This document shows, piece by piece, positions 1 to 64,000 of a stretch of DNA of 64,000 nt. The translations under genes and the position numbers were made by a program. This stretch comes from Rubrivivax sp. (GTDB lineage: Bacteria; Pseudomonadota; Gammaproteobacteria; Burkholderiales; Burkholderiaceae_C), in NCBI GenBank assembly GCA_027484825.1, contig JAIXSE010000016.1:186001-250000 (forward strand). Direction: 5' to 3'. Positions within the stretch are counted from its first letter, which is position 1, and every line of letters starts with the position of its first letter. Below the pieces are notes generated by a model. That model was given only the letters and a program-made list of their open reading frames with translations. It had not been told where the DNA came from and ran no database searches.

Positions 1-265
1 TCGCCTCGGCCAGATCGCGCGTCACCAGGTTCCAGACGAACTCGCCGGTGGCTTCGATATTGCGCACCGTGTCCTTGCGGCCCAGGCTGGCAAAACCCAC
101 GATGGGCGGGGTGTAGTTAAAGGCGTTGAAGAAGCTGTAGGGCGCGAGGTTCAGCACGCCCTGGGCGTCCTGGCTGGAGATCCAGCCGATCGGGCGCGGC
201 CCCACGATGGCGTTGAACGGATCGTGGGGCAGGCGGTGCCCTTGGGAGGGTTCATAAAAATGCAT
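1..265 (-). CDS. Flavin reductase family protein (3' end cut by window edge)
   Basis: The 88 visible N-terminal residues contain GPRPIGWISS and APYSFFNAFNY, typical of the FMN-binding split-barrel flavin reductase family (DIM6/NTAB). These proteins bind FMN and use NAD(P)H or supply reduced flavin. The ATG at 265 has no clear Shine-Dalgarno sequence. It lies 22 bp downstream of the cyanase stop on the same strand, so the two are probably cotranscribed. A short inverted repeat (GATGC/GCATC, about 272-287) sits between them. The C-terminal half is outside the window, so the substrate cannot be judged. Confidence 0.8.
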   Translation of the reverse strand, partial: MHFYEPSQGHRLPHDPFNAIVGPRPIGWISSQDAQGVLNLAPYSFFNAFNYTPPIVGFASLGRKDTVRNIEATGEFVWNLVTRDLAEA

Positions 266-287
266 GCCGCGATGCTAGCGTGCATCG

Positions 288-731
288 TTAATACGTCTTG
301 TAGGGAAGGAATTTCCCGCTCATGACGATGCTCACCCGGTCGCCCTTGGGATCGGGCTCGCGCTGCAGGTCCATCCGGAAGTCGATGGCGCTCATGATGC
401 CGTCCCCAAACTCCTCATGGATCAGTTCCTTGAAGGTGGTGCCGTAGACGCTGACCAACTCGTAGAAGCGATAGATCAGTGGGTCGGTGGGCACCGAAGT
501 GGGGAGGCTGCCCTTGTAGGGCACCACTTTCAGCCACTGCGTCTCTTCTTCGGTGAGGTCGAACAGTCGGGCCAGCGTGGCGGCCTGCTCGGCATCGAAG
601 GTCATCTGACCCAGGCAGCCGGCGGTCACCCATTCCTTGCTGAGGCCCACCTGCTGCGCGATATCCGACCACCGAAGGCCTTTGGCCACCTTGGTGGCGA
701 TGATTTTTTCGGTGACGTCGAGGCGGTTCAT
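288..731 (-). CDS. cynS: Cyanate hydratase (cyanase)
   Basis: Cyanase converts cyanate and bicarbonate to ammonia and CO2 through carbamate, detoxifying cyanate and releasing nitrogen. The 147-residue product has the N-terminal helical DNA-binding-like region and the conserved C-terminal half. The catalytic triad is visible as Arg88 and Glu91 in YRFYE and Ser114 in GIMSAIDF. The start at 731 has GGAG six bases upstream; an in-frame ATG at 743 is less well placed. No CynR-type LysR gene or cynT carbonic anhydrase is adjacent, which is unlike the E. coli cyn operon. The flavin reductase gene follows on the same strand. Confidence 0.95.
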   Translation of the reverse strand: MNRLDVTEKIIATKVAKGLRWSDIAQQVGLSKEWVTAGCLGQMTFDAEQAATLARLFDLTEEETQWLKVVPYKGSLPTSVPTDPLIYRFYELVSVYGTTFKELIHEEFGDGIMSAIDFRMDLQREPDPKGDRVSIVMSGKFLPYKTY

Positions 732-885
732 GAGCGGCTCCATCGGATGAAGTGAAAGCTGCGGCGTGCGCAAGCTCCGTGCCACCGGCGCGCGAAGCGG
801 CCTCCCTTCAAACAAGGGACGGAACACGGATTGCTGGGAATGACGACGACCTGAGCCGCATTCCAACAGCCTTGAAAGGCCCATC

Positions 886-1806
886 ATGACCACTGCTTAC
901 CTGCTCCTGGTCCACAACGCGCCTGATCATGTCCGCCGTCTGGTGCGCAGCCTGCAGCATCCGCAGGCGCGGATCTTCATGCATGTGGACCGCAAATCCC
1001 ACCTGTCCGACTTCGAGGATCTGGCCGCCCACGGGGTGCACTTCACCCCGCAGCGTGTGTCGGTGCACTGGGGTGATTACTCGCAGGTGGAGGCCATCTT
1101 CGAGCTCATGCGCACGGCGCTGGCCTCGCAGGAGCGGGTGGATCGGCTGGTGCTGCTCAGTGGCGTGGACTATCCGGTGCACAGCACGCACTACATCCAG
1201 GCGTTTTTTGATCGCCAACCGGACACCGAGTTCATCAACCTCGTTGAAATGCCCAACGACCGGGAAGGCAAGCCGGAGTCGCGGATTGCGCGGCGGGTGC
1301 CGCGTCCGGGCCCGTTCCGTTATCTGACCTGGGCGCTGCTCAAGGCCGGGCTGGTGAAGGAGTGGCGGGACTACCACCAGCATCTGGAAGGTCTTCGCCC
1401 GTTTGGGGGTTCGACCTGGTGGGCGCTGACGCGGCCCTGTGCCCAGTACATCGTGGACTTCGCGGAGACGCATCGGTCGCTGACCCACTACTTTTCCACC
1501 ACGGTGTGTGCGGATGAGACCTTCATCCACACCATCGTCGGCAATTCGCCGTTCCTTCCCAAGGTCACGCGCAACGTCACCCGCAACTATTGGTCGCCGG
1601 GCCAGTCCAGCCCGGAGACCTTCGGCATGGCGCTGGTCAAGGACGTCATGCGCGAGCGGCAGTTTCCGGCCGAGAGCTTCCATGGCCGGGGGGACATCCT
1701 GTTTGCCCGCAAGTTTCCGAACGACTCTGAGGTGCTGGTGGACTACATCGATTCGCTACGGGACCAGGTGGGTGTGCTGGAGCTGGACGAGCTGAAGACT
1801 GCCTGA
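886..1806 (+). CDS. GT14-type beta-1,6-N-acetylglucosaminyltransferase-like glycosyltransferase
   Basis: The 306-residue protein starts MTTAYLLLVHNAPDHV and contains RIFMHVDRKSH, LLSGVDYPV and GGSTWWALTR. This is the pattern of the core-2/I-branching and xylosyltransferase family (GT14), whose bacterial members are mostly uncharacterised. No signal peptide or membrane segment is seen, so it is probably cytoplasmic. AAAGG about eight bases upstream supports the ATG at 886. It stands alone, with no polysaccharide cluster nearby, divergent from cynS. The acceptor sugar is unknown. Confidence 0.75.
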   Translation: MTTAYLLLVHNAPDHVRRLVRSLQHPQARIFMHVDRKSHLSDFEDLAAHGVHFTPQRVSVHWGDYSQVEAIFELMRTALASQERVDRLVLLSGVDYPVHSTHYIQAFFDRQPDTEFINLVEMPNDREGKPESRIARRVPRPGPFRYLTWALLKAGLVKEWRDYHQHLEGLRPFGGSTWWALTRPCAQYIVDFAETHRSLTHYFSTTVCADETFIHTIVGNSPFLPKVTRNVTRNYWSPGQSSPETFGMALVKDVMRERQFPAESFHGRGDILFARKFPNDSEVLVDYIDSLRDQVGVLELDELKTA

Positions 1807-1888
1807 AGCGCGTGGGTGCGGCGATGTGCCCCCGCGACTGAGTGATCTCCCCAGGGCAGGCACCGTCTTGGGGCCTGCTTGTGCGCTC

Positions 1889-1902
1889 TATGATCGGCGC
1901 CC
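1889..1902 (+). promoter_or_regulatory. Possible -10 box (TATGAT) very close to the lacI-family start
   Basis: TATGAT at 1889-1894 ends only eight bases before the ATG at 1903, and no Shine-Dalgarno sequence lies between them. A TSS at the normal distance would give a leaderless or nearly leaderless mRNA. The upstream element is weak (TTGGGG at 1868 with a 15-bp spacer). Confidence 0.35.
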
Positions 1903-2943
1903 ATGTCAGAGACCGAGAGTTTTCCCCGTCCGCGCCGCCGCAAGGGCAGTGGTGCCGTCACCCTTCGCGATGTGGCCAAGCTGGCCGGTGTGGCGCCGAT
2001 CACGGCGTCCCGAGCGCTGAACACGCCGAACCAGGTGTCGGCGGAGGTGCGTGCGCGGGTGGCTGAGGCGGTGCGCAGCACGGGGTATGTGCCCAATTTG
2101 TTGGCGGGTGCCTTGTCGTCGATGCGCAGCCGGATGGTGGGCGTGTCGGTGCCGACGATTGCGGGTCTGGTGTTTCTGGAGACGGTGCAGAGCCTGACGG
2201 AGGCGCTGTTCGCGGCGGGCTACCAGGTGCTGCTGGGCCAGACGGGTTACGACAATGCCCGTGAGGATGCGTGGCTGGACGCGATGATTGGGCGGCGACC
2301 GGACGGCCTGGTGCTGACGGGAACCAGCCATTCCGAGCAAGCGCGGCTGCGCTTGCGTGCGGCGGGGGTACCCGTGGTGGAGACCTGGGACCTGAGCGAG
2401 GACCCGATCGACATGCTGGTGGGTTTTTCGCATGAAGCGCTGGGCCGCAGCGTGGCGGACTTCCTGGTGCAGCGCGGCTATCGCCGCCTGGCTGGGGTGG
2501 CGGGCAGCGACGAGCGTGCGCAGCGGCGCTTCCTGGCCTTCCAGGAGCGTGCCCATGCGTTGGGCGTGCCCGACGTCCCGATTGCCAAGATGGCGACGCC
2601 CACCACATTGGGAAGCGGCCGCCGCGGACTTTCCGAGCTACTCGACCGCCAACCGAACATCGATGCTGTGTTCTGCAGTTCTGATTCTTTGGCGGTGGGG
2701 GTGATGTTGGAGGCGCAATCGCGGGGCCTGCGCATTCCGCAGGACCTGGCGGTGATTGGTTTTGGGGATTTGGCCATGTCGGCGGACATGTCGCCCGCGC
2801 TGACCACGGTCCGCATTGACGGCACGGCCATTGGCCGCCAGGCGGCGCGTTTCATCATCGAGCGCGCCGAGCGCAAGCCCGAGCCCTTGCAAGAGCGCAC
2901 GGTGGACGTTGGCTTCGAGATCATCCCCCGCGCCAGCACCTGA
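1903..2943 (+). CDS. LacI-family transcriptional regulator, GntR-like
   Basis: The 346-residue protein has a LacI helix-turn-helix at about residues 22-70 (VTLRDVAKLAGVAPITASRALN), then a periplasmic-binding-protein-like sensor domain. Features such as VSAEVRARVAEA, VVETWDLSEDPIDMLVGFSHEA and VFCSSDSLAVG resemble E. coli GntR/IdnR gluconate repressors more than sugar repressors such as LacI or CcpA. No gluconate kinase or permease gene is nearby, so target and effector are unknown. The cellulase genes lie 2.2 kb downstream on the same strand; control of them is only speculation. Confidence 0.85.
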   Translation: MSETESFPRPRRRKGSGAVTLRDVAKLAGVAPITASRALNTPNQVSAEVRARVAEAVRSTGYVPNLLAGALSSMRSRMVGVSVPTIAGLVFLETVQSLTEALFAAGYQVLLGQTGYDNAREDAWLDAMIGRRPDGLVLTGTSHSEQARLRLRAAGVPVVETWDLSEDPIDMLVGFSHEALGRSVADFLVQRGYRRLAGVAGSDERAQRRFLAFQERAHALGVPDVPIAKMATPTTLGSGRRGLSELLDRQPNIDAVFCSSDSLAVGVMLEAQSRGLRIPQDLAVIGFGDLAMSADMSPALTTVRIDGTAIGRQAARFIIERAERKPEPLQERTVDVGFEIIPRAST

Positions 2944-3005
2944 CGCCCCATCCGCCAACCGCCCTCTCGCGAAGCGAACGGGGCCCCTCCAGCCACACCC
3001 GCGGA

Positions 3006-3140
3006 ACTGGCTCCGCCAGGCCGCTGGGTGGCGCCCCTCGGGGGCAGGAGCGGAAGCGACTGGGGGGCCCCAATCCACTGGCTTTGCCAGGCCGCTGGGC
3101 GGCGCCCCCTGGGGGCAGGAGCGCAGCGACTGGGGGGCTC
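3006..3140. repeat. Two copies of a GC-rich intergenic repeat, 71-bp period
   Basis: Two units of about 64 bp, 3006-3069 and 3077-3140, share the core ACTGGCT..GCCAGGCCGCTG, a GGCGCCCC..GGGGGCAGGAGCG segment and a GCGACTGGGGGGC end. They differ at a few positions and are spaced 71 bp apart. A third, more diverged piece may precede them at about 2965-3000. GCC-rich/GGGGGC arms can fold into hairpins. Similar dispersed intergenic elements are, as I recall, common in Burkholderiales; no transposase is linked. Confidence 0.7.
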
Positions 3141-3209
3141 AGTGTTTTTACGTGGCAGGGCTTAGGCAGCCACCCTCCTAGAATGGGCACACACCCAAGA
3201 GGAGACAAC

Positions 3210-3818
3210 ATGGTGACGGCCCGACGCGGAAAATCCGCCCCAGGCACCGACGAGGCCGGGCGGAGCCAAGGCCCGCGCGTCCTGAAGAAGTATCCCAACC
3301 GGCGTCTCTACGACACCCACACCAGCAGCTACATCACGCTGGCGGATGTGAAGAAGATGGTGCTGGAGGGCGCCGAATTCGAAGTCCGCGATGCCAAGAC
3401 CGGTGACGAACTCACGCGGTCCATCCTGCTGCAGATCATCCTGGAAGAGGAGATGGGTGGCATGCCCATGTTCTCCACTCCGCTGCTGGCCCAGATCATC
3501 CGTTTCTACGGACACGCCATGCAGGGCATGATGGGCGCCTATCTGGAGAAGAACCTGCAGACCTTCACCGAGATGCAGGCCCGCTTCGCTGAGCAGAGCC
3601 AGGGCGCCGCCTTCAACCCGGAACTCTGGTCGCAGTTCATGAGCGGCCAGGCCCCTGTGATGCAGGGCCTGATGGGCAACTACCTGGAGCAGTCCAAGAA
3701 CCTGTTCCTGCAGATGCAGGAACAGTTCGAGAAAGCGGGCAGCCTCTTCCCAGGGATGCCCGGGATGCCGGGCATGCCAGGCATGCCAGGCATGCCGGGT
3801 TTCCCGCCCAAGAAGTAG
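3210..3818 (+). CDS. phaR: Polyhydroxyalkanoate synthesis repressor PhaR
   Basis: PhaR binds DNA and PHB granules and represses phasin (phaP) and its own gene when no polymer is present. The 202-residue product has the N-terminal PHB/PHA accumulation domain with KKYPNRRLYDT at about residues 27-37, then helical repeats (GMMGAYLEKNLQTF, GLMGNYLEQSKNLF). AGGAG six bases upstream fixes the ATG at 3210; an upstream in-frame ATG at 3084 would start in the intergenic repeat. The C-terminus is an unusual run of GMP tripeptides. phaC, phaA and phaB are not in the window. Confidence 0.93.
   Translation: MVTARRGKSAPGTDEAGRSQGPRVLKKYPNRRLYDTHTSSYITLADVKKMVLEGAEFEVRDAKTGDELTRSILLQIILEEEMGGMPMFSTPLLAQIIRFYGHAMQGMMGAYLEKNLQTFTEMQARFAEQSQGAAFNPELWSQFMSGQAPVMQGLMGNYLEQSKNLFLQMQEQFEKAGSLFPGMPGMPGMPGMPGMPGFPPKK
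3753..3806 (+). repeat. In-frame 9-bp tandem repeat coding GMP units at the end of phaR
   Basis: Five 9-bp units of the form GG(G/C)ATGCC(N) at 3753-3797 are followed by a variant unit coding GFP. They encode a (GMP)n tail beginning near residue 182. Such a repeat can change copy number by replication slippage without breaking the frame. Confidence 0.85.
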
Positions 3819-3870
3819 AGCGGCTGATCAGGTGCCGCGACTGGCGGCGCCTGCGTCATGCCCACACAAC

Positions 3871-4665
3871 TCAGGGCTTTGAGGCCTCAATGCTTGCTTG
3901 CGTGAAGGCCGGATAACCGGCTGGCCGGTAGGTATTGAGGTTGCTCAGGAAGTTGTTGTCCCGCATCGGGATGGTGCCCGAGCCGTAGTCGTAGCTGTTG
4001 AGCCGGCTGCGCATCTGCTCATTCGTCAGGCCGTCCCCTTTCACCTCGTACCAGCTCACGATGGCCGGCGTGACGAACTGCCCGTAGCCGTTCTCCGCGA
4101 CTTCATTGGCCTGGGCCATGCGCATGGCATGGGTGGTGACGCCGTCCTTGTGATAGACGATCTTCACATGGCCATTGCTGTCCAGCGGCAGACTGGCCGC
4201 GGCCACATTGAAGAGGTCACCGTGGGCGCTGTAACCCGCATGCGTGACGACACCATTGCGGGTCCATACGGCGGCATGTTCCCAGTCATGGCGGTGGCCG
4301 CCGCCGAAGATGGTGGCCTGGTCCTTCAGAAAATACAGCGCATAGAAGTGGCCGCAATAGACGTCACTGCCGCTGGCGATGCAGGCATGCCGATGCAGCG
4401 TGTTGGCATAGTCCATGAAGTTGTTCTTGCGGCAGCCGCCGGTGATGCTGCCGGACGCCGCCAGACCGCCGTTCTGCACACCACTGCGGCTGATGCCGGC
4501 GCTGGGCAGGCAGCCGTCGGTGTCGAAATCAAAGACGGGATAGGTGGCCGCAATGTTCACCGTCGTGGGCCATGCGGCGTCCAGACGGGGGAAGTCGTCG
4601 GCACAGGCGGAAGAGCCGATACCCGCGAGTGCCAGACCGATCAGGGCAGGGGACAGACCTTGCAT
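3871..4665 (-). CDS. NPP1/NLP family necrosis-inducing secreted protein
   Basis: NLPs (Nep1-like proteins) are secreted cytolysins that bind glycosylinositol phosphorylceramides of plant membranes and cause necrosis in dicots. The 264-residue protein has a signal peptide (about residues 1-22), a C-terminal domain of usual length, and the hallmark heptapeptide GHRHDWE at 123-129, fully conserved including the metal-binding Asp/Glu and the central His. Cysteines at 52, 78, 95 and 104 could form disulfides. GAGGAG lies just upstream of the ATG at 4665. It is divergent from the cellulase genes, so the two sides may share control. Confidence 0.9.
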   Translation of the reverse strand: MQGLSPALIGLALAGIGSSACADDFPRLDAAWPTTVNIAATYPVFDFDTDGCLPSAGISRSGVQNGGLAASGSITGGCRKNNFMDYANTLHRHACIASGSDVYCGHFYALYFLKDQATIFGGGHRHDWEHAAVWTRNGVVTHAGYSAHGDLFNVAAASLPLDSNGHVKIVYHKDGVTTHAMRMAQANEVAENGYGQFVTPAIVSWYEVKGDGLTNEQMRSRLNSYDYGSGTIPMRDNNFLSNLNTYRPAGYPAFTQASIEASKP

Positions 4666-8136
<3,471 letters not shown>

Positions 8137-8161
8137 GTCCCATCCCCATCCGCCCCCAAGG

Positions 8162-8209
8162 CCCGTCGTCAGCAACGGGTCGGGGGGTACTCACGCCCGA
8201 ATTCCGGGC
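8162..8209 (+). other. Hairpins between GH9 and GH48 genes
   Basis: CCCGT..ACGGG (8162-8178) and GCCCG-AATTC-CGGGC (8195-8209) form two stems without a T run. The second lies four bases before the GH48 Shine-Dalgarno sequence. They could stabilise processed transcripts or tune GH48 translation. Confidence 0.4.
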
Positions 8210-8223
8210 AACAGGAGACACAC

Positions 8224-11193
8224 ATGTTCCGTTTTCCTCGCAAGGCCCTTCTGGCCGCCGCACTCGTCGCCGCTTTTGGTGCCCACGCACAGACCGACTA
8301 CAACCAGCGCTTCCTGCAGCAATACAACAAGATCAAGAACCCTGCCAACGGCTACTTCAGCCCGGAAGGCGTGCCCTACCACTCGGTGGAGACCTTGATC
8401 GTGGAGGCGCCGGACCACGGCCATGAGACCACGTCCGAGGCCTACAGCTTCTGGATCTGGATGGAGGCCCAGTACGGCCGCGTCACCGGCGACTGGGGCC
8501 CGCTGGATGCAGCCTGGGCCAACATGGAGAAGTACATCATCCCCGCGCCTGCGGACCAGCCCACCAACAGCTTCTACAACGCCAGCAAGCCGGCTTCGTA
8601 TGCCGGCGAATATGCGCTGCCGAAGAACTATCCGTCGCCGCTGGAATTCGGCACGCCGGTGGGGCAGGACCCGATCGGCAATGAACTGGCCACCACCTAC
8701 GGCAGCCGGGACATCTACGGCATGCACTGGTTGATCGACGTGGACAACTGGTATGGCTATGGGCGCTGCGGCGACGGCGTGACCAAGCCGGCCTACATCA
8801 ACACCTTCCAGCGCGGCGCACAGGAATCGGTGTGGGAGACGATTCCGCATCCTTCCTGCGAGACCTTCAAATGGGGTCGCAATGGGGGCAATCAGGGCTT
8901 CCTGAGTCTCTTCACCGGCGATTCCAACTACGCCAAGCAATGGCGCTACACCAATGCGCCGGATGCGGACGGCCGCGCCATCCAGGCCATTTACTGGGCC
9001 AACATCTGGGCCACCGAGCAAGGCAAGGGCGCCCAGGTGGCCGACCTGGTGAAGAAGGCCACGAAGATGGGCGACTTCCTGCGCTATGCCATGTTCGACA
9101 AGTACTTCAAGCGGATCGGCAATTGCGTCGGCCCCACCACCTGCCCGGGCGGCAGCGGCGCGGCGGACAGCAATGGTCTGCGGGACAACCAGCACTATCT
9201 GATGTCCTGGTATTACGCCTGGGGCGGTGCGCTGGATTCGTCCGCCGGATGGGCCTGGCGCATCAGCTCCTCGCACAACCACTTCGGTTATCAGAACCCG
9301 ATGGTGGCCTGGACGCTGTCCACCCAGCCGGCCTTCAAGCCGCTGTCTCCCTCGGCCTCCGGCGATTGGGGCAAGAGCTATCAGCGCCAGATGGAGTTCT
9401 ACCGTTGGCTGCAATCGGCCGACGGCGCCATTGCCGGCGGCGCGACCAACAGCTGGAACGGCAACCACGAGCAGCCCCCCGCTGGCACGCCGACCTTCTA
9501 CGGCATGTTCTATGACGAGGCCCCGGTCTATCACGACCCGGCGTCCAACACCTGGTTCGGCTTCCAGGTGTGGTCCATGCAGCGCGTGGCGGAGCTCTAT
9601 TACGTGAGCAACGATGTGCAGGCCAAGGCCTTGCTGGACAAGTGGGTGGTCTGGGCCATCGCCAATACGCGCCTGCTGGCGGACGGGACCTATGAGATTC
9701 CCTCCACCCTGCAATGGTCCGGCAAGCCGGATACGTGGAATCCGGCCAGCCCTGGCAGCAATGCGAATCTGCGGGTGACGGTCACCGAGTTCACCAATGA
9801 TGTGGGCACAGCGGCGGCCTATGCCCGCACGCTGAGCTACTACGCGGCCAAGTCCGGCAATGCCGCGGCGAAGAACACCGCGCGGGAACTGCTGGACCGC
9901 ATGTGGGCGAAGTATCAGGACAGCAAGGGCCTGGCCGTGGCCGAGAAGCGTAAGGACTACCTGCGTTTTGACGACCCCTACAACGCCACCACCGGCGACG
10001 GTGTCTATGTGCCGTCCGGCTGGACCGGCACCAATGCGCAGGGCGCTGTCATTGATGCCAACTCGACCTTCCTGAACATCCGTCCCAAATATCAGCAGGA
10101 CCCGGATTTCGCCAAGCTGAGCGCCTATCTGGCGGGGGGCGCGGAGCCCACCTGGGTCTACCACCGCTTCTGGGCCCAGGCCGACATCGCGCTGGCGCAG
10201 GCGGACTACGGGCGACTGTTCCCGGCGACCGGCCCGTCCATCGTGGTGTCCAAGTCAACCCTGACCGTGCCGGAGGGGGGCTCGGCCAGCTTCGGTGTGT
10301 CGCTGTCGGAGAAGCCGTCTGCCAACGTCACGGTGGCCGTGGCCAAGGCGGCCGGTGGCGACGTCGATCTGGCGACCGCCACACCGGCCCTGGTCTTCAC
10401 GCCGGACAACTATGCAACGGCGCAAACCGTGAGCATCACCGCGGCCAAGGATGCTGACGCGCTCAACGGCTCGGCCACCTTCACCCTGAGTGCCTCCGGC
10501 CTGAACGGCGCCAGCGTGCTGGCGACCGAGCAAGATGCCGACATCGTCGTTCCGGTGGAACTGGTGGTCTCTGCCTCGGCGGTGTCCGTGCCGGAGACTG
10601 GCACCCAGAGCTTCACGGTGAAGCTTGCCTCGGCACCGACCGGCAACGTCACCGTTTCGGTGGCGCGAACCTCCGGGGACACGGACATCTCCGTCTCCAG
10701 CGGTGCGAGCCTGGTCTTCACCCCGGCCAACTGGAGCACCGCACAAACGGTGACGCTGGCAGCCGCCAAGGACGCCGATTCGATCAACGGTGTGGCCACG
10801 CTCAGCATCAGTGCGGCGAATGCCGCCACCCGGACGGTCACGGCCACGGAGATCGACAACGATGTGAAGACCTGCGCCGTGGTCTTTGACACCAGCAATG
10901 ACTGGGGCAGCGGTCAGGTGCCCAGCATCCGGCTGAGCAACCTGGGGACGACGCCGCTGAGCAACTGGTCGCTGACCTTCACCGAGAGCAATGCGTTCAC
11001 GCTGAGCAATTCGTGGAGCGGCACCTTCTCGGTCAATGGCCGGACCATCACCATCACCCCGGTGGCCTGGAACGGCACCATTGCGCCGAACAGCTCGGTG
11101 GATCTGGGCATGCAGATTGGCTACTCGGGCGCCAAGCCGGTGCCGACCGGGCTGACCTGGGTGGGTCAGAGCTGTGACATCACCGTGAAGTAA
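8224..11193 (+). CDS. GH48 exo-cellulase (reducing-end cellobiohydrolase) with Calx-beta-like modules and CBM2
   Basis: GH48 enzymes release cellobiose from chain ends and act in synergy with GH9 enzymes on crystalline cellulose. The 989-residue protein has a Sec signal peptide (about 1-22, no lipobox), so it is probably released. The GH48 domain covers about 23-665 and contains [13 protein letters not shown] with the conserved Glu72. Two repeated modules of about 100 residues follow ([15 protein letters not shown] and [15 protein letters not shown]), resembling Calx-beta/Ig-like linkers, then a CBM2 (about 890-989). AGGAG at 8213-8217 supports the ATG. It is probably cotranscribed with the GH9 gene. 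Confidence 0.93.
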
Positions 11194-11256
11194 GGGCAGG
11201 GCAGGGCGGCGCCTGGTGGGCGTCGCCCTGATGCTTTCGTAAGAGGGAGACCCGTG

Positions 11257-11826
11257 ATGAACAAGACAGTCATCGTGTCGGCGCTGGCGGGCGCCTTGGC
11301 CTTTGCGGGCTGGGTGGGCTGGACGGCCGACCAACTGCACCAGCAAGACCACGAGGTGCTCGCGCGCTGGGCGCAGGTGCATGCGGCTGAGCAGGCGCAG
11401 TTCGCGGAAGTGCCGGTGGTGCTGGCGCTGGCGGATCAGAAGTCCGCGGTGGATCCTAGCGTGCGGGCCGGAGCCCGGGCGCGATGCGGCTTGCTCGGGC
11501 AATTCGACAATGCCGACGTGTTGATGGACGATGCACAGCGGTTTGATCGCTACAAGCAAGTGCGGGCGGAATGCACCGGTCAGCTGTTCCGGCTGCTGGC
11601 GGCGGTGCATACGGAGTCCGCGGTCGCCACCGATCCGCATGTGCAGGCGCTGGGGCAGTCATTGACGCGGGGCCAGGACTCGGTGGATGCCGTGCGGGCG
11701 CAGTATCGGCAGGCACTCAAGTCCTACAACGCGATGGTGCGGCGGCTGCCGACGCGTGTGGCGGCCGGCTTGCTGGGCTATCAGGAGCGGCCGGACTTTG
11801 TGAGGCTGGCGCAGGACGATGCATGA
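11257..11826 (+). CDS. LemA-like small membrane-anchored protein
   Basis: A protein of about 189 residues with an N-terminal hydrophobic segment (about residues 7-25) and a helical body. The C-terminal half, with SYNAMVRRLPTRVAAGLLGYQERPDF, matches the LemA family signature (YN..V...P...A...G). GGGAGA lies six bases before the ATG at 11257; a GTG at 11254 is also possible. LemA function is unclear; homologues are inner-membrane or periplasmic helical bundles. It follows the GH48 gene by 63 bp and could be read through from it. Confidence 0.6.
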   Translation: MNKTVIVSALAGALAFAGWVGWTADQLHQQDHEVLARWAQVHAAEQAQFAEVPVVLALADQKSAVDPSVRAGARARCGLLGQFDNADVLMDDAQRFDRYKQVRAECTGQLFRLLAAVHTESAVATDPHVQALGQSLTRGQDSVDAVRAQYRQALKSYNAMVRRLPTRVAAGLLGYQERPDFVRLAQDDA

Positions 11827-11889
11827 GGGCAGGGGAGTCCGCGTGGCTCCTCGGGTGTCGCCACGGCTGCGCTGTGGAAGAATCGGCCG

Positions 11890-12306
11890 ATGCCTGCTTC
11901 TCACACGCCCCCCACCCTCGACGCTATTCTTCTGGACGCCGCCGCGGCCCTGTTCCCGCTGGAGGATCCAGCGCCCCGGATCGATATCCATGCGCGTGGC
12001 GCCATGGGGGATACGCCGCTGCATGTGATGCTGCTGCAAGGCAATGAAGCCGCGGCGCAGGTGCTGATTCATCACGGAGCGGATGTGAATGCAGCTGGAG
12101 AGATGGAAGAGACACCGCTGCATGTGGCGGCCCGGCATTCAAGCGCCGAAACGATCGGCGCGTTACTCAAGGCGGGGGCGCGGGTGGATCTGAAGTCGGA
12201 CTTCGGGCAGACCGCTCAAGACGTGGCCGAGGAACTGCAGCGGGCGGATGTGTTCAGGGCGGGGCTGGTGATTGCGAAGCGTACCTTGACCGACCGTAGG
12301 CCCTGA
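11890..12306 (+). CDS. Ankyrin repeat protein
   Basis: The 138-residue protein contains two clear ankyrin repeats, GDTPLHVMLLQGNEAAAQVLIHHGADVNA and a second starting EETPLHVAARHSSAE, followed by a partial third (FGQTAQDVAEELQRADV). Ankyrin repeats bind proteins; the partner is unknown. No signal peptide is seen, so it is probably cytoplasmic. Confidence 0.8.
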   Translation: MPASHTPPTLDAILLDAAAALFPLEDPAPRIDIHARGAMGDTPLHVMLLQGNEAAAQVLIHHGADVNAAGEMEETPLHVAARHSSAETIGALLKAGARVDLKSDFGQTAQDVAEELQRADVFRAGLVIAKRTLTDRRP

Positions 12307-12593
12307 AATGAATGACGCCGAACCGCCGCTGCTGAGTTTCGAGAATCCTGCGGTTGTGCATCCGCCTTTGGGGCTGCGACGGCTGTGTTTGTCGCGGAGT
12401 TGATGGAGCCGTTCTGGTTGGTGGAAGTGGAGGCCGTGCTGGCACGCCGTTCTCGGTGAGAGGGTTATCCCTGTCCCCCAGTGGTGTGCTTGATGCGGTG
12501 TCGTTGAGGCTCGTCCAATGCAGGGATTCGCCATGCCGTAACACCGCAGCACCGCAACACCGCGGTACTGCTGCAAAGCAATCTGAATCGCTC

Positions 12594-13367
12594 ATGTCTT
12601 TGATGACCAAACGCCCCTTTGCCCTTTCCCGTCGCGATGTTCTGCTGAGTGCGTCTGCGCTGCTGCTGCCGCTGCCTGGCGCCGTGCTGGCGCAATCTGG
12701 AGGCGCGACGCCCGATCCCTCGACGCTGCCGCCTGTGCTGGCAGATCTGGTGCCTGCGCGCTTGGGCGATCAGTTCCGACTGTCCAAGCTGGACGCCCGC
12801 GGAGCAGGCTGGCGGGATCTGGAGATCCGTTCCGCCGAGCCGGGTGGCGCAACGCGCACTGAAAAGGTCTCCATCCAGGCCGGGGCCCGAGCCATGTACG
12901 CCCTGCCGCGGGGCCAGTGGTTCGTCAATCTGAAGGTGGAGCAGAGCCAGGCCGGCAGCTACGCACGCGACCGCGCTTTGTGCATCGAGGCGCTGCGCAA
13001 TATCCATACGCTGCGAGACGAGAGCAGCCGCCGCTGGCTCGCCGAGGCGGACGAGAAGGCGCGTGAGCCACTGGCGTCTCGCACCTTGCCGGGGCTGGCG
13101 TTGGCCGAGCTGGACAAGGCGCCGCACCACGGCATCGAGACACTGGCTGCCAGCGAGAACCTGTATGGCGCGAGCGGCGTTCCGACGATGGCTCACTTTT
13201 TCCTGCCCTCGCGCGAGGTGATCGTCAGCGCCTACTTGCTGCACCAGAAGGACACGGCGGTGAAGACGCTGTCCGAATACCGCAGGCTGCGCGATGCATT
13301 CATTGACGGCTATGCGGAGGTGCTGGCGCGTGCGGTTGAGAAGGACGGTGTGCGATCCTCGTCCTGA
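12594..13367 (+). CDS. Exported protein of unknown function with Tat-like signal
   Basis: The 257-residue product begins with a signal containing SRRDVLLSASALLLPLPGA, a twin-arginine followed by a hydrophobic core and an AQ cleavage region. I do not recognise the mature domain, which is mostly helical and charged. No Shine-Dalgarno precedes the ATG at 12594 or the second ATG at 12603, so the start is uncertain. The preceding 287 bp hold no supported gene, only short ACACCGC direct repeats at about 12540-12566. Confidence 0.6.
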   Translation: MSLMTKRPFALSRRDVLLSASALLLPLPGAVLAQSGGATPDPSTLPPVLADLVPARLGDQFRLSKLDARGAGWRDLEIRSAEPGGATRTEKVSIQAGARAMYALPRGQWFVNLKVEQSQAGSYARDRALCIEALRNIHTLRDESSRRWLAEADEKAREPLASRTLPGLALAELDKAPHHGIETLAASENLYGASGVPTMAHFFLPSREVIVSAYLLHQKDTAVKTLSEYRRLRDAFIDGYAEVLARAVEKDGVRSSS

Positions 13368-13514
13368 AGGCACGGCACCTGTCTGACCGACCTCTCGAGC
13401 ATTTCCTCACGCTTCGCCTTTGAGGCTGGGCAATTTCCCCGCAAGGGGGGTGTTGTTGCATGGTTCCGGCCGATACCCTGCGCAGCTTTGAGCGAGCGAG
13501 GCTGGGAGGCCTGG

Positions 13515-14789
13515 ATGAAGATTGAAAGCAAAGCGTGTGGTCTTGGAAGACGATGGGCACGTTCGTTGTGCGCGGTTGTGTTGATGGCCTGTGCCGCGGC
13601 GGCCCAAGCTGGCGATAGCGAGTACGGTGAATTCCTGTTGGCTGCGGATGCGCCCTACGGCGGCACCTTCTTCAAATACAAGAACATGCTCAAAGCCTGG
13701 GCGGGTGCGGGTTCGCTCGACAGCATCGAGGTTCCGCTCGCCCCGACGGCTGACCGCAGCCGTGTGCTGCGCCGTGTCGTCTCTTCTGGAAAGCCGATAC
13801 CGGAGGAGGCCTACAAGGCCCTGAAGCTGAACCTTGAAAGGGCTACGCCTTCCGGTCCTCGCGCCTGGCATTTGTATTGGTCGCGCACCCTGGTGGAGCC
13901 GATCAACGGCGCTTCGACCGCACGCATGTTCTCAAGTGCTGAACGTCGCGCGGTGCTGTGTGAAACAGGACAGGTCCTGGAGGCGGGCTCGGTGTATTTC
14001 GCTGCGCTGGACACCTCTGGCGAGCCCTACGGGCCCAAGATCGACTACAGGAGCGTCTATCCAACGCCTGCTCGAATGGTCGCCGCCAAGGCCGACTTGG
14101 CCGCAGAGGTTCGTGCAGTATGTACGCCCATCCTCAGTGCAACGTATGGCGAGGAAGACGCCCGCGCGCGGTTGGACGCACTGCTGACGCCGCCGCCGAA
14201 GAGTGCGGAGATGAAGGCTTTTGAGGTTGTTCGCGAGCAGATGCTGACTCTGGCGCGTGCGGCAGCCGAGGAGGCCGCTGCGGCGCCGAAGACGGAGAAC
14301 AGCGACCGAATCGGTGTTGCGAAAGCGCGCGTTCGTTTGTTCCAGCAGAATGGCCTCGGAGGCGGGCTGACCAATGAGGCCGCCTGCGCGTCTGATAGTT
14401 CTATGGAAGATGCCGGAAGCGGCTTCTTCAAGTCGCTCGGGTCGACATTTGGCATTGCTGGCAACACCAGCATCGGAATGCCGGAGACAGAGACTTCACG
14501 GACCGTCAGTGATCGCAGCAAGATGGCGTCGAAAGCCTACTTCGTGGAACAAGAGGTCAGTGCTGGTGCCCCTGTGACGGTGGACTACGCATTCGGCAGC
14601 CCCGCCTCAGGGCAGAGTTGCAGCCGAATCAATGTCAGTTTCATCCCGGAGGCCGGTGCCGATTATGAAGTGCGCATGGATGTGGGCGGGCGCTTCTGTC
14701 GGCTCATCGTCAACCGCATTCTGCCGGGGGGCGCGTTGCTGCCGGAGCCTCTCATGCCCGCAGCGTCGGAATGCCCCCCGGCGAAGTGA
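13515..14789 (+). CDS. Secreted protein of unknown function
   Basis: The 424-residue protein has a signal peptide (SLCAVVLMACAAAAQAG, about residues 17-33). GGGAGG about six bases upstream supports the ATG at 13515. The middle region is Ala/Glu-rich and helical. The C-terminal 100 residues look beta-rich with Cys pairs (SGQSCSRINVSF, GGRFCRLIVN), perhaps a small lipid- or ligand-binding module. No known family was recognised. It may form an operon with the neighbouring unknown genes. Confidence 0.6.
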   Translation: MKIESKACGLGRRWARSLCAVVLMACAAAAQAGDSEYGEFLLAADAPYGGTFFKYKNMLKAWAGAGSLDSIEVPLAPTADRSRVLRRVVSSGKPIPEEAYKALKLNLERATPSGPRAWHLYWSRTLVEPINGASTARMFSSAERRAVLCETGQVLEAGSVYFAALDTSGEPYGPKIDYRSVYPTPARMVAAKADLAAEVRAVCTPILSATYGEEDARARLDALLTPPPKSAEMKAFEVVREQMLTLARAAAEEAAAAPKTENSDRIGVAKARVRLFQQNGLGGGLTNEAACASDSSMEDAGSGFFKSLGSTFGIAGNTSIGMPETETSRTVSDRSKMASKAYFVEQEVSAGAPVTVDYAFGSPASGQSCSRINVSFIPEAGADYEVRMDVGGRFCRLIVNRILPGGALLPEPLMPAASECPPAK

Positions 14790-15004
14790 ATAGGCGGATC
14801 CAAGGCATACCACCGGCCAGTGAGTAAGATGGCCGCTTCGCAGTCGCTGCGGTATGCCGAGGCTCGGCGGTCGGGCGGCGGCTCTCGACGGTGGATTCAA
14901 CGGGTCCGCTTTGGGGTCGGCTGAGAGATGCAACGTTCAGCTTGAGGGTCTACGCATCGCTTCACGCGGATCGTCAAAAGCCCAGCGTCAACATCACCAA
15001 ACAC

Positions 15005-15424
15005 ATGGCGCTCATCACAAACGGCTTGATTACGACCGGCATGACCAAGGGCGGCGGAAAGCTCCTTTTAACGAACGAGCATGTTCATGTCTTGAAGGAA
15101 GACGAAGTCAATCCCTTGCAACTTTTCTTGTTCGGGGCGGTTGGTCATTTGCTGGCCCGTCTGCTCGGCCGTATCGGACGGCCAGACGAACCGCCGGCCT
15201 TTCTATCCAGCTCCGAGGTCGCCGAATTGAGTGCCGCCCAGCTTCGGTCCATTCGACATCTGGAACCGATTGAGCGCTTTCCGATTTCTCCGTTGCTCGA
15301 CGCAGAGCGGTCTAGAGGTGGCGTGCTCTTCAATGTTGGACTCAGGCAGATTCGGTTTACGTCGTACTTGAGCCAAAAGAAGATTGCTGCGTTCCTCGCC
15401 GACCGTGGAGTAGCCGTCAAGTGA
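15005..15424 (+). CDS. Hypothetical protein
   Basis: A 139-residue open frame beginning MALITNGLITTGMTKGGGKLLL. It has no signal peptide. The N-terminal strand pattern (NGLITTG..KLLLTNEHVHVL) resembles bacterial PH-like domains, followed by helical and beta segments (GGVLFNVGLRQIRFTSY). The frame extends upstream to 14891, so the start is not certain. Function unknown. Confidence 0.5.
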   Translation: MALITNGLITTGMTKGGGKLLLTNEHVHVLKEDEVNPLQLFLFGAVGHLLARLLGRIGRPDEPPAFLSSSEVAELSAAQLRSIRHLEPIERFPISPLLDAERSRGGVLFNVGLRQIRFTSYLSQKKIAAFLADRGVAVK

Positions 15425-15622
15425 GAAGTGGCTGATCTGCCTATTGCCGCAATGCAGCGGGCCTCGCCATGGCATCGTGCCTGTGTTGCCTTCGCTCGGT
15501 CACGTTTTGATGCGGGTCACTGAAGACGGTGAGCGACAGTCGGCCCATGGGCCATCCAGCCTGTCGACGCCCCGCGACCTCATCAATAACGACCCGCCCC
15601 AGAGCAGCAGTCGCACTCAAGG

Positions 15623-16129
15623 ATGAAATTCAGCTATTCGTTCAGCCTCACTCCTGCGGCTCCGCCGACTCCTCCTGCGGAAAAGCTCCATCGGTACGAC
15701 TACAACGAGTTTTCTCTAAGCCTGCCGGAAGACTGGAGACAGGATCTGAATCCGGAAGAGCGCACCTTCACCTGGCACTCCGCGAAGGCGCGGGCCAGCA
15801 TTACTGTCAGCGCCGATTTCTTTGAGGTGCCGGAAGAGAAATGGCACGAGGTGGCAGAGGTGAGCCTGAACAGCCGGCATCACGTTCTCGAAAGCAGCCC
15901 CCCGGGTCCGGTGAGCGTCATCGCACGCAGCATCCGCCCCTACTCCGGTGGCGGTGGTCTGGAGCTCAGCTATGCAGCTGAAACCCCGGAGGTCACCTAC
16001 CTGTATCTCGGCTACGTCACGTCCCGGAAGGTCTTCAACTTCACGCTGACCAGCAAAGCTGGAAAAGTCGCGGCCATAACCCTCTACAACGAGACGATGC
16101 AGAATCGACTGCGAGTCAAGGTTCCCTGA
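15623..16129 (+). CDS. Hypothetical protein, possibly DcrB/DUF1795-like
   Basis: The 168-residue protein contains YDYNEFSLSLPEDWRQD followed by alternating strands and helices. This recalls the DcrB/DUF1795 fold, which includes the Eag chaperones of type VI effectors. The match is only by pattern. No signal peptide is evident. The frame ends 140 bp before rimO. If it were an Eag-type chaperone it would fit the vgrG remnant 11 kb downstream, but the distance argues against a direct link. Confidence 0.5.
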   Translation: MKFSYSFSLTPAAPPTPPAEKLHRYDYNEFSLSLPEDWRQDLNPEERTFTWHSAKARASITVSADFFEVPEEKWHEVAEVSLNSRHHVLESSPPGPVSVIARSIRPYSGGGGLELSYAAETPEVTYLYLGYVTSRKVFNFTLTSKAGKVAAITLYNETMQNRLRVKVP

Positions 16130-16222
16130 TCGGACGAAGCGCCGATCTTGCTCCCGAGGTGCAGCCCCACCACCGGGATGGTTGGCTGTGAGCTGCGCAC
16201 GACACCCTCTGGCCCGCTCGTC

Positions 16223-16228
16223 TACAAT
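16223..16228 (+). promoter_or_regulatory. Possible -10 box of rimO
   Basis: TACAAT lies 42 bp before the rimO ATG. The -35 region is poor, so this rests on the -10 match and its position alone. Confidence 0.35.
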
Positions 16229-16269
16229 ACTGGCCCAGCCCACCAGCCAGTTCGCCCGGCGGAAGTCAA

Positions 16270-17679
16270 ATGGAATCAACAACTTACACCCCCGCCGCCG
16301 ACGCATCCAAGGCAGCTCCCAAGATCGGTTTCGTGTCCCTGGGCTGCCCCAAGGCGCTCACCGACAGCGAACTCATCCTCACCCAGCTGCGCGCCGAGGG
16401 CTACGAAACCTCCAAGACCTTCGCTGGCGCCGACCTGGTGATCGTCAACACCTGCGGCTTCATCGATGACGCCGTCAAGGAAAGCCTGGACACCATCGGC
16501 GAAGCGCTGGCGGAAAACGGCAAGGTCATCGTCACCGGCTGCCTGGGCGCCAAGTCCGGTGCCAACACGGACAACCTCGTCCGTGAAATCCATCCCAGCG
16601 TGCTGGCCGTCACCGGCCCCCATGCCACCCAGGAAGTGATGGACGCGGTGCACACCCATGTGCCCAAGCCCCACGACCCCTTCATCGATCTGGTGCCCGA
16701 AGCCCGCGGCGTCGCCGGCATCAAGCTCACCCCCAAACACTACGCCTACCTGAAGATCAGCGAAGGCTGCAACCACCGCTGCAGCTTCTGCATCATCCCC
16801 AGCATGCGCGGCGACCTGGTGTCCCGTCCCATCGGCGATGTGCTGTCCGAGGCCAAGGCGCTGTTCGAATCCGGCGTCAAGGAATTGCTGGTCATCAGCC
16901 AGGACACCAGCGCCTACGGCGTGGATGTGAAGTACCGCACCGGTTTCTGGGACGGCAAGCCGGTCAAGACCCGCATGTTCGACCTGGTCGCGCAGCTCGG
17001 CGAGATTGCCAAGCCCTACGGCGCCTGGGTCCGCCTGCATTACGTCTATCCTTACCCGCACGTGGACGAAGTGCTGCCGATGATGGCCCAGGGCCTGATC
17101 CTTCCGTATCTGGACGTGCCCTTCCAGCATGCCCATCCGGACGTGCTCAAGCGCATGAAGCGCCCCGCCAACGGCGAGAAGAACCTGGAACGCATCCAGC
17201 GCTGGCGCGAGATCTGCCCGGAGCTGGTCATCCGTTCCACCTTCATCGCAGGCTTCCCCGGCGAGACCGAAGAAGAATTCCAGTACCTGCTGGACTTCAT
17301 GCGGGAAGCGCAGATTGACCGCGCCGGTTGCTTCGCTTATTCGCCGATTGACGGCGCCCCCGCCAACGCACTGCCCGGCGCGCTGCCCGACGAGGTCCGC
17401 GAGGAACGCCGTGCCCGCTTCATGGCGGTGGCGGAGGAAGTGTCCATTGCCAAGCTGCAGCGCCGCGTCGGTGCGACCATGCAGGTGATCGTCGACAGCG
17501 CCCCGGGCCTGGGACGCAAGGGTGGCGTCGGCCGCTCGTATGCCGACGCCCCGGAGATCGACGGCACCGTCCGTCTGCTGCCCCCGGAAAAGGCCAGCAA
17601 GCAGCTCAAGGTCGGTGAATTCACCCGCGCGCGCATCGTGGCCGTGGAAGGCCACGATCTGATCGCCTTGCCGATCTGA
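16270..17679 (+). CDS. rimO: Ribosomal protein S12 methylthiotransferase RimO
   Basis: Radical-SAM enzyme that adds a methylthio group to the conserved Asp (Asp89 in E. coli) of ribosomal protein S12. The 469-residue product shows the N-terminal MTTase domain with its three cluster cysteines (VSLGCPK, VNTCGF, TGCLG), the radical-SAM CxxxCxxC in [10 protein letters not shown], and a C-terminal TRAM domain ending [19 protein letters not shown] about six bases upstream supports the ATG. It is convergent with the next gene; CTGAGCC/GGCTCAG inverted arms at 17676-17699 could end transcription. Confidence 0.96.
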
Positions 17680-17718
17680 GCCTGGACGTCCGGGCTCAGG
17701 AGGTCTGAGCCCAGGGCC

Positions 17719-18804
17719 TCAGCGGCCGGGCGACGTCTCGGCCAACTGCAGCAGTTCCAGCATCGGGCCGAAGCGCATGGGTTCAGCCTCCAGTTGCCGG
17801 CTGGTCGCTTCGCGCAGGCGGCTGAGGGTTGCGTCGCCGAAGGCATCTTCGTCGTCGGCATCGACGGCCTTCAGCAGCGCCGTACGGTCCTCCGTACCCA
17901 AGGCGACCAGCGTCGCGCGGTAGAAGCAGTCGCCGCCGGTGGGGGTCGGCACCTTGCGGCCGTTGATCTGCGCGGCGTAGTGACCCTCTCGATGGTCCAG
18001 CAGCATCGTCACGGGCGTCTTGCCAGGCGCCTGCGCCGGCCCGAACTGATCCAGCAGGGTGCCGTCCATGTTGCGGATCTGCAGTGGGCGCCCCGCCGGC
18101 CATCCCGGCAGGGTGACGATGGCATGCGGCGCGATTTCTCCGCCCAATCCTTGCCAGGTATGCAGCGTGCGAATCTCCCGGGCCGCTTCCTGCAGCAGTT
18201 CGCGCTGGCGTGGCGTGGGCTGGGGGGAGCGCGGGGGCTTTGGCGGCGGGGAGTCAGCGCCTGTGTCGTCCCGCACCGACGGGGTTGGGATCTCCCGGTT
18301 GATGGTGTTGACCCAGCTCAGGAAACGCAGCCGCATGGCTTCATAGTGCGGCGTGCGCGGGACGTGGTCGGGATTGAGGTCCAGGGACGGCGACAGCGCG
18401 CAGAGCATCCTCCAGAGCTGCGGACTCTGGCAGACGGCCTCTCTCACCAGTCGGCCTTCGCTGGGAGACATGCTTCGCACCAGCTCCAGCAGGTCGGGCA
18501 GGACTTGCGGCACTTGATTCATCTCGTGGTCTGCGGCGATTTGGTCCCTCTGGACGGACAGGAACCAGAACGAGAACTCCATGATCAGGGCTTCGGTCAC
18601 GTGGCTCGCGAAGTCCGTCGGCACTGGCGCACGCGGATCGGCCGCCACGGCAGCGCCCAGTACCTTCGTCGTCATCTCAGACACTTTGAGTTGCAGCCGC
18701 TCCAGCTCCCGGCGTTCCATATCCATCAGTCGAAGGGTCTGGCCGTTCGCCAGCTCATAGACATGCGGAGGCGCTGCGAAGGCGCGCGCGAATTGGCTGT
18801 ACAT
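17719..18804 (-). CDS. Unknown protein with a C-terminal candidate circularly permuted OTU-like cysteine protease motif
   Basis: The 361-residue protein lacks a signal peptide. Residues 1-170 are helical with no recognised family. A Pro-rich linker (about 173-200) leads to a C-terminal domain. There, TPVTMLLDHREGHYAAQI (His275) is followed 18 residues later by GGDCFYRATLVAL (Cys293). In OTU deubiquitinases a GD/GNC motif with a following aromatic or Leu holds the nucleophile, and a late HY motif holds the His. Here His precedes Cys, as in the circularly permuted OTUs known from some bacteria. The start at 18804 is the only good ATG. It sits alone between rimO and metC. Function as an effector is inference. 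Confidence 0.5.
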   Translation of the reverse strand: MYSQFARAFAAPPHVYELANGQTLRLMDMERRELERLQLKVSEMTTKVLGAAVAADPRAPVPTDFASHVTEALIMEFSFWFLSVQRDQIAADHEMNQVPQVLPDLLELVRSMSPSEGRLVREAVCQSPQLWRMLCALSPSLDLNPDHVPRTPHYEAMRLRFLSWVNTINREIPTPSVRDDTGADSPPPKPPRSPQPTPRQRELLQEAAREIRTLHTWQGLGGEIAPHAIVTLPGWPAGRPLQIRNMDGTLLDQFGPAQAPGKTPVTMLLDHREGHYAAQINGRKVPTPTGGDCFYRATLVALGTEDRTALLKAVDADDEDAFGDATLSRLREATSRQLEAEPMRFGPMLELLQLAETSPGR

Positions 18805-18974
18805 GAGAGATCTCCTGCTTGCGTCAACAGTGACGGGTCTCGCTCAGTGGGTGTCATCTGACAGTTGATTCGCTTGACAACTGATCGGCGCCTGCGGGAG
18901 CGTCATGTCCTGCGTTAACCTCCGATGGCAGGGCCTTCAGCCGGTTGAAGGCATCGATTTATCAGGAGCACTTC

Positions 18975-20171
18975 TTGACCAAACGCGGCAAGTCCACCGA
19001 ACAGATCCACCACGATTACCAACCGCCCTCCGGCTGGGGCGCGGTGCCGGTGCCTGTCTACAAGGCTTCGACGGTGCTGTTTCCGGACACGGCGGCGCTG
19101 CACCGTCCGCGCTCCCGGGAGGCGGTGACCTATCGCTACGGGCTGCAGTGCACGCCGGGAAGCCTCACCCTGGCTGCACGTATCGCCACCCTGGAGCAAG
19201 CGACGCATTGCGTGCTGGTGCCCAGTGGCCTGGCAGCCATCACGCTCACCAGCATGGCGCTGCTCAAACCCGGCGACGAGGTGCTGCTGCCGGACAACGT
19301 GTATGGCCAGAATCGCTACATCAGCACCGGACTGCTGAGCCGCCTGGGCATCCACCACCGGTTCTACGACCCGCTCGATGCGGTGGCCTTCGAAGGCCTG
19401 CTGAGCGAGCGCACCCGGCTGGTCTGGCTGGAGGCGGCGGGCTCCATCACGATGGAGTTTCCGGATCTGATCGGCCTGCTTCAGGCCTGCAAGGCCCGCG
19501 GCATCACCACCGCCATGGACAACACCTGGGGGGCGGGCATGGCCTTCAACGCCTTCGAGCTGGCGCCCGGCCTGGGGGTGGACGTCTCCATGCAGGCGCT
19601 CACCAAGTTCGCGTCTGGCGGGGCGGATGTGCTGATGGGGGCGGTCTGCACCCGCGACGCCGCCTTGCATCGCCGTCTGGACGAGATGTATGAGTTCCTG
19701 GGCTACGGCGTCGGCCAGAACGATGTGGAAGCGGTGCTGCGCGGCTTGCCCAGCCTGCCGCTGCGTTATCGGGCCCAGGAGGCTGCCGCGCTGGATCTGG
19801 CGCGCTGGATGCAGCAGCAACCGTCCGTGGCCCGGGTGCTGCATCCGGCCCTGGCGGGCTCGCCCGGCCATGAATACTGGAAGGCGGTGAGCCAGGCGGG
19901 GTCCAGTTGCCTGTTCTCGGCGGTGTTCCAACCGGCCTACACCGCCGGGCAGGTGGATGCGTTCGTGGATGCCCTGCGGTGCTTTGGCATCGGCTACTCA
20001 TGGGCGGGCCCGATGAGTCTGGCGGTGCCGTATGACCTGACCCACAGCCGGTCCCTGCCGCTGCCCTGGACACCGCAGGAGGGCGGCACGCTGGTGCGCT
20101 TTGCCATCGGCCTGGAGGACGTGGAAGACCTGCGCGCGGATCTGGCGCAGGCCTTGTTGACGCTGGGCTGA
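18975..20171 (+). CDS. metC: Cystathionine beta-lyase (Cys/Met PLP-dependent enzyme)
   Basis: Cleaves cystathionine to homocysteine, pyruvate and ammonia in methionine synthesis. The 398-residue product has the family hallmarks LVPSGLAAIT, DNTWGAG and the PLP lysine in ALTKFASGG (Lys211, close to Lys210 of E. coli MetC). The start is a TTG at 18975 preceded by AGGAG with a six-base spacer; a TTG at 18945 is in frame but has no such site. Related gamma-lyases cannot be fully excluded from sequence. It is convergent with smpB. Confidence 0.88.
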   Translation: MTKRGKSTEQIHHDYQPPSGWGAVPVPVYKASTVLFPDTAALHRPRSREAVTYRYGLQCTPGSLTLAARIATLEQATHCVLVPSGLAAITLTSMALLKPGDEVLLPDNVYGQNRYISTGLLSRLGIHHRFYDPLDAVAFEGLLSERTRLVWLEAAGSITMEFPDLIGLLQACKARGITTAMDNTWGAGMAFNAFELAPGLGVDVSMQALTKFASGGADVLMGAVCTRDAALHRRLDEMYEFLGYGVGQNDVEAVLRGLPSLPLRYRAQEAAALDLARWMQQQPSVARVLHPALAGSPGHEYWKAVSQAGSSCLFSAVFQPAYTAGQVDAFVDALRCFGIGYSWAGPMSLAVPYDLTHSRSLPLPWTPQEGGTLVRFAIGLEDVEDLRADLAQALLTLG

Positions 20172-20191
20172 GGAGCGGGCGCTCCGCTCAG
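20168..20191. terminator. Hairpin between metC and smpB ends
   Basis: CTGAG-GAGCG-GG-CGCTC-CG-CTCAG forms an imperfect stem at the convergent gene ends. It has no T run, so a terminator role is tentative. Confidence 0.35.
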
Positions 20192-20658
20192 TCCTTAGAC
20201 GCCGAGGGGCCGCTCACCTTGTGGCGCATCAGCCGGCCCTTTTCGCGCTCCCAGTCGCGTTTTTTCTCGGTCTCGCGCTTGTCATGCTGGGCCTTGCCCT
20301 TGGCCAGGGCGATCTGCGCCTTCACCCGGCCGCCCTTGTAATGCAGGTCCAGCGGGATCAGCGTGAAGCCGCGTTGCTCCACCTTGCCGATCAGCCGGCG
20401 GATTTCCGCCCGGCCCATCAGCAGCTTCTTGGTGCGGTCCGCCTGCGGGCTCACATGGGTGGAGGCGGTGCGCAGCGGGTTGATGCGGCAGCCGATCAGG
20501 AACAGCTCGCCATCACGGATCAGCACATAGCCGTCGGGCAGTTGCACCTGGCCGGCGCGGATGGCCTTGACCTCCCAGCCTTCCAGCACGATGCCAGCCT
20601 CGTACTGCTCTTCGATGTGATATTCGAATCTGGCGCGTCGGTTTTCTGCGATGGACAT
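20188..20658 (-). CDS. smpB: SsrA-binding protein SmpB
   Basis: SmpB binds tmRNA and delivers it to stalled ribosomes in trans-translation. The 156-residue protein contains [32 protein letters not shown] in its N-terminal half, and the C-terminal [17 protein letters not shown] tail that enters the mRNA channel. Length and motifs are typical. It is divergent from ratA, the usual arrangement in proteobacteria. Confidence 0.97.
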
Positions 20659-20777
20659 GCGGTGGGGATCGGTTGGGATCCGGTGGGATCTGTGGGGTGG
20701 GGCGGTCGGCCGACGGTCGGCCGAAGGTCAGGGCGGCGGTGAACCTGCGGGGCGACCGCGGGCATTCATGAGACGCC

Positions 20778-20783
20778 TACAAT
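20778..20783 (+). promoter_or_regulatory. Possible -10 box of ratA
   Basis: TACAAT lies 21 bp upstream of the ratA ATG; no convincing -35 box is visible. Confidence 0.3.
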
Positions 20784-20804
20784 CCCTGCATTCTAAGAAG
20801 TGTC

Positions 20805-21272
20805 ATGAAGCAAGTTAGGAAGACCGTCCTTCTCTGGTACTCACCCCGCGAGATCTACGAGCTCGTCACCGCGGTTGAACGCTACCCAGAATTCCTGCCC
20901 TGGTGCGCCGCCGCCGAGGTGCTGGAGCGCCATGACGACGGCATGACCGCCAAATTGTCCCTGGCCTACGCCGGGCTGCGCCACGCCTTCACCACCCGCA
21001 ACACGCATGAGCTGAACAAGCGCGTGCGCATGCAACTGGTGGATGGGCCGTTCTCCATGCTGGACGGAGACTGGCAGTTCCTGCCCCTGAACAAGCCGGG
21101 TGCTCTGGCAGATGGGGGCGAGCCGCAGGCTTGCAAGATCGAGTTCGAACTTCGCTATGCGTTCTCCAGCTTCGCCCTGGAGGCCGTGGTGAGTCCGGTG
21201 TTCGATCGCATCGCCAACACCTTCGTGGACAGCTTCGTCAAACGGGCGGAGCAGGTTTATGGGCCCCGCTGA
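20805..21272 (+). CDS. ratA: RatA/Coq10-type START-domain protein
   Basis: The 155-residue protein is a single START/polyketide-cyclase domain, with MKQVRKTVLLWYSPREIYELVTAVERYPEFLPWC at the start and SPVFDRIANTFVDSFVKRAEQVYG at the end. E. coli RatA was reported as an inhibitor of 70S assembly and later as a ubiquinone-binding (Coq10-like) protein needed for respiration. Its 3' end overlaps the next gene by 14 bp, so the two are translationally coupled. Confidence 0.9.
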   Translation: MKQVRKTVLLWYSPREIYELVTAVERYPEFLPWCAAAEVLERHDDGMTAKLSLAYAGLRHAFTTRNTHELNKRVRMQLVDGPFSMLDGDWQFLPLNKPGALADGGEPQACKIEFELRYAFSSFALEAVVSPVFDRIANTFVDSFVKRAEQVYGPR

Positions 21273-21618
21273 GCCTGTGGCTCAGCCGTCCGCAGAGGCT
21301 GGGGGGCTGCTGGCGGTCGAGCTGCTGTGGAGCCCTCAGCGCGGGCAGTGGCAGCGCCTGTCGCTGTCCCTGCCGGACGGCAGCACCGTGGTGGAGGCCC
21401 TTCGGGCCAGCCATTGGTTCGACGAGGCCGAGCTTCGCACGCTCAAGACCGGCATCTGGAGCCGCCTGCGCCCGCTGGACACCGCGCTGCGCCAAGGCGA
21501 CCGGGTCGAGGTGTATCGCCCGCTGACGGTCGACCCCAAGGAAGCGCGCCGTCAGCGTTATCAGGCCACGGGCCGGCGCATCGTCACCCGCCATCGTCCG
21601 CTCGGAAAAAAGGCCTGA
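21259..21618 (+). CDS. rnfH: RnfH family (RatB) ubiquitin-like protein
   Basis: The 119-residue protein has a beta-grasp pattern with LAVELLWSPQRGQWQRLSL, STVVEALRAS and the hallmark RVEVYRPLTVDPKEARRQRY near the C-terminus. RnfH family members accompany ratA in proteobacteria; their role is not settled. Here they overlap, so they are cotranslated. Confidence 0.9.
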   Translation: MGPAEPVAQPSAEAGGLLAVELLWSPQRGQWQRLSLSLPDGSTVVEALRASHWFDEAELRTLKTGIWSRLRPLDTALRQGDRVEVYRPLTVDPKEARRQRYQATGRRIVTRHRPLGKKA

Positions 21619-21640
21619 CGCCGTTTCGCGTCAGGCCTTG
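21610..21640 (-). terminator. Rho-independent terminator of the DUF4124 gene, overlapping the rnfH end
   Basis: AAGGCCTGACGC (21610-21621) and GCGTCAGGCCTT (21628-21639) form a 12-bp stem. The run of A just left of it (21606-21611) reads as T on the minus strand, so it ends transcripts of the minus-strand gene at 21690-22190. It overlaps the last codons of rnfH. Confidence 0.8.
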
Positions 21641-21689
21641 AGCGTGGTGCCGGCCCGCTTGTGACAGCGGTAGCCGCTACTCACATTTT

Positions 21690-22190
21690 TTACTTGCAGG
21701 ACACCGAAATCACGGTCTGGGCCTGCTTGATCTGGGCCTGTTTGGCGGCGTCGTCCAGCACAACGGGTTCGCCCTTGTCGTTGGTTTGACGAATCCGGAC
21801 GCCGGACTCCATCAATCTCAGCTGGTCCTGAGCCTGGCGGCAGTTCTCCGCGTTCATCTCGGCGCGGCGCTTTTCTTCAGCGGCCTTGCGTTCCTTCTCG
21901 GCCTTTTCGGCCTTGGCAGCATCGCTCGCGGACTTGCCGGGAGCGGCTGCGGAAGCCGGGCCGGAAGCTGCCGCAGGTGCGGGGGCGGCAGGGGCTGACA
22001 TCGCCCGCAAGGCCGATGCCGACGGGCGTGCCAGGATGTCCTTCTCCGCCACATGGCCGGGTGGGGGACGGTCGCTGTATTGCACACGGCCTTCGGCGTC
22101 GCGCCATTTCCACTGGGCCTGCGCAGCGGGGGCCAGGGACAGCAGCATGGCGCCGCACAGCAAGCTCAAGGGGAGGATCTTGGCAGTCAT
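21690..22190 (-). CDS. DUF4124 domain periplasmic protein
   Basis: The 166-residue product has a signal peptide ending AQAQ and then the DUF4124 core WKWRDAEGRVQYSDRPPPG at about residues 26-44. An Ala/Pro-rich linker and a highly charged Lys/Glu helix follow. The ATG at 22190 is the start just before the signal peptide; a longer frame upstream would run into the guaB promoter. A terminator lies downstream. The function of the family is unknown; one copy next to guaB is common in betaproteobacteria. Confidence 0.85.
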   Translation of the reverse strand: MTAKILPLSLLCGAMLLSLAPAAQAQWKWRDAEGRVQYSDRPPPGHVAEKDILARPSASALRAMSAPAAPAPAAASGPASAAAPGKSASDAAKAEKAEKERKAAEEKRRAEMNAENCRQAQDQLRLMESGVRIRQTNDKGEPVVLDDAAKQAQIKQAQTVISVSCK

Positions 22191-22249
22191 GGACTTTGGG
22201 AATGGACCTGGAATTAAAGGGGCTGGCACGAGTGTACGTCGCACTTCTC

Positions 22250-23754
<1,505 letters not shown>

Positions 23755-23757
23755 GGC

Positions 23758-25017
23758 TTGTCCGACTCGGGTCACCCCCACGCACATGGCGGCCGCAAGG
23801 CCGCCATGTCGTTCATTCTGATCGCAGTGCTGATCGACATGGTGTCGATCGGCCTGATCATTCCGGTGCTGCCCATGCTGGTGGGCACTTTCACCGAGTC
23901 GGAACGCCAGCACACGCTGGCTCAGCTGGCCGTGGCCTTCGCCTTCGGCCTGGCGAATTTCATTGGCGCGCCCATCCTGGGCGGGCTGTCCGACCGTTTC
24001 GGTCGCCGCAAGGTGATGCTGGTGGGCTTCAGCGGCCTGGCCCTCAGCTTCTTTGTCACCGCCATGGCGCAGGCGCTGTGGATGCTGGTGGTGGTGCGGC
24101 TGTTCTCCGGCGCCATGCAGGCCAATGCCGCTGTCGCCAATGCCTACGTGGCCGACATCACCCCGCCCGCCGACCGGGCCAAGCGCTTCGGCATGCTGGG
24201 CGCGGCCTTCGGCATGGGCTTCATCCTGGGGCCGGTGGCCGGTGGCCTGCTGGGCAGCATCGACCTGCACCTGCCTTTCTTCGTGGCCGGGACCCTGGCG
24301 CTAGTGAACTGGTGCTACGGCTTCTTTGTCCTGCCTGAATCCCTCCCACCCGAACACCGCCGTCCGTTCAACTGGCGGCAGGCCAATCCGCTGGCCTCGC
24401 TGGCGCGCGTGCGCGATCTGCGCGGCGTCGGCCCGCTCATCTACGTGATTGCCTGCTCCGGCCTAGCGCAGCTCATCATCCAGACCTGCTGGGTGCTCTA
24501 CAACCAGCACAAATTCGGCTGGGGCCCGCGGGAGAACGGCTTGTCGCTGTTCGCGGTCGGCCTGATGGCCGTCATCGTGCAGGGGGGGCTGCTGCAGCCG
24601 CTGCTGCGCTGGCTGGGGCCGCGCCGGCTGGTGCTCATCGGCCTGAGCTCTGCCATCGTCACCAACCTGGTCTGGGGCATGGCCCAGGAAGGCTGGATGA
24701 TGGTGGGCATCATCTTCTTCAACATCGTCGGTTTTGCGGCCCCCACGGCGCTGCAAAGCCTGGTCTCCAATGCCGCCGACGCGCGCAACCAGGGCGAGAC
24801 CATGGGCGCGGTGGCGGCCATCAACAGCCTCATGGCGGTGCTGTCGCCCATCTGCGGCCTGGGCCTGATGGCCCTGGTGGCTGAACTGCCCAAGACCGAC
24901 TGGCGGCTAGGCGCTCCGTTTTATTTCTGCGCGGCACTGCAAGTGCTGTCGCTGTACTTTTCCCGGCGGCACTTCCATGAGGTGCCTGTCGAAGCGGCCG
25001 AGCCGGCCAAGGCCTGA
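23758..25017 (+). CDS. MFS transporter, TetA-like drug/H+ antiporter family
   Basis: The 419-residue protein has about 12 hydrophobic segments and the MFS motif A GGLSDRFGRRKVML between segments 2 and 3. IDMVSIGLIIPVLP at the start is typical of the Tet/multidrug DHA1 group. The substrate cannot be told from sequence. The TTG at 23758 lies six bases after a GGAG that overlaps the guaB stop; an ATG at 23806 just before the first membrane segment is the alternative. It lies between guaB and guaA, an unusual position for a transporter. Confidence 0.85.
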   Translation: MSDSGHPHAHGGRKAAMSFILIAVLIDMVSIGLIIPVLPMLVGTFTESERQHTLAQLAVAFAFGLANFIGAPILGGLSDRFGRRKVMLVGFSGLALSFFVTAMAQALWMLVVVRLFSGAMQANAAVANAYVADITPPADRAKRFGMLGAAFGMGFILGPVAGGLLGSIDLHLPFFVAGTLALVNWCYGFFVLPESLPPEHRRPFNWRQANPLASLARVRDLRGVGPLIYVIACSGLAQLIIQTCWVLYNQHKFGWGPRENGLSLFAVGLMAVIVQGGLLQPLLRWLGPRRLVLIGLSSAIVTNLVWGMAQEGWMMVGIIFFNIVGFAAPTALQSLVSNAADARNQGETMGAVAAINSLMAVLSPICGLGLMALVAELPKTDWRLGAPFYFCAALQVLSLYFSRRHFHEVPVEAAEPAKA

Positions 25018-25065
25018 CCCGGTGTCCGCCGCTCCCATCGATTTCTTCGCTCTTCATCGCTGACC

Positions 25066-26670
25066 ATGCACGACAAAGTCCTCATCCTCGACTTCGGCTC
25101 CCAGGTGACCCAGCTGATCGCACGTCGTGTGCGGGAAGCGCATGTCTACTGCGAGATTCATCCCAACGACGTCAGCGACGACTTCATCCGCGCCTACGCG
25201 CCCAAGGCCATCATCCTGTCGGGCAGCCATGCCTCGACCTATGAGGACCATGAACTGCGCGCGCCTCAGGCCGTGTGGGACCTGGGCGTGCCGGTGCTGG
25301 GCATTTGCTACGGCATGCAGACCATGGCGGTGCAACTGGGCGGCAAGGTGGAATGGAGCGACCACCGCGAGTTCGGTTACGCCGAAGTGCGGGCCCATGG
25401 GCACACGCAGCTGCTGAAGGGCCTGGAAGACTTCGCGACGCCGGAAGGCCACGGCATGCTCAAGGTCTGGATGAGCCATGGCGACAAGGTCACCGCGCTG
25501 CCGGACGGATTCAAGCTGATGGCCTCGACGCCCAGCTGCCCCATTGCCGGCATGGCCAACGAAGAGAAGCGTTATTACGCTGTGCAGTTCCACCCGGAAG
25601 TGACCCACACCCAGCAGGGCGCAGCCATGCTCAACCGCTTTGTGCGGGAGATCGCCGGCTGCAAGGGTGACTGGATCATGGGCAACTACATCGAGGAAGC
25701 CGTCCAGAAGATCCGCGAGCAGGTGGGCGACGAGGAAGTCATCCTGGGCTTGTCCGGCGGGGTGGATTCGTCGGTGGCGGCGGCGCTAATCCATCGCGCC
25801 ATCGGCGACCAGCTGACCTGCGTGTTTGTGGACCACGGCCTGCTGCGCCTGAATGAAGGCGACATGGTGATGGACATGTTCGCGGGCAAGTTGCACGCGA
25901 AGGTGATCCGCGTGGACGCCAGCGAGCTGTTCCTGGGCCAACTGGCCGGTGTGACCGACCCTGAGCGCAAGCGCAAGATCATCGGCGGCCTGTTTGTGGA
26001 CGTGTTCAAGGCCGAAGCGGAAAAGCTCAAGGCCAGCGGCGGTGGCCACAAGGGCGCGACCTTCCTGGCGCAGGGCACCATCTACCCGGACGTGGTGGAA
26101 AGCGGCGGCACCAAGACCAAGAAGGCGACCACCATCAAGAGCCACCACAACGTGGGTGGCCTGCCGGAGCAATTGGGCCTGAAGCTGCTGGAGCCGCTGC
26201 GTGAGCTGTTCAAGGACGAGGTGCGGGAACTGGGCGTGGCCCTCGGCCTGCCGCCCGAGATGGTCTACCGCCATCCGTTCCCCGGCCCGGGCCTGGGTGT
26301 GCGCATTCTGGGGGAAGTGAAGAAGGAATACGCGGACCTGCTGCGCCGCGCCGATGCCATCTTCATCGAGGAGCTGCGCAACACGCGTGACGAAGCGACC
26401 GGCAAGAGCTGGTATGACCTGACCAGCCAAGCCTTCACCGTGTTCCTGCCGGTGAAGAGCGTGGGGGTGATGGGGGACGGCCGCACGTATGACTATGTGG
26501 TGGCACTGCGTGCGGTGCAGACCAGCGACTTCATGACGGCGGATTGGGCGGAACTGCCCTACAGCCTGCTCAAGCGCTGCTCGGGGCGGATCATCAATGA
26601 GGTGCGCGGGATCAATCGGGTGACGTACGACGTGTCGAGCAAGCCGCCGGCGACGATTGAGTGGGAGTGA
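25066..26670 (+). CDS. guaA: GMP synthase (glutamine-hydrolysing)
   Basis: Aminates XMP to GMP with ATP and glutamine. The 534-residue enzyme has a class-I glutamine amidotransferase domain with the nucleophile Cys81 in GICYGMQ, the His/Glu pair in FHPEV, the PP-loop [11 protein letters not shown] of the ATP pyrophosphatase domain, and the C-terminal dimer domain ending PPATIEWE. Length is typical. No strong terminator follows; the accessory island starts directly downstream. Confidence 0.98.
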
Positions 26671-26833
26671 GTGCCCCGCCTCATCGAACAACACGGTGAG
26701 GTTGGTTCGGAGGACCGCGTCTGGACCCACAGACCTGTTTCCATAAGTAAGGTCTTCGCGGAATGACTTTCGACCGTTGTTGTTGGGGGGCGTGATCCGT
26801 AGCCTGCCGGGTGTCGACCTGAACCCCGGTGCC

Positions 26834-27741
26834 ATGGCTTCCCCCTTCCGCCTGAAAACGTCCCTTCCCGACGACACATTGCGTGTCCACTCCTGCGTCT
26901 CGCGGGAATCCCTGAGTGATCTGGGCGATACCACCCTGACTGTCCTGAGCGAACGCAAGGACATTCAGGCGACCGAGCTATTGGGGCAACTGGCCACCCT
27001 GACCGTTGCCCTGAATGACGCCAATCCGCGCCATGTGAGCGGGTACGTCACCCGCTTTGCCCGAAGCGGCTTCGAAGGCAAGCACTGCGTCTATCAAATG
27101 ACGCTCAAGCCCTGGCCTTGGTTGATGACGCGCACCTCAGACTGCCGCATCTTCCAAGAAATGACGGTGCCGGACATCGTCAAGATGGTCTTTGACGACC
27201 ATCCAATGGCGCGCTTTGAGCTCAAGCTGATGCGGCCCTACAGGACGTGGAATTACTGCGTTCAGTATCGCGAGACGGACTTCAATTTCGTCGCCCGTCT
27301 GCTGGAACACGAGGGCATCTACTGGTACGTCCAGCACGATGAAACCGGGCACAAGCTGGTGCTGTGCGATTCGGCGAGCGCGCACGACGCGGTGCCCAGC
27401 TGTGCCGACCTTCCGTTTTACGGCAGTGGAGGACAGGTTCCGCCGCAACTGGCGCATGTGGCGAATTGGTCGAACCTGCAGTGCGTGCAGCCCGGGAAGG
27501 TTGTGATCACCGATTACGACTTCCAGCGACCCTCCGCGTCCTTGCAGACCAGCCAGAGTCGTAAACGGGACTACGACTTGTCGGACGGGGAAATCTTCGA
27601 CTACCCGGGCGGCTACATTCAGAACGGCGATGGCGCACAGTATGCGGAGGACCGTCTCGACGAGCTGCAAATGCGCAGGGTGTGCACACCGGTCACCTGC
27701 TGTCGCTGAGCCGCCACCCAAGTGACAGCAGAAGAACTTAA
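26834..27741 (+). pseudogene. Truncated, frameshifted VgrG (type VI secretion spike)
   Basis: From the ATG at 26834 the frame reads the VgrG N-terminal gp27-like region: ASPFRLKTSLPDDTLRVH, ESLSDLG, ELLGQLATLTVAL, RTWNYCVQYRETDFNFVARLLEHEGIYWY. It stops at 27709 after RLDELQMRR. In the next frame the VgrG pattern continues as VHTGHLLSLSRHP at about 27681-27720 and is then cut off. So there is a frameshift near 27680 and a deletion of the gp5/OB-fold and needle domains, leaving about 300 of an expected 600 or more residues. No tss genes are in the window. Confidence 0.8.
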
Positions 27742-28132
27742 ACGTTCGATTCTCGAAATACGCGTAGCGTCAACTCTTCGAGGTTGGTTCGGTTTGGATT
27801 GGTTCCTGCGAGGTGATCCTCGTACCGTTGTAGACGTCTCGCTTCCGGAGTTGCGGGAATTCGCCCGCACCCATGGGATCCCTCGTGCTGTTTTGGTTGA
27901 GGACCGATGGTCGGGTGATGATCAGTTCGTGCTTAAGAAGCTAGGCGATGAATGGAGGGTCGGTTTCGCGGAACGAGGGGAGGTTCGACTTATCGGGATT
28001 GCAGTCACCAAAGAGGCGGCCCGCGATCTTGTCGTCGGCGAGCTTTATGAACTTTACGAAGAAGCTGCCAATCCATCTTATTGGAAGGACGGTGTTCCCG
28101 TGGGCACGCCAATGTCCCCTGCATCAGAGTAG
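27722..28132 (+). CDS. Hypothetical protein fused to the end of the vgrG remnant
   Basis: The 136-residue frame starts at a GTG just after the vgrG junction and lacks a Shine-Dalgarno sequence, so it may itself have lost its 5' end. It shows LRGWFGLDWFLRGDPRTVVDVSLPELREFARTHGIP and AVTKEAARDLVVGELYELYEEA, an alpha/beta pattern I do not recognise. Small acidic proteins next to vgrG are often immunity proteins, but that is inference from position. Confidence 0.45.
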   Translation: MTAEELKRSILEIRVASTLRGWFGLDWFLRGDPRTVVDVSLPELREFARTHGIPRAVLVEDRWSGDDQFVLKKLGDEWRVGFAERGEVRLIGIAVTKEAARDLVVGELYELYEEAANPSYWKDGVPVGTPMSPASE

Positions 28133-28208
28133 CGTTGCACCCATAGGCTATTTGATGCACGAAGTTGCCAGCCTACGCGAAATCTTGCGCACCCCTTCCT
28201 GCTGAAGG

Positions 28209-28555
28209 AAGAAACGTCTGGTGCCACGAGAACGGCCTGTATGCGCATCAGCTGCAGAAGTGGACGGACAGTGCCACCCAATCGCTGCGCTGGCGGGCCC
28301 GTGCTGCACGGGGACAACGGCGCCACGCTCAAGGCCACAACGGTGCTGGCGATGCTGCACTGGCTGGGCGTAAAGCCGTCGTACTCAAGGCCTCGCGTGA
28401 GCGACGACAACGCCTTCGTGGAGAGCCTGTTCAGGACGGCGAAATATCGACCTGAGTTCCCGACCAAGGGCTTCGCTGGTCTGAACGCGGCGCGTGAATG
28501 GGCGCATCGCTTCGTGCAGCTTTCTCAACAACGGCTTCGACACAGCACCGATTGA
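28209..28555 (+). pseudogene. IS3-family transposase remnant (OrfA piece joined to OrfB C-terminal piece)
   Basis: One frame gives VWCHENGLYAHQLQKW (about 28210-28265), like an IS3 OrfA. Another frame, from about 28295, gives VLHGDNGATLKATTVLAMLHWLGVKPSYSRP and SDDNAFVESLFRTAKYRPEFP, the C-terminal rve part of OrfB with the D(D)E Glu. The central part of the element is deleted, and no inverted repeats were identified. It marks past IS activity in the island. Confidence 0.75.
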
Positions 28556-28697
28556 ATTGCTCCGGATGTTCCAGCCTGCTCCCCGGTGTGTACTTGACTG
28601 CCTGGATCATCGGCTGCCGCCAGGGTCCAAGTCGTGAAGTTCTCCCCAACCCTGGCGCTTCCAGGGGTAACACCAATCTATAGCCAAAAAGGAGTAA

Positions 28698-29126
28698 ATG
28701 TTGGAGGAAAAGCTGCGATGGAATAAGGTGGCTTCAAAATTTGGATTTAAATATCGAATGGTCCTCGATCCAAACATTGGAGAGGCTGAGCGCCGGATTC
28801 TTGCAGCCAAGCAGCTGTTCCATATAGAGCAGCGCACGAACAATCCTGAAAATTCGGAGGATTGGGTTTCGGCAGTTTTTAGGCTTCCTTTGGCGTTGCG
28901 TGAGGTATTGGTCCAGCAGTTGGCGCTCGGAAACCTAATTATTGCGATTGGTGAGCCGGGTTGGCCAAACGACAGGTCGATTATCGTAAATATGTTTCAC
29001 CGCTTCGTGGTAAATGAGTCGGACCTTCCTCTGGATGTTGGTCTTCAGATCGTCAATGACCCCCATCAATGGTTGGAGATTATAAGTCAAATCGTCGATG
29101 GGAAAGAGTACATGCTTATGGTCTAG
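28698..29126 (+). CDS. Unknown protein, paralogue of the gene at 31900-32325
   Basis: A 142-residue AT-rich gene with AAGGAG just before the ATG. The C-terminal 90 residues align closely with the protein at 31900: SEDWVSAVFRLPLALREVLVQQL versus AEDWVAMVLRLPVGLRQVLLDQL, and LQIVNDPHQWLEIISQIVDGKEYMLM versus LQVVNDPRQWRENISQIVDGQEHMLM. The family is not known to me. No signal peptide is seen. Position in a vgrG remnant island suggests an immunity protein or effector partner. Confidence 0.65.
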   Translation: MLEEKLRWNKVASKFGFKYRMVLDPNIGEAERRILAAKQLFHIEQRTNNPENSEDWVSAVFRLPLALREVLVQQLALGNLIIAIGEPGWPNDRSIIVNMFHRFVVNESDLPLDVGLQIVNDPHQWLEIISQIVDGKEYMLMV

Positions 29127-29286
29127 TAGGCTCTGGGAATATAACCTGGTGCGCTGGGAAGCCCTTTCGGCACATGTCGCGAATCAACGACCTCTTGCGG
29201 CAGCTGGTCGTCCTGGAGCGATCCGTCCCTCTTTGCGGTATTGGCCGACCAGATCGCGTGGCATAGTACCCAATATTCTCTGAGCA

Positions 29287-29811
29287 GTGACGATAAATCA
29301 AAGCTCGCATGGCGGGGTCGCGAATTTGACCTCAAGTAGCGCGATGATGAATTATTTGAATTTAAACCTTTTCACGGGATTTCTAACTGCAGGCTCTTTT
29401 AGTCTGGATTTTTCGACCGAAAACGCTGCAATACGCACCACTTTGGCCGCAAGTGTGCCCTTGGTCGTGAATAAACAGAATTGGGGCTCTCAGGCCGCAG
29501 CTGACATCTGGTTCATGGGTGAGCAGTTTACTTTGTCTTGCGATTTTGGAAACTCCGGTGTGGCTGATTCGGGAGTCACTATGTATTGGAAATCGGGGCG
29601 GGTCGCTGAGAAGGGCTGGGATGCTACGCAAAACGATCTAATCGCAGATCGGAATGATTTGGTCCGTTCTTTTCAGACTTACAGTGGGGCCAGTGGCGAA
29701 GACCTATCTGACACCGTCAAGTCATTCAAGTTTCACTGGGGCCACGTGTTAATAGGTTGCTCACTGCAAGCTATGGTGGTCTCCCTTTCCATTGATTGGT
29801 CATCGACCTAG
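29287..29811 (+). CDS. AT-rich orphan hypothetical protein
   Basis: A 174-residue frame with a GTG at 29287 or an ATG at 29344 (MMNYLNLNLFTGFL). It is rich in beta strands and Ser/Thr, with WGSQAAADIWFMGEQFTL and VTMYWKSGRVAEKGWDATQNDL. It has no recognised domain, and its G+C is well below the flanks, indicating transfer. Confidence 0.5.
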   Translation: MTINQSSHGGVANLTSSSAMMNYLNLNLFTGFLTAGSFSLDFSTENAAIRTTLAASVPLVVNKQNWGSQAAADIWFMGEQFTLSCDFGNSGVADSGVTMYWKSGRVAEKGWDATQNDLIADRNDLVRSFQTYSGASGEDLSDTVKSFKFHWGHVLIGCSLQAMVVSLSIDWSST

Positions 29812-29876
29812 GGGCCCGTCGGGGACGGATAAACGCTTTTAAGTTCATCGGATTTGATCGACGACAGAGGTGGTGA

Positions 29877-30254
29877 ATGAATGTGGAAATCGATGTCCAA
29901 AATGGTGCTGTTCTTGCGGACGGATTGGTGATTTGGTCGGTGGGGGAGCCTGCTCCTGTTCCTGAGCGTCGGGTTTCCGTTAACTACCTGAACTTAACTG
30001 CCGATTTTGTTATTGCTGAAGAAGATGTGGGCGTGGTGGCTACATTTATTTTTGATGAGGAAGAGTTCCCGGATTCGATACTAACCAGTCGACTGGTGAA
30101 GAGATTTGTGAAAAAAAATAGAGCGGTACCGGTTATGGCAAGTCTGTCTTTTGCGGTCGTTCGATTTTCTTGGGGTGTGATTACTTTCAGGGTGGACCCC
30201 AAGCAAGGTGATATGTATATGCGAATTGGAACTGCCGGAGCGATTCCTCGCTGA
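29877..30254 (+). CDS. AT-rich orphan hypothetical protein
   Basis: A 125-residue frame with a purine-rich site (GAGGTGG) just upstream of the ATG. Predicted all-beta, for example VSVNYLNLTADFVIAEEDVGVVATF and FAVVRFSWGVITFRVD. It shares the NYLNL motif with the preceding gene. Function unknown. Codon use is AT-rich like its neighbour. Confidence 0.5.
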   Translation: MNVEIDVQNGAVLADGLVIWSVGEPAPVPERRVSVNYLNLTADFVIAEEDVGVVATFIFDEEEFPDSILTSRLVKRFVKKNRAVPVMASLSFAVVRFSWGVITFRVDPKQGDMYMRIGTAGAIPR

Positions 30255-30270
30255 TTCAGTCAGCTGGTGA

Positions 30271-30432
30271 ACGGTCAAAGCTGAGACGGATGCGGCAGTT
30301 CAAGCGGCCGCTTCTGGCGTGGACAAGTCCCACGAGCACGATGACATGTTTGGCCGCACCCCGCGTGTGCCCGAAGGCGGCACGAGCCGTGCGGGTGATT
30401 CCGCAAACAGGTCAGGCTGGCCGATGGATTGA
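30271..30432 (+). pseudogene. C-terminal remnant of an unidentified protein
   Basis: A high-GC open frame without a start reads VQAAASGVDKSHEHDDMFG and ends SGWPMD at a TGA that overlaps the TTG start of the next gene. The sharp rise in G+C after the AT-rich genes suggests that the 5' part was lost when they inserted. Confidence 0.4.
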
Positions 30433-31574
30433 AAACGTATTCGATCTTCCGCGCCCCCAGAGCTTTTAAAGGAATGACATTGCTTTCACTGACGCACTCC
30501 CCCGATGCTCAAGGTAGTGGCAACGCGCTCCGTCACTTCACGTGGCACGGCTCGCCCATCCTGGACGCATGTACCGTTGATGCCACCCCGGAAGTGCTCC
30601 TGGTGCTGACGGCGGACGGGGCCTTGTGGTGGGTGGATCGAGCAACCGTCGCCACCAACCAGCTATGCTCGCTGGACCTGCCAGCTCTGCCGATCGATCA
30701 GCGTCAGGGAGTGTTCGGCATCCCGCAACATCGCCTGCATGCCTCTCATGATGGCGCCTTCGTGGCCGTCGTGTCGGACCTGGGTACCCAAGGGCAGGTG
30801 ATCAACACCCAGACTGGTGAGCGGACCTTGTTGTTGGACGGCGGTGACTATCACCCGGATACTGTGCCCTTCAGCGCCTGCTTTTTGCGCTGGAATGAGC
30901 GGGATCTGTTGGTGCACCGTACCGACTGGAATCGTCTGGACGTTTCTGATCCGGCCACTGGGGTCTGCCTGACTGATCGCCAGATGGAGCCACGCAATGC
31001 CGACGGTGATTGGCCGCTGCACCATCTGGATTACTTTCACGGCGCTTTGTTCCCCAGCCCCAATGGCAAACGGCTGCTCGACGATGGATGGGTCTGGCAG
31101 CCGCTGTCGATGCCACGGATCTGGTCGGTGGGTGCATGGCTGTCTTCGAATCCATGGGAAAGCGAAGATGGCACGTCGGTGATCGATGTCTGCCAACGAG
31201 ACATGTGGACCATTCCGGTGTGCTGGATCAGCGATGACCGTCTCGCGTTCTGGGGCACGCTCGAATGGGATGATGACGAGGGCGAAAACGTGCGAAAGGG
31301 GCCGGGTGTGCAACTGGTGCAGTTGATGGACACCACAGCACGCCATGAGCCCTGGTGGCCAATGCCCGAGATTTCTCACGTGACCGCAGTGTTCAGCGAC
31401 GGCAGCCATCTCCACATTGCCACCAAGACCGCCACCTCGGTCTGGTGTCTCTCGACACGTGAGCAGGTTGCGGTCTACCCAGACTTTACGGCTCGATTGT
31501 TCGACCGGACTCGCCGCGTGCTCATCGCATTCGACGGCGACTCCATCGAAGAGTTGTCCGTCGCCCACCTTTGA
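30429..31574 (+). CDS. Unknown protein with beta-propeller-like repeats
   Basis: The 381-residue protein contains repeated strands ending in W or D, such as VLLVLTADGALWWVDRATV, AFVAVVSDLGTQGQVINTQTGERTLLL and LHIATKTATSVWCLSTREQVAVY, which resemble WD40 or related propeller blades. The TTG at 30429 overlaps the stop of the preceding remnant, suggesting translational coupling in the ancestral operon; an ATG at 30474 is possible. No signal peptide is seen. Confidence 0.55.
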   Translation: MKTYSIFRAPRAFKGMTLLSLTHSPDAQGSGNALRHFTWHGSPILDACTVDATPEVLLVLTADGALWWVDRATVATNQLCSLDLPALPIDQRQGVFGIPQHRLHASHDGAFVAVVSDLGTQGQVINTQTGERTLLLDGGDYHPDTVPFSACFLRWNERDLLVHRTDWNRLDVSDPATGVCLTDRQMEPRNADGDWPLHHLDYFHGALFPSPNGKRLLDDGWVWQPLSMPRIWSVGAWLSSNPWESEDGTSVIDVCQRDMWTIPVCWISDDRLAFWGTLEWDDDEGENVRKGPGVQLVQLMDTTARHEPWWPMPEISHVTAVFSDGSHLHIATKTATSVWCLSTREQVAVYPDFTARLFDRTRRVLIAFDGDSIEELSVAHL

Positions 31575-31899
31575 GGCGAATGGAACATCAGCGCGCCTGC
31601 CGGTCTTTATGAAGTGGTGCTAGGTGATTTCTTCAGCTACCCCTCGGATCGCGCGAACCTGCGTCGAGGCCGTCGTCGGCCTGCTTCAATGTTCCCCCAA
31701 GGGATGCGATGCGGGACCCAACTGCACGCATGCAAGACATCGCCGTGTCGGATGTGTCCAAGCCTGCGCAGGAGGCGGAATGGTCAATGATCAACCGCCC
31801 CTGCGAAGCGTCTTGAACGGCTAGACAGTCTGCGGTTATTCCGGGGCAACATCAACTCCACCCTGACCAGCCAAAATCAGACCCCTCGATAGGAAGCAG
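31575..31899 (+). other. Intergenic stretch with a possible degraded coding piece
   Basis: Directly after the stop at 31574, the same frame reads GEWNISAPAGLYEVVLGDF then FSYPSDRANLRRG before turning unlike protein. This may be the remains of another gene. No RNA gene or repeat is seen. Confidence 0.35.
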
Positions 31900-32325
31900 A
31901 TGAACAGCAAAACCTCATGGAAACGTGTCAAGGGGACCGTCGGCATGCAGTACGTCCACTCCGGCGCGCGGGCCTTGTCCGCCGCCGACGCTGCTGCCGT
32001 CGCCAGAGACATGGCGCAACAGATTCGAGAACGAGCGGTGCAGGCCGATTCCGCTGAGGATTGGGTTGCGATGGTGCTGCGTCTGCCTGTTGGCTTAAGA
32101 CAGGTGCTGTTGGACCAGTTGGATCGTGGCAACCTGCTGACGAACATTGGCCAATCAGGCTGGCCGGCCCCGGAGTCGATCGTGGCCAACTTTCGAGATC
32201 GTTTCGGTGTAGAGGGCGAAACGCTCCCTCCGGAGGTCGGCCTGCAGGTCGTCAATGATCCACGTCAATGGCGGGAAAATATCAGCCAGATCGTGGATGG
32301 CCAGGAGCATATGTTGATGGCGTGA
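31900..32325 (+). CDS. Unknown protein, paralogue of the gene at 28698-29126
   Basis: A 141-residue protein of normal high-GC codon use. It begins MNSKTSWKRVKGTVGMQYVHSG. The C-terminal two-thirds (from SAEDWVAMVLRLPV to DGQEHMLMA) match the AT-rich paralogue closely, including the conserved NDP.QW and SQIVDG motifs. The N-terminal 50 residues differ. No known family. The two copies differ greatly in base composition, so they came by separate routes. Confidence 0.65.
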   Translation: MNSKTSWKRVKGTVGMQYVHSGARALSAADAAAVARDMAQQIRERAVQADSAEDWVAMVLRLPVGLRQVLLDQLDRGNLLTNIGQSGWPAPESIVANFRDRFGVEGETLPPEVGLQVVNDPRQWRENISQIVDGQEHMLMA

Positions 32326-32410
32326 GTTTGAAAGCGCGCCGATCGGGATGCGACGTCGGGACCTGCTCCTCCTTTTGCGCTGTGAATGAGCGCTGCCGGC
32401 GAAGAGAGCG

Positions 32411-33214
32411 TCAGATTGACGACTCGTCGAGTTTGCGCTGCAGCCTCAGCCGATACGCCGCAGGCGTCTCCCCAAAAGTCCTCCGAAAGAGCGCAATGTA
32501 GGCACTGGCCGTTGAGTAGCCCAGATCGAGCGCGATGGCATTGACGGGCATGCCGGCGGCAAGCATCTCCAGCGACCGCATCAACTTCGCCCGCTGACGC
32601 CACGCCGTGAAATGAAAGCCGGTCTCCGAGACGAATCGGCGGCTCAATGTCCGTGAACTGACGCACGCCCACTCCGCCCAACTCTCCAGATCACGGCCAT
32701 CGGTCGGGTCGGCCATCAACGCTTTGGCAATCCGGTGCAGACGTGGCTCCTGCGGAAACGGCAGACCCAGCGGTTCCACCGGGAGCGTGCGGATCTCATC
32801 GAGGATGAGCTCCTCCACGCGTTGCTTCTGCGGTTCGGTGGCATTCGCTGGCCACTGACTGGCGCGCAGCACCGCCTCCCGCAGCAGCCCCGAGGTCCGC
32901 AGCGCGCAGGGCCGCTCAGGCAGGCTGTCGCACGCCGCCTCGGTCACATAGACGCTCCAGCCATGGAAGGCGCCATGCGTCCTGCCGCCATGCCGGAAGT
33001 GGGGCGGTATCCACACCGCATGGATCGCGGGAACGATCCAGACCCCTTCGTCCAGCTCCACGTTCAAGAGGCCGCGAAGAGAGCCAAACAGCTGTCCCCG
33101 CGCGTGCCGATGGGGCTCCGTCGCGAGTTCTTCGTCCCCGATCACGGTCGCCACGAACACGGCCGGGCCGTCCGCACGGTCTCGGACGCTGAAATCGAAC
33201 GGGGGAGTGCTCAT
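32411..33214 (-). CDS. AraC-family transcriptional regulator
   Basis: The 267-residue protein has an N-terminal cupin-like sensor (EPHRHARGQLFGS, AVWIPPHFRHGG) and a C-terminal pair of helix-turn-helix motifs (WAEWACVSSRTLSRRFVSETG and AIALDLGYSTASAYIALFRRTFGETPAAYR). The ATG at 33214 fits the family start; longer frames upstream lack support. It is divergent from the FMN-binding protein with 101 bp between them, its likely target. Confidence 0.9.
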   Translation of the reverse strand: MSTPPFDFSVRDRADGPAVFVATVIGDEELATEPHRHARGQLFGSLRGLLNVELDEGVWIVPAIHAVWIPPHFRHGGRTHGAFHGWSVYVTEAACDSLPERPCALRTSGLLREAVLRASQWPANATEPQKQRVEELILDEIRTLPVEPLGLPFPQEPRLHRIAKALMADPTDGRDLESWAEWACVSSRTLSRRFVSETGFHFTAWRQRAKLMRSLEMLAAGMPVNAIALDLGYSTASAYIALFRRTFGETPAAYRLRLQRKLDESSI

Positions 33215-33315
33215 GGCGGCATTCTGACATTCATTGTCTTCATTGCTGTACAGCCGCCAGCCCCAGATGCCTATCCTTCGCCGGCATGCGCACCCCACAG
33301 ACCGGAGACGGACCT

Positions 33316-33975
33316 ATGACCCCCGATGAACCCCTTCATAAGATCCCGGACGACCTGCGTCCGGACCTGGACGCGCTCTACGATCCCCCGGCCGAGAGGA
33401 TCCAGAAGGCCGTGCTCGACCATCTGGTCGCGTTTCACCTCGATTACCTGAAGGTCGCCACGTTCTTCTGCCTGGCGACCGGCAGCGACCGCGGATTCGA
33501 TGCATCGCCCCGCGGAGGTCCGCCAGGATTTGTCCACGTCCTGGACAACAAAACCATCGTTTACGCTGACTGGCCTGGCAACAACCGAATCGAGTCGCTG
33601 CGCAATCTTGAGAATGACAACCGCCTGGGCATGCTGTTCCTCTTCCCAGGCCTGGAGATCTTCATGCGCATCAACGGGCGCGGCCGGATCACGACTGATC
33701 CCAGTCTGCTGGCCTCACTCAAGGAAGGTGAACGCACGCCCAAGTCCGCCACCGTCGTGTCCATTGACGAGGTGCTGCTGCACTGCGGCAAGGCCATCAA
33801 TCGGGCCAAGCTGTGGCAGGAGGATTCCCGCATCGATCGCCATGCCGTGCCCAGCGTCGGCCAGATGCTGTCGGAGTTGACCCGGCTCGGCGACGCGCAG
33901 CCCAGCATGAATGACGAGCAGATGGAGCAAGTCAACATGCATTACCAGCAAGCGGTCCGCAGCGATCTGTATTGA
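33316..33975 (+). CDS. Pyridoxamine 5'-phosphate oxidase-like FMN-binding protein
   Basis: The 219-residue protein has the split-barrel flavin fold of the MSMEG_1061-like PNPOx group: KVATFFCLATGS, DASPRGGPPGFVHVLDNKTIVYADWPGNNRIESL and GLEIFMRINGRGRI. GGAG lies about eight bases before the ATG at 33316. The substrate is unknown. It is followed by a strong hairpin and is divergent from the AraC regulator. Confidence 0.85.
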   Translation: MTPDEPLHKIPDDLRPDLDALYDPPAERIQKAVLDHLVAFHLDYLKVATFFCLATGSDRGFDASPRGGPPGFVHVLDNKTIVYADWPGNNRIESLRNLENDNRLGMLFLFPGLEIFMRINGRGRITTDPSLLASLKEGERTPKSATVVSIDEVLLHCGKAINRAKLWQEDSRIDRHAVPSVGQMLSELTRLGDAQPSMNDEQMEQVNMHYQQAVRSDLY

Positions 33976-33983
33976 CCAACAAA

Positions 33984-34013
33984 AAAGGCCGTGGCATTGC
34001 GCCCACGGCCTTT
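33984..34013. terminator. Terminator-like hairpin at convergent gene ends
   Basis: AAAGGCCGTGG (33984-33994) and CCACGGCCTTT (34003-34013) form an 11-bp stem. The A run on the left gives a T run on the minus strand, so it most clearly serves the di-heme gene, and may work in both directions. Confidence 0.8.
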
Positions 34014-34054
34014 GTCCTGAAACGGTCGCGGCAGTCGCCGCACCGTTCAATCCA

Positions 34055-37000
34055 TTACAGCGTCCTCAGCCACGCCAGCAGCGCATCGCGGTCCGTCTTG
34101 GACAGCTGCTCAAAGCGCTGCCGTGACTTCTCGCCTTCGCCGCCGTGCCACAGGATGGCCTCGGTGAGCGTCCGGGCGCGCCCGTCATGCAAATAGCCCA
34201 CCGGTTGCCCCTGTGCCACCTTCTCGGTGTAGCCGATGCCCCACAGGGGCGTCGTCCGCCACATCGCGCCGGTCGCCTGGCCTTCCGGCAGGTTGTCCGC
34301 CAGGGCAGGGCCCATGTTGTGCAGCAGCAGGTCGGTGAAGGGACGGATCGTTTGGTCGCGCAGTTCCGCGAACGGATGAGTCTTGCCCGTCTTCATCTCC
34401 GCCGTGTGGCAGGCCGCGCAGCGCAGCGCGTCGAACACCTTGCGGCCATTGGCCACCTGGGCCGCATCCACACGGTGCTCCTCCAGAGGCGCCACGCCCT
34501 TCGGGAATCCGCTCGGGATGCTGCGCTGAGCCGGCACCGCCAACAGCTGCATGTACTGCGTCAGCGCGGTCAGGTCGCTTTCCTGGATGCCCTTCTGCGC
34601 CGGCGCATTGCGGCAGCCTTGCGGGTCGGTCGTGCAACTGCGGTTCGGGTAGACCGGTGAGGTCACCGACATGTCGTTCAGCAGTGCATTGGCCACCTGG
34701 TGACGGATGCTGACCTTGCCGGCCTTCGCGCCGAATCGGCCCAGTCGCGTCGCGCCGGTTTCCGGATCGAAGCCGAAGTTGGCCTGGCCCAGCACTCCGT
34801 CCTGGTCCGGCGTGGTACGAACGCGCGCCAGGATGTCGGCTTCAGGCACGGCCTCCAGCAGACCGACGCCCAGCAGCGGCAGGGCGGCGCGCGCCGACCA
34901 CAGCTGCGGCGTCGGGCCGTCGAAGGTGAAAGTCGGCTTGCGCAGTTCCACCTTGGTGCCGTCGCCCAGCGTGACGCTGCTGGTCTCGAAGCCACCGACC
35001 TTCACCGCATTGCCCCAGTCTTGCGGAGCACCCGACGCGGACGTCGAGTTCATCTGGATCGTCGAGCCGTAACGCGGATCCGGACGGATGGACCCATCCG
35101 CGGCCTTGATCGCCACATGGAAGCCCATCTTGTCCAGACGCTGGTTCACCGTGAACGGCGCAGGACTGCGGCCGTTGTTGGTGTGGCACTGGACGCAGGC
35201 CGTCGCATTGAAGCGCGGTCCCACCAGGCCCTGGATGGAGGTCATCGGATCGTTGCCCGGCTCCGCATGCACACCGGTCACGAAGCTGCTGTGCACCGTG
35301 CGGCGACCTTCCACAAAGCGCTGCAGGTTCTGCATGCCGGTGTTGTTGAAGGGCTGCTGGAACATGCGCCAGCCTTCGTCCGTGTAGTTGTAGGACACGG
35401 ATCCAAGGCCGCCCGACAGCACGGAATCCGGCAGCGGCGTGCTGTTCAGCCGCGGCTGGACCCCATACCAGGGGCGCAGGCCCGTGCCCATGACGTAGAT
35501 GACTTCGGTGGTGTAGTAGCGGTAGGCACCCGGGTCCCCGACCGCATCCATGGCGGCGCGGCTGGAGAAGAACGAGCCGGTGAACTCGATGGCCTCACCC
35601 AGCTGCAGCGGGCGCGCCGGCACGTTCACGCCGTTGGGCACCAGCACGCCATCGCCATTGGGCGACAGGTCCTGATGCCCCGGCATGTTGTCCAGCACCA
35701 CGGAGCAGCCGTCGTTTGCGCCGATCACGTCCTTGTAGCCGGAGTTCGGCCGTGCCAGGGCGTTCTGGGGCGGCTTGGGCACCACCGGGCACGAGGTCTT
35801 GTCGACGAAGCCATCGGTGTAGGTGGTCGGATCCAGCAATTGACCCGGCGACATCCAGCCGTAGCCGGTGACCTTTGGATCGTCGATGCGGCGGAAGAAG
35901 GAATGGCCGCCGCCGCGCTGGGCCTGCGGGAAGTACTGGTTCACCACCAGGCGCGGCTTGGTCACGCCCGGCACGCGGCTGTTGTCGATGAACTCGACGC
36001 CCCAGACGCGGTTCTTGAAGTAGTTGGCAACGAAATTCATGTAGTTGCCGGGGCCCTTGTCCTGCGGATTGCCATTCGCATCCACAGTCTCATTGGGGCC
36101 AAAGCCGATTTCGTTCCATTCCTCGCCGCGCTCGCGGCCGTGGCGGCCGATGCCGCGCTGGCCGAAGCGAGTGACCAGGGTGCCGTCGGGCAGCGTGAAC
36201 TGGATCTGCTCGATCGGGGCCTGCGGCTGATACAGCGCGCCCATTGCCGTGCCGTTGGCCGGGAAGGCGAACGGCGTGGTGGTGGTGGTGGGGATGCTGT
36301 TGTCGCTGCCAACGGTCTTGAACTCGACTTCAAAGAGCGAGTAGCCGTAGTTGGTTGCGCGGGTCACGCCCTGGATGCGGACGAAGCGCGTCTTCACGCC
36401 GAGGTTGAAGTACTCCTCGGTGCCGCCTTTGCCGTCCTGCTGATTGCGCAGGCGTTTCCAGTCCTTGCCGTCGTCGGAGATCTGGATCTCATAGGCCTTG
36501 CCGTAGGCGTTCTCCCAGACCAGCTTCATGTAGCCCAGCGGCTGCGCGGTGCCGAAGTCCCACTGGATCCAGGCGCCGTCTTCCGGCTTGGAGGCCCAGC
36601 GGGTGGACAGGCTGCCGTCGATGGTGTTCTTGGCAGACAGGCCGTCGTTCTCGGGCGTTGACGACAGGGTGGCCGTCGGCTTGATCGCCACGCCCGGCTT
36701 GCTGGTGTCGCCCACAGGCGTCTGCGGCTGCGTCGGCGTTGTCGGATCGGTGGGGTTGGTCGGCGTGACCGGCGGAACGGCTGCGCCGGTGAAGGCCTGG
36801 ATCTCGAAGATGGAGTAGCCGTAGCCGGTCGAGCGGGTCACGCCCTGGACGCGCAGGTAGCGGCCCTGGCCGCCCAGACCGGTCAGGTCCTCGATGCCGC
36901 CGGCGCTGTTTTCGACCGTCTTGATCGTGGTCCAGGTGCTGTTGTCCTCGGAGGTCTGTAGCAGATACTTCTTGGCGTGGGCGTTTTCCCAGTTGATGCG

Positions 37001-37357
37001 CACCCGCGTGATGGTGACGCTGCTGCCGTAGTCCAGCGTCAGCCATTCGTTGTCGGTGAAGGCGGAGCCCCAGCGGCTGTTGTCGTCCTTGTCGATGGCC
37101 TTGGCGCCGCTCAGGTCGCCGCGCTCCATTGAGCTTCCAGTGGCGGAGACGGGGGTGAGCGCCGTTTCGGTGCCGCTGTCGCCGGACAGGCGCTTGGCGC
37201 GTGCCGCGCTGTCAGCGGTGCCGCCTTCGTCCGAGGCGATCTGCGCGCCGGTTGACTGACCGGTGCTGCCGCCGCCGCAAGCGGCGAGCAGCGCACTGCC
37301 CAGCAAGGCAGGGACAAATGCCCTGCCCATCAAGATTCCAAGCTGTTTGAGCTCCAT
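34055..37357 (-). CDS. Di-heme oxidoreductase (DHOR/DUF1111) lipoprotein with two discoidin domains
   Basis: The 1100-residue protein has a lipoprotein signal (SALLAACGGG, Cys27). Two F5/8 type C (discoidin) domains follow at about residues 70-185 and 215-345, each ending in a motif like VQGVTR(S/A)T.YGYS(I/L)FE. The rest is a di-heme cytochrome-c-peroxidase-like DHOR domain with heme motifs CVQCH at 721-725 and CAACH at 980-984, and the C-terminal PLWGIGYTEKVA and LHDGRARTLTEAILWHGGE signature. The Shine-Dalgarno GGAGGTAAGG precedes the ATG at 37357. Probably an outer-membrane redox enzyme bound to a polysaccharide; the substrate is unknown. Confidence 0.85.
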   Translation of the reverse strand: MELKQLGILMGRAFVPALLGSALLAACGGGSTGQSTGAQIASDEGGTADSAARAKRLSGDSGTETALTPVSATGSSMERGDLSGAKAIDKDDNSRWGSAFTDNEWLTLDYGSSVTITRVRINWENAHAKKYLLQTSEDNSTWTTIKTVENSAGGIEDLTGLGGQGRYLRVQGVTRSTGYGYSIFEIQAFTGAAVPPVTPTNPTDPTTPTQPQTPVGDTSKPGVAIKPTATLSSTPENDGLSAKNTIDGSLSTRWASKPEDGAWIQWDFGTAQPLGYMKLVWENAYGKAYEIQISDDGKDWKRLRNQQDGKGGTEEYFNLGVKTRFVRIQGVTRATNYGYSLFEVEFKTVGSDNSIPTTTTTPFAFPANGTAMGALYQPQAPIEQIQFTLPDGTLVTRFGQRGIGRHGRERGEEWNEIGFGPNETVDANGNPQDKGPGNYMNFVANYFKNRVWGVEFIDNSRVPGVTKPRLVVNQYFPQAQRGGGHSFFRRIDDPKVTGYGWMSPGQLLDPTTYTDGFVDKTSCPVVPKPPQNALARPNSGYKDVIGANDGCSVVLDNMPGHQDLSPNGDGVLVPNGVNVPARPLQLGEAIEFTGSFFSSRAAMDAVGDPGAYRYYTTEVIYVMGTGLRPWYGVQPRLNSTPLPDSVLSGGLGSVSYNYTDEGWRMFQQPFNNTGMQNLQRFVEGRRTVHSSFVTGVHAEPGNDPMTSIQGLVGPRFNATACVQCHTNNGRSPAPFTVNQRLDKMGFHVAIKAADGSIRPDPRYGSTIQMNSTSASGAPQDWGNAVKVGGFETSSVTLGDGTKVELRKPTFTFDGPTPQLWSARAALPLLGVGLLEAVPEADILARVRTTPDQDGVLGQANFGFDPETGATRLGRFGAKAGKVSIRHQVANALLNDMSVTSPVYPNRSCTTDPQGCRNAPAQKGIQESDLTALTQYMQLLAVPAQRSIPSGFPKGVAPLEEHRVDAAQVANGRKVFDALRCAACHTAEMKTGKTHPFAELRDQTIRPFTDLLLHNMGPALADNLPEGQATGAMWRTTPLWGIGYTEKVAQGQPVGYLHDGRARTLTEAILWHGGEGEKSRQRFEQLSKTDRDALLAWLRTL

Positions 37358-37918
37358 GGTCCTTACCTCCCGTGCCTGTGGGTGCGATTGGTGCTGCGCG
37401 GGATGACGCCCGCGGCCGTCTCTCGTGGACCGGTCTGGTCCGGCGCACGTGCCGCCCATCGGCTTTCGTGGCCCATTGCCTGTCCCTCCTGGGAGGGATC
37501 GGCGGCAGTGTCTGCGCTTGCTTGAGCGGGGAGCAAGTTTTAATGTGTGTCGAATTGATGGGGCTGCGGATACCGCGCAGCAACATTGATACGCATACGT
37601 CAGGGCCTGCATACGCAATTGCAGTCCGGGCTCTACAACGACCCCAGGCGAGTGCTTATCACCCACCAAGTCCTTCGATGAAATCACTATGTCAGGCGGT
37701 GCGGTCTGCGTCCACGAGAGGGCGGCGCGGGCAGGCGAAGGATTGATTCAGGAAGCGAAGATGGGGCAGTCATTGCGCCTTTGGAGCAGGCACTTGCATC
37801 GCTGAGCCGGATGGATCCTCTGGACCGTTGATCGACGGTGAGTCTTGTTCGGAATGGCAAAGCGCGCTCGGAAAGGTCATTAAGATGCGCGCGGCACCAC
37901 AGAGCAGACCCATTCAGA
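37358..37918. other. Intergenic region upstream of the di-heme gene
   Basis: No gene is supported. A hairpin CTTGCT (37517-37522) / AGCAAG (37532-37537) followed by TTTT resembles a weak plus-strand terminator. Promoters for the divergent genes are not clear. Confidence 0.4.
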
Positions 37919-38590
37919 ATGATTCCGACGACTTTCCAAAACAATCGCTCCACAACAAAGACATTCGCTGCCGCCGTCTTCATGTTCTGTGCGCTGATGA
38001 GTGCCGCGCAGGCCAATGAATCGGCTCTGGTGCCGCCCGGGGAGGAGGTGGACGGGATCTCCCAGTCCGCATGGTCCCAGCGGTGGTGGGAATGGGCCTT
38101 TTCGTTCCCCATGGAATTGAGCCCGGTGGCGGATCAGACCGGAGAGCTGTGCGCCGGCAATCAAAGCGGCAATGTGTGGTTTCTGGCGGGCACCTATGGA
38201 ACAAAGCGGGCCATTCGCACCTGCCATGTGCCGCGCGGAAAACATGTGTTCTTTCCGCTGATCAACTATGTGGCGTTTCCGTCCGTCAGTGGTCAGGGCC
38301 AGTGCATGGAGTACATGAGCTTGGCCGCGAAGATGACTCAGAATCCGAGCGCCTTGGTACTGTCAGTGGACGGCGTGCGGGTGGACGGCATGACGGCGCA
38401 TCGCCAGTGGTCCCCGTCCTGTTTCGATCTGGGCGCCAAGGCGATGCCCAGCCGTTCGATCTATCCGGCGGCAGCCAATGGCTACTACGCGATGCTCAGG
38501 CCGTTGAGCCCGGGGCGGCACACCGTGGAGTTCGGCGGTGCGCTGCCTTCGCTTTACCAGGCGGTGACCTACACCTTGATCGTCGACTGA
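37919..38590 (+). CDS. Secreted protein of unknown function
   Basis: The 223-residue protein has a signal peptide (TFAAAVFMFCALMSAAQA). The mature part is rich in aromatic residues: SQSAWSQRWWEWAFSFP, NVWFLAGTYG and KHVFFPLINYVAFPS. Cysteines at several places could form disulfides. A conserved WWEWAFS motif is typical of a family of uncharacterised secreted proteins I cannot name. The start is set by the signal peptide. Confidence 0.65.
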   Translation: MIPTTFQNNRSTTKTFAAAVFMFCALMSAAQANESALVPPGEEVDGISQSAWSQRWWEWAFSFPMELSPVADQTGELCAGNQSGNVWFLAGTYGTKRAIRTCHVPRGKHVFFPLINYVAFPSVSGQGQCMEYMSLAAKMTQNPSALVLSVDGVRVDGMTAHRQWSPSCFDLGAKAMPSRSIYPAAANGYYAMLRPLSPGRHTVEFGGALPSLYQAVTYTLIVD

Positions 38591-38669
38591 GGGCCTGTGG
38601 TGGACGGGGCGGGCGGAGGCCGGGGGTGATAATGAAGCCCGCATCCTCCGTCATCGTCAGGCGCCGTCC

Positions 38670-39689
38670 ATGAAAACAGCCGTATTCAGTGCTCGCCGAT
38701 ATGACCAGGCGCTTTTCACCAAGGCGAATGCCCCACTCGGCCACGAACTGCTCTTCATCGGCGATCGGCTGACGGCGGATACGGCTCGCCTGGCTGCCGG
38801 TTGCCCAGCCGTCTGCGTGTTTGTCAATGACCAGGTGGATGCGCAGGTGCTGGCGCTGTTGGCTGCGCAGGGCACTCGGCTTGTTGCGACTCGATCGACC
38901 GGTTTCAACCATATCGACACAGCGGCGGCGGCGGCGTTGAACATCCCGGTGGTCCGGGTGACCGACTACTCACCGCATTCAGTCGCAGAATTCGCCGTCG
39001 GCCTGCTGCTCACGCTCAACCGAAAGATCGCGCGGGCTAGCACTCGGACGCGTGAAGGCAACTTCGAGCTCGACGGTCTGATGGGCTTCGACCTGTACGG
39101 CAAGACCGTGGGCATCATCGGCACGGGCAAGATCGGGAACGTCTTTGCAAAGATCATGCAGGGCTTCGGCTGCACGCTGCTGGGCCACGACGCCTTCCCC
39201 AATCCCTTCTTCGAGCAACTGGGGGGACGGTACGTCGACATGGACGAATTGGTGGCTGCGTCGCACGTCATCTCCCTGCATTGCCCACTGACCCCGGACA
39301 CCCATCACATTGTTGGCCGCAGCCTGCTGGCCAAGCTGCGCCGCGGTGCCATTCTGATCAACACCAGCCGGGGTGGTCTGGTGGATACGGAGGCGGCGAT
39401 CGAGTTCCTGAAGACGGGGCAGCTCGGTGGGTTGGCGATCGATGTCTATGAACAAGAGGCCAGCCTGTTTTTCCAGGACCTGTCGTCCACCATCATCACC
39501 GACGACGTCATTCAGCGGCTGGTGTCCTTCCCGAACGTTGTGGTCACCGGCCACCAGGCATTTCTGACGGAAGAGGCGATCGGTCAGATCGTTCAGACCA
39601 CGCTCGAGAGCATCACTGCGTTCGAGCGCGGCCAGCCCTTGATCAACCGGATTCCGAATTCCTTGCCCGAGACACCGATCGGGCATTGA
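38670..39689 (+). CDS. ldhA: D-lactate dehydrogenase (2-hydroxyacid dehydrogenase family)
   Basis: Reduces pyruvate to D-lactate with NADH. The 339-residue enzyme shows the NAD-binding GTGKIGNVFA, and the catalytic Arg234 (NTSRGG), Glu263 (DVYEQE) and His295 (VTGHQAFLT), which match the spacing of E. coli LdhA (Arg235, Glu264, His296). The aligned motifs support lactate over other 2-hydroxyacids, but substrate use is not proven. Confidence 0.88.
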   Translation: MKTAVFSARRYDQALFTKANAPLGHELLFIGDRLTADTARLAAGCPAVCVFVNDQVDAQVLALLAAQGTRLVATRSTGFNHIDTAAAAALNIPVVRVTDYSPHSVAEFAVGLLLTLNRKIARASTRTREGNFELDGLMGFDLYGKTVGIIGTGKIGNVFAKIMQGFGCTLLGHDAFPNPFFEQLGGRYVDMDELVAASHVISLHCPLTPDTHHIVGRSLLAKLRRGAILINTSRGGLVDTEAAIEFLKTGQLGGLAIDVYEQEASLFFQDLSSTIITDDVIQRLVSFPNVVVTGHQAFLTEEAIGQIVQTTLESITAFERGQPLINRIPNSLPETPIGH

Positions 39690-39770
39690 CCCGGTCATTG
39701 GATCCGCCGAAGGCTCGTGTTGCAGCGGACGCGATGACTGGGATCGGAAGTCATGGCGCCGCTGGTCGCT

Positions 39771-41045
39771 CTAACGCAGCGCCGGCAGGAGCGGCTCCAA
39801 CCGTCCATCCGACGGCAGCGGTTTCACACCAATCAACTGCATCAGCAACGGGTAGACATCCACGTTGTCAAATGGCGGCAACACCACGCCATTCTTGAAG
39901 GCCGGCCCCGACGCGATGAAGGTCGCCCGCATGTCCGGCGCCTGATGGTCGTACCCATGCGCGCCGCCCTTGACCCGCTGAGCCGATTGCTCATTGGTGG
40001 CCAGCGTCCATCCCGGTTCGGCCAGGCAGAAGTAGGACGGCACACGGGCGTTCTGGCCGAAGTTGAATCGCTTCGGAATGTCCGCCTTGCGCCAGCATTC
40101 CACATGGTCCCGCGCTTGCAGCAGACCTTGTTCAAGCACCGCGGCCTGCCCTGGTGTGGGCTCCAGTCCGGCGAAGGTGCCGCTGCTGACAACCCGGTAA
40201 CTGCTGGCCGGCGCCATCTGGTCCAGGCGCAGCACGCGTGTGTTGCCGACGGGGGCCATGCCGTGGTCCGACACCACCACGATATTGGCCGGCACCTTGC
40301 GCGCCGCGAGACCGTCGAGCAGCCGCCCCACGGCGCGGTCCACCTTCGCCAGGGCTTCTATCACCATCGGGCTGCCAGGCCCTTGCTCGTGGCCGGCATG
40401 GTCGACATCGTCAAAGTACAAGGTGACGAAGCCGAATCCCTCCGCGTTGCCGCCGTCGAGCCAGCTCAGCACGGTGTCCGTGCGTGCATTGGCCGAGACC
40501 TTGCCGTCGAAGCTCGCGTAGCGGGTGGGGCGCACGCCGTGGATGGCGGCTTCGGCGCCGGGCCAGAACATGGTGGCGGTGCGGACCTTGTGCTGCTCGG
40601 CAGTGACCCAGACCGGCTCCGCCTGGTCCCACCAGCGACGGTCGGTCACTGCGGCGGCATTGCTCAAGGAGAAACGCTGCCCGGGCATCTGGGCGTCCTC
40701 CATGGTGTTGTCCACCACGCCGTGGTGGTCCGGGCGCAGGCCGGTCACGAGGGTGTAGTGGTTGGGGAAGGTCTTCGTTGGGAACGACGGAATCATCGAT
40801 TCCGCCCGGACCCCATTGACGGCCATGCGGCTCAGTGTCGGAGTGACGCCGCGCTGAAGATCATCCGGGCGCATGCCGTCAATCGAGATCAGGATCACCA
40901 GTGGGCGCTGAGTGATCCCAGCAGGCACCGGCACGGGCGGCTTGTTGGCGCAAGCAGTGATCAGCGCCAGCAGGATCAGGCCCATCAAACGATTCAGCCA
41001 AGGGGCTGCGCGGTGAGAGGCCAAATGGGTAACAGGGACGGGCAT
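39771..41045 (-). CDS. Nucleotide pyrophosphatase/phosphodiesterase lipoprotein (alkaline phosphatase superfamily)
   Basis: The 424-residue protein has a lipoprotein signal (LILLALITAC). The catalytic core contains ISIDGMRPDDL, the nucleophile Thr in FPTKTFPNHYTLVTG, FDDVDHAGHEQG, VVSDHGM and GGAHGYDH, the metal and active-site set of NPP-type phosphodiesterases. Likely periplasmic or outer-membrane hydrolysis of nucleotide or phosphodiester substrates. The ATG at 41045 sits just before the signal peptide. It is divergent from the MNT gene. Confidence 0.88.
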   Translation of the reverse strand: MPVPVTHLASHRAAPWLNRLMGLILLALITACANKPPVPVPAGITQRPLVILISIDGMRPDDLQRGVTPTLSRMAVNGVRAESMIPSFPTKTFPNHYTLVTGLRPDHHGVVDNTMEDAQMPGQRFSLSNAAAVTDRRWWDQAEPVWVTAEQHKVRTATMFWPGAEAAIHGVRPTRYASFDGKVSANARTDTVLSWLDGGNAEGFGFVTLYFDDVDHAGHEQGPGSPMVIEALAKVDRAVGRLLDGLAARKVPANIVVVSDHGMAPVGNTRVLRLDQMAPASSYRVVSSGTFAGLEPTPGQAAVLEQGLLQARDHVECWRKADIPKRFNFGQNARVPSYFCLAEPGWTLATNEQSAQRVKGGAHGYDHQAPDMRATFIASGPAFKNGVVLPPFDNVDVYPLLMQLIGVKPLPSDGRLEPLLPALR

Positions 41046-41271
41046 GGAGACTCTGTGGGGATAGGGAAGGAGAGGGGGGCGAGCGAGGGCGCGAGGGGCG
41101 GATTCTGGCGGTTGGATTTGACGGGGATGTGGCATGGGCCTTCTGGAATGCCCGCAAGCCCGCAGCCAGGCGACCGTGTCCTGCTGACGTCCGTGTGCAG
41201 TGGTGAGGTCACTGTTGGCTTGTTGGACCGCGTGATGCTCAGCACACCGCGTCTCGCCATGTGTTCTCAAA

Positions 41272-41301
41272 TTAGGTACGATCGTTCCTAAATAAGGAAC
41301 G
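41272..41301. promoter_or_regulatory. Overlapping inverted repeats, candidate operator array of the MNT gene
   Basis: TTAGGTACGATCGTTCCTAA (41272-41291, one mismatch) overlaps the perfect dyad CGTTCCTAAATAAGGAACG (41283-41301). Together they give three alternating GGAACG-like half-sites ending five bases before the ATG. Self-repression by the winged-helix domain of the MNT protein is the simplest reading. Confidence 0.6.
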
Positions 41302-41305
41302 TTTC

Positions 41306-41875
41306 ATGCCTCCTCTGGATGCCTTCTTCACCCCTGCTGAGCAGCGCCTGCTTGGATCGGTCATTGGTCAGCCCGACCGTGAGTTCGGAACGCTGGAACT
41401 GCTGCAACAGATGGGTAATGGACGTGGAGCGGGAAGTGCCTTGTTGCAACGGTGGACCGACGCGGGGGTCTTACTGGAACGTCGCGTCGGAAACCAGCGT
41501 CGCTTCATGGCCAATCGGGCGTTCCTGCTCTATCCGGAGCTGAGACGAATCGCCCAGAAAACCGTAGCGCTGACGGAGCCTCTGGCTCAGGCGCTGGCGC
41601 CTCTGGCCGATCGACTGACCGAAGCGTTCGTGTTTGGTTCAGTAGCAGCCGGTACGGACAGGGCCGACAGCGACATTGATCTTGCTCTGGTGGGTGACAT
41701 TGACCTATTCGATGTTTCTCCTCTTTTGGACGATGTACAACTGCGGCTCGGACGTCCGGTACACGCCAACGTCTACCGCCCTAGTGAGTGGGCGAGCGAG
41801 GATCCGGTGCTGGCGACCATCAAGAACGGCGCACGCGTCGACTTGATGGAGGCCCTTCGTGCCCAGACCCCCTGA
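41306..41875 (+). CDS. MNT-type nucleotidyltransferase with N-terminal winged helix
   Basis: The 189-residue protein has a winged-helix region (about residues 8-75: EFGTLELLQQMGNGRGAGSALLQRW, VGNQRRF) and a minimal nucleotidyltransferase domain with FGSVAAGTDRADSDIDLALVG (GS and DxD metal motif). Such genes commonly pair with a HEPN ribonuclease-like partner as toxin-antitoxin modules, where the MNT enzyme modifies the HEPN toxin. Here the partner is truncated. The gene is preceded by the dyad array. Confidence 0.8.
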   Translation: MPPLDAFFTPAEQRLLGSVIGQPDREFGTLELLQQMGNGRGAGSALLQRWTDAGVLLERRVGNQRRFMANRAFLLYPELRRIAQKTVALTEPLAQALAPLADRLTEAFVFGSVAAGTDRADSDIDLALVGDIDLFDVSPLLDDVQLRLGRPVHANVYRPSEWASEDPVLATIKNGARVDLMEALRAQTP

Positions 41876-41919
41876 ATACGACGCGCTGATCAAGATCGGC
41901 AGTTTCAAGCCTGCGGTTC

Positions 41920-41920
<1 letters not shown>
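41859..41920 (+). pseudogene. Start of a truncated HEPN-like partner gene
   Basis: A GTG at 41859 with GGAGG six bases upstream overlaps the MNT end by 17 bp. It reads VPRPPEYDALIKIGSFKPA, like the N-terminus of HEPN-type partners of MNT genes, then loses similarity where it meets the end of the DUF72 gene. Only about 19 codons are left, so the module is probably broken. Confidence 0.45.
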
Positions 41921-44913
<2,993 letters not shown>

Positions 44914-45211
44914 TGCGCGCTGAGCCCATGGCGCCAGGCCTTGCCTGACGCCCCTCAAGCGGCGGCTTCGTTCGCGCATCGCAAGGCGTGATCCGTCTGT
45001 CGCCCGGCGCGATATCGGTGTTGGCCCCAAGCTGTCGGGAAGCTGTTGGAGACACATCTCCAGGCCTTCGGCCGTTGAGGCTCACGTATGATTTGGCAAG
45101 GGAGCCTTCGCGGAAACCCGCGTCCTCGCAGACGCACCGCCCAGGCAGCCTGGAAACAATTTGGCAATGCCGCGTCCAGAGGATGCGGCTTTGTGTTTTG
45201 AGGGGTGACGA

Positions 45212-47488
45212 ATGTCGTCGGGACGGTGGAGTGAGGGAGACGGCGGGCTGTTCAGCCTGGCCCGGCGGATGTTGGCCCTGTGCACGGCCGTCCTGTTCAT
45301 CGGGTTGCTCAGCGCCTGCGACAACAGTCCCTACTGGGCAGGGGCGGGCAAGGAGAACACGCTGTTCATCTCCTTCGATGAACGCTCGCCGCGTTATCTG
45401 GACCCGACGTCCTCCTACACCTCGCCCGAAGGCGTCTACGTCTACCAGATCACCGAGCCGCTCTACGGCTATCACTACCTCAAGCGCCCGTATCAGCTGA
45501 TTCCCCGCGCCGCCGCGGAAGTGATCAAGCCCTACTACCTGGACGCCCAGGGCCAGCGACTGCCTGATGATGCGCCGGCGGACAAGATCGCGCTGAGCGT
45601 CTACGACGTGCCCATCCGCCCCGGCGTGATGTTCGCGCCCAGTCCCGCTTTCGCCAAGGACCCGCAGGGCCAGTACTACTACCACCATCTCACCGCCGCC
45701 CAGCTCGGCGACAAGCGCTCGCCCTGGCAGTTTGAGCATCAAGGCACCCGCGAGCTGGTGGCGGACGATTTCGTCTACGCCCTCAAGCGCCACGCCACCC
45801 CGCGTACTGAAGCCCCCATCTACGGCCTCTTCTCCGAGCGGGTGCTGGGCCTGAAGGAATACGGGGCGCTGATCCGGGAGGAAAACGCCAAGCTGCTCAA
45901 GGGCCTGCCCGAGAGCACCAAGGACAAGCCGTTTCTGGACTTCCGCAAATGGCCGTTGCCCGGCGCCGAAGCGGTCAACCCGCATCTGCTGCGCATCCGC
46001 ATCAAGGGCAAGTATCCGCAGTGGTCCTACTGGATGGCGACCACCTTCCTGTCGCCCATCCCCTGGGAAGTCGATGCCTTCTATGCCCAGCCCGGCATGG
46101 CCGAGCACGGCATTTCCTGGAACCAGTGGCCCGTGGGCACGGGGCCCTACATGATGACGGAGTACGAGCAGGACCGTCGCCATGTGATGTCCCGCAACCC
46201 CAACTACCACCTGGACACCTATCCCTGCGACGCCAGCGAGGAAGACCGCGCCGCCGGCCTGCTGGCCGACTGCGGCAAGCGGCTGCCCTTCATCGACAAG
46301 ATCGTGGCCACACTGGTCAAGGAGCGGGTGCCGCGCAAGGAGCTGTTCAAGCAGGGTTATCTGGACGTGCCGGATCTGGAGCGCGGCGACTGGGGCGTGG
46401 AATTCCTGGCCGACCAAAGCGACTCGGACGAGGTGGCCGACTTCTTCCACCAGCGCGGCTTCCGTTTCCCACGCGACACCGACCCCAACAGCTGGTATTT
46501 GGGCTTCAACTGGCTGGACCCGGTGGTGGGCAATGGCAGCACGCCGCAGCAGCATGAGCGCAACCGCAAGCTGCGCCAGGCCTTGTCCATCGCGATTGAC
46601 TGGGAAGAGGGCTACGGCCAGATCTTCAAGAACCGGGGCGGGGTCGCCGGCTTCGGGCCGGTGCCGCCCGGTGTGTTCGGGTCCCGCGACGCGGAACCCG
46701 GCTACTTCAATCCGGTGACCCACAAGCTGGTGAATGGCAAGGTGGTGCGCCGCTCCATCGACGAAGCGCGCCAGCTGATGGTGGAAGCCGGCTACCCGGA
46801 CGGCCGCGACGCCACCACCGGCCGTCCGCTGGTGCTGAACTACGACTTCATGCGCACCGTCACGCCGGAGGTGAAGGCGGAGAACGACTGGATGGTCAAG
46901 CAGTTCGCCAAGCTGGGCGTGCAGCTGGATGTGCGGGCGACCGACTACAACCAGTTCCAGGAGAAGCTGCGCCAGGGCAAGCACCAGATCTACTGGTGGG
47001 GCTGGTTCGCCGACTATCCGGACGCAGAGAACTTCCTCTTCCTGCTCTACGGCCCCAACAGCAAGTCCAAGCACGAGGGCGAGAACTCGAGCAACTACCA
47101 GAACGACGAATACGACCAGCTCTTCCAGACCATGCAGACGCTGGATGACGGCCCGGAAAAACGCCGTGTCATCGCCCGCATGCTGGAGATCGTCCAGAAG
47201 GACGCCCCCTGGGCCTGGGGCTACTGGCCCTTCACCGGCCAGGCCTTCCAGCACTGGATCTACAACGGCAAGCCCAGCATCGTGGTGCGGGACCCGGTGC
47301 GCTTCTACCGCCTGGATGCCGCCGAGCGCGCCCGCAAGCAGGCCGAGTGGAATCGCCCGGTCTGGTGGCCGCTGCTGGTGCTGGTGCTGGGAGCCGTGGC
47401 CATCGTGTGGGCCACCCGTCGCAGCTTCATGGCCCGTGAGACCGCCACTGCGCGCGGCCGGGCCGCCGCCCCTGGAGGGGCCGACTGA
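45212..47488 (+). CDS. ABC peptide-importer substrate-binding protein (family 5), membrane anchored
   Basis: The 758-residue protein has a lipoprotein-like signal (LLSACDNS, with Asp at +2, an inner-membrane retention signal). It has the family 5 solute-binding fold (SSYTSPEGVYVYQITEPLYGYHYLKRPYQL, YYHHLTAAQ, DRRHVMSRNPNYH) and a C-terminal hydrophobic segment (WWPLLVLVLGAVAIVWAT, about residues 715-733). AGGGG six bases upstream supports the ATG. It binds peptides or peptide-like substrates for the permeases encoded next, with which it overlaps (TGATG). Confidence 0.88.
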   Translation: MSSGRWSEGDGGLFSLARRMLALCTAVLFIGLLSACDNSPYWAGAGKENTLFISFDERSPRYLDPTSSYTSPEGVYVYQITEPLYGYHYLKRPYQLIPRAAAEVIKPYYLDAQGQRLPDDAPADKIALSVYDVPIRPGVMFAPSPAFAKDPQGQYYYHHLTAAQLGDKRSPWQFEHQGTRELVADDFVYALKRHATPRTEAPIYGLFSERVLGLKEYGALIREENAKLLKGLPESTKDKPFLDFRKWPLPGAEAVNPHLLRIRIKGKYPQWSYWMATTFLSPIPWEVDAFYAQPGMAEHGISWNQWPVGTGPYMMTEYEQDRRHVMSRNPNYHLDTYPCDASEEDRAAGLLADCGKRLPFIDKIVATLVKERVPRKELFKQGYLDVPDLERGDWGVEFLADQSDSDEVADFFHQRGFRFPRDTDPNSWYLGFNWLDPVVGNGSTPQQHERNRKLRQALSIAIDWEEGYGQIFKNRGGVAGFGPVPPGVFGSRDAEPGYFNPVTHKLVNGKVVRRSIDEARQLMVEAGYPDGRDATTGRPLVLNYDFMRTVTPEVKAENDWMVKQFAKLGVQLDVRATDYNQFQEKLRQGKHQIYWWGWFADYPDAENFLFLLYGPNSKSKHEGENSSNYQNDEYDQLFQTMQTLDDGPEKRRVIARMLEIVQKDAPWAWGYWPFTGQAFQHWIYNGKPSIVVRDPVRFYRLDAAERARKQAEWNRPVWWPLLVLVLGAVAIVWATRRSFMARETATARGRAAAPGGAD

Positions 47489-48471
47489 TGTTCAAGATCA
47501 TTGCAAGGCGGCTGGGCTACGGCCTGGCCATTCTCATCGGGGTCAACCTGCTGACCTTCCTGCTCTTCTTCACCGTCAACACGCCGGACGACATGGCGCG
47601 CTTGAACATCGGTGGCAAGCGGGTGTCGCAGGAGCAGATCGACAAGTGGAAGGCCGAACGCGGCTATGACAAGCCGCTCTACTGGGACGACAGCCAGCAG
47701 GGCAGCGCCCGCGTCACCCACACCGTGTTCTGGGAACGCTCGGTGTCGCTGATGCTGCTGGACTTCGGTCGCTCCGATGCGCGGCAGGCGGTGGACATCG
47801 GCCACGAGATCAAGAAGCGCATGGGCGTGAGCCTGCAGCTGGCGGTGCCGCTGTTTGTGCTGCAGCTGATCATCAGCGTCGCCTTTGCCCTGCTGCTGAC
47901 CTTCTTCCGCAACTCTCGCATCGACTTCTGGGGCGTGGTGCTGTGTGTGCTGATGCTGTCCATCTCCAGCCTCTTCTACATCATCGTCGGCCAGTTCTTC
48001 TTCTCCCGCATCCTGCGCCTGGTGCCGATCAACGGCTATGCGCCGGGCCTGGATGCGATCCGGTTCCTGGCCCTGCCGATTGCGCTGTCGCTGCTGTCAC
48101 GGCTGGGCGGTGAAGCGCGGCTGTATCGCGCCATGCTGCTGGAGGAGGTGGGCAAGGACTATGTGCGCACCGCGCGGGCCAAGGGCCTGTCCGAGCCGGT
48201 GGTGCTGCGCCGCCATGTGCTGCGCAATGCGCTGATTCCCATCATCACGAGCGCCGGTGCCTACCTGCCGTATGTCTTCCTGGGCAGCCTGGTGTTCGAG
48301 AGCTTCTTCGGCATTCCGGGTCTGGGCGCCTTTGTGATTGACGCCATCACCGGCCAGGACTTCGCCATCGTCCGCACGATGGTGTTCCTGGGCGCCGTTC
48401 TGTATATCGCCAGCAATGCGCTGATCGACGTGGTCTACACCTGGGTCGATCCGCGGGTGCGGCTGAGCTGA
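47488..48471 (+). CDS. ABC peptide-importer permease (DppB/YejB-like)
   Basis: The 327-residue inner-membrane protein has about six hydrophobic segments and the EAA loop in KDYVRTARAKGLSEPVVLRRHVLRNALIP. It is larger than DppB at its periplasmic loop (about residues 30-90). It overlaps the binding-protein stop and precedes the second permease by 14 bp. Confidence 0.9.
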   Translation: MFKIIARRLGYGLAILIGVNLLTFLLFFTVNTPDDMARLNIGGKRVSQEQIDKWKAERGYDKPLYWDDSQQGSARVTHTVFWERSVSLMLLDFGRSDARQAVDIGHEIKKRMGVSLQLAVPLFVLQLIISVAFALLLTFFRNSRIDFWGVVLCVLMLSISSLFYIIVGQFFFSRILRLVPINGYAPGLDAIRFLALPIALSLLSRLGGEARLYRAMLLEEVGKDYVRTARAKGLSEPVVLRRHVLRNALIPIITSAGAYLPYVFLGSLVFESFFGIPGLGAFVIDAITGQDFAIVRTMVFLGAVLYIASNALIDVVYTWVDPRVRLS

Positions 48472-48485
48472 GTCTGGAGGACGTC

Positions 48486-49982
48486 ATGGGATTCAAGATC
48501 GTCGTCCTGTGGACCGATGTGGCCTTGTGGCTGATGCTGGCCGCACTGGCGGGCTACGTGCTGCGCCTGGTGCGCCGCCCGCATCTGCGCACCAACTGGC
48601 AGCGGGTGCTGCGGGACCCGGTGGCGCTGAGCGCCGGCGTGGTGCTGCTGCTCTTCATCGCCGTCACCGCGCTGGACAGCCTGCACTTCCGTCTGGCGCT
48701 GCCCGGCGGCCCCGCGGGCGAGCAGTTCTACGAAACCCGCACCCGCTCGGTGCTGGACGTGCTGCTGGCCCAGCAGCTCGAGATGCGCGAGACCAGTTAT
48801 TCCGCGCCGCTGGCCTACGCCGGTTTCAACAAGGATGCGGTGGCCCATGGCGAGGAGATCGTGCGGGAGTTCCCGCGCCTGGCCTTCGGCGGTGCCCACC
48901 TGAAGGACCCGGCCCGGGACTGGGCCGGTGATGTCACTCGCCGCGGCTTGACGGGCCTTTGCGCCGGCGCGCTGCTGAGCCTGCTGCTGGCCGCCGCCAT
49001 GGCCGCCGTACTGGCCCGCAGCCACGGCGGCTGGCGCACGGCCCTGGGCGACCTGCTGGCCGACCGCACCGACTATCCGTGGCGTGCCGCGCTGGCCACG
49101 CTGACCGTGGTGCTGCTGCTGGCCGGGCCGGTGGTGGCGCTGATGGATCACTATCACGTCTTCGGCACCGACCAGACCGGCAACGACGTGCTCTACCAGG
49201 CCCTCAAGAGCATCCGCACGGCGTTTGTGATCGGGGCCTTGTCCACGCTTGCGACGCTGCCCTTTGCGCTGGTGCTGGGCATTCTGGCCGGCTACTTCAA
49301 GGGCTGGGTGGACGAGCTCATCCAGTACTTCTACACCGTGCTGACCTCGGTGCCGAATGTGCTGCTGATCGCCGCCTGCGTGCTGATGGTGCAGGTTTGG
49401 CTGGACAAGCATCCGGAGGTCTTCCAGACCGGCGCCGAGCGGTCCGACCTGAAGATCTTCCTGCTGTGCGTGATCCTTGGCGTGACCGGTTGGGCGACGC
49501 TCTGCCGCCTGGTGCGGGGCGAGACGCTGAAGCTGCGTGAATCCGACTTCGTGCAGGCGGCCACGGCGTTTGGCGTGTCCGACACCCGCATCATGATGCG
49601 GCACATCGTGCCGAATGTGATGCACCTGGTGCTGATCAGCCTGGTGCTCAATTTCTCCGACCTGATCCTGTATGAGGCGGTGTTGACCTATGTCGGCGTG
49701 GGCGTGGACCCGACGATGAACAGCTTCGGCGGCATGATCAACCTGGCCCGCTCGGAAATGAGCCGCGACCCGGTGGTGTGGTGGAGCTTCGCGGCGGCCT
49801 TTGGTTTCATGGTGAGCCTGGTGCTGGCCGCGAACCTGTTTGCCGATGGCGTGCGGGACGCTTTCGACCCCCGCTCGCGCAAGCTGCGTCCGCAATGGCT
49901 CGCCCTGAAGGCGCGCCGGGCGCTGGCCCAGAAGACCGCGGATGAGGCGCAGCGCGCCGTGTCCACCCCGCCGAACGCCTGA
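48486..49982 (+). CDS. ABC peptide-importer permease (DppC/YejE-like)
   Basis: The 498-residue permease is longer than DppC (about 300) because of an N-terminal part with extra hydrophobic segments and a periplasmic insert (about residues 60-240). The EAA loop is SDFVQAATAFGVSDTRIMMRHIVPNVMH. GGAGGACGTC precedes the ATG. It forms the transmembrane pore with the preceding gene product. Confidence 0.88.
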   Translation: MGFKIVVLWTDVALWLMLAALAGYVLRLVRRPHLRTNWQRVLRDPVALSAGVVLLLFIAVTALDSLHFRLALPGGPAGEQFYETRTRSVLDVLLAQQLEMRETSYSAPLAYAGFNKDAVAHGEEIVREFPRLAFGGAHLKDPARDWAGDVTRRGLTGLCAGALLSLLLAAAMAAVLARSHGGWRTALGDLLADRTDYPWRAALATLTVVLLLAGPVVALMDHYHVFGTDQTGNDVLYQALKSIRTAFVIGALSTLATLPFALVLGILAGYFKGWVDELIQYFYTVLTSVPNVLLIAACVLMVQVWLDKHPEVFQTGAERSDLKIFLLCVILGVTGWATLCRLVRGETLKLRESDFVQAATAFGVSDTRIMMRHIVPNVMHLVLISLVLNFSDLILYEAVLTYVGVGVDPTMNSFGGMINLARSEMSRDPVVWWSFAAAFGFMVSLVLAANLFADGVRDAFDPRSRKLRPQWLALKARRALAQKTADEAQRAVSTPPNA

Positions 49983-49990
49983 GGGGCCCC

Positions 49991-51940
49991 ATGCTGAAGA
50001 TTGAAGACATCAAGGTGCATCTGGATGCCGAGGCCGGCCTGGTCCGCGCCATCGACGGCATGCGTTTGACCCTGTCCCGGGGGGAGACCTTCGCCCTGGT
50101 GGGTGAATCGGGCTGCGGCAAGAGCATGACCGCGCTGGCGCTGATGCGGCTGCTGCCGGAAAACGGCCGCATCGCCGGCGGACGGCTGGACCTGGACGGG
50201 CAGGACCTGTTCGACCTGAGCGAAGCCCGCATGCGGGCGGTGCGCGGCGGACGCATCGGCATGATCTTCCAGGAGCCGGGCACCAGCCTGAATCCGGTGA
50301 TGAAGGTCGGGGACCAGATCGTCGAGGCGATCGAGGCCCACACCGCCTTGCGCGGCGCGGCCGCCCGGGCCAAGGCGGTGGACTGGCTGCGCCGGGTCGG
50401 CATACCGGAGCCGGAGCGTCGCATCGACGACTATCCCTTCCGCATGTCCGGTGGCCAGAAGCAGCGCGTGATGATTGCGATGACGCTGGCGGCGGAACCG
50501 GACTACCTGATCGCCGACGAACCGACCACCGCGCTGGACGTCACCATCCAGGCGCAGATCCTGGACCTGCTCAAGGACCTTCAGCGCGAGCGCGGCCTGG
50601 GGCTGCTGCTGATCACCCACGACCTGGGCGTGGTCTCGGGCATGGCCCATCAGGTCGCCCTGATGTATGCAGGGCAGATTGTGGAAGTGGCCCCGGCGCA
50701 GGACTTTTTCGCCGCGCCCAGGCACCCCTATGCCCGGCTGCTGCTCAAGGCGCTGCCGGATGCCGACCGTCGCGGGGAGCCGCTGGCGGCCATTCCCGGC
50801 ACCGTGCCGCCGCTGTGGCAGGACTTCGACGGCTGCCGCTTCGCACCCCGTTGTGACCGGGTGATGGTGCATTGCGGCTCGACCTGCCCGTCGCTGGCGG
50901 CGGTGCCGGATCGACCGGCCGGGCATGAGGTGCGATGCCTGATTTATACCGATCCGCGGGAGGCGCTGCCTCGGGCGGTGGCGCAGTCGGCTTCGGTCGC
51001 CGTGTCGCCGGCAGGACCGCTGGATGGGGCGCTGGCCGGGGCACCCGCGGCCGGGGACGTCGCGCGACCGCTGCTCCTGGATGTGAAGGATCTCAAAGTC
51101 CGTTACCCGCTGTCCCGCGGCTGGCTGGGCGGCGGCAAAAAATGGTTTGACGCGGTGGGCGGGGTCTCCTGGTCCATCGAGTCCGGACGGACTCTGGCCT
51201 TGGTGGGGGAGTCGGGCTGCGGCAAGACGACCACCGGCAAGGCCATCGTGCAGTTGCTGCGCCGGGTCGCGACGATCGAGGGCCAGGCCTGGCTGCATCC
51301 GGCGGTGGATGCGTCCGGGGCCGGCTCGGTCGCGCGTGGGGCAGGGCAGGGCGCTGCCCCGCAGGATCTGTTCGCGCTGGACGGTGAAGCCCTCCGCGAC
51401 GCTCGCCGCCAGGTGCAGATCATCTTCCAGGACCCATTCGCCTCCCTGAACCCGCGCCTGCGGGTGCAGCAGGTGCTGGAGGAGGGCCTGCTGGCGCTGC
51501 GTCCGGAACTGGACGCCGGCGCCCGTCAGGCGCTGCTGCACGGTCTGGTCGATCAGGTGGGCCTGCGCCGTGACGCGCTGGGCCGCTTCCCGCATGAGTT
51601 CTCCGGCGGCCAGCGCCAGCGCATTGCGATTGCCCGCGCGCTGGCGGTGGAGCCACGCCTGATCGTCTGCGACGAGCCGACCTCGGCGCTGGACGTGTCG
51701 GTGCAGGCGCAGATCCTGAACCTGCTGCGGGAGCTGCAGCGCGAGCGCGGGCTGTCCTTCCTGTTCATCACCCACAACATCGGCGTTGTGGAATACATCG
51801 CCGACCAGGTGGCGGTGATGCAGGCGGGGCGGATCGTGGAGGCAGGCACCTGTGACCAGGTGCTGGGCGGGCCGACGCAGGCCTACACCCGCACCTTGCT
51901 GGCCGCCGTGCCGCGTGTTCAGCATCGCAGCGCGGCCTGA
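49991..51940 (+). CDS. Fused dual ABC ATPase of peptide importer (YejF-like)
   Basis: The 649-residue protein has two ATPase halves. Both show a Walker A (GESGCGKS and GESGCGKT), a signature (MSGGQKQRV and FSGGQRQRI) and a Walker B (DEPTTALD and DEPTSALD). The first half ends in the oligopeptide-transporter C-terminal domain with CRFAPRCDRVMVHC. The one-polypeptide arrangement is that of YejF; other peptide importers use two separate ATPases. The gene follows the permease by eight bp. The substrate is unknown. Confidence 0.9.
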   Translation: MLKIEDIKVHLDAEAGLVRAIDGMRLTLSRGETFALVGESGCGKSMTALALMRLLPENGRIAGGRLDLDGQDLFDLSEARMRAVRGGRIGMIFQEPGTSLNPVMKVGDQIVEAIEAHTALRGAAARAKAVDWLRRVGIPEPERRIDDYPFRMSGGQKQRVMIAMTLAAEPDYLIADEPTTALDVTIQAQILDLLKDLQRERGLGLLLITHDLGVVSGMAHQVALMYAGQIVEVAPAQDFFAAPRHPYARLLLKALPDADRRGEPLAAIPGTVPPLWQDFDGCRFAPRCDRVMVHCGSTCPSLAAVPDRPAGHEVRCLIYTDPREALPRAVAQSASVAVSPAGPLDGALAGAPAAGDVARPLLLDVKDLKVRYPLSRGWLGGGKKWFDAVGGVSWSIESGRTLALVGESGCGKTTTGKAIVQLLRRVATIEGQAWLHPAVDASGAGSVARGAGQGAAPQDLFALDGEALRDARRQVQIIFQDPFASLNPRLRVQQVLEEGLLALRPELDAGARQALLHGLVDQVGLRRDALGRFPHEFSGGQRQRIAIARALAVEPRLIVCDEPTSALDVSVQAQILNLLRELQRERGLSFLFITHNIGVVEYIADQVAVMQAGRIVEAGTCDQVLGGPTQAYTRTLLAAVPRVQHRSAA

Positions 51941-52015
51941 AACGGGCGCGAGCCCAGGCGAGCCTCTGGACGAATTTTCCGAATAACCTCGGTCGAGGTT
52001 CCTTAACGTTACATG

Positions 52016-52055
52016 AACGGCGCCCGCGGCTCAGCCCGCGAGGCGCCGTTTTTCT
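52016..52055 (+). terminator. Rho-independent terminator after the ABC ATPase gene
   Basis: AACGGCGCC (52016-52024) pairs with GGCGCCGTT (52042-52050), with an inner CGCGG/CCGCG stem, followed by TTTCTT. It separates the ABC operon from the receptor gene. Confidence 0.85.
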
Positions 52056-52376
52056 TGGTGCGTTGCGCACACGTCTGGGGCGCTTTGCGCGCCAGGATGG
52101 GGCCATGACTTCTGTCTGGCGGTGCGTATTTCACCTGTGAAAGTCGCCGCTTCGAACAAAAGGAGGCATTTGTGCCCACCTCTTTCGGGCTATGTCAGAT
52201 CTGGGCGCTCCGCGCTCGTTGCTGCAGCGCAACGAAGCGCGTGCTTCGCACAGTTGGTGTTTTCCCGCGAAACACCCCCTTGCAGCAGGGTTTGCTGGTC
52301 GGTGTAGGGAGATTACGGGGAGATTAACGGGTGTCACGACCCTGACACTGTGCGGCACGCTGGTGTGAGACGGATG

Positions 52377-52390
52377 CTCCACCGGTGGAG
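52377..52390. promoter_or_regulatory. 14-bp perfect palindrome upstream of the receptor gene
   Basis: CTCCACCGGTGGAG lies 52 bp before the ATG at 52443. It could be an operator or an RNA hairpin in the leader. Confidence 0.4.
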
Positions 52391-52442
52391 ACCGACTGCC
52401 AACACCTCGGCGGCGGTCCCAAATCATCTAGGAGTGCCACAC

Positions 52443-55184
52443 ATGTTCAGAAGAAACACGATTAGCGCGGCCGTGTTGGCTGCGTTGAGTCTTACCGGGG
52501 TTGCAGCACAGGCGCAGGAGGCGCCGTCGCAACAGTTGGATAAGGTGGAAATCACCGGGAGCTCCATCCGTCGCGCAGCGGCCGAGACCGCCCTGCCGGT
52601 GACGACCATCACCCGCGAAGAAATCACCCGCACCGGCGCCACGACGGCCCAGGACCTGATTGGCCTGCTGCCCTCCAGCTTTGGCGGCGCTGTGGTGTCC
52701 AACAACGTCGGCGCCACCGGTGGCGCGGCCACCGCCAACCTGCGTGCCCTGGGCTCCAAGTACACGCTGGTGCTGCTGAACGGCCGCCGCATTGCCAACT
52801 TCGCCTTCGGCAACAACCCGGTCGACCTGAACTCGATCCCGCTGTCGGCGGTGGAGCGGGTGGAAGTGCTGCGCGACGGCGCCTCCTCCCTGTATGGCGC
52901 CGACGCTGTGGCCGGCGTGATCAACTTCATCCTGCGCAAGGACTATCAGGGCGCCGAGGTGAACTATGCCGAGTACAAGGGTACGCACGGCAATGGTGGC
53001 AACTCCTCCATCATCACCGGCGTGGCCGGCTTTGGTGACCTGGCCAAGGACCGATTCAATGTGGTGATCTCCGCCAGCCGCGAAGATGTCACCGCCCTGA
53101 AGGCCGTGGATCGCGAATTCGCCAAGACGGCGGTGCGTCCGGACCTGGGCATCAACAAGTCGTCGCCCCGTAACGGCATTCCCAACCTGAACTTCACCGA
53201 TACCAACGGCAACAAGTACGTCGGTGTGAACCCGCTGCGTTTTGGCGGTTGCAATTCGCCTGAATTCGCGCTGGTCATCCGCAACGACACGCAGTGCGGC
53301 ACTGACTACGCCCGCTTCATCGACCTGATCCCCGAGCAGTGGCGTGCCAACGGCACCGCCCGCGGTGTGTTCCAGTTGAATGAGGACAACCAGATCATCG
53401 CGGAAGTCATGCAGAACCGCGACCGGGTCCAGTCGTTCTATTCGCCGGCGCCGTACACGGTCAACATGACCTATCCGACGACGGGCCGTTTCTACCCGAC
53501 CTCGATCACCCTGCCGGATGGCACCAAGGTGACCCCGACAGGTCCGATCACCGGCACGTGGCGCACGGTGGCTGGTGGTGGCCGCTCGGACATCACCGAG
53601 ACCAAGATGACCCGCGCGCTGATTGGCGCCAAGGGCACCCTGGCTGGCTGGGACTACGACACGGCGATCACGTATTCGAAGAACGAGGGCGAGATCTTCT
53701 TCGGCCCGGGTCAATACAGCTATGAAAAGCTGACCCCGCTGATGAATGCCGGTGCCATCAACGTGTTTGGCCCGCAGGACGCCACCAGCAAGGCTGCGCT
53801 CGACAGCGCGCAACTGTCGGGTCGCCAGCAGGCTGCCACCTCCAAGGCCACGGAATTCGACTTCCGCGTGTCCCGCGAGATTTACCAGCTGCCGGCCGGC
53901 GCGATGGGCGCTGCCATGGGCGTGAATTTCCGCAAGGAAGTGCTGGACCAGGTCTCCGAGCCGGTGCTGGCATCGGGCGACGTCGTGGGCGGCAACGGTC
54001 CCGTGCCCAGCGTGGCCAGCGGCCGCAAGGTGTACGGCATCTTCGGCGAACTGGTGATCCCGATCATCAAGAACCTGGAAGGCAACCTGGCTGGTCGTTA
54101 CGACAAGTACAAGAACGACTTCGGCACCAGCTTCACCAGCTTCAGCCCCAAGGCCTCGCTGCGTTATGAAGTGAGCAAGGACCTGGTGCTGCGCGGCTCG
54201 GTGGCCAAGGGCTACCGTGCTCCGACGCTGTACGAAAACCTGCGTCCCTTCACCACCGGCAACAACACCGCCGCCAACTGGAGCGACCCGATCCGCTGCC
54301 CGGGTGGTGTGGCCATCACCAACACCGTCAACGCGGTCGGTGAATACAAGGATGAGTGCGAGGTGCAGCTGGATGCCGCCACTTCCGGTGATCGCAACCT
54401 GAAGCCGGAGAAGTCGCGCCAGTTCTCGCTGGGGCTGGCCTTCTCGCCGCTGCAGGACCTGACCACCTCGGTGGACTACTGGAACGTCAACATCAAGGAT
54501 CCGATTGTTGCCAAGTCCGAAATCCAGGTCTTGAGCGACCCGACCAAGTACGCCAACTTCATCTATCGCTTCGACCCGGTCAATGACCCCGATGCGAAGA
54601 ACCCGATCGCCGGCAGCACCAACAAGGACTTCCCGATCGCGTATGTCTATCTGCCTCAAGAAAACACCGGCAAGACCTATGCATCGGGCCTGGACTTCTC
54701 GGCGCAATACCGCCTGAAGGCAGGCGAGTGGGGCACCTTCGGCGCCCAGTTCGACGGCATGCTCCTGCTGACGCACGGCTACCAATACATCGGGCTGCCC
54801 AAGACCTCTGACCTGGGCAAGTTCAAGGACTTCGGCGCGGTGCCCAAGTGGCGTCATGCCGTGACCTTCATGTGGAAGCGCAGCTACTGGGATGTCTCGC
54901 TGACCAACAACTTCACCAAGGGCTATGAGGACTACACCGACCCGACGTCGGTGGGCCCCGACTATCCGCTGGTTCGCAAGGTCGGCAACTACTCCACCTG
55001 GGATGCGCAGGCATCGCTGTCGCCGACCAAGGCGCTGACCTTCACCCTGGGCGTGAAGAACCTGTTCGACAAGGAACCGCCGTCCTCGCGCAACAGCCTG
55101 AACTTCCAGGTCGGTTACGACGCCACCTACACCAACCCGATTGGCCGTCAGATGTACGGTCGGATGAGCTACAAGTTCTTCTGA
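52443..55184 (+). CDS. TonB-dependent outer-membrane receptor
   Basis: The 913-residue protein has a signal peptide (ending AQAQ), a TonB-box-like KVEITG, the plug domain (ETALPVTTITREEITRTGATTAQDLIGLLP; VEVLRDGASSLYGADAVAGVINFIL) and a beta barrel that ends in YKFF, the expected C-terminal aromatic. The start at 52443 is the ATG just before the signal peptide. It fits receptors of the oligosaccharide/peptide-importing kind rather than heme or siderophore, but that is only by general pattern. It probably cooperates with the ABC importer upstream and the tonB operon downstream. Confidence 0.92.
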   Translation: MFRRNTISAAVLAALSLTGVAAQAQEAPSQQLDKVEITGSSIRRAAAETALPVTTITREEITRTGATTAQDLIGLLPSSFGGAVVSNNVGATGGAATANLRALGSKYTLVLLNGRRIANFAFGNNPVDLNSIPLSAVERVEVLRDGASSLYGADAVAGVINFILRKDYQGAEVNYAEYKGTHGNGGNSSIITGVAGFGDLAKDRFNVVISASREDVTALKAVDREFAKTAVRPDLGINKSSPRNGIPNLNFTDTNGNKYVGVNPLRFGGCNSPEFALVIRNDTQCGTDYARFIDLIPEQWRANGTARGVFQLNEDNQIIAEVMQNRDRVQSFYSPAPYTVNMTYPTTGRFYPTSITLPDGTKVTPTGPITGTWRTVAGGGRSDITETKMTRALIGAKGTLAGWDYDTAITYSKNEGEIFFGPGQYSYEKLTPLMNAGAINVFGPQDATSKAALDSAQLSGRQQAATSKATEFDFRVSREIYQLPAGAMGAAMGVNFRKEVLDQVSEPVLASGDVVGGNGPVPSVASGRKVYGIFGELVIPIIKNLEGNLAGRYDKYKNDFGTSFTSFSPKASLRYEVSKDLVLRGSVAKGYRAPTLYENLRPFTTGNNTAANWSDPIRCPGGVAITNTVNAVGEYKDECEVQLDAATSGDRNLKPEKSRQFSLGLAFSPLQDLTTSVDYWNVNIKDPIVAKSEIQVLSDPTKYANFIYRFDPVNDPDAKNPIAGSTNKDFPIAYVYLPQENTGKTYASGLDFSAQYRLKAGEWGTFGAQFDGMLLLTHGYQYIGLPKTSDLGKFKDFGAVPKWRHAVTFMWKRSYWDVSLTNNFTKGYEDYTDPTSVGPDYPLVRKVGNYSTWDAQASLSPTKALTFTLGVKNLFDKEPPSSRNSLNFQVGYDATYTNPIGRQMYGRMSYKFF

Positions 55185-55663
55185 TCGAACCCCTCACTGC
55201 CAAGCATCAAGACCGCCTTCGGGCGGTCTTTTTTTTGGGGAGGCCTGGAGCGTCGTTTGCCCTGTCATGCACCAGCCCGTCAGGTATGCACCGGCCCTAA
55301 CCAAGGCAGGTGCATGACCACCGGCGAGCGAGCTCAGAAGGGGACTCGCGCATTCGGAGAAACCTGATGGTGCGCGGGCAGATTTTTCGCTAAATTGACT
55401 CGATTGCAGTGATGGACGGCATGCGCACGCATCACGGCTCCGGCCGTTTTGCAGGTGCGAAAATTGCGTCTTCGTTTGGGATGGTCGGGTGTTCAGGGGG
55501 CTTGAAAAAGCCCTGGCACCGGGAAAGCACTGAGTCGGTGCAGACCCGGAATGAACGCCATACCAGTAAGATACCAGGTGATTCGGCAAGACCGTGAGCG
55601 AGCTTGAATGACGCGTCCAATTGTTCGGGCAAACCCCAGGCAAGAGCGCAAGTCCAAGTCGTT
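55185..55663. other. Intergenic region after the receptor gene
   Basis: Apart from the terminator at 55209-55236, no gene, repeat or clear operator is seen. Minus-strand open frames here have no protein-like composition. The region leads to a candidate small RNA and then to tonB. Confidence 0.4.
55209..55236 (+). terminator. Rho-independent terminator of the receptor gene
   Basis: AAGACCGCC (55209-55217), TTCG tetraloop, GGCGGTCTT (55222-55230) and six more T residues make a textbook terminator 25 bp after the stop codon. Confidence 0.95.
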
Positions 55664-55675
55664 TATGATCAGCGT

Positions 55676-55761
55676 CGCGCAAGGTAGTCGATGATGTAGT
55701 TTTGCTACACCGTCAGACCGGTCCTTGAGACGCCCGCGGCCACAAGCCGACGGGCATTTTT
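55676..55761 (+). ncRNA. Candidate small RNA upstream of the tonB operon
   Basis: A near-consensus -10 box TATGAT lies at 55664-55669. About 90 bp downstream, GCCCGCGGC (from 55732) pairs with the GCCG..CGGGC arm (to 55755), followed by TTTTTG, a terminator. Between them TGTAG (55695-55699) / CTACA (55705-55709) forms a small hairpin. No open frame fits. No good -35 box is seen, so a small RNA is a hypothesis. Confidence 0.35.
55731..55761 (+). terminator. Terminator-like hairpin upstream of tonB
   Basis: A GCCCGCGGC..AGCCGACGGGC stem followed by five T residues. It lies 250 bp before tonB and is not attached to a recognised gene end. Confidence 0.65.
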
Positions 55762-56011
55762 GTTGAGTCGGGTTCGTATCGTGCCCAGGGTTTCGGTTCT
55801 TCGTGTTGTGTCCATCCTGCATTCGGCGGGGCGGCGATCTTCGGCACTGACGGCCGATGCACCACCGTTCCCTGCCGTCCGCACAGCCGGCAAGACAGGC
55901 GCTGCTGACCCCGAGGGCTGCGGCGCGAACGCCTGATCAGCCTGGCTGTGTTGAGTCGAACTCCCCTTTAGTCTCGATGAAAGATATTCGCAGTTTGATG
56001 AAGGAGCGCGC

Positions 56012-56656
56012 ATGAACTTTGCGCAGGATAAAGGCGGGTCGTCGCGCCTGACGGGCTTTGGCCTCGTCGTACTGGTGCACGTCCTGATCATCGGCGCCCT
56101 GGCCAGCGGTCTCGCGACCAAAGTCAAGGAAGCCATCAAGGGCCCCATCGATGTGAAGGTCGTCGAGGAAAAGGTCAAACCGCCGCCTCCTCCCGAGAAG
56201 GTGGTGCCGCCCCCGCCCGATATCAAGGCCCCGCCGCCCCCGTTCGTGCCGCCGCCTGAAGTGGTGGTGACCGCGCCGCCGCCGGTGAACACGCCTGCCC
56301 CGCAGGTGTCCACCACGCCGCCGCCGGTGACCGACTTCAAGCCGACGCCGCCCCCGGCCGCTCCGGCGCCCCCGGCACCGCCGGTCGCTGGCCCGCGCAA
56401 GGCCATCGGCAACTGCACCAAGATGGGCAAGCCTGAAATGCCGGCCCTGAACTGGTCCGGCCAGGCTTCCTACAAGGCCACGTTCAACGTGAAGAACGGC
56501 CGTGTGGTGGATGTGCAATTCACGACCCTGCGTGGCGCCAACGACCGCAAGGCCGAACGTGCCATGAAGAATGCAATCCAGGCCGCGCTGACGGAAACCT
56601 ATGAATGCCCGGGAGACATGCTCCTGGAACAGGAATTCGTCTTCAGCATGGATTGA
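56012..56656 (+). CDS. tonB: Energy transducer TonB
   Basis: TonB links the proton-driven ExbB/ExbD motor to outer-membrane receptors. The 214-residue product has a single N-terminal membrane segment (about residues 14-33), a long proline-rich periplasmic linker (KPPPPPEKVVPPPPDIK), and a TonB C-terminal domain (WSGQASYKATFNVKNGRVVDVQFTT). AAGGAGCGCGC precedes the ATG. It is first in the operon tonB-exbB-exbD-exbD-TPR. Confidence 0.92.
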   Translation: MNFAQDKGGSSRLTGFGLVVLVHVLIIGALASGLATKVKEAIKGPIDVKVVEEKVKPPPPPEKVVPPPPDIKAPPPPFVPPPEVVVTAPPPVNTPAPQVSTTPPPVTDFKPTPPPAAPAPPAPPVAGPRKAIGNCTKMGKPEMPALNWSGQASYKATFNVKNGRVVDVQFTTLRGANDRKAERAMKNAIQAALTETYECPGDMLLEQEFVFSMD

Positions 56657-56757
56657 GGCGCCGGACCCCCGCCGGCCCATCGATCGAATACCGGGGCGCC
56701 TGACGCGCCCCGACCTCTCAACCTGAGTTCAAGACTTTTTGCGTAGGAGCTAACTCC

Positions 56758-57618
56758 ATGATCTCTCGTCTGTCTGCCTTGTTTGCGGCTGTTGCTTGCG
56801 CCGCGACCCTGGCCGTGTCCCCCCTGGCCGCTCAAGCGCAGGACGCTGCCTCCGCTGCTGCTTCCGGCGCCGAAATGACCGCCGCTCCTGCCGCTGACAC
56901 CACCGCTCCGGCTGCTGCTCCCGAAGCTCCGGCCGCCAAGCCCGAGAAGGTCGAGAACCCGTACAGCCTGGGCAACATCGTCGCCCACGGCAACATCGTG
57001 GACCAGATCGTTCTGGGCATCCTGTTCATCATGTCGCTGGGTTCGTGGTACATCCTGTTCACGAAGCTGTGGGACACCTCCAAGATTGCTCGTGAAGCCA
57101 AGGACGTCCGCGCCACCTTCTTCAAGAAGGCTTCGCTGGCTGAAGGCATCAAGGGCCTGAGCGAAACCGGCGCCTTCCGCTACATCGCCCAGACCGGCGT
57201 GGAAGCTTCGGATCATCACGAAGGTGCCCTGACCGAAAACATCGACCACAACACCTGGGTGACGATGAACATCGACCGCGCTGTCGGCGAAGTGAACTCG
57301 CGCCTGCAAGGCGGCCTGGGCTTCCTGGCCACCGTCGGCTCGACCTCTCCCTTCATCGGCCTGTTCGGTACCGTGTGGGGCATTCTGCAGGCCCTGACCC
57401 AGATCGGCGTGGCTGGCCAGGCTTCGATCGACAAGGTGGCCGGCCCCGTGGGCGCCGCTCTGATCATGACCGCCATCGGTCTGGGCGTGGCTGTTCCGGC
57501 CGTGCTGGGCTACAACTGGCTGGTCAACCGCAACAAGTCGGTGATGGGTCAAGTGCGTGCCTTCGCTGCTGACCTGCACGGCGTCCTGATGGGCAGCCGC
57601 AAGGTCGCTGGCCGTTAA
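56758..57618 (+). CDS. exbB: Biopolymer transport protein ExbB
   Basis: A MotA/TolQ/ExbB-type proton channel subunit. The 286-residue product starts with a cleavable-looking signal peptide and an Ala/Pro-rich segment, as in the long ExbB form of many betaproteobacteria. It then has three membrane segments with the conserved STSPFIGLFGTVWGIL and AGPVGAALIMTAIGLGVAVPAVLGYN. TAGGAGCTAACTCC precedes the ATG. Confidence 0.94.
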   Translation: MISRLSALFAAVACAATLAVSPLAAQAQDAASAAASGAEMTAAPAADTTAPAAAPEAPAAKPEKVENPYSLGNIVAHGNIVDQIVLGILFIMSLGSWYILFTKLWDTSKIAREAKDVRATFFKKASLAEGIKGLSETGAFRYIAQTGVEASDHHEGALTENIDHNTWVTMNIDRAVGEVNSRLQGGLGFLATVGSTSPFIGLFGTVWGILQALTQIGVAGQASIDKVAGPVGAALIMTAIGLGVAVPAVLGYNWLVNRNKSVMGQVRAFAADLHGVLMGSRKVAGR

Positions 57619-57642
57619 TACTCGAAGTCCCGGAGACTCAAT

Positions 57643-58071
57643 ATGGGGATGAACGTAGGTTCGTCCGGTGGCGACGACGAGGTGGTCTCCACCATCAACA
57701 CCACGCCCCTCGTGGACGTGATGCTGGTGTTGCTGATCATCTTCCTGATCACCGTTCCGGTGGTGACGCAGTCGGTGGGGGTGACCCTGCCGAAAGAGAC
57801 GAATGCCGTCCGCGTCACCAAGCCGGAGAACATCGAAATTGCGGTGACCAAGGAAGGCGACATCTACTGGGGCGTGCAACTAGTGCCGGATACCGAGACA
57901 CTGGTCAATCGTCTGAAGAAGGTGGCGGTTCTGAATCCTCAACCGGAAGTCCACATCCGTGGCGACGAGAAATCGCGCTACGAGAACGTGGGCAAGGTGA
58001 TGTTTGCGTGTCAACGCGCCGGCATCATGTCCATCAAGTTTGTCACCGAGCCCCCGGCTCGTGGCGGTTGA
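57643..58071 (+). CDS. exbD: Biopolymer transport protein ExbD (first copy)
   Basis: The 142-residue protein has one membrane segment with the functional Asp in INTTPLVDVMLVLLIIFL, and the periplasmic ExbD domain (VHIRGDEKSRYENVGKVM). It works with ExbB and TonB in energising import. Second ExbD gene follows after 12 bp. Confidence 0.94.
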   Translation: MGMNVGSSGGDDEVVSTINTTPLVDVMLVLLIIFLITVPVVTQSVGVTLPKETNAVRVTKPENIEIAVTKEGDIYWGVQLVPDTETLVNRLKKVAVLNPQPEVHIRGDEKSRYENVGKVMFACQRAGIMSIKFVTEPPARGG

Positions 58072-58083
58072 AGGAGCTGAACA

Positions 58084-58515
58084 ATGGGTATGAATGTTGG
58101 AAGCTCCAGCGGTAGCGACGAACCAGAAACCATGCTGGACGTCAACACGACGCCGCTGATCGACGTGATGCTGGTGCTGCTGGTGATGCTGATCATCACC
58201 ATCCCGATCCAGCTGCACTCGGTCAACCTGGACATGCCGCCGCCCAACAACAACCCGCCTCCGACGGAGCCGATCGTCCACGAAGTGGCGATCGACTTTG
58301 ACGGGACGGTCTTGTGGGACGGTGTGGCACTGCCCAGCCATGCAGCGCTGGAGTCCAAGCTGTCGGAAGTCGTGGCGATCCCGGACCAGCCGGAAGTGCA
58401 CATCAAGCCGAACAAGCTGGCCGAATACGGCTACGTGGCAACGGTGATGGCCTCTGCGCAGCGCCTGGGCGTCAAGAAGATGGCCATGGTCGGGAACGAA
58501 CAGTTCATCAACTGA
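58084..58515 (+). CDS. Biopolymer transport protein ExbD (second copy)
   Basis: The 143-residue protein resembles the first ExbD: VNTTPLIDVMLVLLVMLI with the key Asp, and the periplasmic EVHIKPNKLAEYGYVATVM. Both begin MGMNVGSS, so they arose by duplication, and two ExbD copies in one operon are known from Xanthomonas. The C-terminus differs (VGNEQFIN). Confidence 0.92.
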   Translation: MGMNVGSSSGSDEPETMLDVNTTPLIDVMLVLLVMLIITIPIQLHSVNLDMPPPNNNPPPTEPIVHEVAIDFDGTVLWDGVALPSHAALESKLSEVVAIPDQPEVHIKPNKLAEYGYVATVMASAQRLGVKKMAMVGNEQFIN

Positions 58516-58542
58516 TGACGGCCTGATTTGGTGTTAGAACAG

Positions 58543-58574
58543 AACGCGCTGCCCGCAAGGGTGGCGCGTTTTTC
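58543..58574 (+). terminator. Terminator/attenuator within the tonB operon
   Basis: AACGCGCTGCCC (58543-58554), a GCAA tetraloop, and GGGTGGCGCGTT (58559-58570) form a stem with two G-U pairs, followed by TTTCTT. It lies between the second exbD and the TPR gene and may reduce expression of the latter. Confidence 0.8.
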
Positions 58575-58593
58575 TTCGTAGGAGAGCAAGCGA

Positions 58594-59844
58594 ATGAAAC
58601 TGAAACTGCTGGCCACCGCCGCCGTGGGTGCCGCGGCCCTGGTGCTGGGTCAAACGCCCGAGGGCACGCTCGGTGTGATGTCCCAGGCGGCTGCCCAGGT
58701 GCGCCCCGATGTGGGCAAGCACCTGAAGGCCGCCTCCGATCTGCTCAAGGCAGGCAAAGCGGTCGAGGCCATGGCCAAGATCCGTGAAGCCGAAGCCGTC
58801 TCCGGCCGCAATGCGGACGAGAATGCCGCGCTGGAAGGCCTGCGCATTTCCGCCGCATCCCGCACCGGTGATGCCGACGCCATGGTCAAGGGTTTTGATG
58901 CCCTCAATGCCGCTGGCCGTCTGCCGGCTGCGCAGAAGCTGCCGATGATGGAATCCATCGCTGGCACCTACCTGCGTGCGGGCAACACCGCCAAGGCACT
59001 GGACTGGGCCAACAAGTACTTCGCCGCCGGTGGCACCAGTGCCTCCGTCAAGCAGATCCAGACCAGCGCCCAGATGAAGTCGGGCGACGTGGGTCCGATG
59101 CTCAAGGATGCGCTGGCCGAGATCGCCGCTGACGAAAAGGCCGGTCGTGCCCCGTCGCAGCAGGCCCTCAACACCGCGCAATGGGCTGCGAACAAGAAGG
59201 GCGACACCGCCACCGAGTCGCAGATCATCCAGAAGCAGCTGAACTACTACCCCAGCAAGCAGCTGTGGTCGCAGGTGCTGGGCACGCTGCAGGGCAAGAA
59301 GGGCTTCAACGCCTCGCGCTATCAGACGGACGTCCTGCGTCTGCGTCTGGCCACCGACAACATGACCGGTGCCAATGACTACATGGAACTGGCCCAGCTG
59401 GCCGGTGCCGCAGGCTTCCCGGAAGAAGGCAAGAAGGCGCTGGAGAAGGGCTTCGCCGCTGGCGTGCTCAAGCCCACGGATGACAATGGTCGTCCCAAGC
59501 GTCTGGCTGATCTGCTGGACAAGCGTGTGGCGGATGCCGTGGCGGCCCAGGCCAGCAACGAGCAGTCGGCGCGTGCGGACCGCGCCGGTGACGATCTGGT
59601 GAAGCTGGGTCTGGCCCAGGTTCAGCGTGGCCAGAAGGCCGCTGGCCTGAAGCTGGTGGACGAAGGCATGGCCAAGGGCAACTTCAAGCGCCCGGACGAT
59701 GCCAAGCTCTATCAGGGTCTGGCGCAGTACCTGGCTGGCGAGACCGCCAAGGCGCAAGCCACCTGGCGCTCCGTCAAGGGCACCGATGGTTCGGCCGATC
59801 TGGCTGGGCTGTGGCTGGTGGTGTCGCGCTCCGGCAAGAAGTGA
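58594..59844 (+). CDS. Exported TPR-like protein linked to the TonB operon
   Basis: The 416-residue protein has an N-terminal signal sequence and a helical body with repeat pairs such as LKAASDLLKAGKAVEAMAKIREAEAVSG and AGTYLRAGNTAKALDWANKYFAAGG, which look like tetratricopeptide repeats. GGAG about ten bases upstream supports the ATG. Genes like this at the end of exbD operons may encode helpers of the TonB system, but the role is not established. Confidence 0.7.
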   Translation: MKLKLLATAAVGAAALVLGQTPEGTLGVMSQAAAQVRPDVGKHLKAASDLLKAGKAVEAMAKIREAEAVSGRNADENAALEGLRISAASRTGDADAMVKGFDALNAAGRLPAAQKLPMMESIAGTYLRAGNTAKALDWANKYFAAGGTSASVKQIQTSAQMKSGDVGPMLKDALAEIAADEKAGRAPSQQALNTAQWAANKKGDTATESQIIQKQLNYYPSKQLWSQVLGTLQGKKGFNASRYQTDVLRLRLATDNMTGANDYMELAQLAGAAGFPEEGKKALEKGFAAGVLKPTDDNGRPKRLADLLDKRVADAVAAQASNEQSARADRAGDDLVKLGLAQVQRGQKAAGLKLVDEGMAKGNFKRPDDAKLYQGLAQYLAGETAKAQATWRSVKGTDGSADLAGLWLVVSRSGKK

Positions 59845-59880
59845 TGAACGCCTGACGGCGCCGTCCTGGCGCTGCAAGCA

Positions 59881-59915
59881 AAAACCCCCTGGGTGAGAGC
59901 CCAGGGGGTTTTTTA
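59881..59915. terminator. Bidirectional Rho-independent terminator
   Basis: AAAACCCCCTGGG (59881-59893) pairs with CCCAGGGGGTTTTTT (59900-59914). A runs on the left and T runs on the right let it serve both the TPR gene and the convergent SDR gene. Confidence 0.93.
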
Positions 59916-59964
59916 CTGTGGGGTCGGCGAGGCGGCAGGGGCGCGCTCGAGCCGCCCCGCCGGA

Positions 59965-60723
59965 TCAGCGCGGTGCCAGACGGATCGCGCCATCCAAACG
60001 GATCACCTCACCGTTGAGCATGTCGTTGGTGATGATCTGGTGCACCAGCTTGGCATAGTCCTCCGGGCGGCCCAGACGGGACGGGAAGGGCACGCTGGCG
60101 GCCAGCGCATCCTGCACCTCCTGCGGCATGCCAAACAGCATCGGGGTGCCGAAGATGCCAGGGGCGATCGTCATGTTGCGGATGCCATTGCGGGCCAGGT
60201 CACGCGCGATCGGCAGCGTCATGCCCACCACGCCGCCCTTGGAGGCCGCATAGGCCGCCTGGCCGATCTGGCCGTCGTAGGCGGCGACCGAGGCGGTCGA
60301 GATCATCACGCCGCGCTCACCGGTGGCTTCCGGCTCGTTCTTGCACATGGCTTCAGCCGCCAGGCGGATCATGTTGAAGCTGCCGATCAGGTTGACCTGG
60401 ATGACCTTGGAGAACGCGGCCAACGCATGGGCGCCGTCCTTGCCCACCGTCTTGGCGGCCGGTGCGATGCCGGCGCAATTCACCAGGCCCATCAGCTTGC
60501 CGCGACCCACAGCAGCCGCCACCACCGCCTGCGCGTCGGCTTCCTGGCTCACGTCGCACTTGACGAAGAGCCCTCCCAGCTCCTGGGCCAGCGCTTCACC
60601 CCGTTCCACCTGCAGGTCGGCGATCACCACCTGGGCACCTTCACGCGCCAGCATGCGGGCCGTGCCTTCACCCAGGCCCGAAGCGCCGCCGGTGACGATG
60701 AAAACCTTGTTTGCGATATCCAT
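59965..60723 (-). CDS. Short-chain dehydrogenase, 3-hydroxyacyl-CoA dehydrogenase type II-like
   Basis: The 252-residue SDR has the cofactor motif TGGASGLG (residues 11-18), NCAG, and the catalytic Ser145, Tyr158 and Lys162 (YAASK). Motifs such as [10 protein letters not shown] and [12 protein letters not shown] are typical of the HSD17B10-like group that oxidises 3-hydroxyacyl-CoA with NAD+ in fatty-acid or branched amino-acid breakdown. No beta-oxidation genes lie next to it. It is convergent with the TPR gene. Confidence 0.88.
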
Positions 60724-60888
60724 GCGTGTCTCCTGTTGACTGCCGTTGACGTTAACGTCAATTGTTGTGCGTAAAAAAGGCGACCGGAAGAGGCCGCCTG
60801 TGGCGTTGCGCGGGGCCTGTCCGTGCCCCCGCCCGCGTCATACGACGACAGGGCGGCAGAGGGCGGACGGGACCCGCGGGAGGGTCGT

Positions 60889-61740
<852 letters not shown>

Positions 61741-61807
61741 TCACCGGGATCGAAGGGCCGCGTCAAGGCCCTTGGCTTGGGGCATTCCCGGCCTTGGGCC
61801 TTTGGCC

Positions 61808-62599
61808 TCAGCGTGTTGTGGCGCCGTCGCTGGCCATCAGCGCCCGCACGCGGGCCAGGTCCTCGGGGGTGTCGACACCGGGGCCGGGACGCTCGTCGCT
61901 GATGTGCACGGCGATGCGTTCCCCATGCCACAGCACACGCAGTTGCTCCAGCGACTCGATCTGCTCCAGCGGGCTGACCGCCAGCGTGGGGAAGCGACGC
62001 AGGAAACCGGCACGGTAGGCATACAGGCCCACATGGCGCATCACGGCGCCAGGGCGGATGCGGGCGCCGCCACCGGGCGCATCACGCCACCAGGGAATCG
62101 GGGCGCGCGAAAAATACAGCGCCAGGCCCTGCGCATCGGTCACCAGCTTGACCACGTTCGGATTGGCGAATTCGGCGTCGTCATCGATGGCGTGGGCCAC
62201 TGTCGACATCTGGCATTGCGGGCGCTGGCCCAGCAGTTCAGCGCAGGCCCGGATCATGCCGGGCGCGATCAGCGGCTCATCGCCCTGCACATTGACCACA
62301 ACGGCGTCATCCGGCAGGCCGAGCTGCTCGCAGGCCTCGGCGAGACGGTCGCTGCCGCTGGCATGGTCGGCCCGGGTCAGCAGGGCTTGCACGCCATGGG
62401 CTTGGCAGGCCTGCCGCACCTCATCCGCATCCGTGGCCACCACCACCTGCGCGGCGCCAGCCAGCGCAGCGCGCCGGGCCACCTGGACGATCATCGGCGC
62501 GCCGCCGATGTCCGCCAGCGGCTTGTTGGGCAGCCGCGTGGACGCCAGCCGCGCCGGAATGATGATGTGAAAGGGCAGGGCGCCCGCCGCTGCGCTCAT
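61808..62599 (-). CDS. kdsB: 3-deoxy-manno-octulosonate cytidylyltransferase KdsB
   Basis: Activates Kdo to CMP-Kdo for lipopolysaccharide synthesis. The 263-residue protein has [28 protein letters not shown] and [11 protein letters not shown], all hallmarks of KdsB. The start at 62599 overlaps the Trm112 stop by ATGA, so the two are coupled. Confidence 0.96.
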
Positions 62600-62808
62600 G
62601 CGCCTTCGCCCTCGGCGTCCAGCACGCGGGCCTCGTTGGCCAGCATCACCGGGATGCCGTCGCGCACCGGGAACGCCAGCCGGTCGGCCGGGCACACCAG
62701 TTCACGGGCGGGCAGGGCTTTGCCCGGGCCGGTGTCGGCATGGCGGCGGTCTTCGAGCGGGCCCTTGCAAACAGGGCACACCAGCATGTCAAGAAGTCTA
62801 TGGTCCAT
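62596..62808 (-). CDS. Trm112 family protein (YcaR-like)
   Basis: The 70-residue protein has a CPVCKG motif near the N-terminus and [18 protein letters not shown] near the C-terminus. Family members are small zinc-ribbon-like proteins; in bacteria they sit between lpxK and kdsB. Its role is unclear. It overlaps lpxK by 11 bp and kdsB by 4 bp. Confidence 0.93.
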
Positions 62809-63844
62809 CAGGCAGCAGGCGCGTCAGCTCGTTGAGCAGCGCCTCCTCAAAGGCAGGTTCGGGCTGGAAGTCTAGCGCCACCACCCAGATGCGACAGCCT
62901 TGCAGCGCTTCGGGGCGCAATTTCACGGCGTCTTTTTCGGTGATGACGACCTCATCGGTGCGGGCCCACGGCAGCGGGTCCAGCGGCGCATGGTCGGGCA
63001 GGGGCAGGGCGCGGAAGCTCAGGCCCTGGTCGCCCAGCATGTCAAAAAAGCGTTGCGGGCGGGCCAGGCCGGCCGCGGCGATCAGCGGCTTGCCACGCAG
63101 CGCATGCAGACGCTCCATCCGGGGCGCTTCGCCTCGCCACCAGTCCGCCAGGGCGCAGGCGCCGGCCAACTGACGCACGCCCAGATAGCCGGGCAGGCCG
63201 GTGCTGCGCAGGCCGGTGGAATACAGCACCAACTGGCGGTTGCTGCTGCCGGGTGGCGGCGGGAGCTGGCGCGACTGGCGCAGCGGCCCGGCGGGCAGCA
63301 AGCGGCCATTGGCCAGGCCGCGTTCGTCGAAGACCAGCACGCTGAGCTGACGCGGCAGGCGCCAGTGTTGCAGGCCGTCGTCGGAGATCAGTACCTGCAC
63401 GTCGGGATGCGCCTGCAGCAGCGCGTGGGCCGTGGCGACCCGGTCGCGGCCCACGGCCACCGGCACCCGGGCCCGCAGATGGATCATCAGCGGCTCGTCC
63501 CCGACGTCTGCGGCCCGATCGCCGTCCTGCAGCACACGGATGCGCTGGTCGTCCGCCCGGCCGTAGCCGCGTGAGATCACACCGGCGCGAATGCCGGCGC
63601 GTGCCAGGATGGCAAGGATGGCCAGGGTGGTGGGGGTCTTGCCGGCGCCGCCGACGACCCAGTTGCCCACCACCACGACCGGCACAGGCAAACGCGCAGC
63701 GCGCTTGAGGCCCAGCCGGTACAGGCCCACCTTCAGCCGCAGCAGGCCGGCATGCAGGGCGCCGAGCGGGCGCAGCCATTGCGCCAGGCGGTCGTTCTCC
63801 CGCCAGGCGCGCTGCAGCCGCTCTTCCAGCGAGCCGGGGTTCAT
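62798..63844 (-). CDS. lpxK: Tetraacyldisaccharide 4'-kinase LpxK
   Basis: Phosphorylates the 4' position of the lipid A disaccharide precursor at the inner membrane. The 348-residue protein has the P-loop [13 protein letters not shown], the motif [21 protein letters not shown] and a hydrophobic N-terminal part. It overlaps the exbD stop by ATGA and the Trm112 start by 11 bp. Confidence 0.96.
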
Positions 63845-64000
63845 TCCCGGGGCTTGTTGGCGGCGAAGGTCAGCCGCGGCAAATTGGCGCGGCGGGCCGC
63901 GTCCATCACGTTGACCACCGCCTGATGCGGCGTGGCGGCATCGGCGGAGATGATCAGCACCGGCTCCTGCTTGCCCTGGGCGGCGGCTTGCAGGGCGGCG
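63841..64000 (-). CDS. ExbD/TolR family protein (5' end cut by window edge)
   Basis: The visible 52 C-terminal residues read EPVLIISADAATPHQAVVN then VMDAARRANLPRLTFAANK, the periplasmic ExbD/TolR domain. Its stop overlaps the lpxK start by ATGA. In betaproteobacteria an exbB-exbD pair commonly heads the lpxK operon, so an exbB likely lies further on. It is a third ExbD-type gene in the window. Confidence 0.85.
   Translation of the reverse strand, partial: AALQAAAQGKQEPVLIISADAATPHQAVVNVMDAARRANLPRLTFAANKPRE

What the first reader, a model, noticed from the sequence alone, without database searches (positions are those of the whole stretch)
17719..18804. Candidate circularly permuted OTU-like cysteine protease between rimO and metC
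The C-terminus of an otherwise unknown 361-residue protein has an HY motif (GHY, His275) followed 18 residues later by GGDCFYRA (Cys293). In ordinary OTU enzymes the GDxC/GNC motif comes first and the HY late; permuted bacterial OTUs reverse this. A deubiquitinase-like protein in a bacterium that also carries an NLP and cellulases would suggest action on eukaryotic host ubiquitin, though a bacterial role is possible. No secretion signal is visible.
Basis: partly seen in the sequence, partly recalled or inferred. Interest (0 to 1): 0.75.

Follow-up and report, generated by a model that had tools for sequence, protein, structure and literature searches.

The report
Circularly permuted OTU deubiquitinase-like protein
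An environmental bacterium carries a family of proteins that look like a rearranged form of the enzymes which cut ubiquitin, a tag of eukaryotic cells, so it may use them to interfere with such cells; neither the activity nor the export has been tested.

The parts
17719..18804 (-). gene for the 361-residue protein with the permuted OTU-like domain
   Evidence: ORF; homologues in 9 of 16 genomes of the genus, own genome included
17722..18219 (-). C-terminal permuted OTU-like domain, residues 196-361
17980..17982 (-). His275, predicted catalytic base; Tyr276 follows (aromatic gatekeeper position)
17926..17928 (-). Cys293, predicted nucleophile at the start of a helix (293-301)
18154..18156 (-). 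Trp217, aligned with EschOTU Trp214, reported to secure the ubiquitin Gly-Gly
   Evidence: profile alignment, chain position converted by the construct's numbering; role of Trp214 from passages of PMC7396840; W in 20 of 20 Cys-bearing rows with a letter there
17812..17814 (-). Arg331 of the Leu-Arg pair in the second helix after the Cys helix
   Evidence: 21 of 21; helix 324-340
18292..18723 (-). N-terminal helical domain, residues 28-171, no assigned function
16270..17679 (+). rimO, conserved neighbour
   Evidence: TIGR01125 534 bits, cut-off 357
18945..20171 (+). metC-like cystathionine beta-lyase gene, conserved neighbour
   Evidence: NF005456 457.9 bits, under its cut-off of 500

Best explanation
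The C-terminal domain is a circularly permuted OTU-fold cysteine protease of the EschOTU kind: the half that carries the His strand comes first, and the half that carries the Cys helix and the following helices comes last. It most likely works as a deubiquitinase: Cys293 would attack the carbonyl of ubiquitin Gly76, His275 would activate the Cys, Trp217 and Tyr276 would hold and select the Gly-Gly tail. It most likely acts inside a eukaryotic partner (amoeba, plant, fungus or animal) after secretion, most plausibly through the type III apparatus that every carrier genome appears to encode. Shown: the domain, its family, the permuted order by sequence and predicted structure, and the joint retention or loss of His and Cys. 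Inferred: catalytic geometry, ubiquitin as substrate, secretion and host.
Confidence: 0.6

Rival explanations
1. Permuted OTU fold that binds ubiquitin or a ubiquitin-like partner but cleaves it poorly or not at all; the family is drifting towards pseudo-enzymes.
For: No acid or Asn at His+2 in 18 of 21 Cys-bearing members; 5 of 26 members have lost the Cys and, as aligned, the His; degenerate modules without the Cys occur in giant LRR proteins of another genus.
Against: The window copy keeps Cys, His, Tyr276, Trp217 and Arg331; Cys-His dyads are described among OTU-like enzymes (passage of PMC10318531).
Confidence: 0.17
2. Toxin against other bacteria, or protease with a bacterial target, as in polymorphic toxins that carry OTU domains (recalled), delivered by T6SS or another route.
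For: VipB of T6SS in 15 of 16 genomes; the unpermuted Saccharopolyspora relative sits in a frame of at least 1964 aa, open at the contig end, with a Gln_amidase toxin domain.
Against: In the window there is no room for an immunity gene beside it: gaps to the neighbours are 39 and 140 bases. F-box and probable SET fusions point to eukaryotes.
Confidence: 0.1
3. Housekeeping or defence peptidase of the bacterium itself, for example one acting on a bacterial ubiquitin-like protein.
For: A copy lies between rimO and the metC-like gene in all 9 carriers (the window); no export signal identified.
Against: The site lacks it in 7 of 16 genomes; it diverges fast (the four nearest domains 51-61% identical, while rimO is 93-99% identical in the other 15 genomes). 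Ubiquitin-like, E1 or E2 genes were not searched for.
Confidence: 0.08
4. A CE-clan (YopJ/Ulp1-like) enzyme, which naturally has His before Cys, rather than a permuted OTU.
Confidence: 0.05

Closest known systems
EschOTU of Escherichia albertii (PDB 6w9s; PMC7396840, passages read)
   Different: 15-16% identity in the superpositions; His+2 is Ala instead of Asn; the His-Cys stretch is 5 residues shorter; many paralogues, a tandem array and members without Cys; an environmental genus.
Canonical OTU deubiquitinases (OTUD1, otubains, DUBA, viral OTUs; PF02338, PF10275)
   Same: Same motifs: DGNC-like Cys loop, Leu-Arg in a following helix, His-aromatic.
   Different: Order of the two halves is swapped; window copy not recognised by Pfam.
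LupA of Legionella (PF18242), described as a circular permutation near LotA (passage of PMC10318531)
   Same: Another permuted OTU-like bacterial deubiquitinase in print.
   Different: PF18242 was listed in none of the Pfam scans of family members.
YopJ/PopP2 family (clan CE)
   Same: His before Cys, bacterial effectors (recalled).

Membership tests
OTU-fold cysteine proteases | OTU fold | tested here: met
OTU-fold cysteine proteases | catalytic Cys in a GD/GN-C motif at a helix start and a His followed by an aromatic residue | tested here: met
   Cys293 at helix 293-301, His275-Tyr276
OTU-fold cysteine proteases | third triad residue D/N/E two after His | tested here: not met
   Ala277; 3 of 21 Cys-bearing members have it. 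Not universal in the family: the A20 type places it elsewhere (PMC7396840, passages). An alternative acid could not be sought without coordinates
PF02338 as a Pfam family | score over the gathering cut-off | tested here: not met
   window protein: no hit; relative L062 25.6 v 23.3
EschOTU-type permuted OTU | His half before Cys half, collinear with EschOTU | tested here: met
EschOTU-type permuted OTU | Trp that secures ubiquitin Gly-Gly (Trp214) | tested here: met
   Trp217 aligned to it; 20 of 20 Cys-bearing rows with a letter there
Deubiquitinases | aromatic gatekeeper after His (PMC7391069, passages) | tested here: met
   Tyr in 21 of 21
Deubiquitinases | cleavage of ubiquitin | not testable with these tools
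   needs protein
Type III secreted effectors | genome encodes a non-flagellar T3SS | tested here: met
   HrcV over cut-off in 9 of 9 carriers, also in 5 of 7 non-carriers; secretin and T3SS ATPase in a second cluster of the own genome
Type III secreted effectors | T3SS-regulon promoter box (hrpII/PIP, form recalled) | tested here: not met
   none upstream of 29 genes; other genera use other boxes, so this is not a general requirement
Type III secreted effectors | secretion and translocation | not testable with these tools
   needs experiment
Clan CE (YopJ/Ulp1) | CE fold | tested here: inconclusive

The most novel reading that the evidence does not exclude
Roseateles and a related Ottowia-like symbiont carry the main natural reservoir of permuted OTU deubiquitinases: a rapidly duplicating, type III-delivered effector family in which active enzymes and His/Cys-stripped decoys coexist, and which in the symbiont has been joined to F-box domains, so that one protein could both recruit a host SCF ligase and trim its ubiquitin chains.
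Probability: 0.3. Interest if true: 0.82.

Novelty: new variant of a known kind. Interest (0 to 1): 0.64.

Why it matters
The 2020 survey of bacterial OTUs found this permuted arrangement in one protein only (PMC7396840, passages). Here is a second lineage with some thirty members, active-looking and apparently dead, a natural unpermuted relative and fusions to F-box and probable SET domains. That makes the history of the permutation testable and suggests that environmental bacteria not known to me as pathogens act on eukaryotic ubiquitin.

Tried and rejected
Single-protein scan of genome contigs found nothing; the broad alignment had no stretch conserved enough, so a 12-row subset was used. 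Plasmids, viral contigs, PHROGs and the viral fold library gave no relative. TTCG-N-TTCG boxes: none. Foldseek on the full protein listed DUBA first (E 1.0) and then unrelated, mostly helical proteins, so the domain was modelled alone. Whether T3SS presence tracks the gene was tested and does not discriminate (9 of 9 against 5 of 7). F-box domains were sought in three Roseateles genomes and not found (0 of 3). The independent-pair test on the His/Cys losses lacks power. Scans of 399 family genomes, 399 order genomes and 398 phylum genomes found the domain in 3, 1 and 5 genomes: the own genus (1 of 141 and 1 of 159 genera) and, weakly, one further genus (2 of 213 genera in all); they scored at most 9 first-look candidates per genome, so absences are soft. 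Rows left out of the His/Cys count: one N-terminal fragment, one partial Ottowia match without the site (L092), the canonical-order L065, and the degenerate modules in L113-L117.

Searches of the paper library for a prior description: 'EschOTU', 2 papers; 'Roseateles' with 'type III secretion', 4; 'Mitsuaria' with 'type III secretion', 2; three of 'circularly permuted', OTU, deubiquitinase, effector, 1,411 papers of which 15 were listed; F-box, OTU, bacterial effector, deubiquitinase, 36 of which 10 were listed; Ottowia, endosymbiont, type III secretion, 658 of which 12 were listed; 'Roseateles depolymerans' with genome, 29 of which 8 were listed. None of the listings names this family; subscription papers and bioRxiv are not covered, and only passages of three papers were read.

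Full report
What is there. The minus strand of 17719-18804 encodes 361 residues. Among the neighbours rimO, smpB and guaB pass their curated cut-offs; the cystathionine beta-lyase-like gene stays under those of the models listed. The window protein alone has no hit in Pfam, NCBIfam or PHROGs.

A family. A search of 100 related genomes, the own one included, found matches in 9, all of the window's genus, 1 of 85 genera. The genus is Roseateles, named through contigs whose lengths and places agree: R. depolymerans, R. terrae, Roseateles sp. YR242. A local search gave 24 proteins; one N-terminal fragment without the domain was dropped, leaving 23 with a shared C-terminal domain of about 165 residues. 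The own genome has five: the window copy and four proteins of 722-827 residues in a tandem array on another contig, beside a GGDEF gene and an SRP54-type GTPase gene that I read as flhF, some 12 kb from an FhiA/FlhA-like gene. All 9 carriers have a copy between rimO and the metC-like gene (8, the window); R. depolymerans has two in tandem there. In the other 7 genomes no family match was found and rimO and the metC-like gene are 53 to 720 bases apart in six, 1.67 kb in G004, where a GDSL lipase-like ORF lies. In G012 the copy at the site is cut by an IS21-family element.

Why OTU. The profile of the 23 domains searched against all PDB sequences gives EschOTU first (E 2.9e-4), then OTUD1 and the otubains. 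With three Ottowia members added, OTUD1 is 7.7e-5 and EschOTU 1.2e-4; weaker rows mix OTUs with chance matches (a Bcl2 inhibitor at 0.033, apolipoprotein A-I from 0.18). Pfam OTU is hit by 7 of 23 members at E up to 1, best 9.8e-5, not by the window member, and passes its cut-off in the Ottowia protein L062.

Catalytic residues. Of 26 aligned domains 21 keep His and Cys, 5 have neither and none is mixed. The Cys is Ser or Ala in the five, the aligned His Lys, Arg, Gln or Leu. In one, L061:8650, the Lys is followed by His-Trp, so a shifted His may remain. The Ottowia genome gave nine matches: three already counted, one partial without the site, five new, scored by eye. Four of these keep both and one (L106) keeps His but has Ser in place of Cys. 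Total: 25 both, 5 neither, 1 mixed of 31; Fisher p 3.5e-5, or 4.8e-4 if L061:8650 is counted as keeping His, both uncorrected for kinship. On trees the losses need 4 changes or, with the two columns removed, 5; well-supported branches force 3 and 2. So the losses probably happened more than once, but a sign test on independent pairs has no power. Tyr276, the aromatic residue said to mark deubiquitinases (PMC7391069, passages), is in 21 of 21. The weak point is His+2: Ala277 here, D/E/N in 3 of 21, while Asn264 has a confirmed role in EschOTU. Dyads are described among OTU-like enzymes (PMC10318531, passage). Model coordinates are not released, so the His-Cys distance was not measured.

Verdict (my estimates). 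Permuted OTU fold: about 0.93. Active deubiquitinase: about 0.7. Active, secreted and acting on a eukaryotic partner: about 0.6. A new variant of a known kind.

Noticed in passing
L062 6462-9134, L063 9824-10984, L064 2-2341, L105 4972-7737, L106 1731-7088: An Ottowia-labelled MAG (SJ537) has nine matches to the permuted OTU-like domain, F-box and probable SET fusions, an LRR plus SopA-like ligase gene and a T3SS export gate: it looks like a host-associated bacterium with a ubiquitin-directed effector set.
   Followed up: partly
L118 1763-7660 (residues 701-983), L119 746-8008 (residues 750-1027): Giant ToxA_N-LRR proteins of another genus (L119 with a NEL ligase domain) contain two degenerate stretches of this domain without the Cys (E 2.7e-16 and 1.1e-12; reversed sequences give at best 0.24). 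Genus unnamed; Pseudomonas is my guess.
   Followed up: partly
L065 1-5895: Saccharopolyspora elongata: the same motifs in canonical OTU order in a frame of at least 1964 aa with pentapeptide repeats and a Gln_amidase domain; a natural unpermuted relative.
   Followed up: partly
L027 9315-18585: Tandem array of four large paralogues with the domain at the C-terminus, one of them without His and Cys; the two scanned match no Pfam family.
   Followed up: partly
L033 9963-12818 and L034 9314-12178: 951-954 aa proteins with the domain at the C-terminus and a different N-terminal region alike between the two, each preceded by an overlapping ORF of 225-231 aa that might be a chaperone.
   Followed up: no
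L063 7281-10984: In the Ottowia MAG one permuted OTU gene lies beside guaB, which is also 3.5 kb from the gene in the window; chance or an old shared site.
   Followed up: no
L040 7192-11065: The G012 copy at the rimO-metC site is interrupted by an IS21-family element; the domain part remains as an open frame of 257 aa.
   Followed up: partly
4996-8136 and 8224-11193: Adjacent GH9 and GH48 cellulases with cellulose-binding domains in the window.
   Followed up: no
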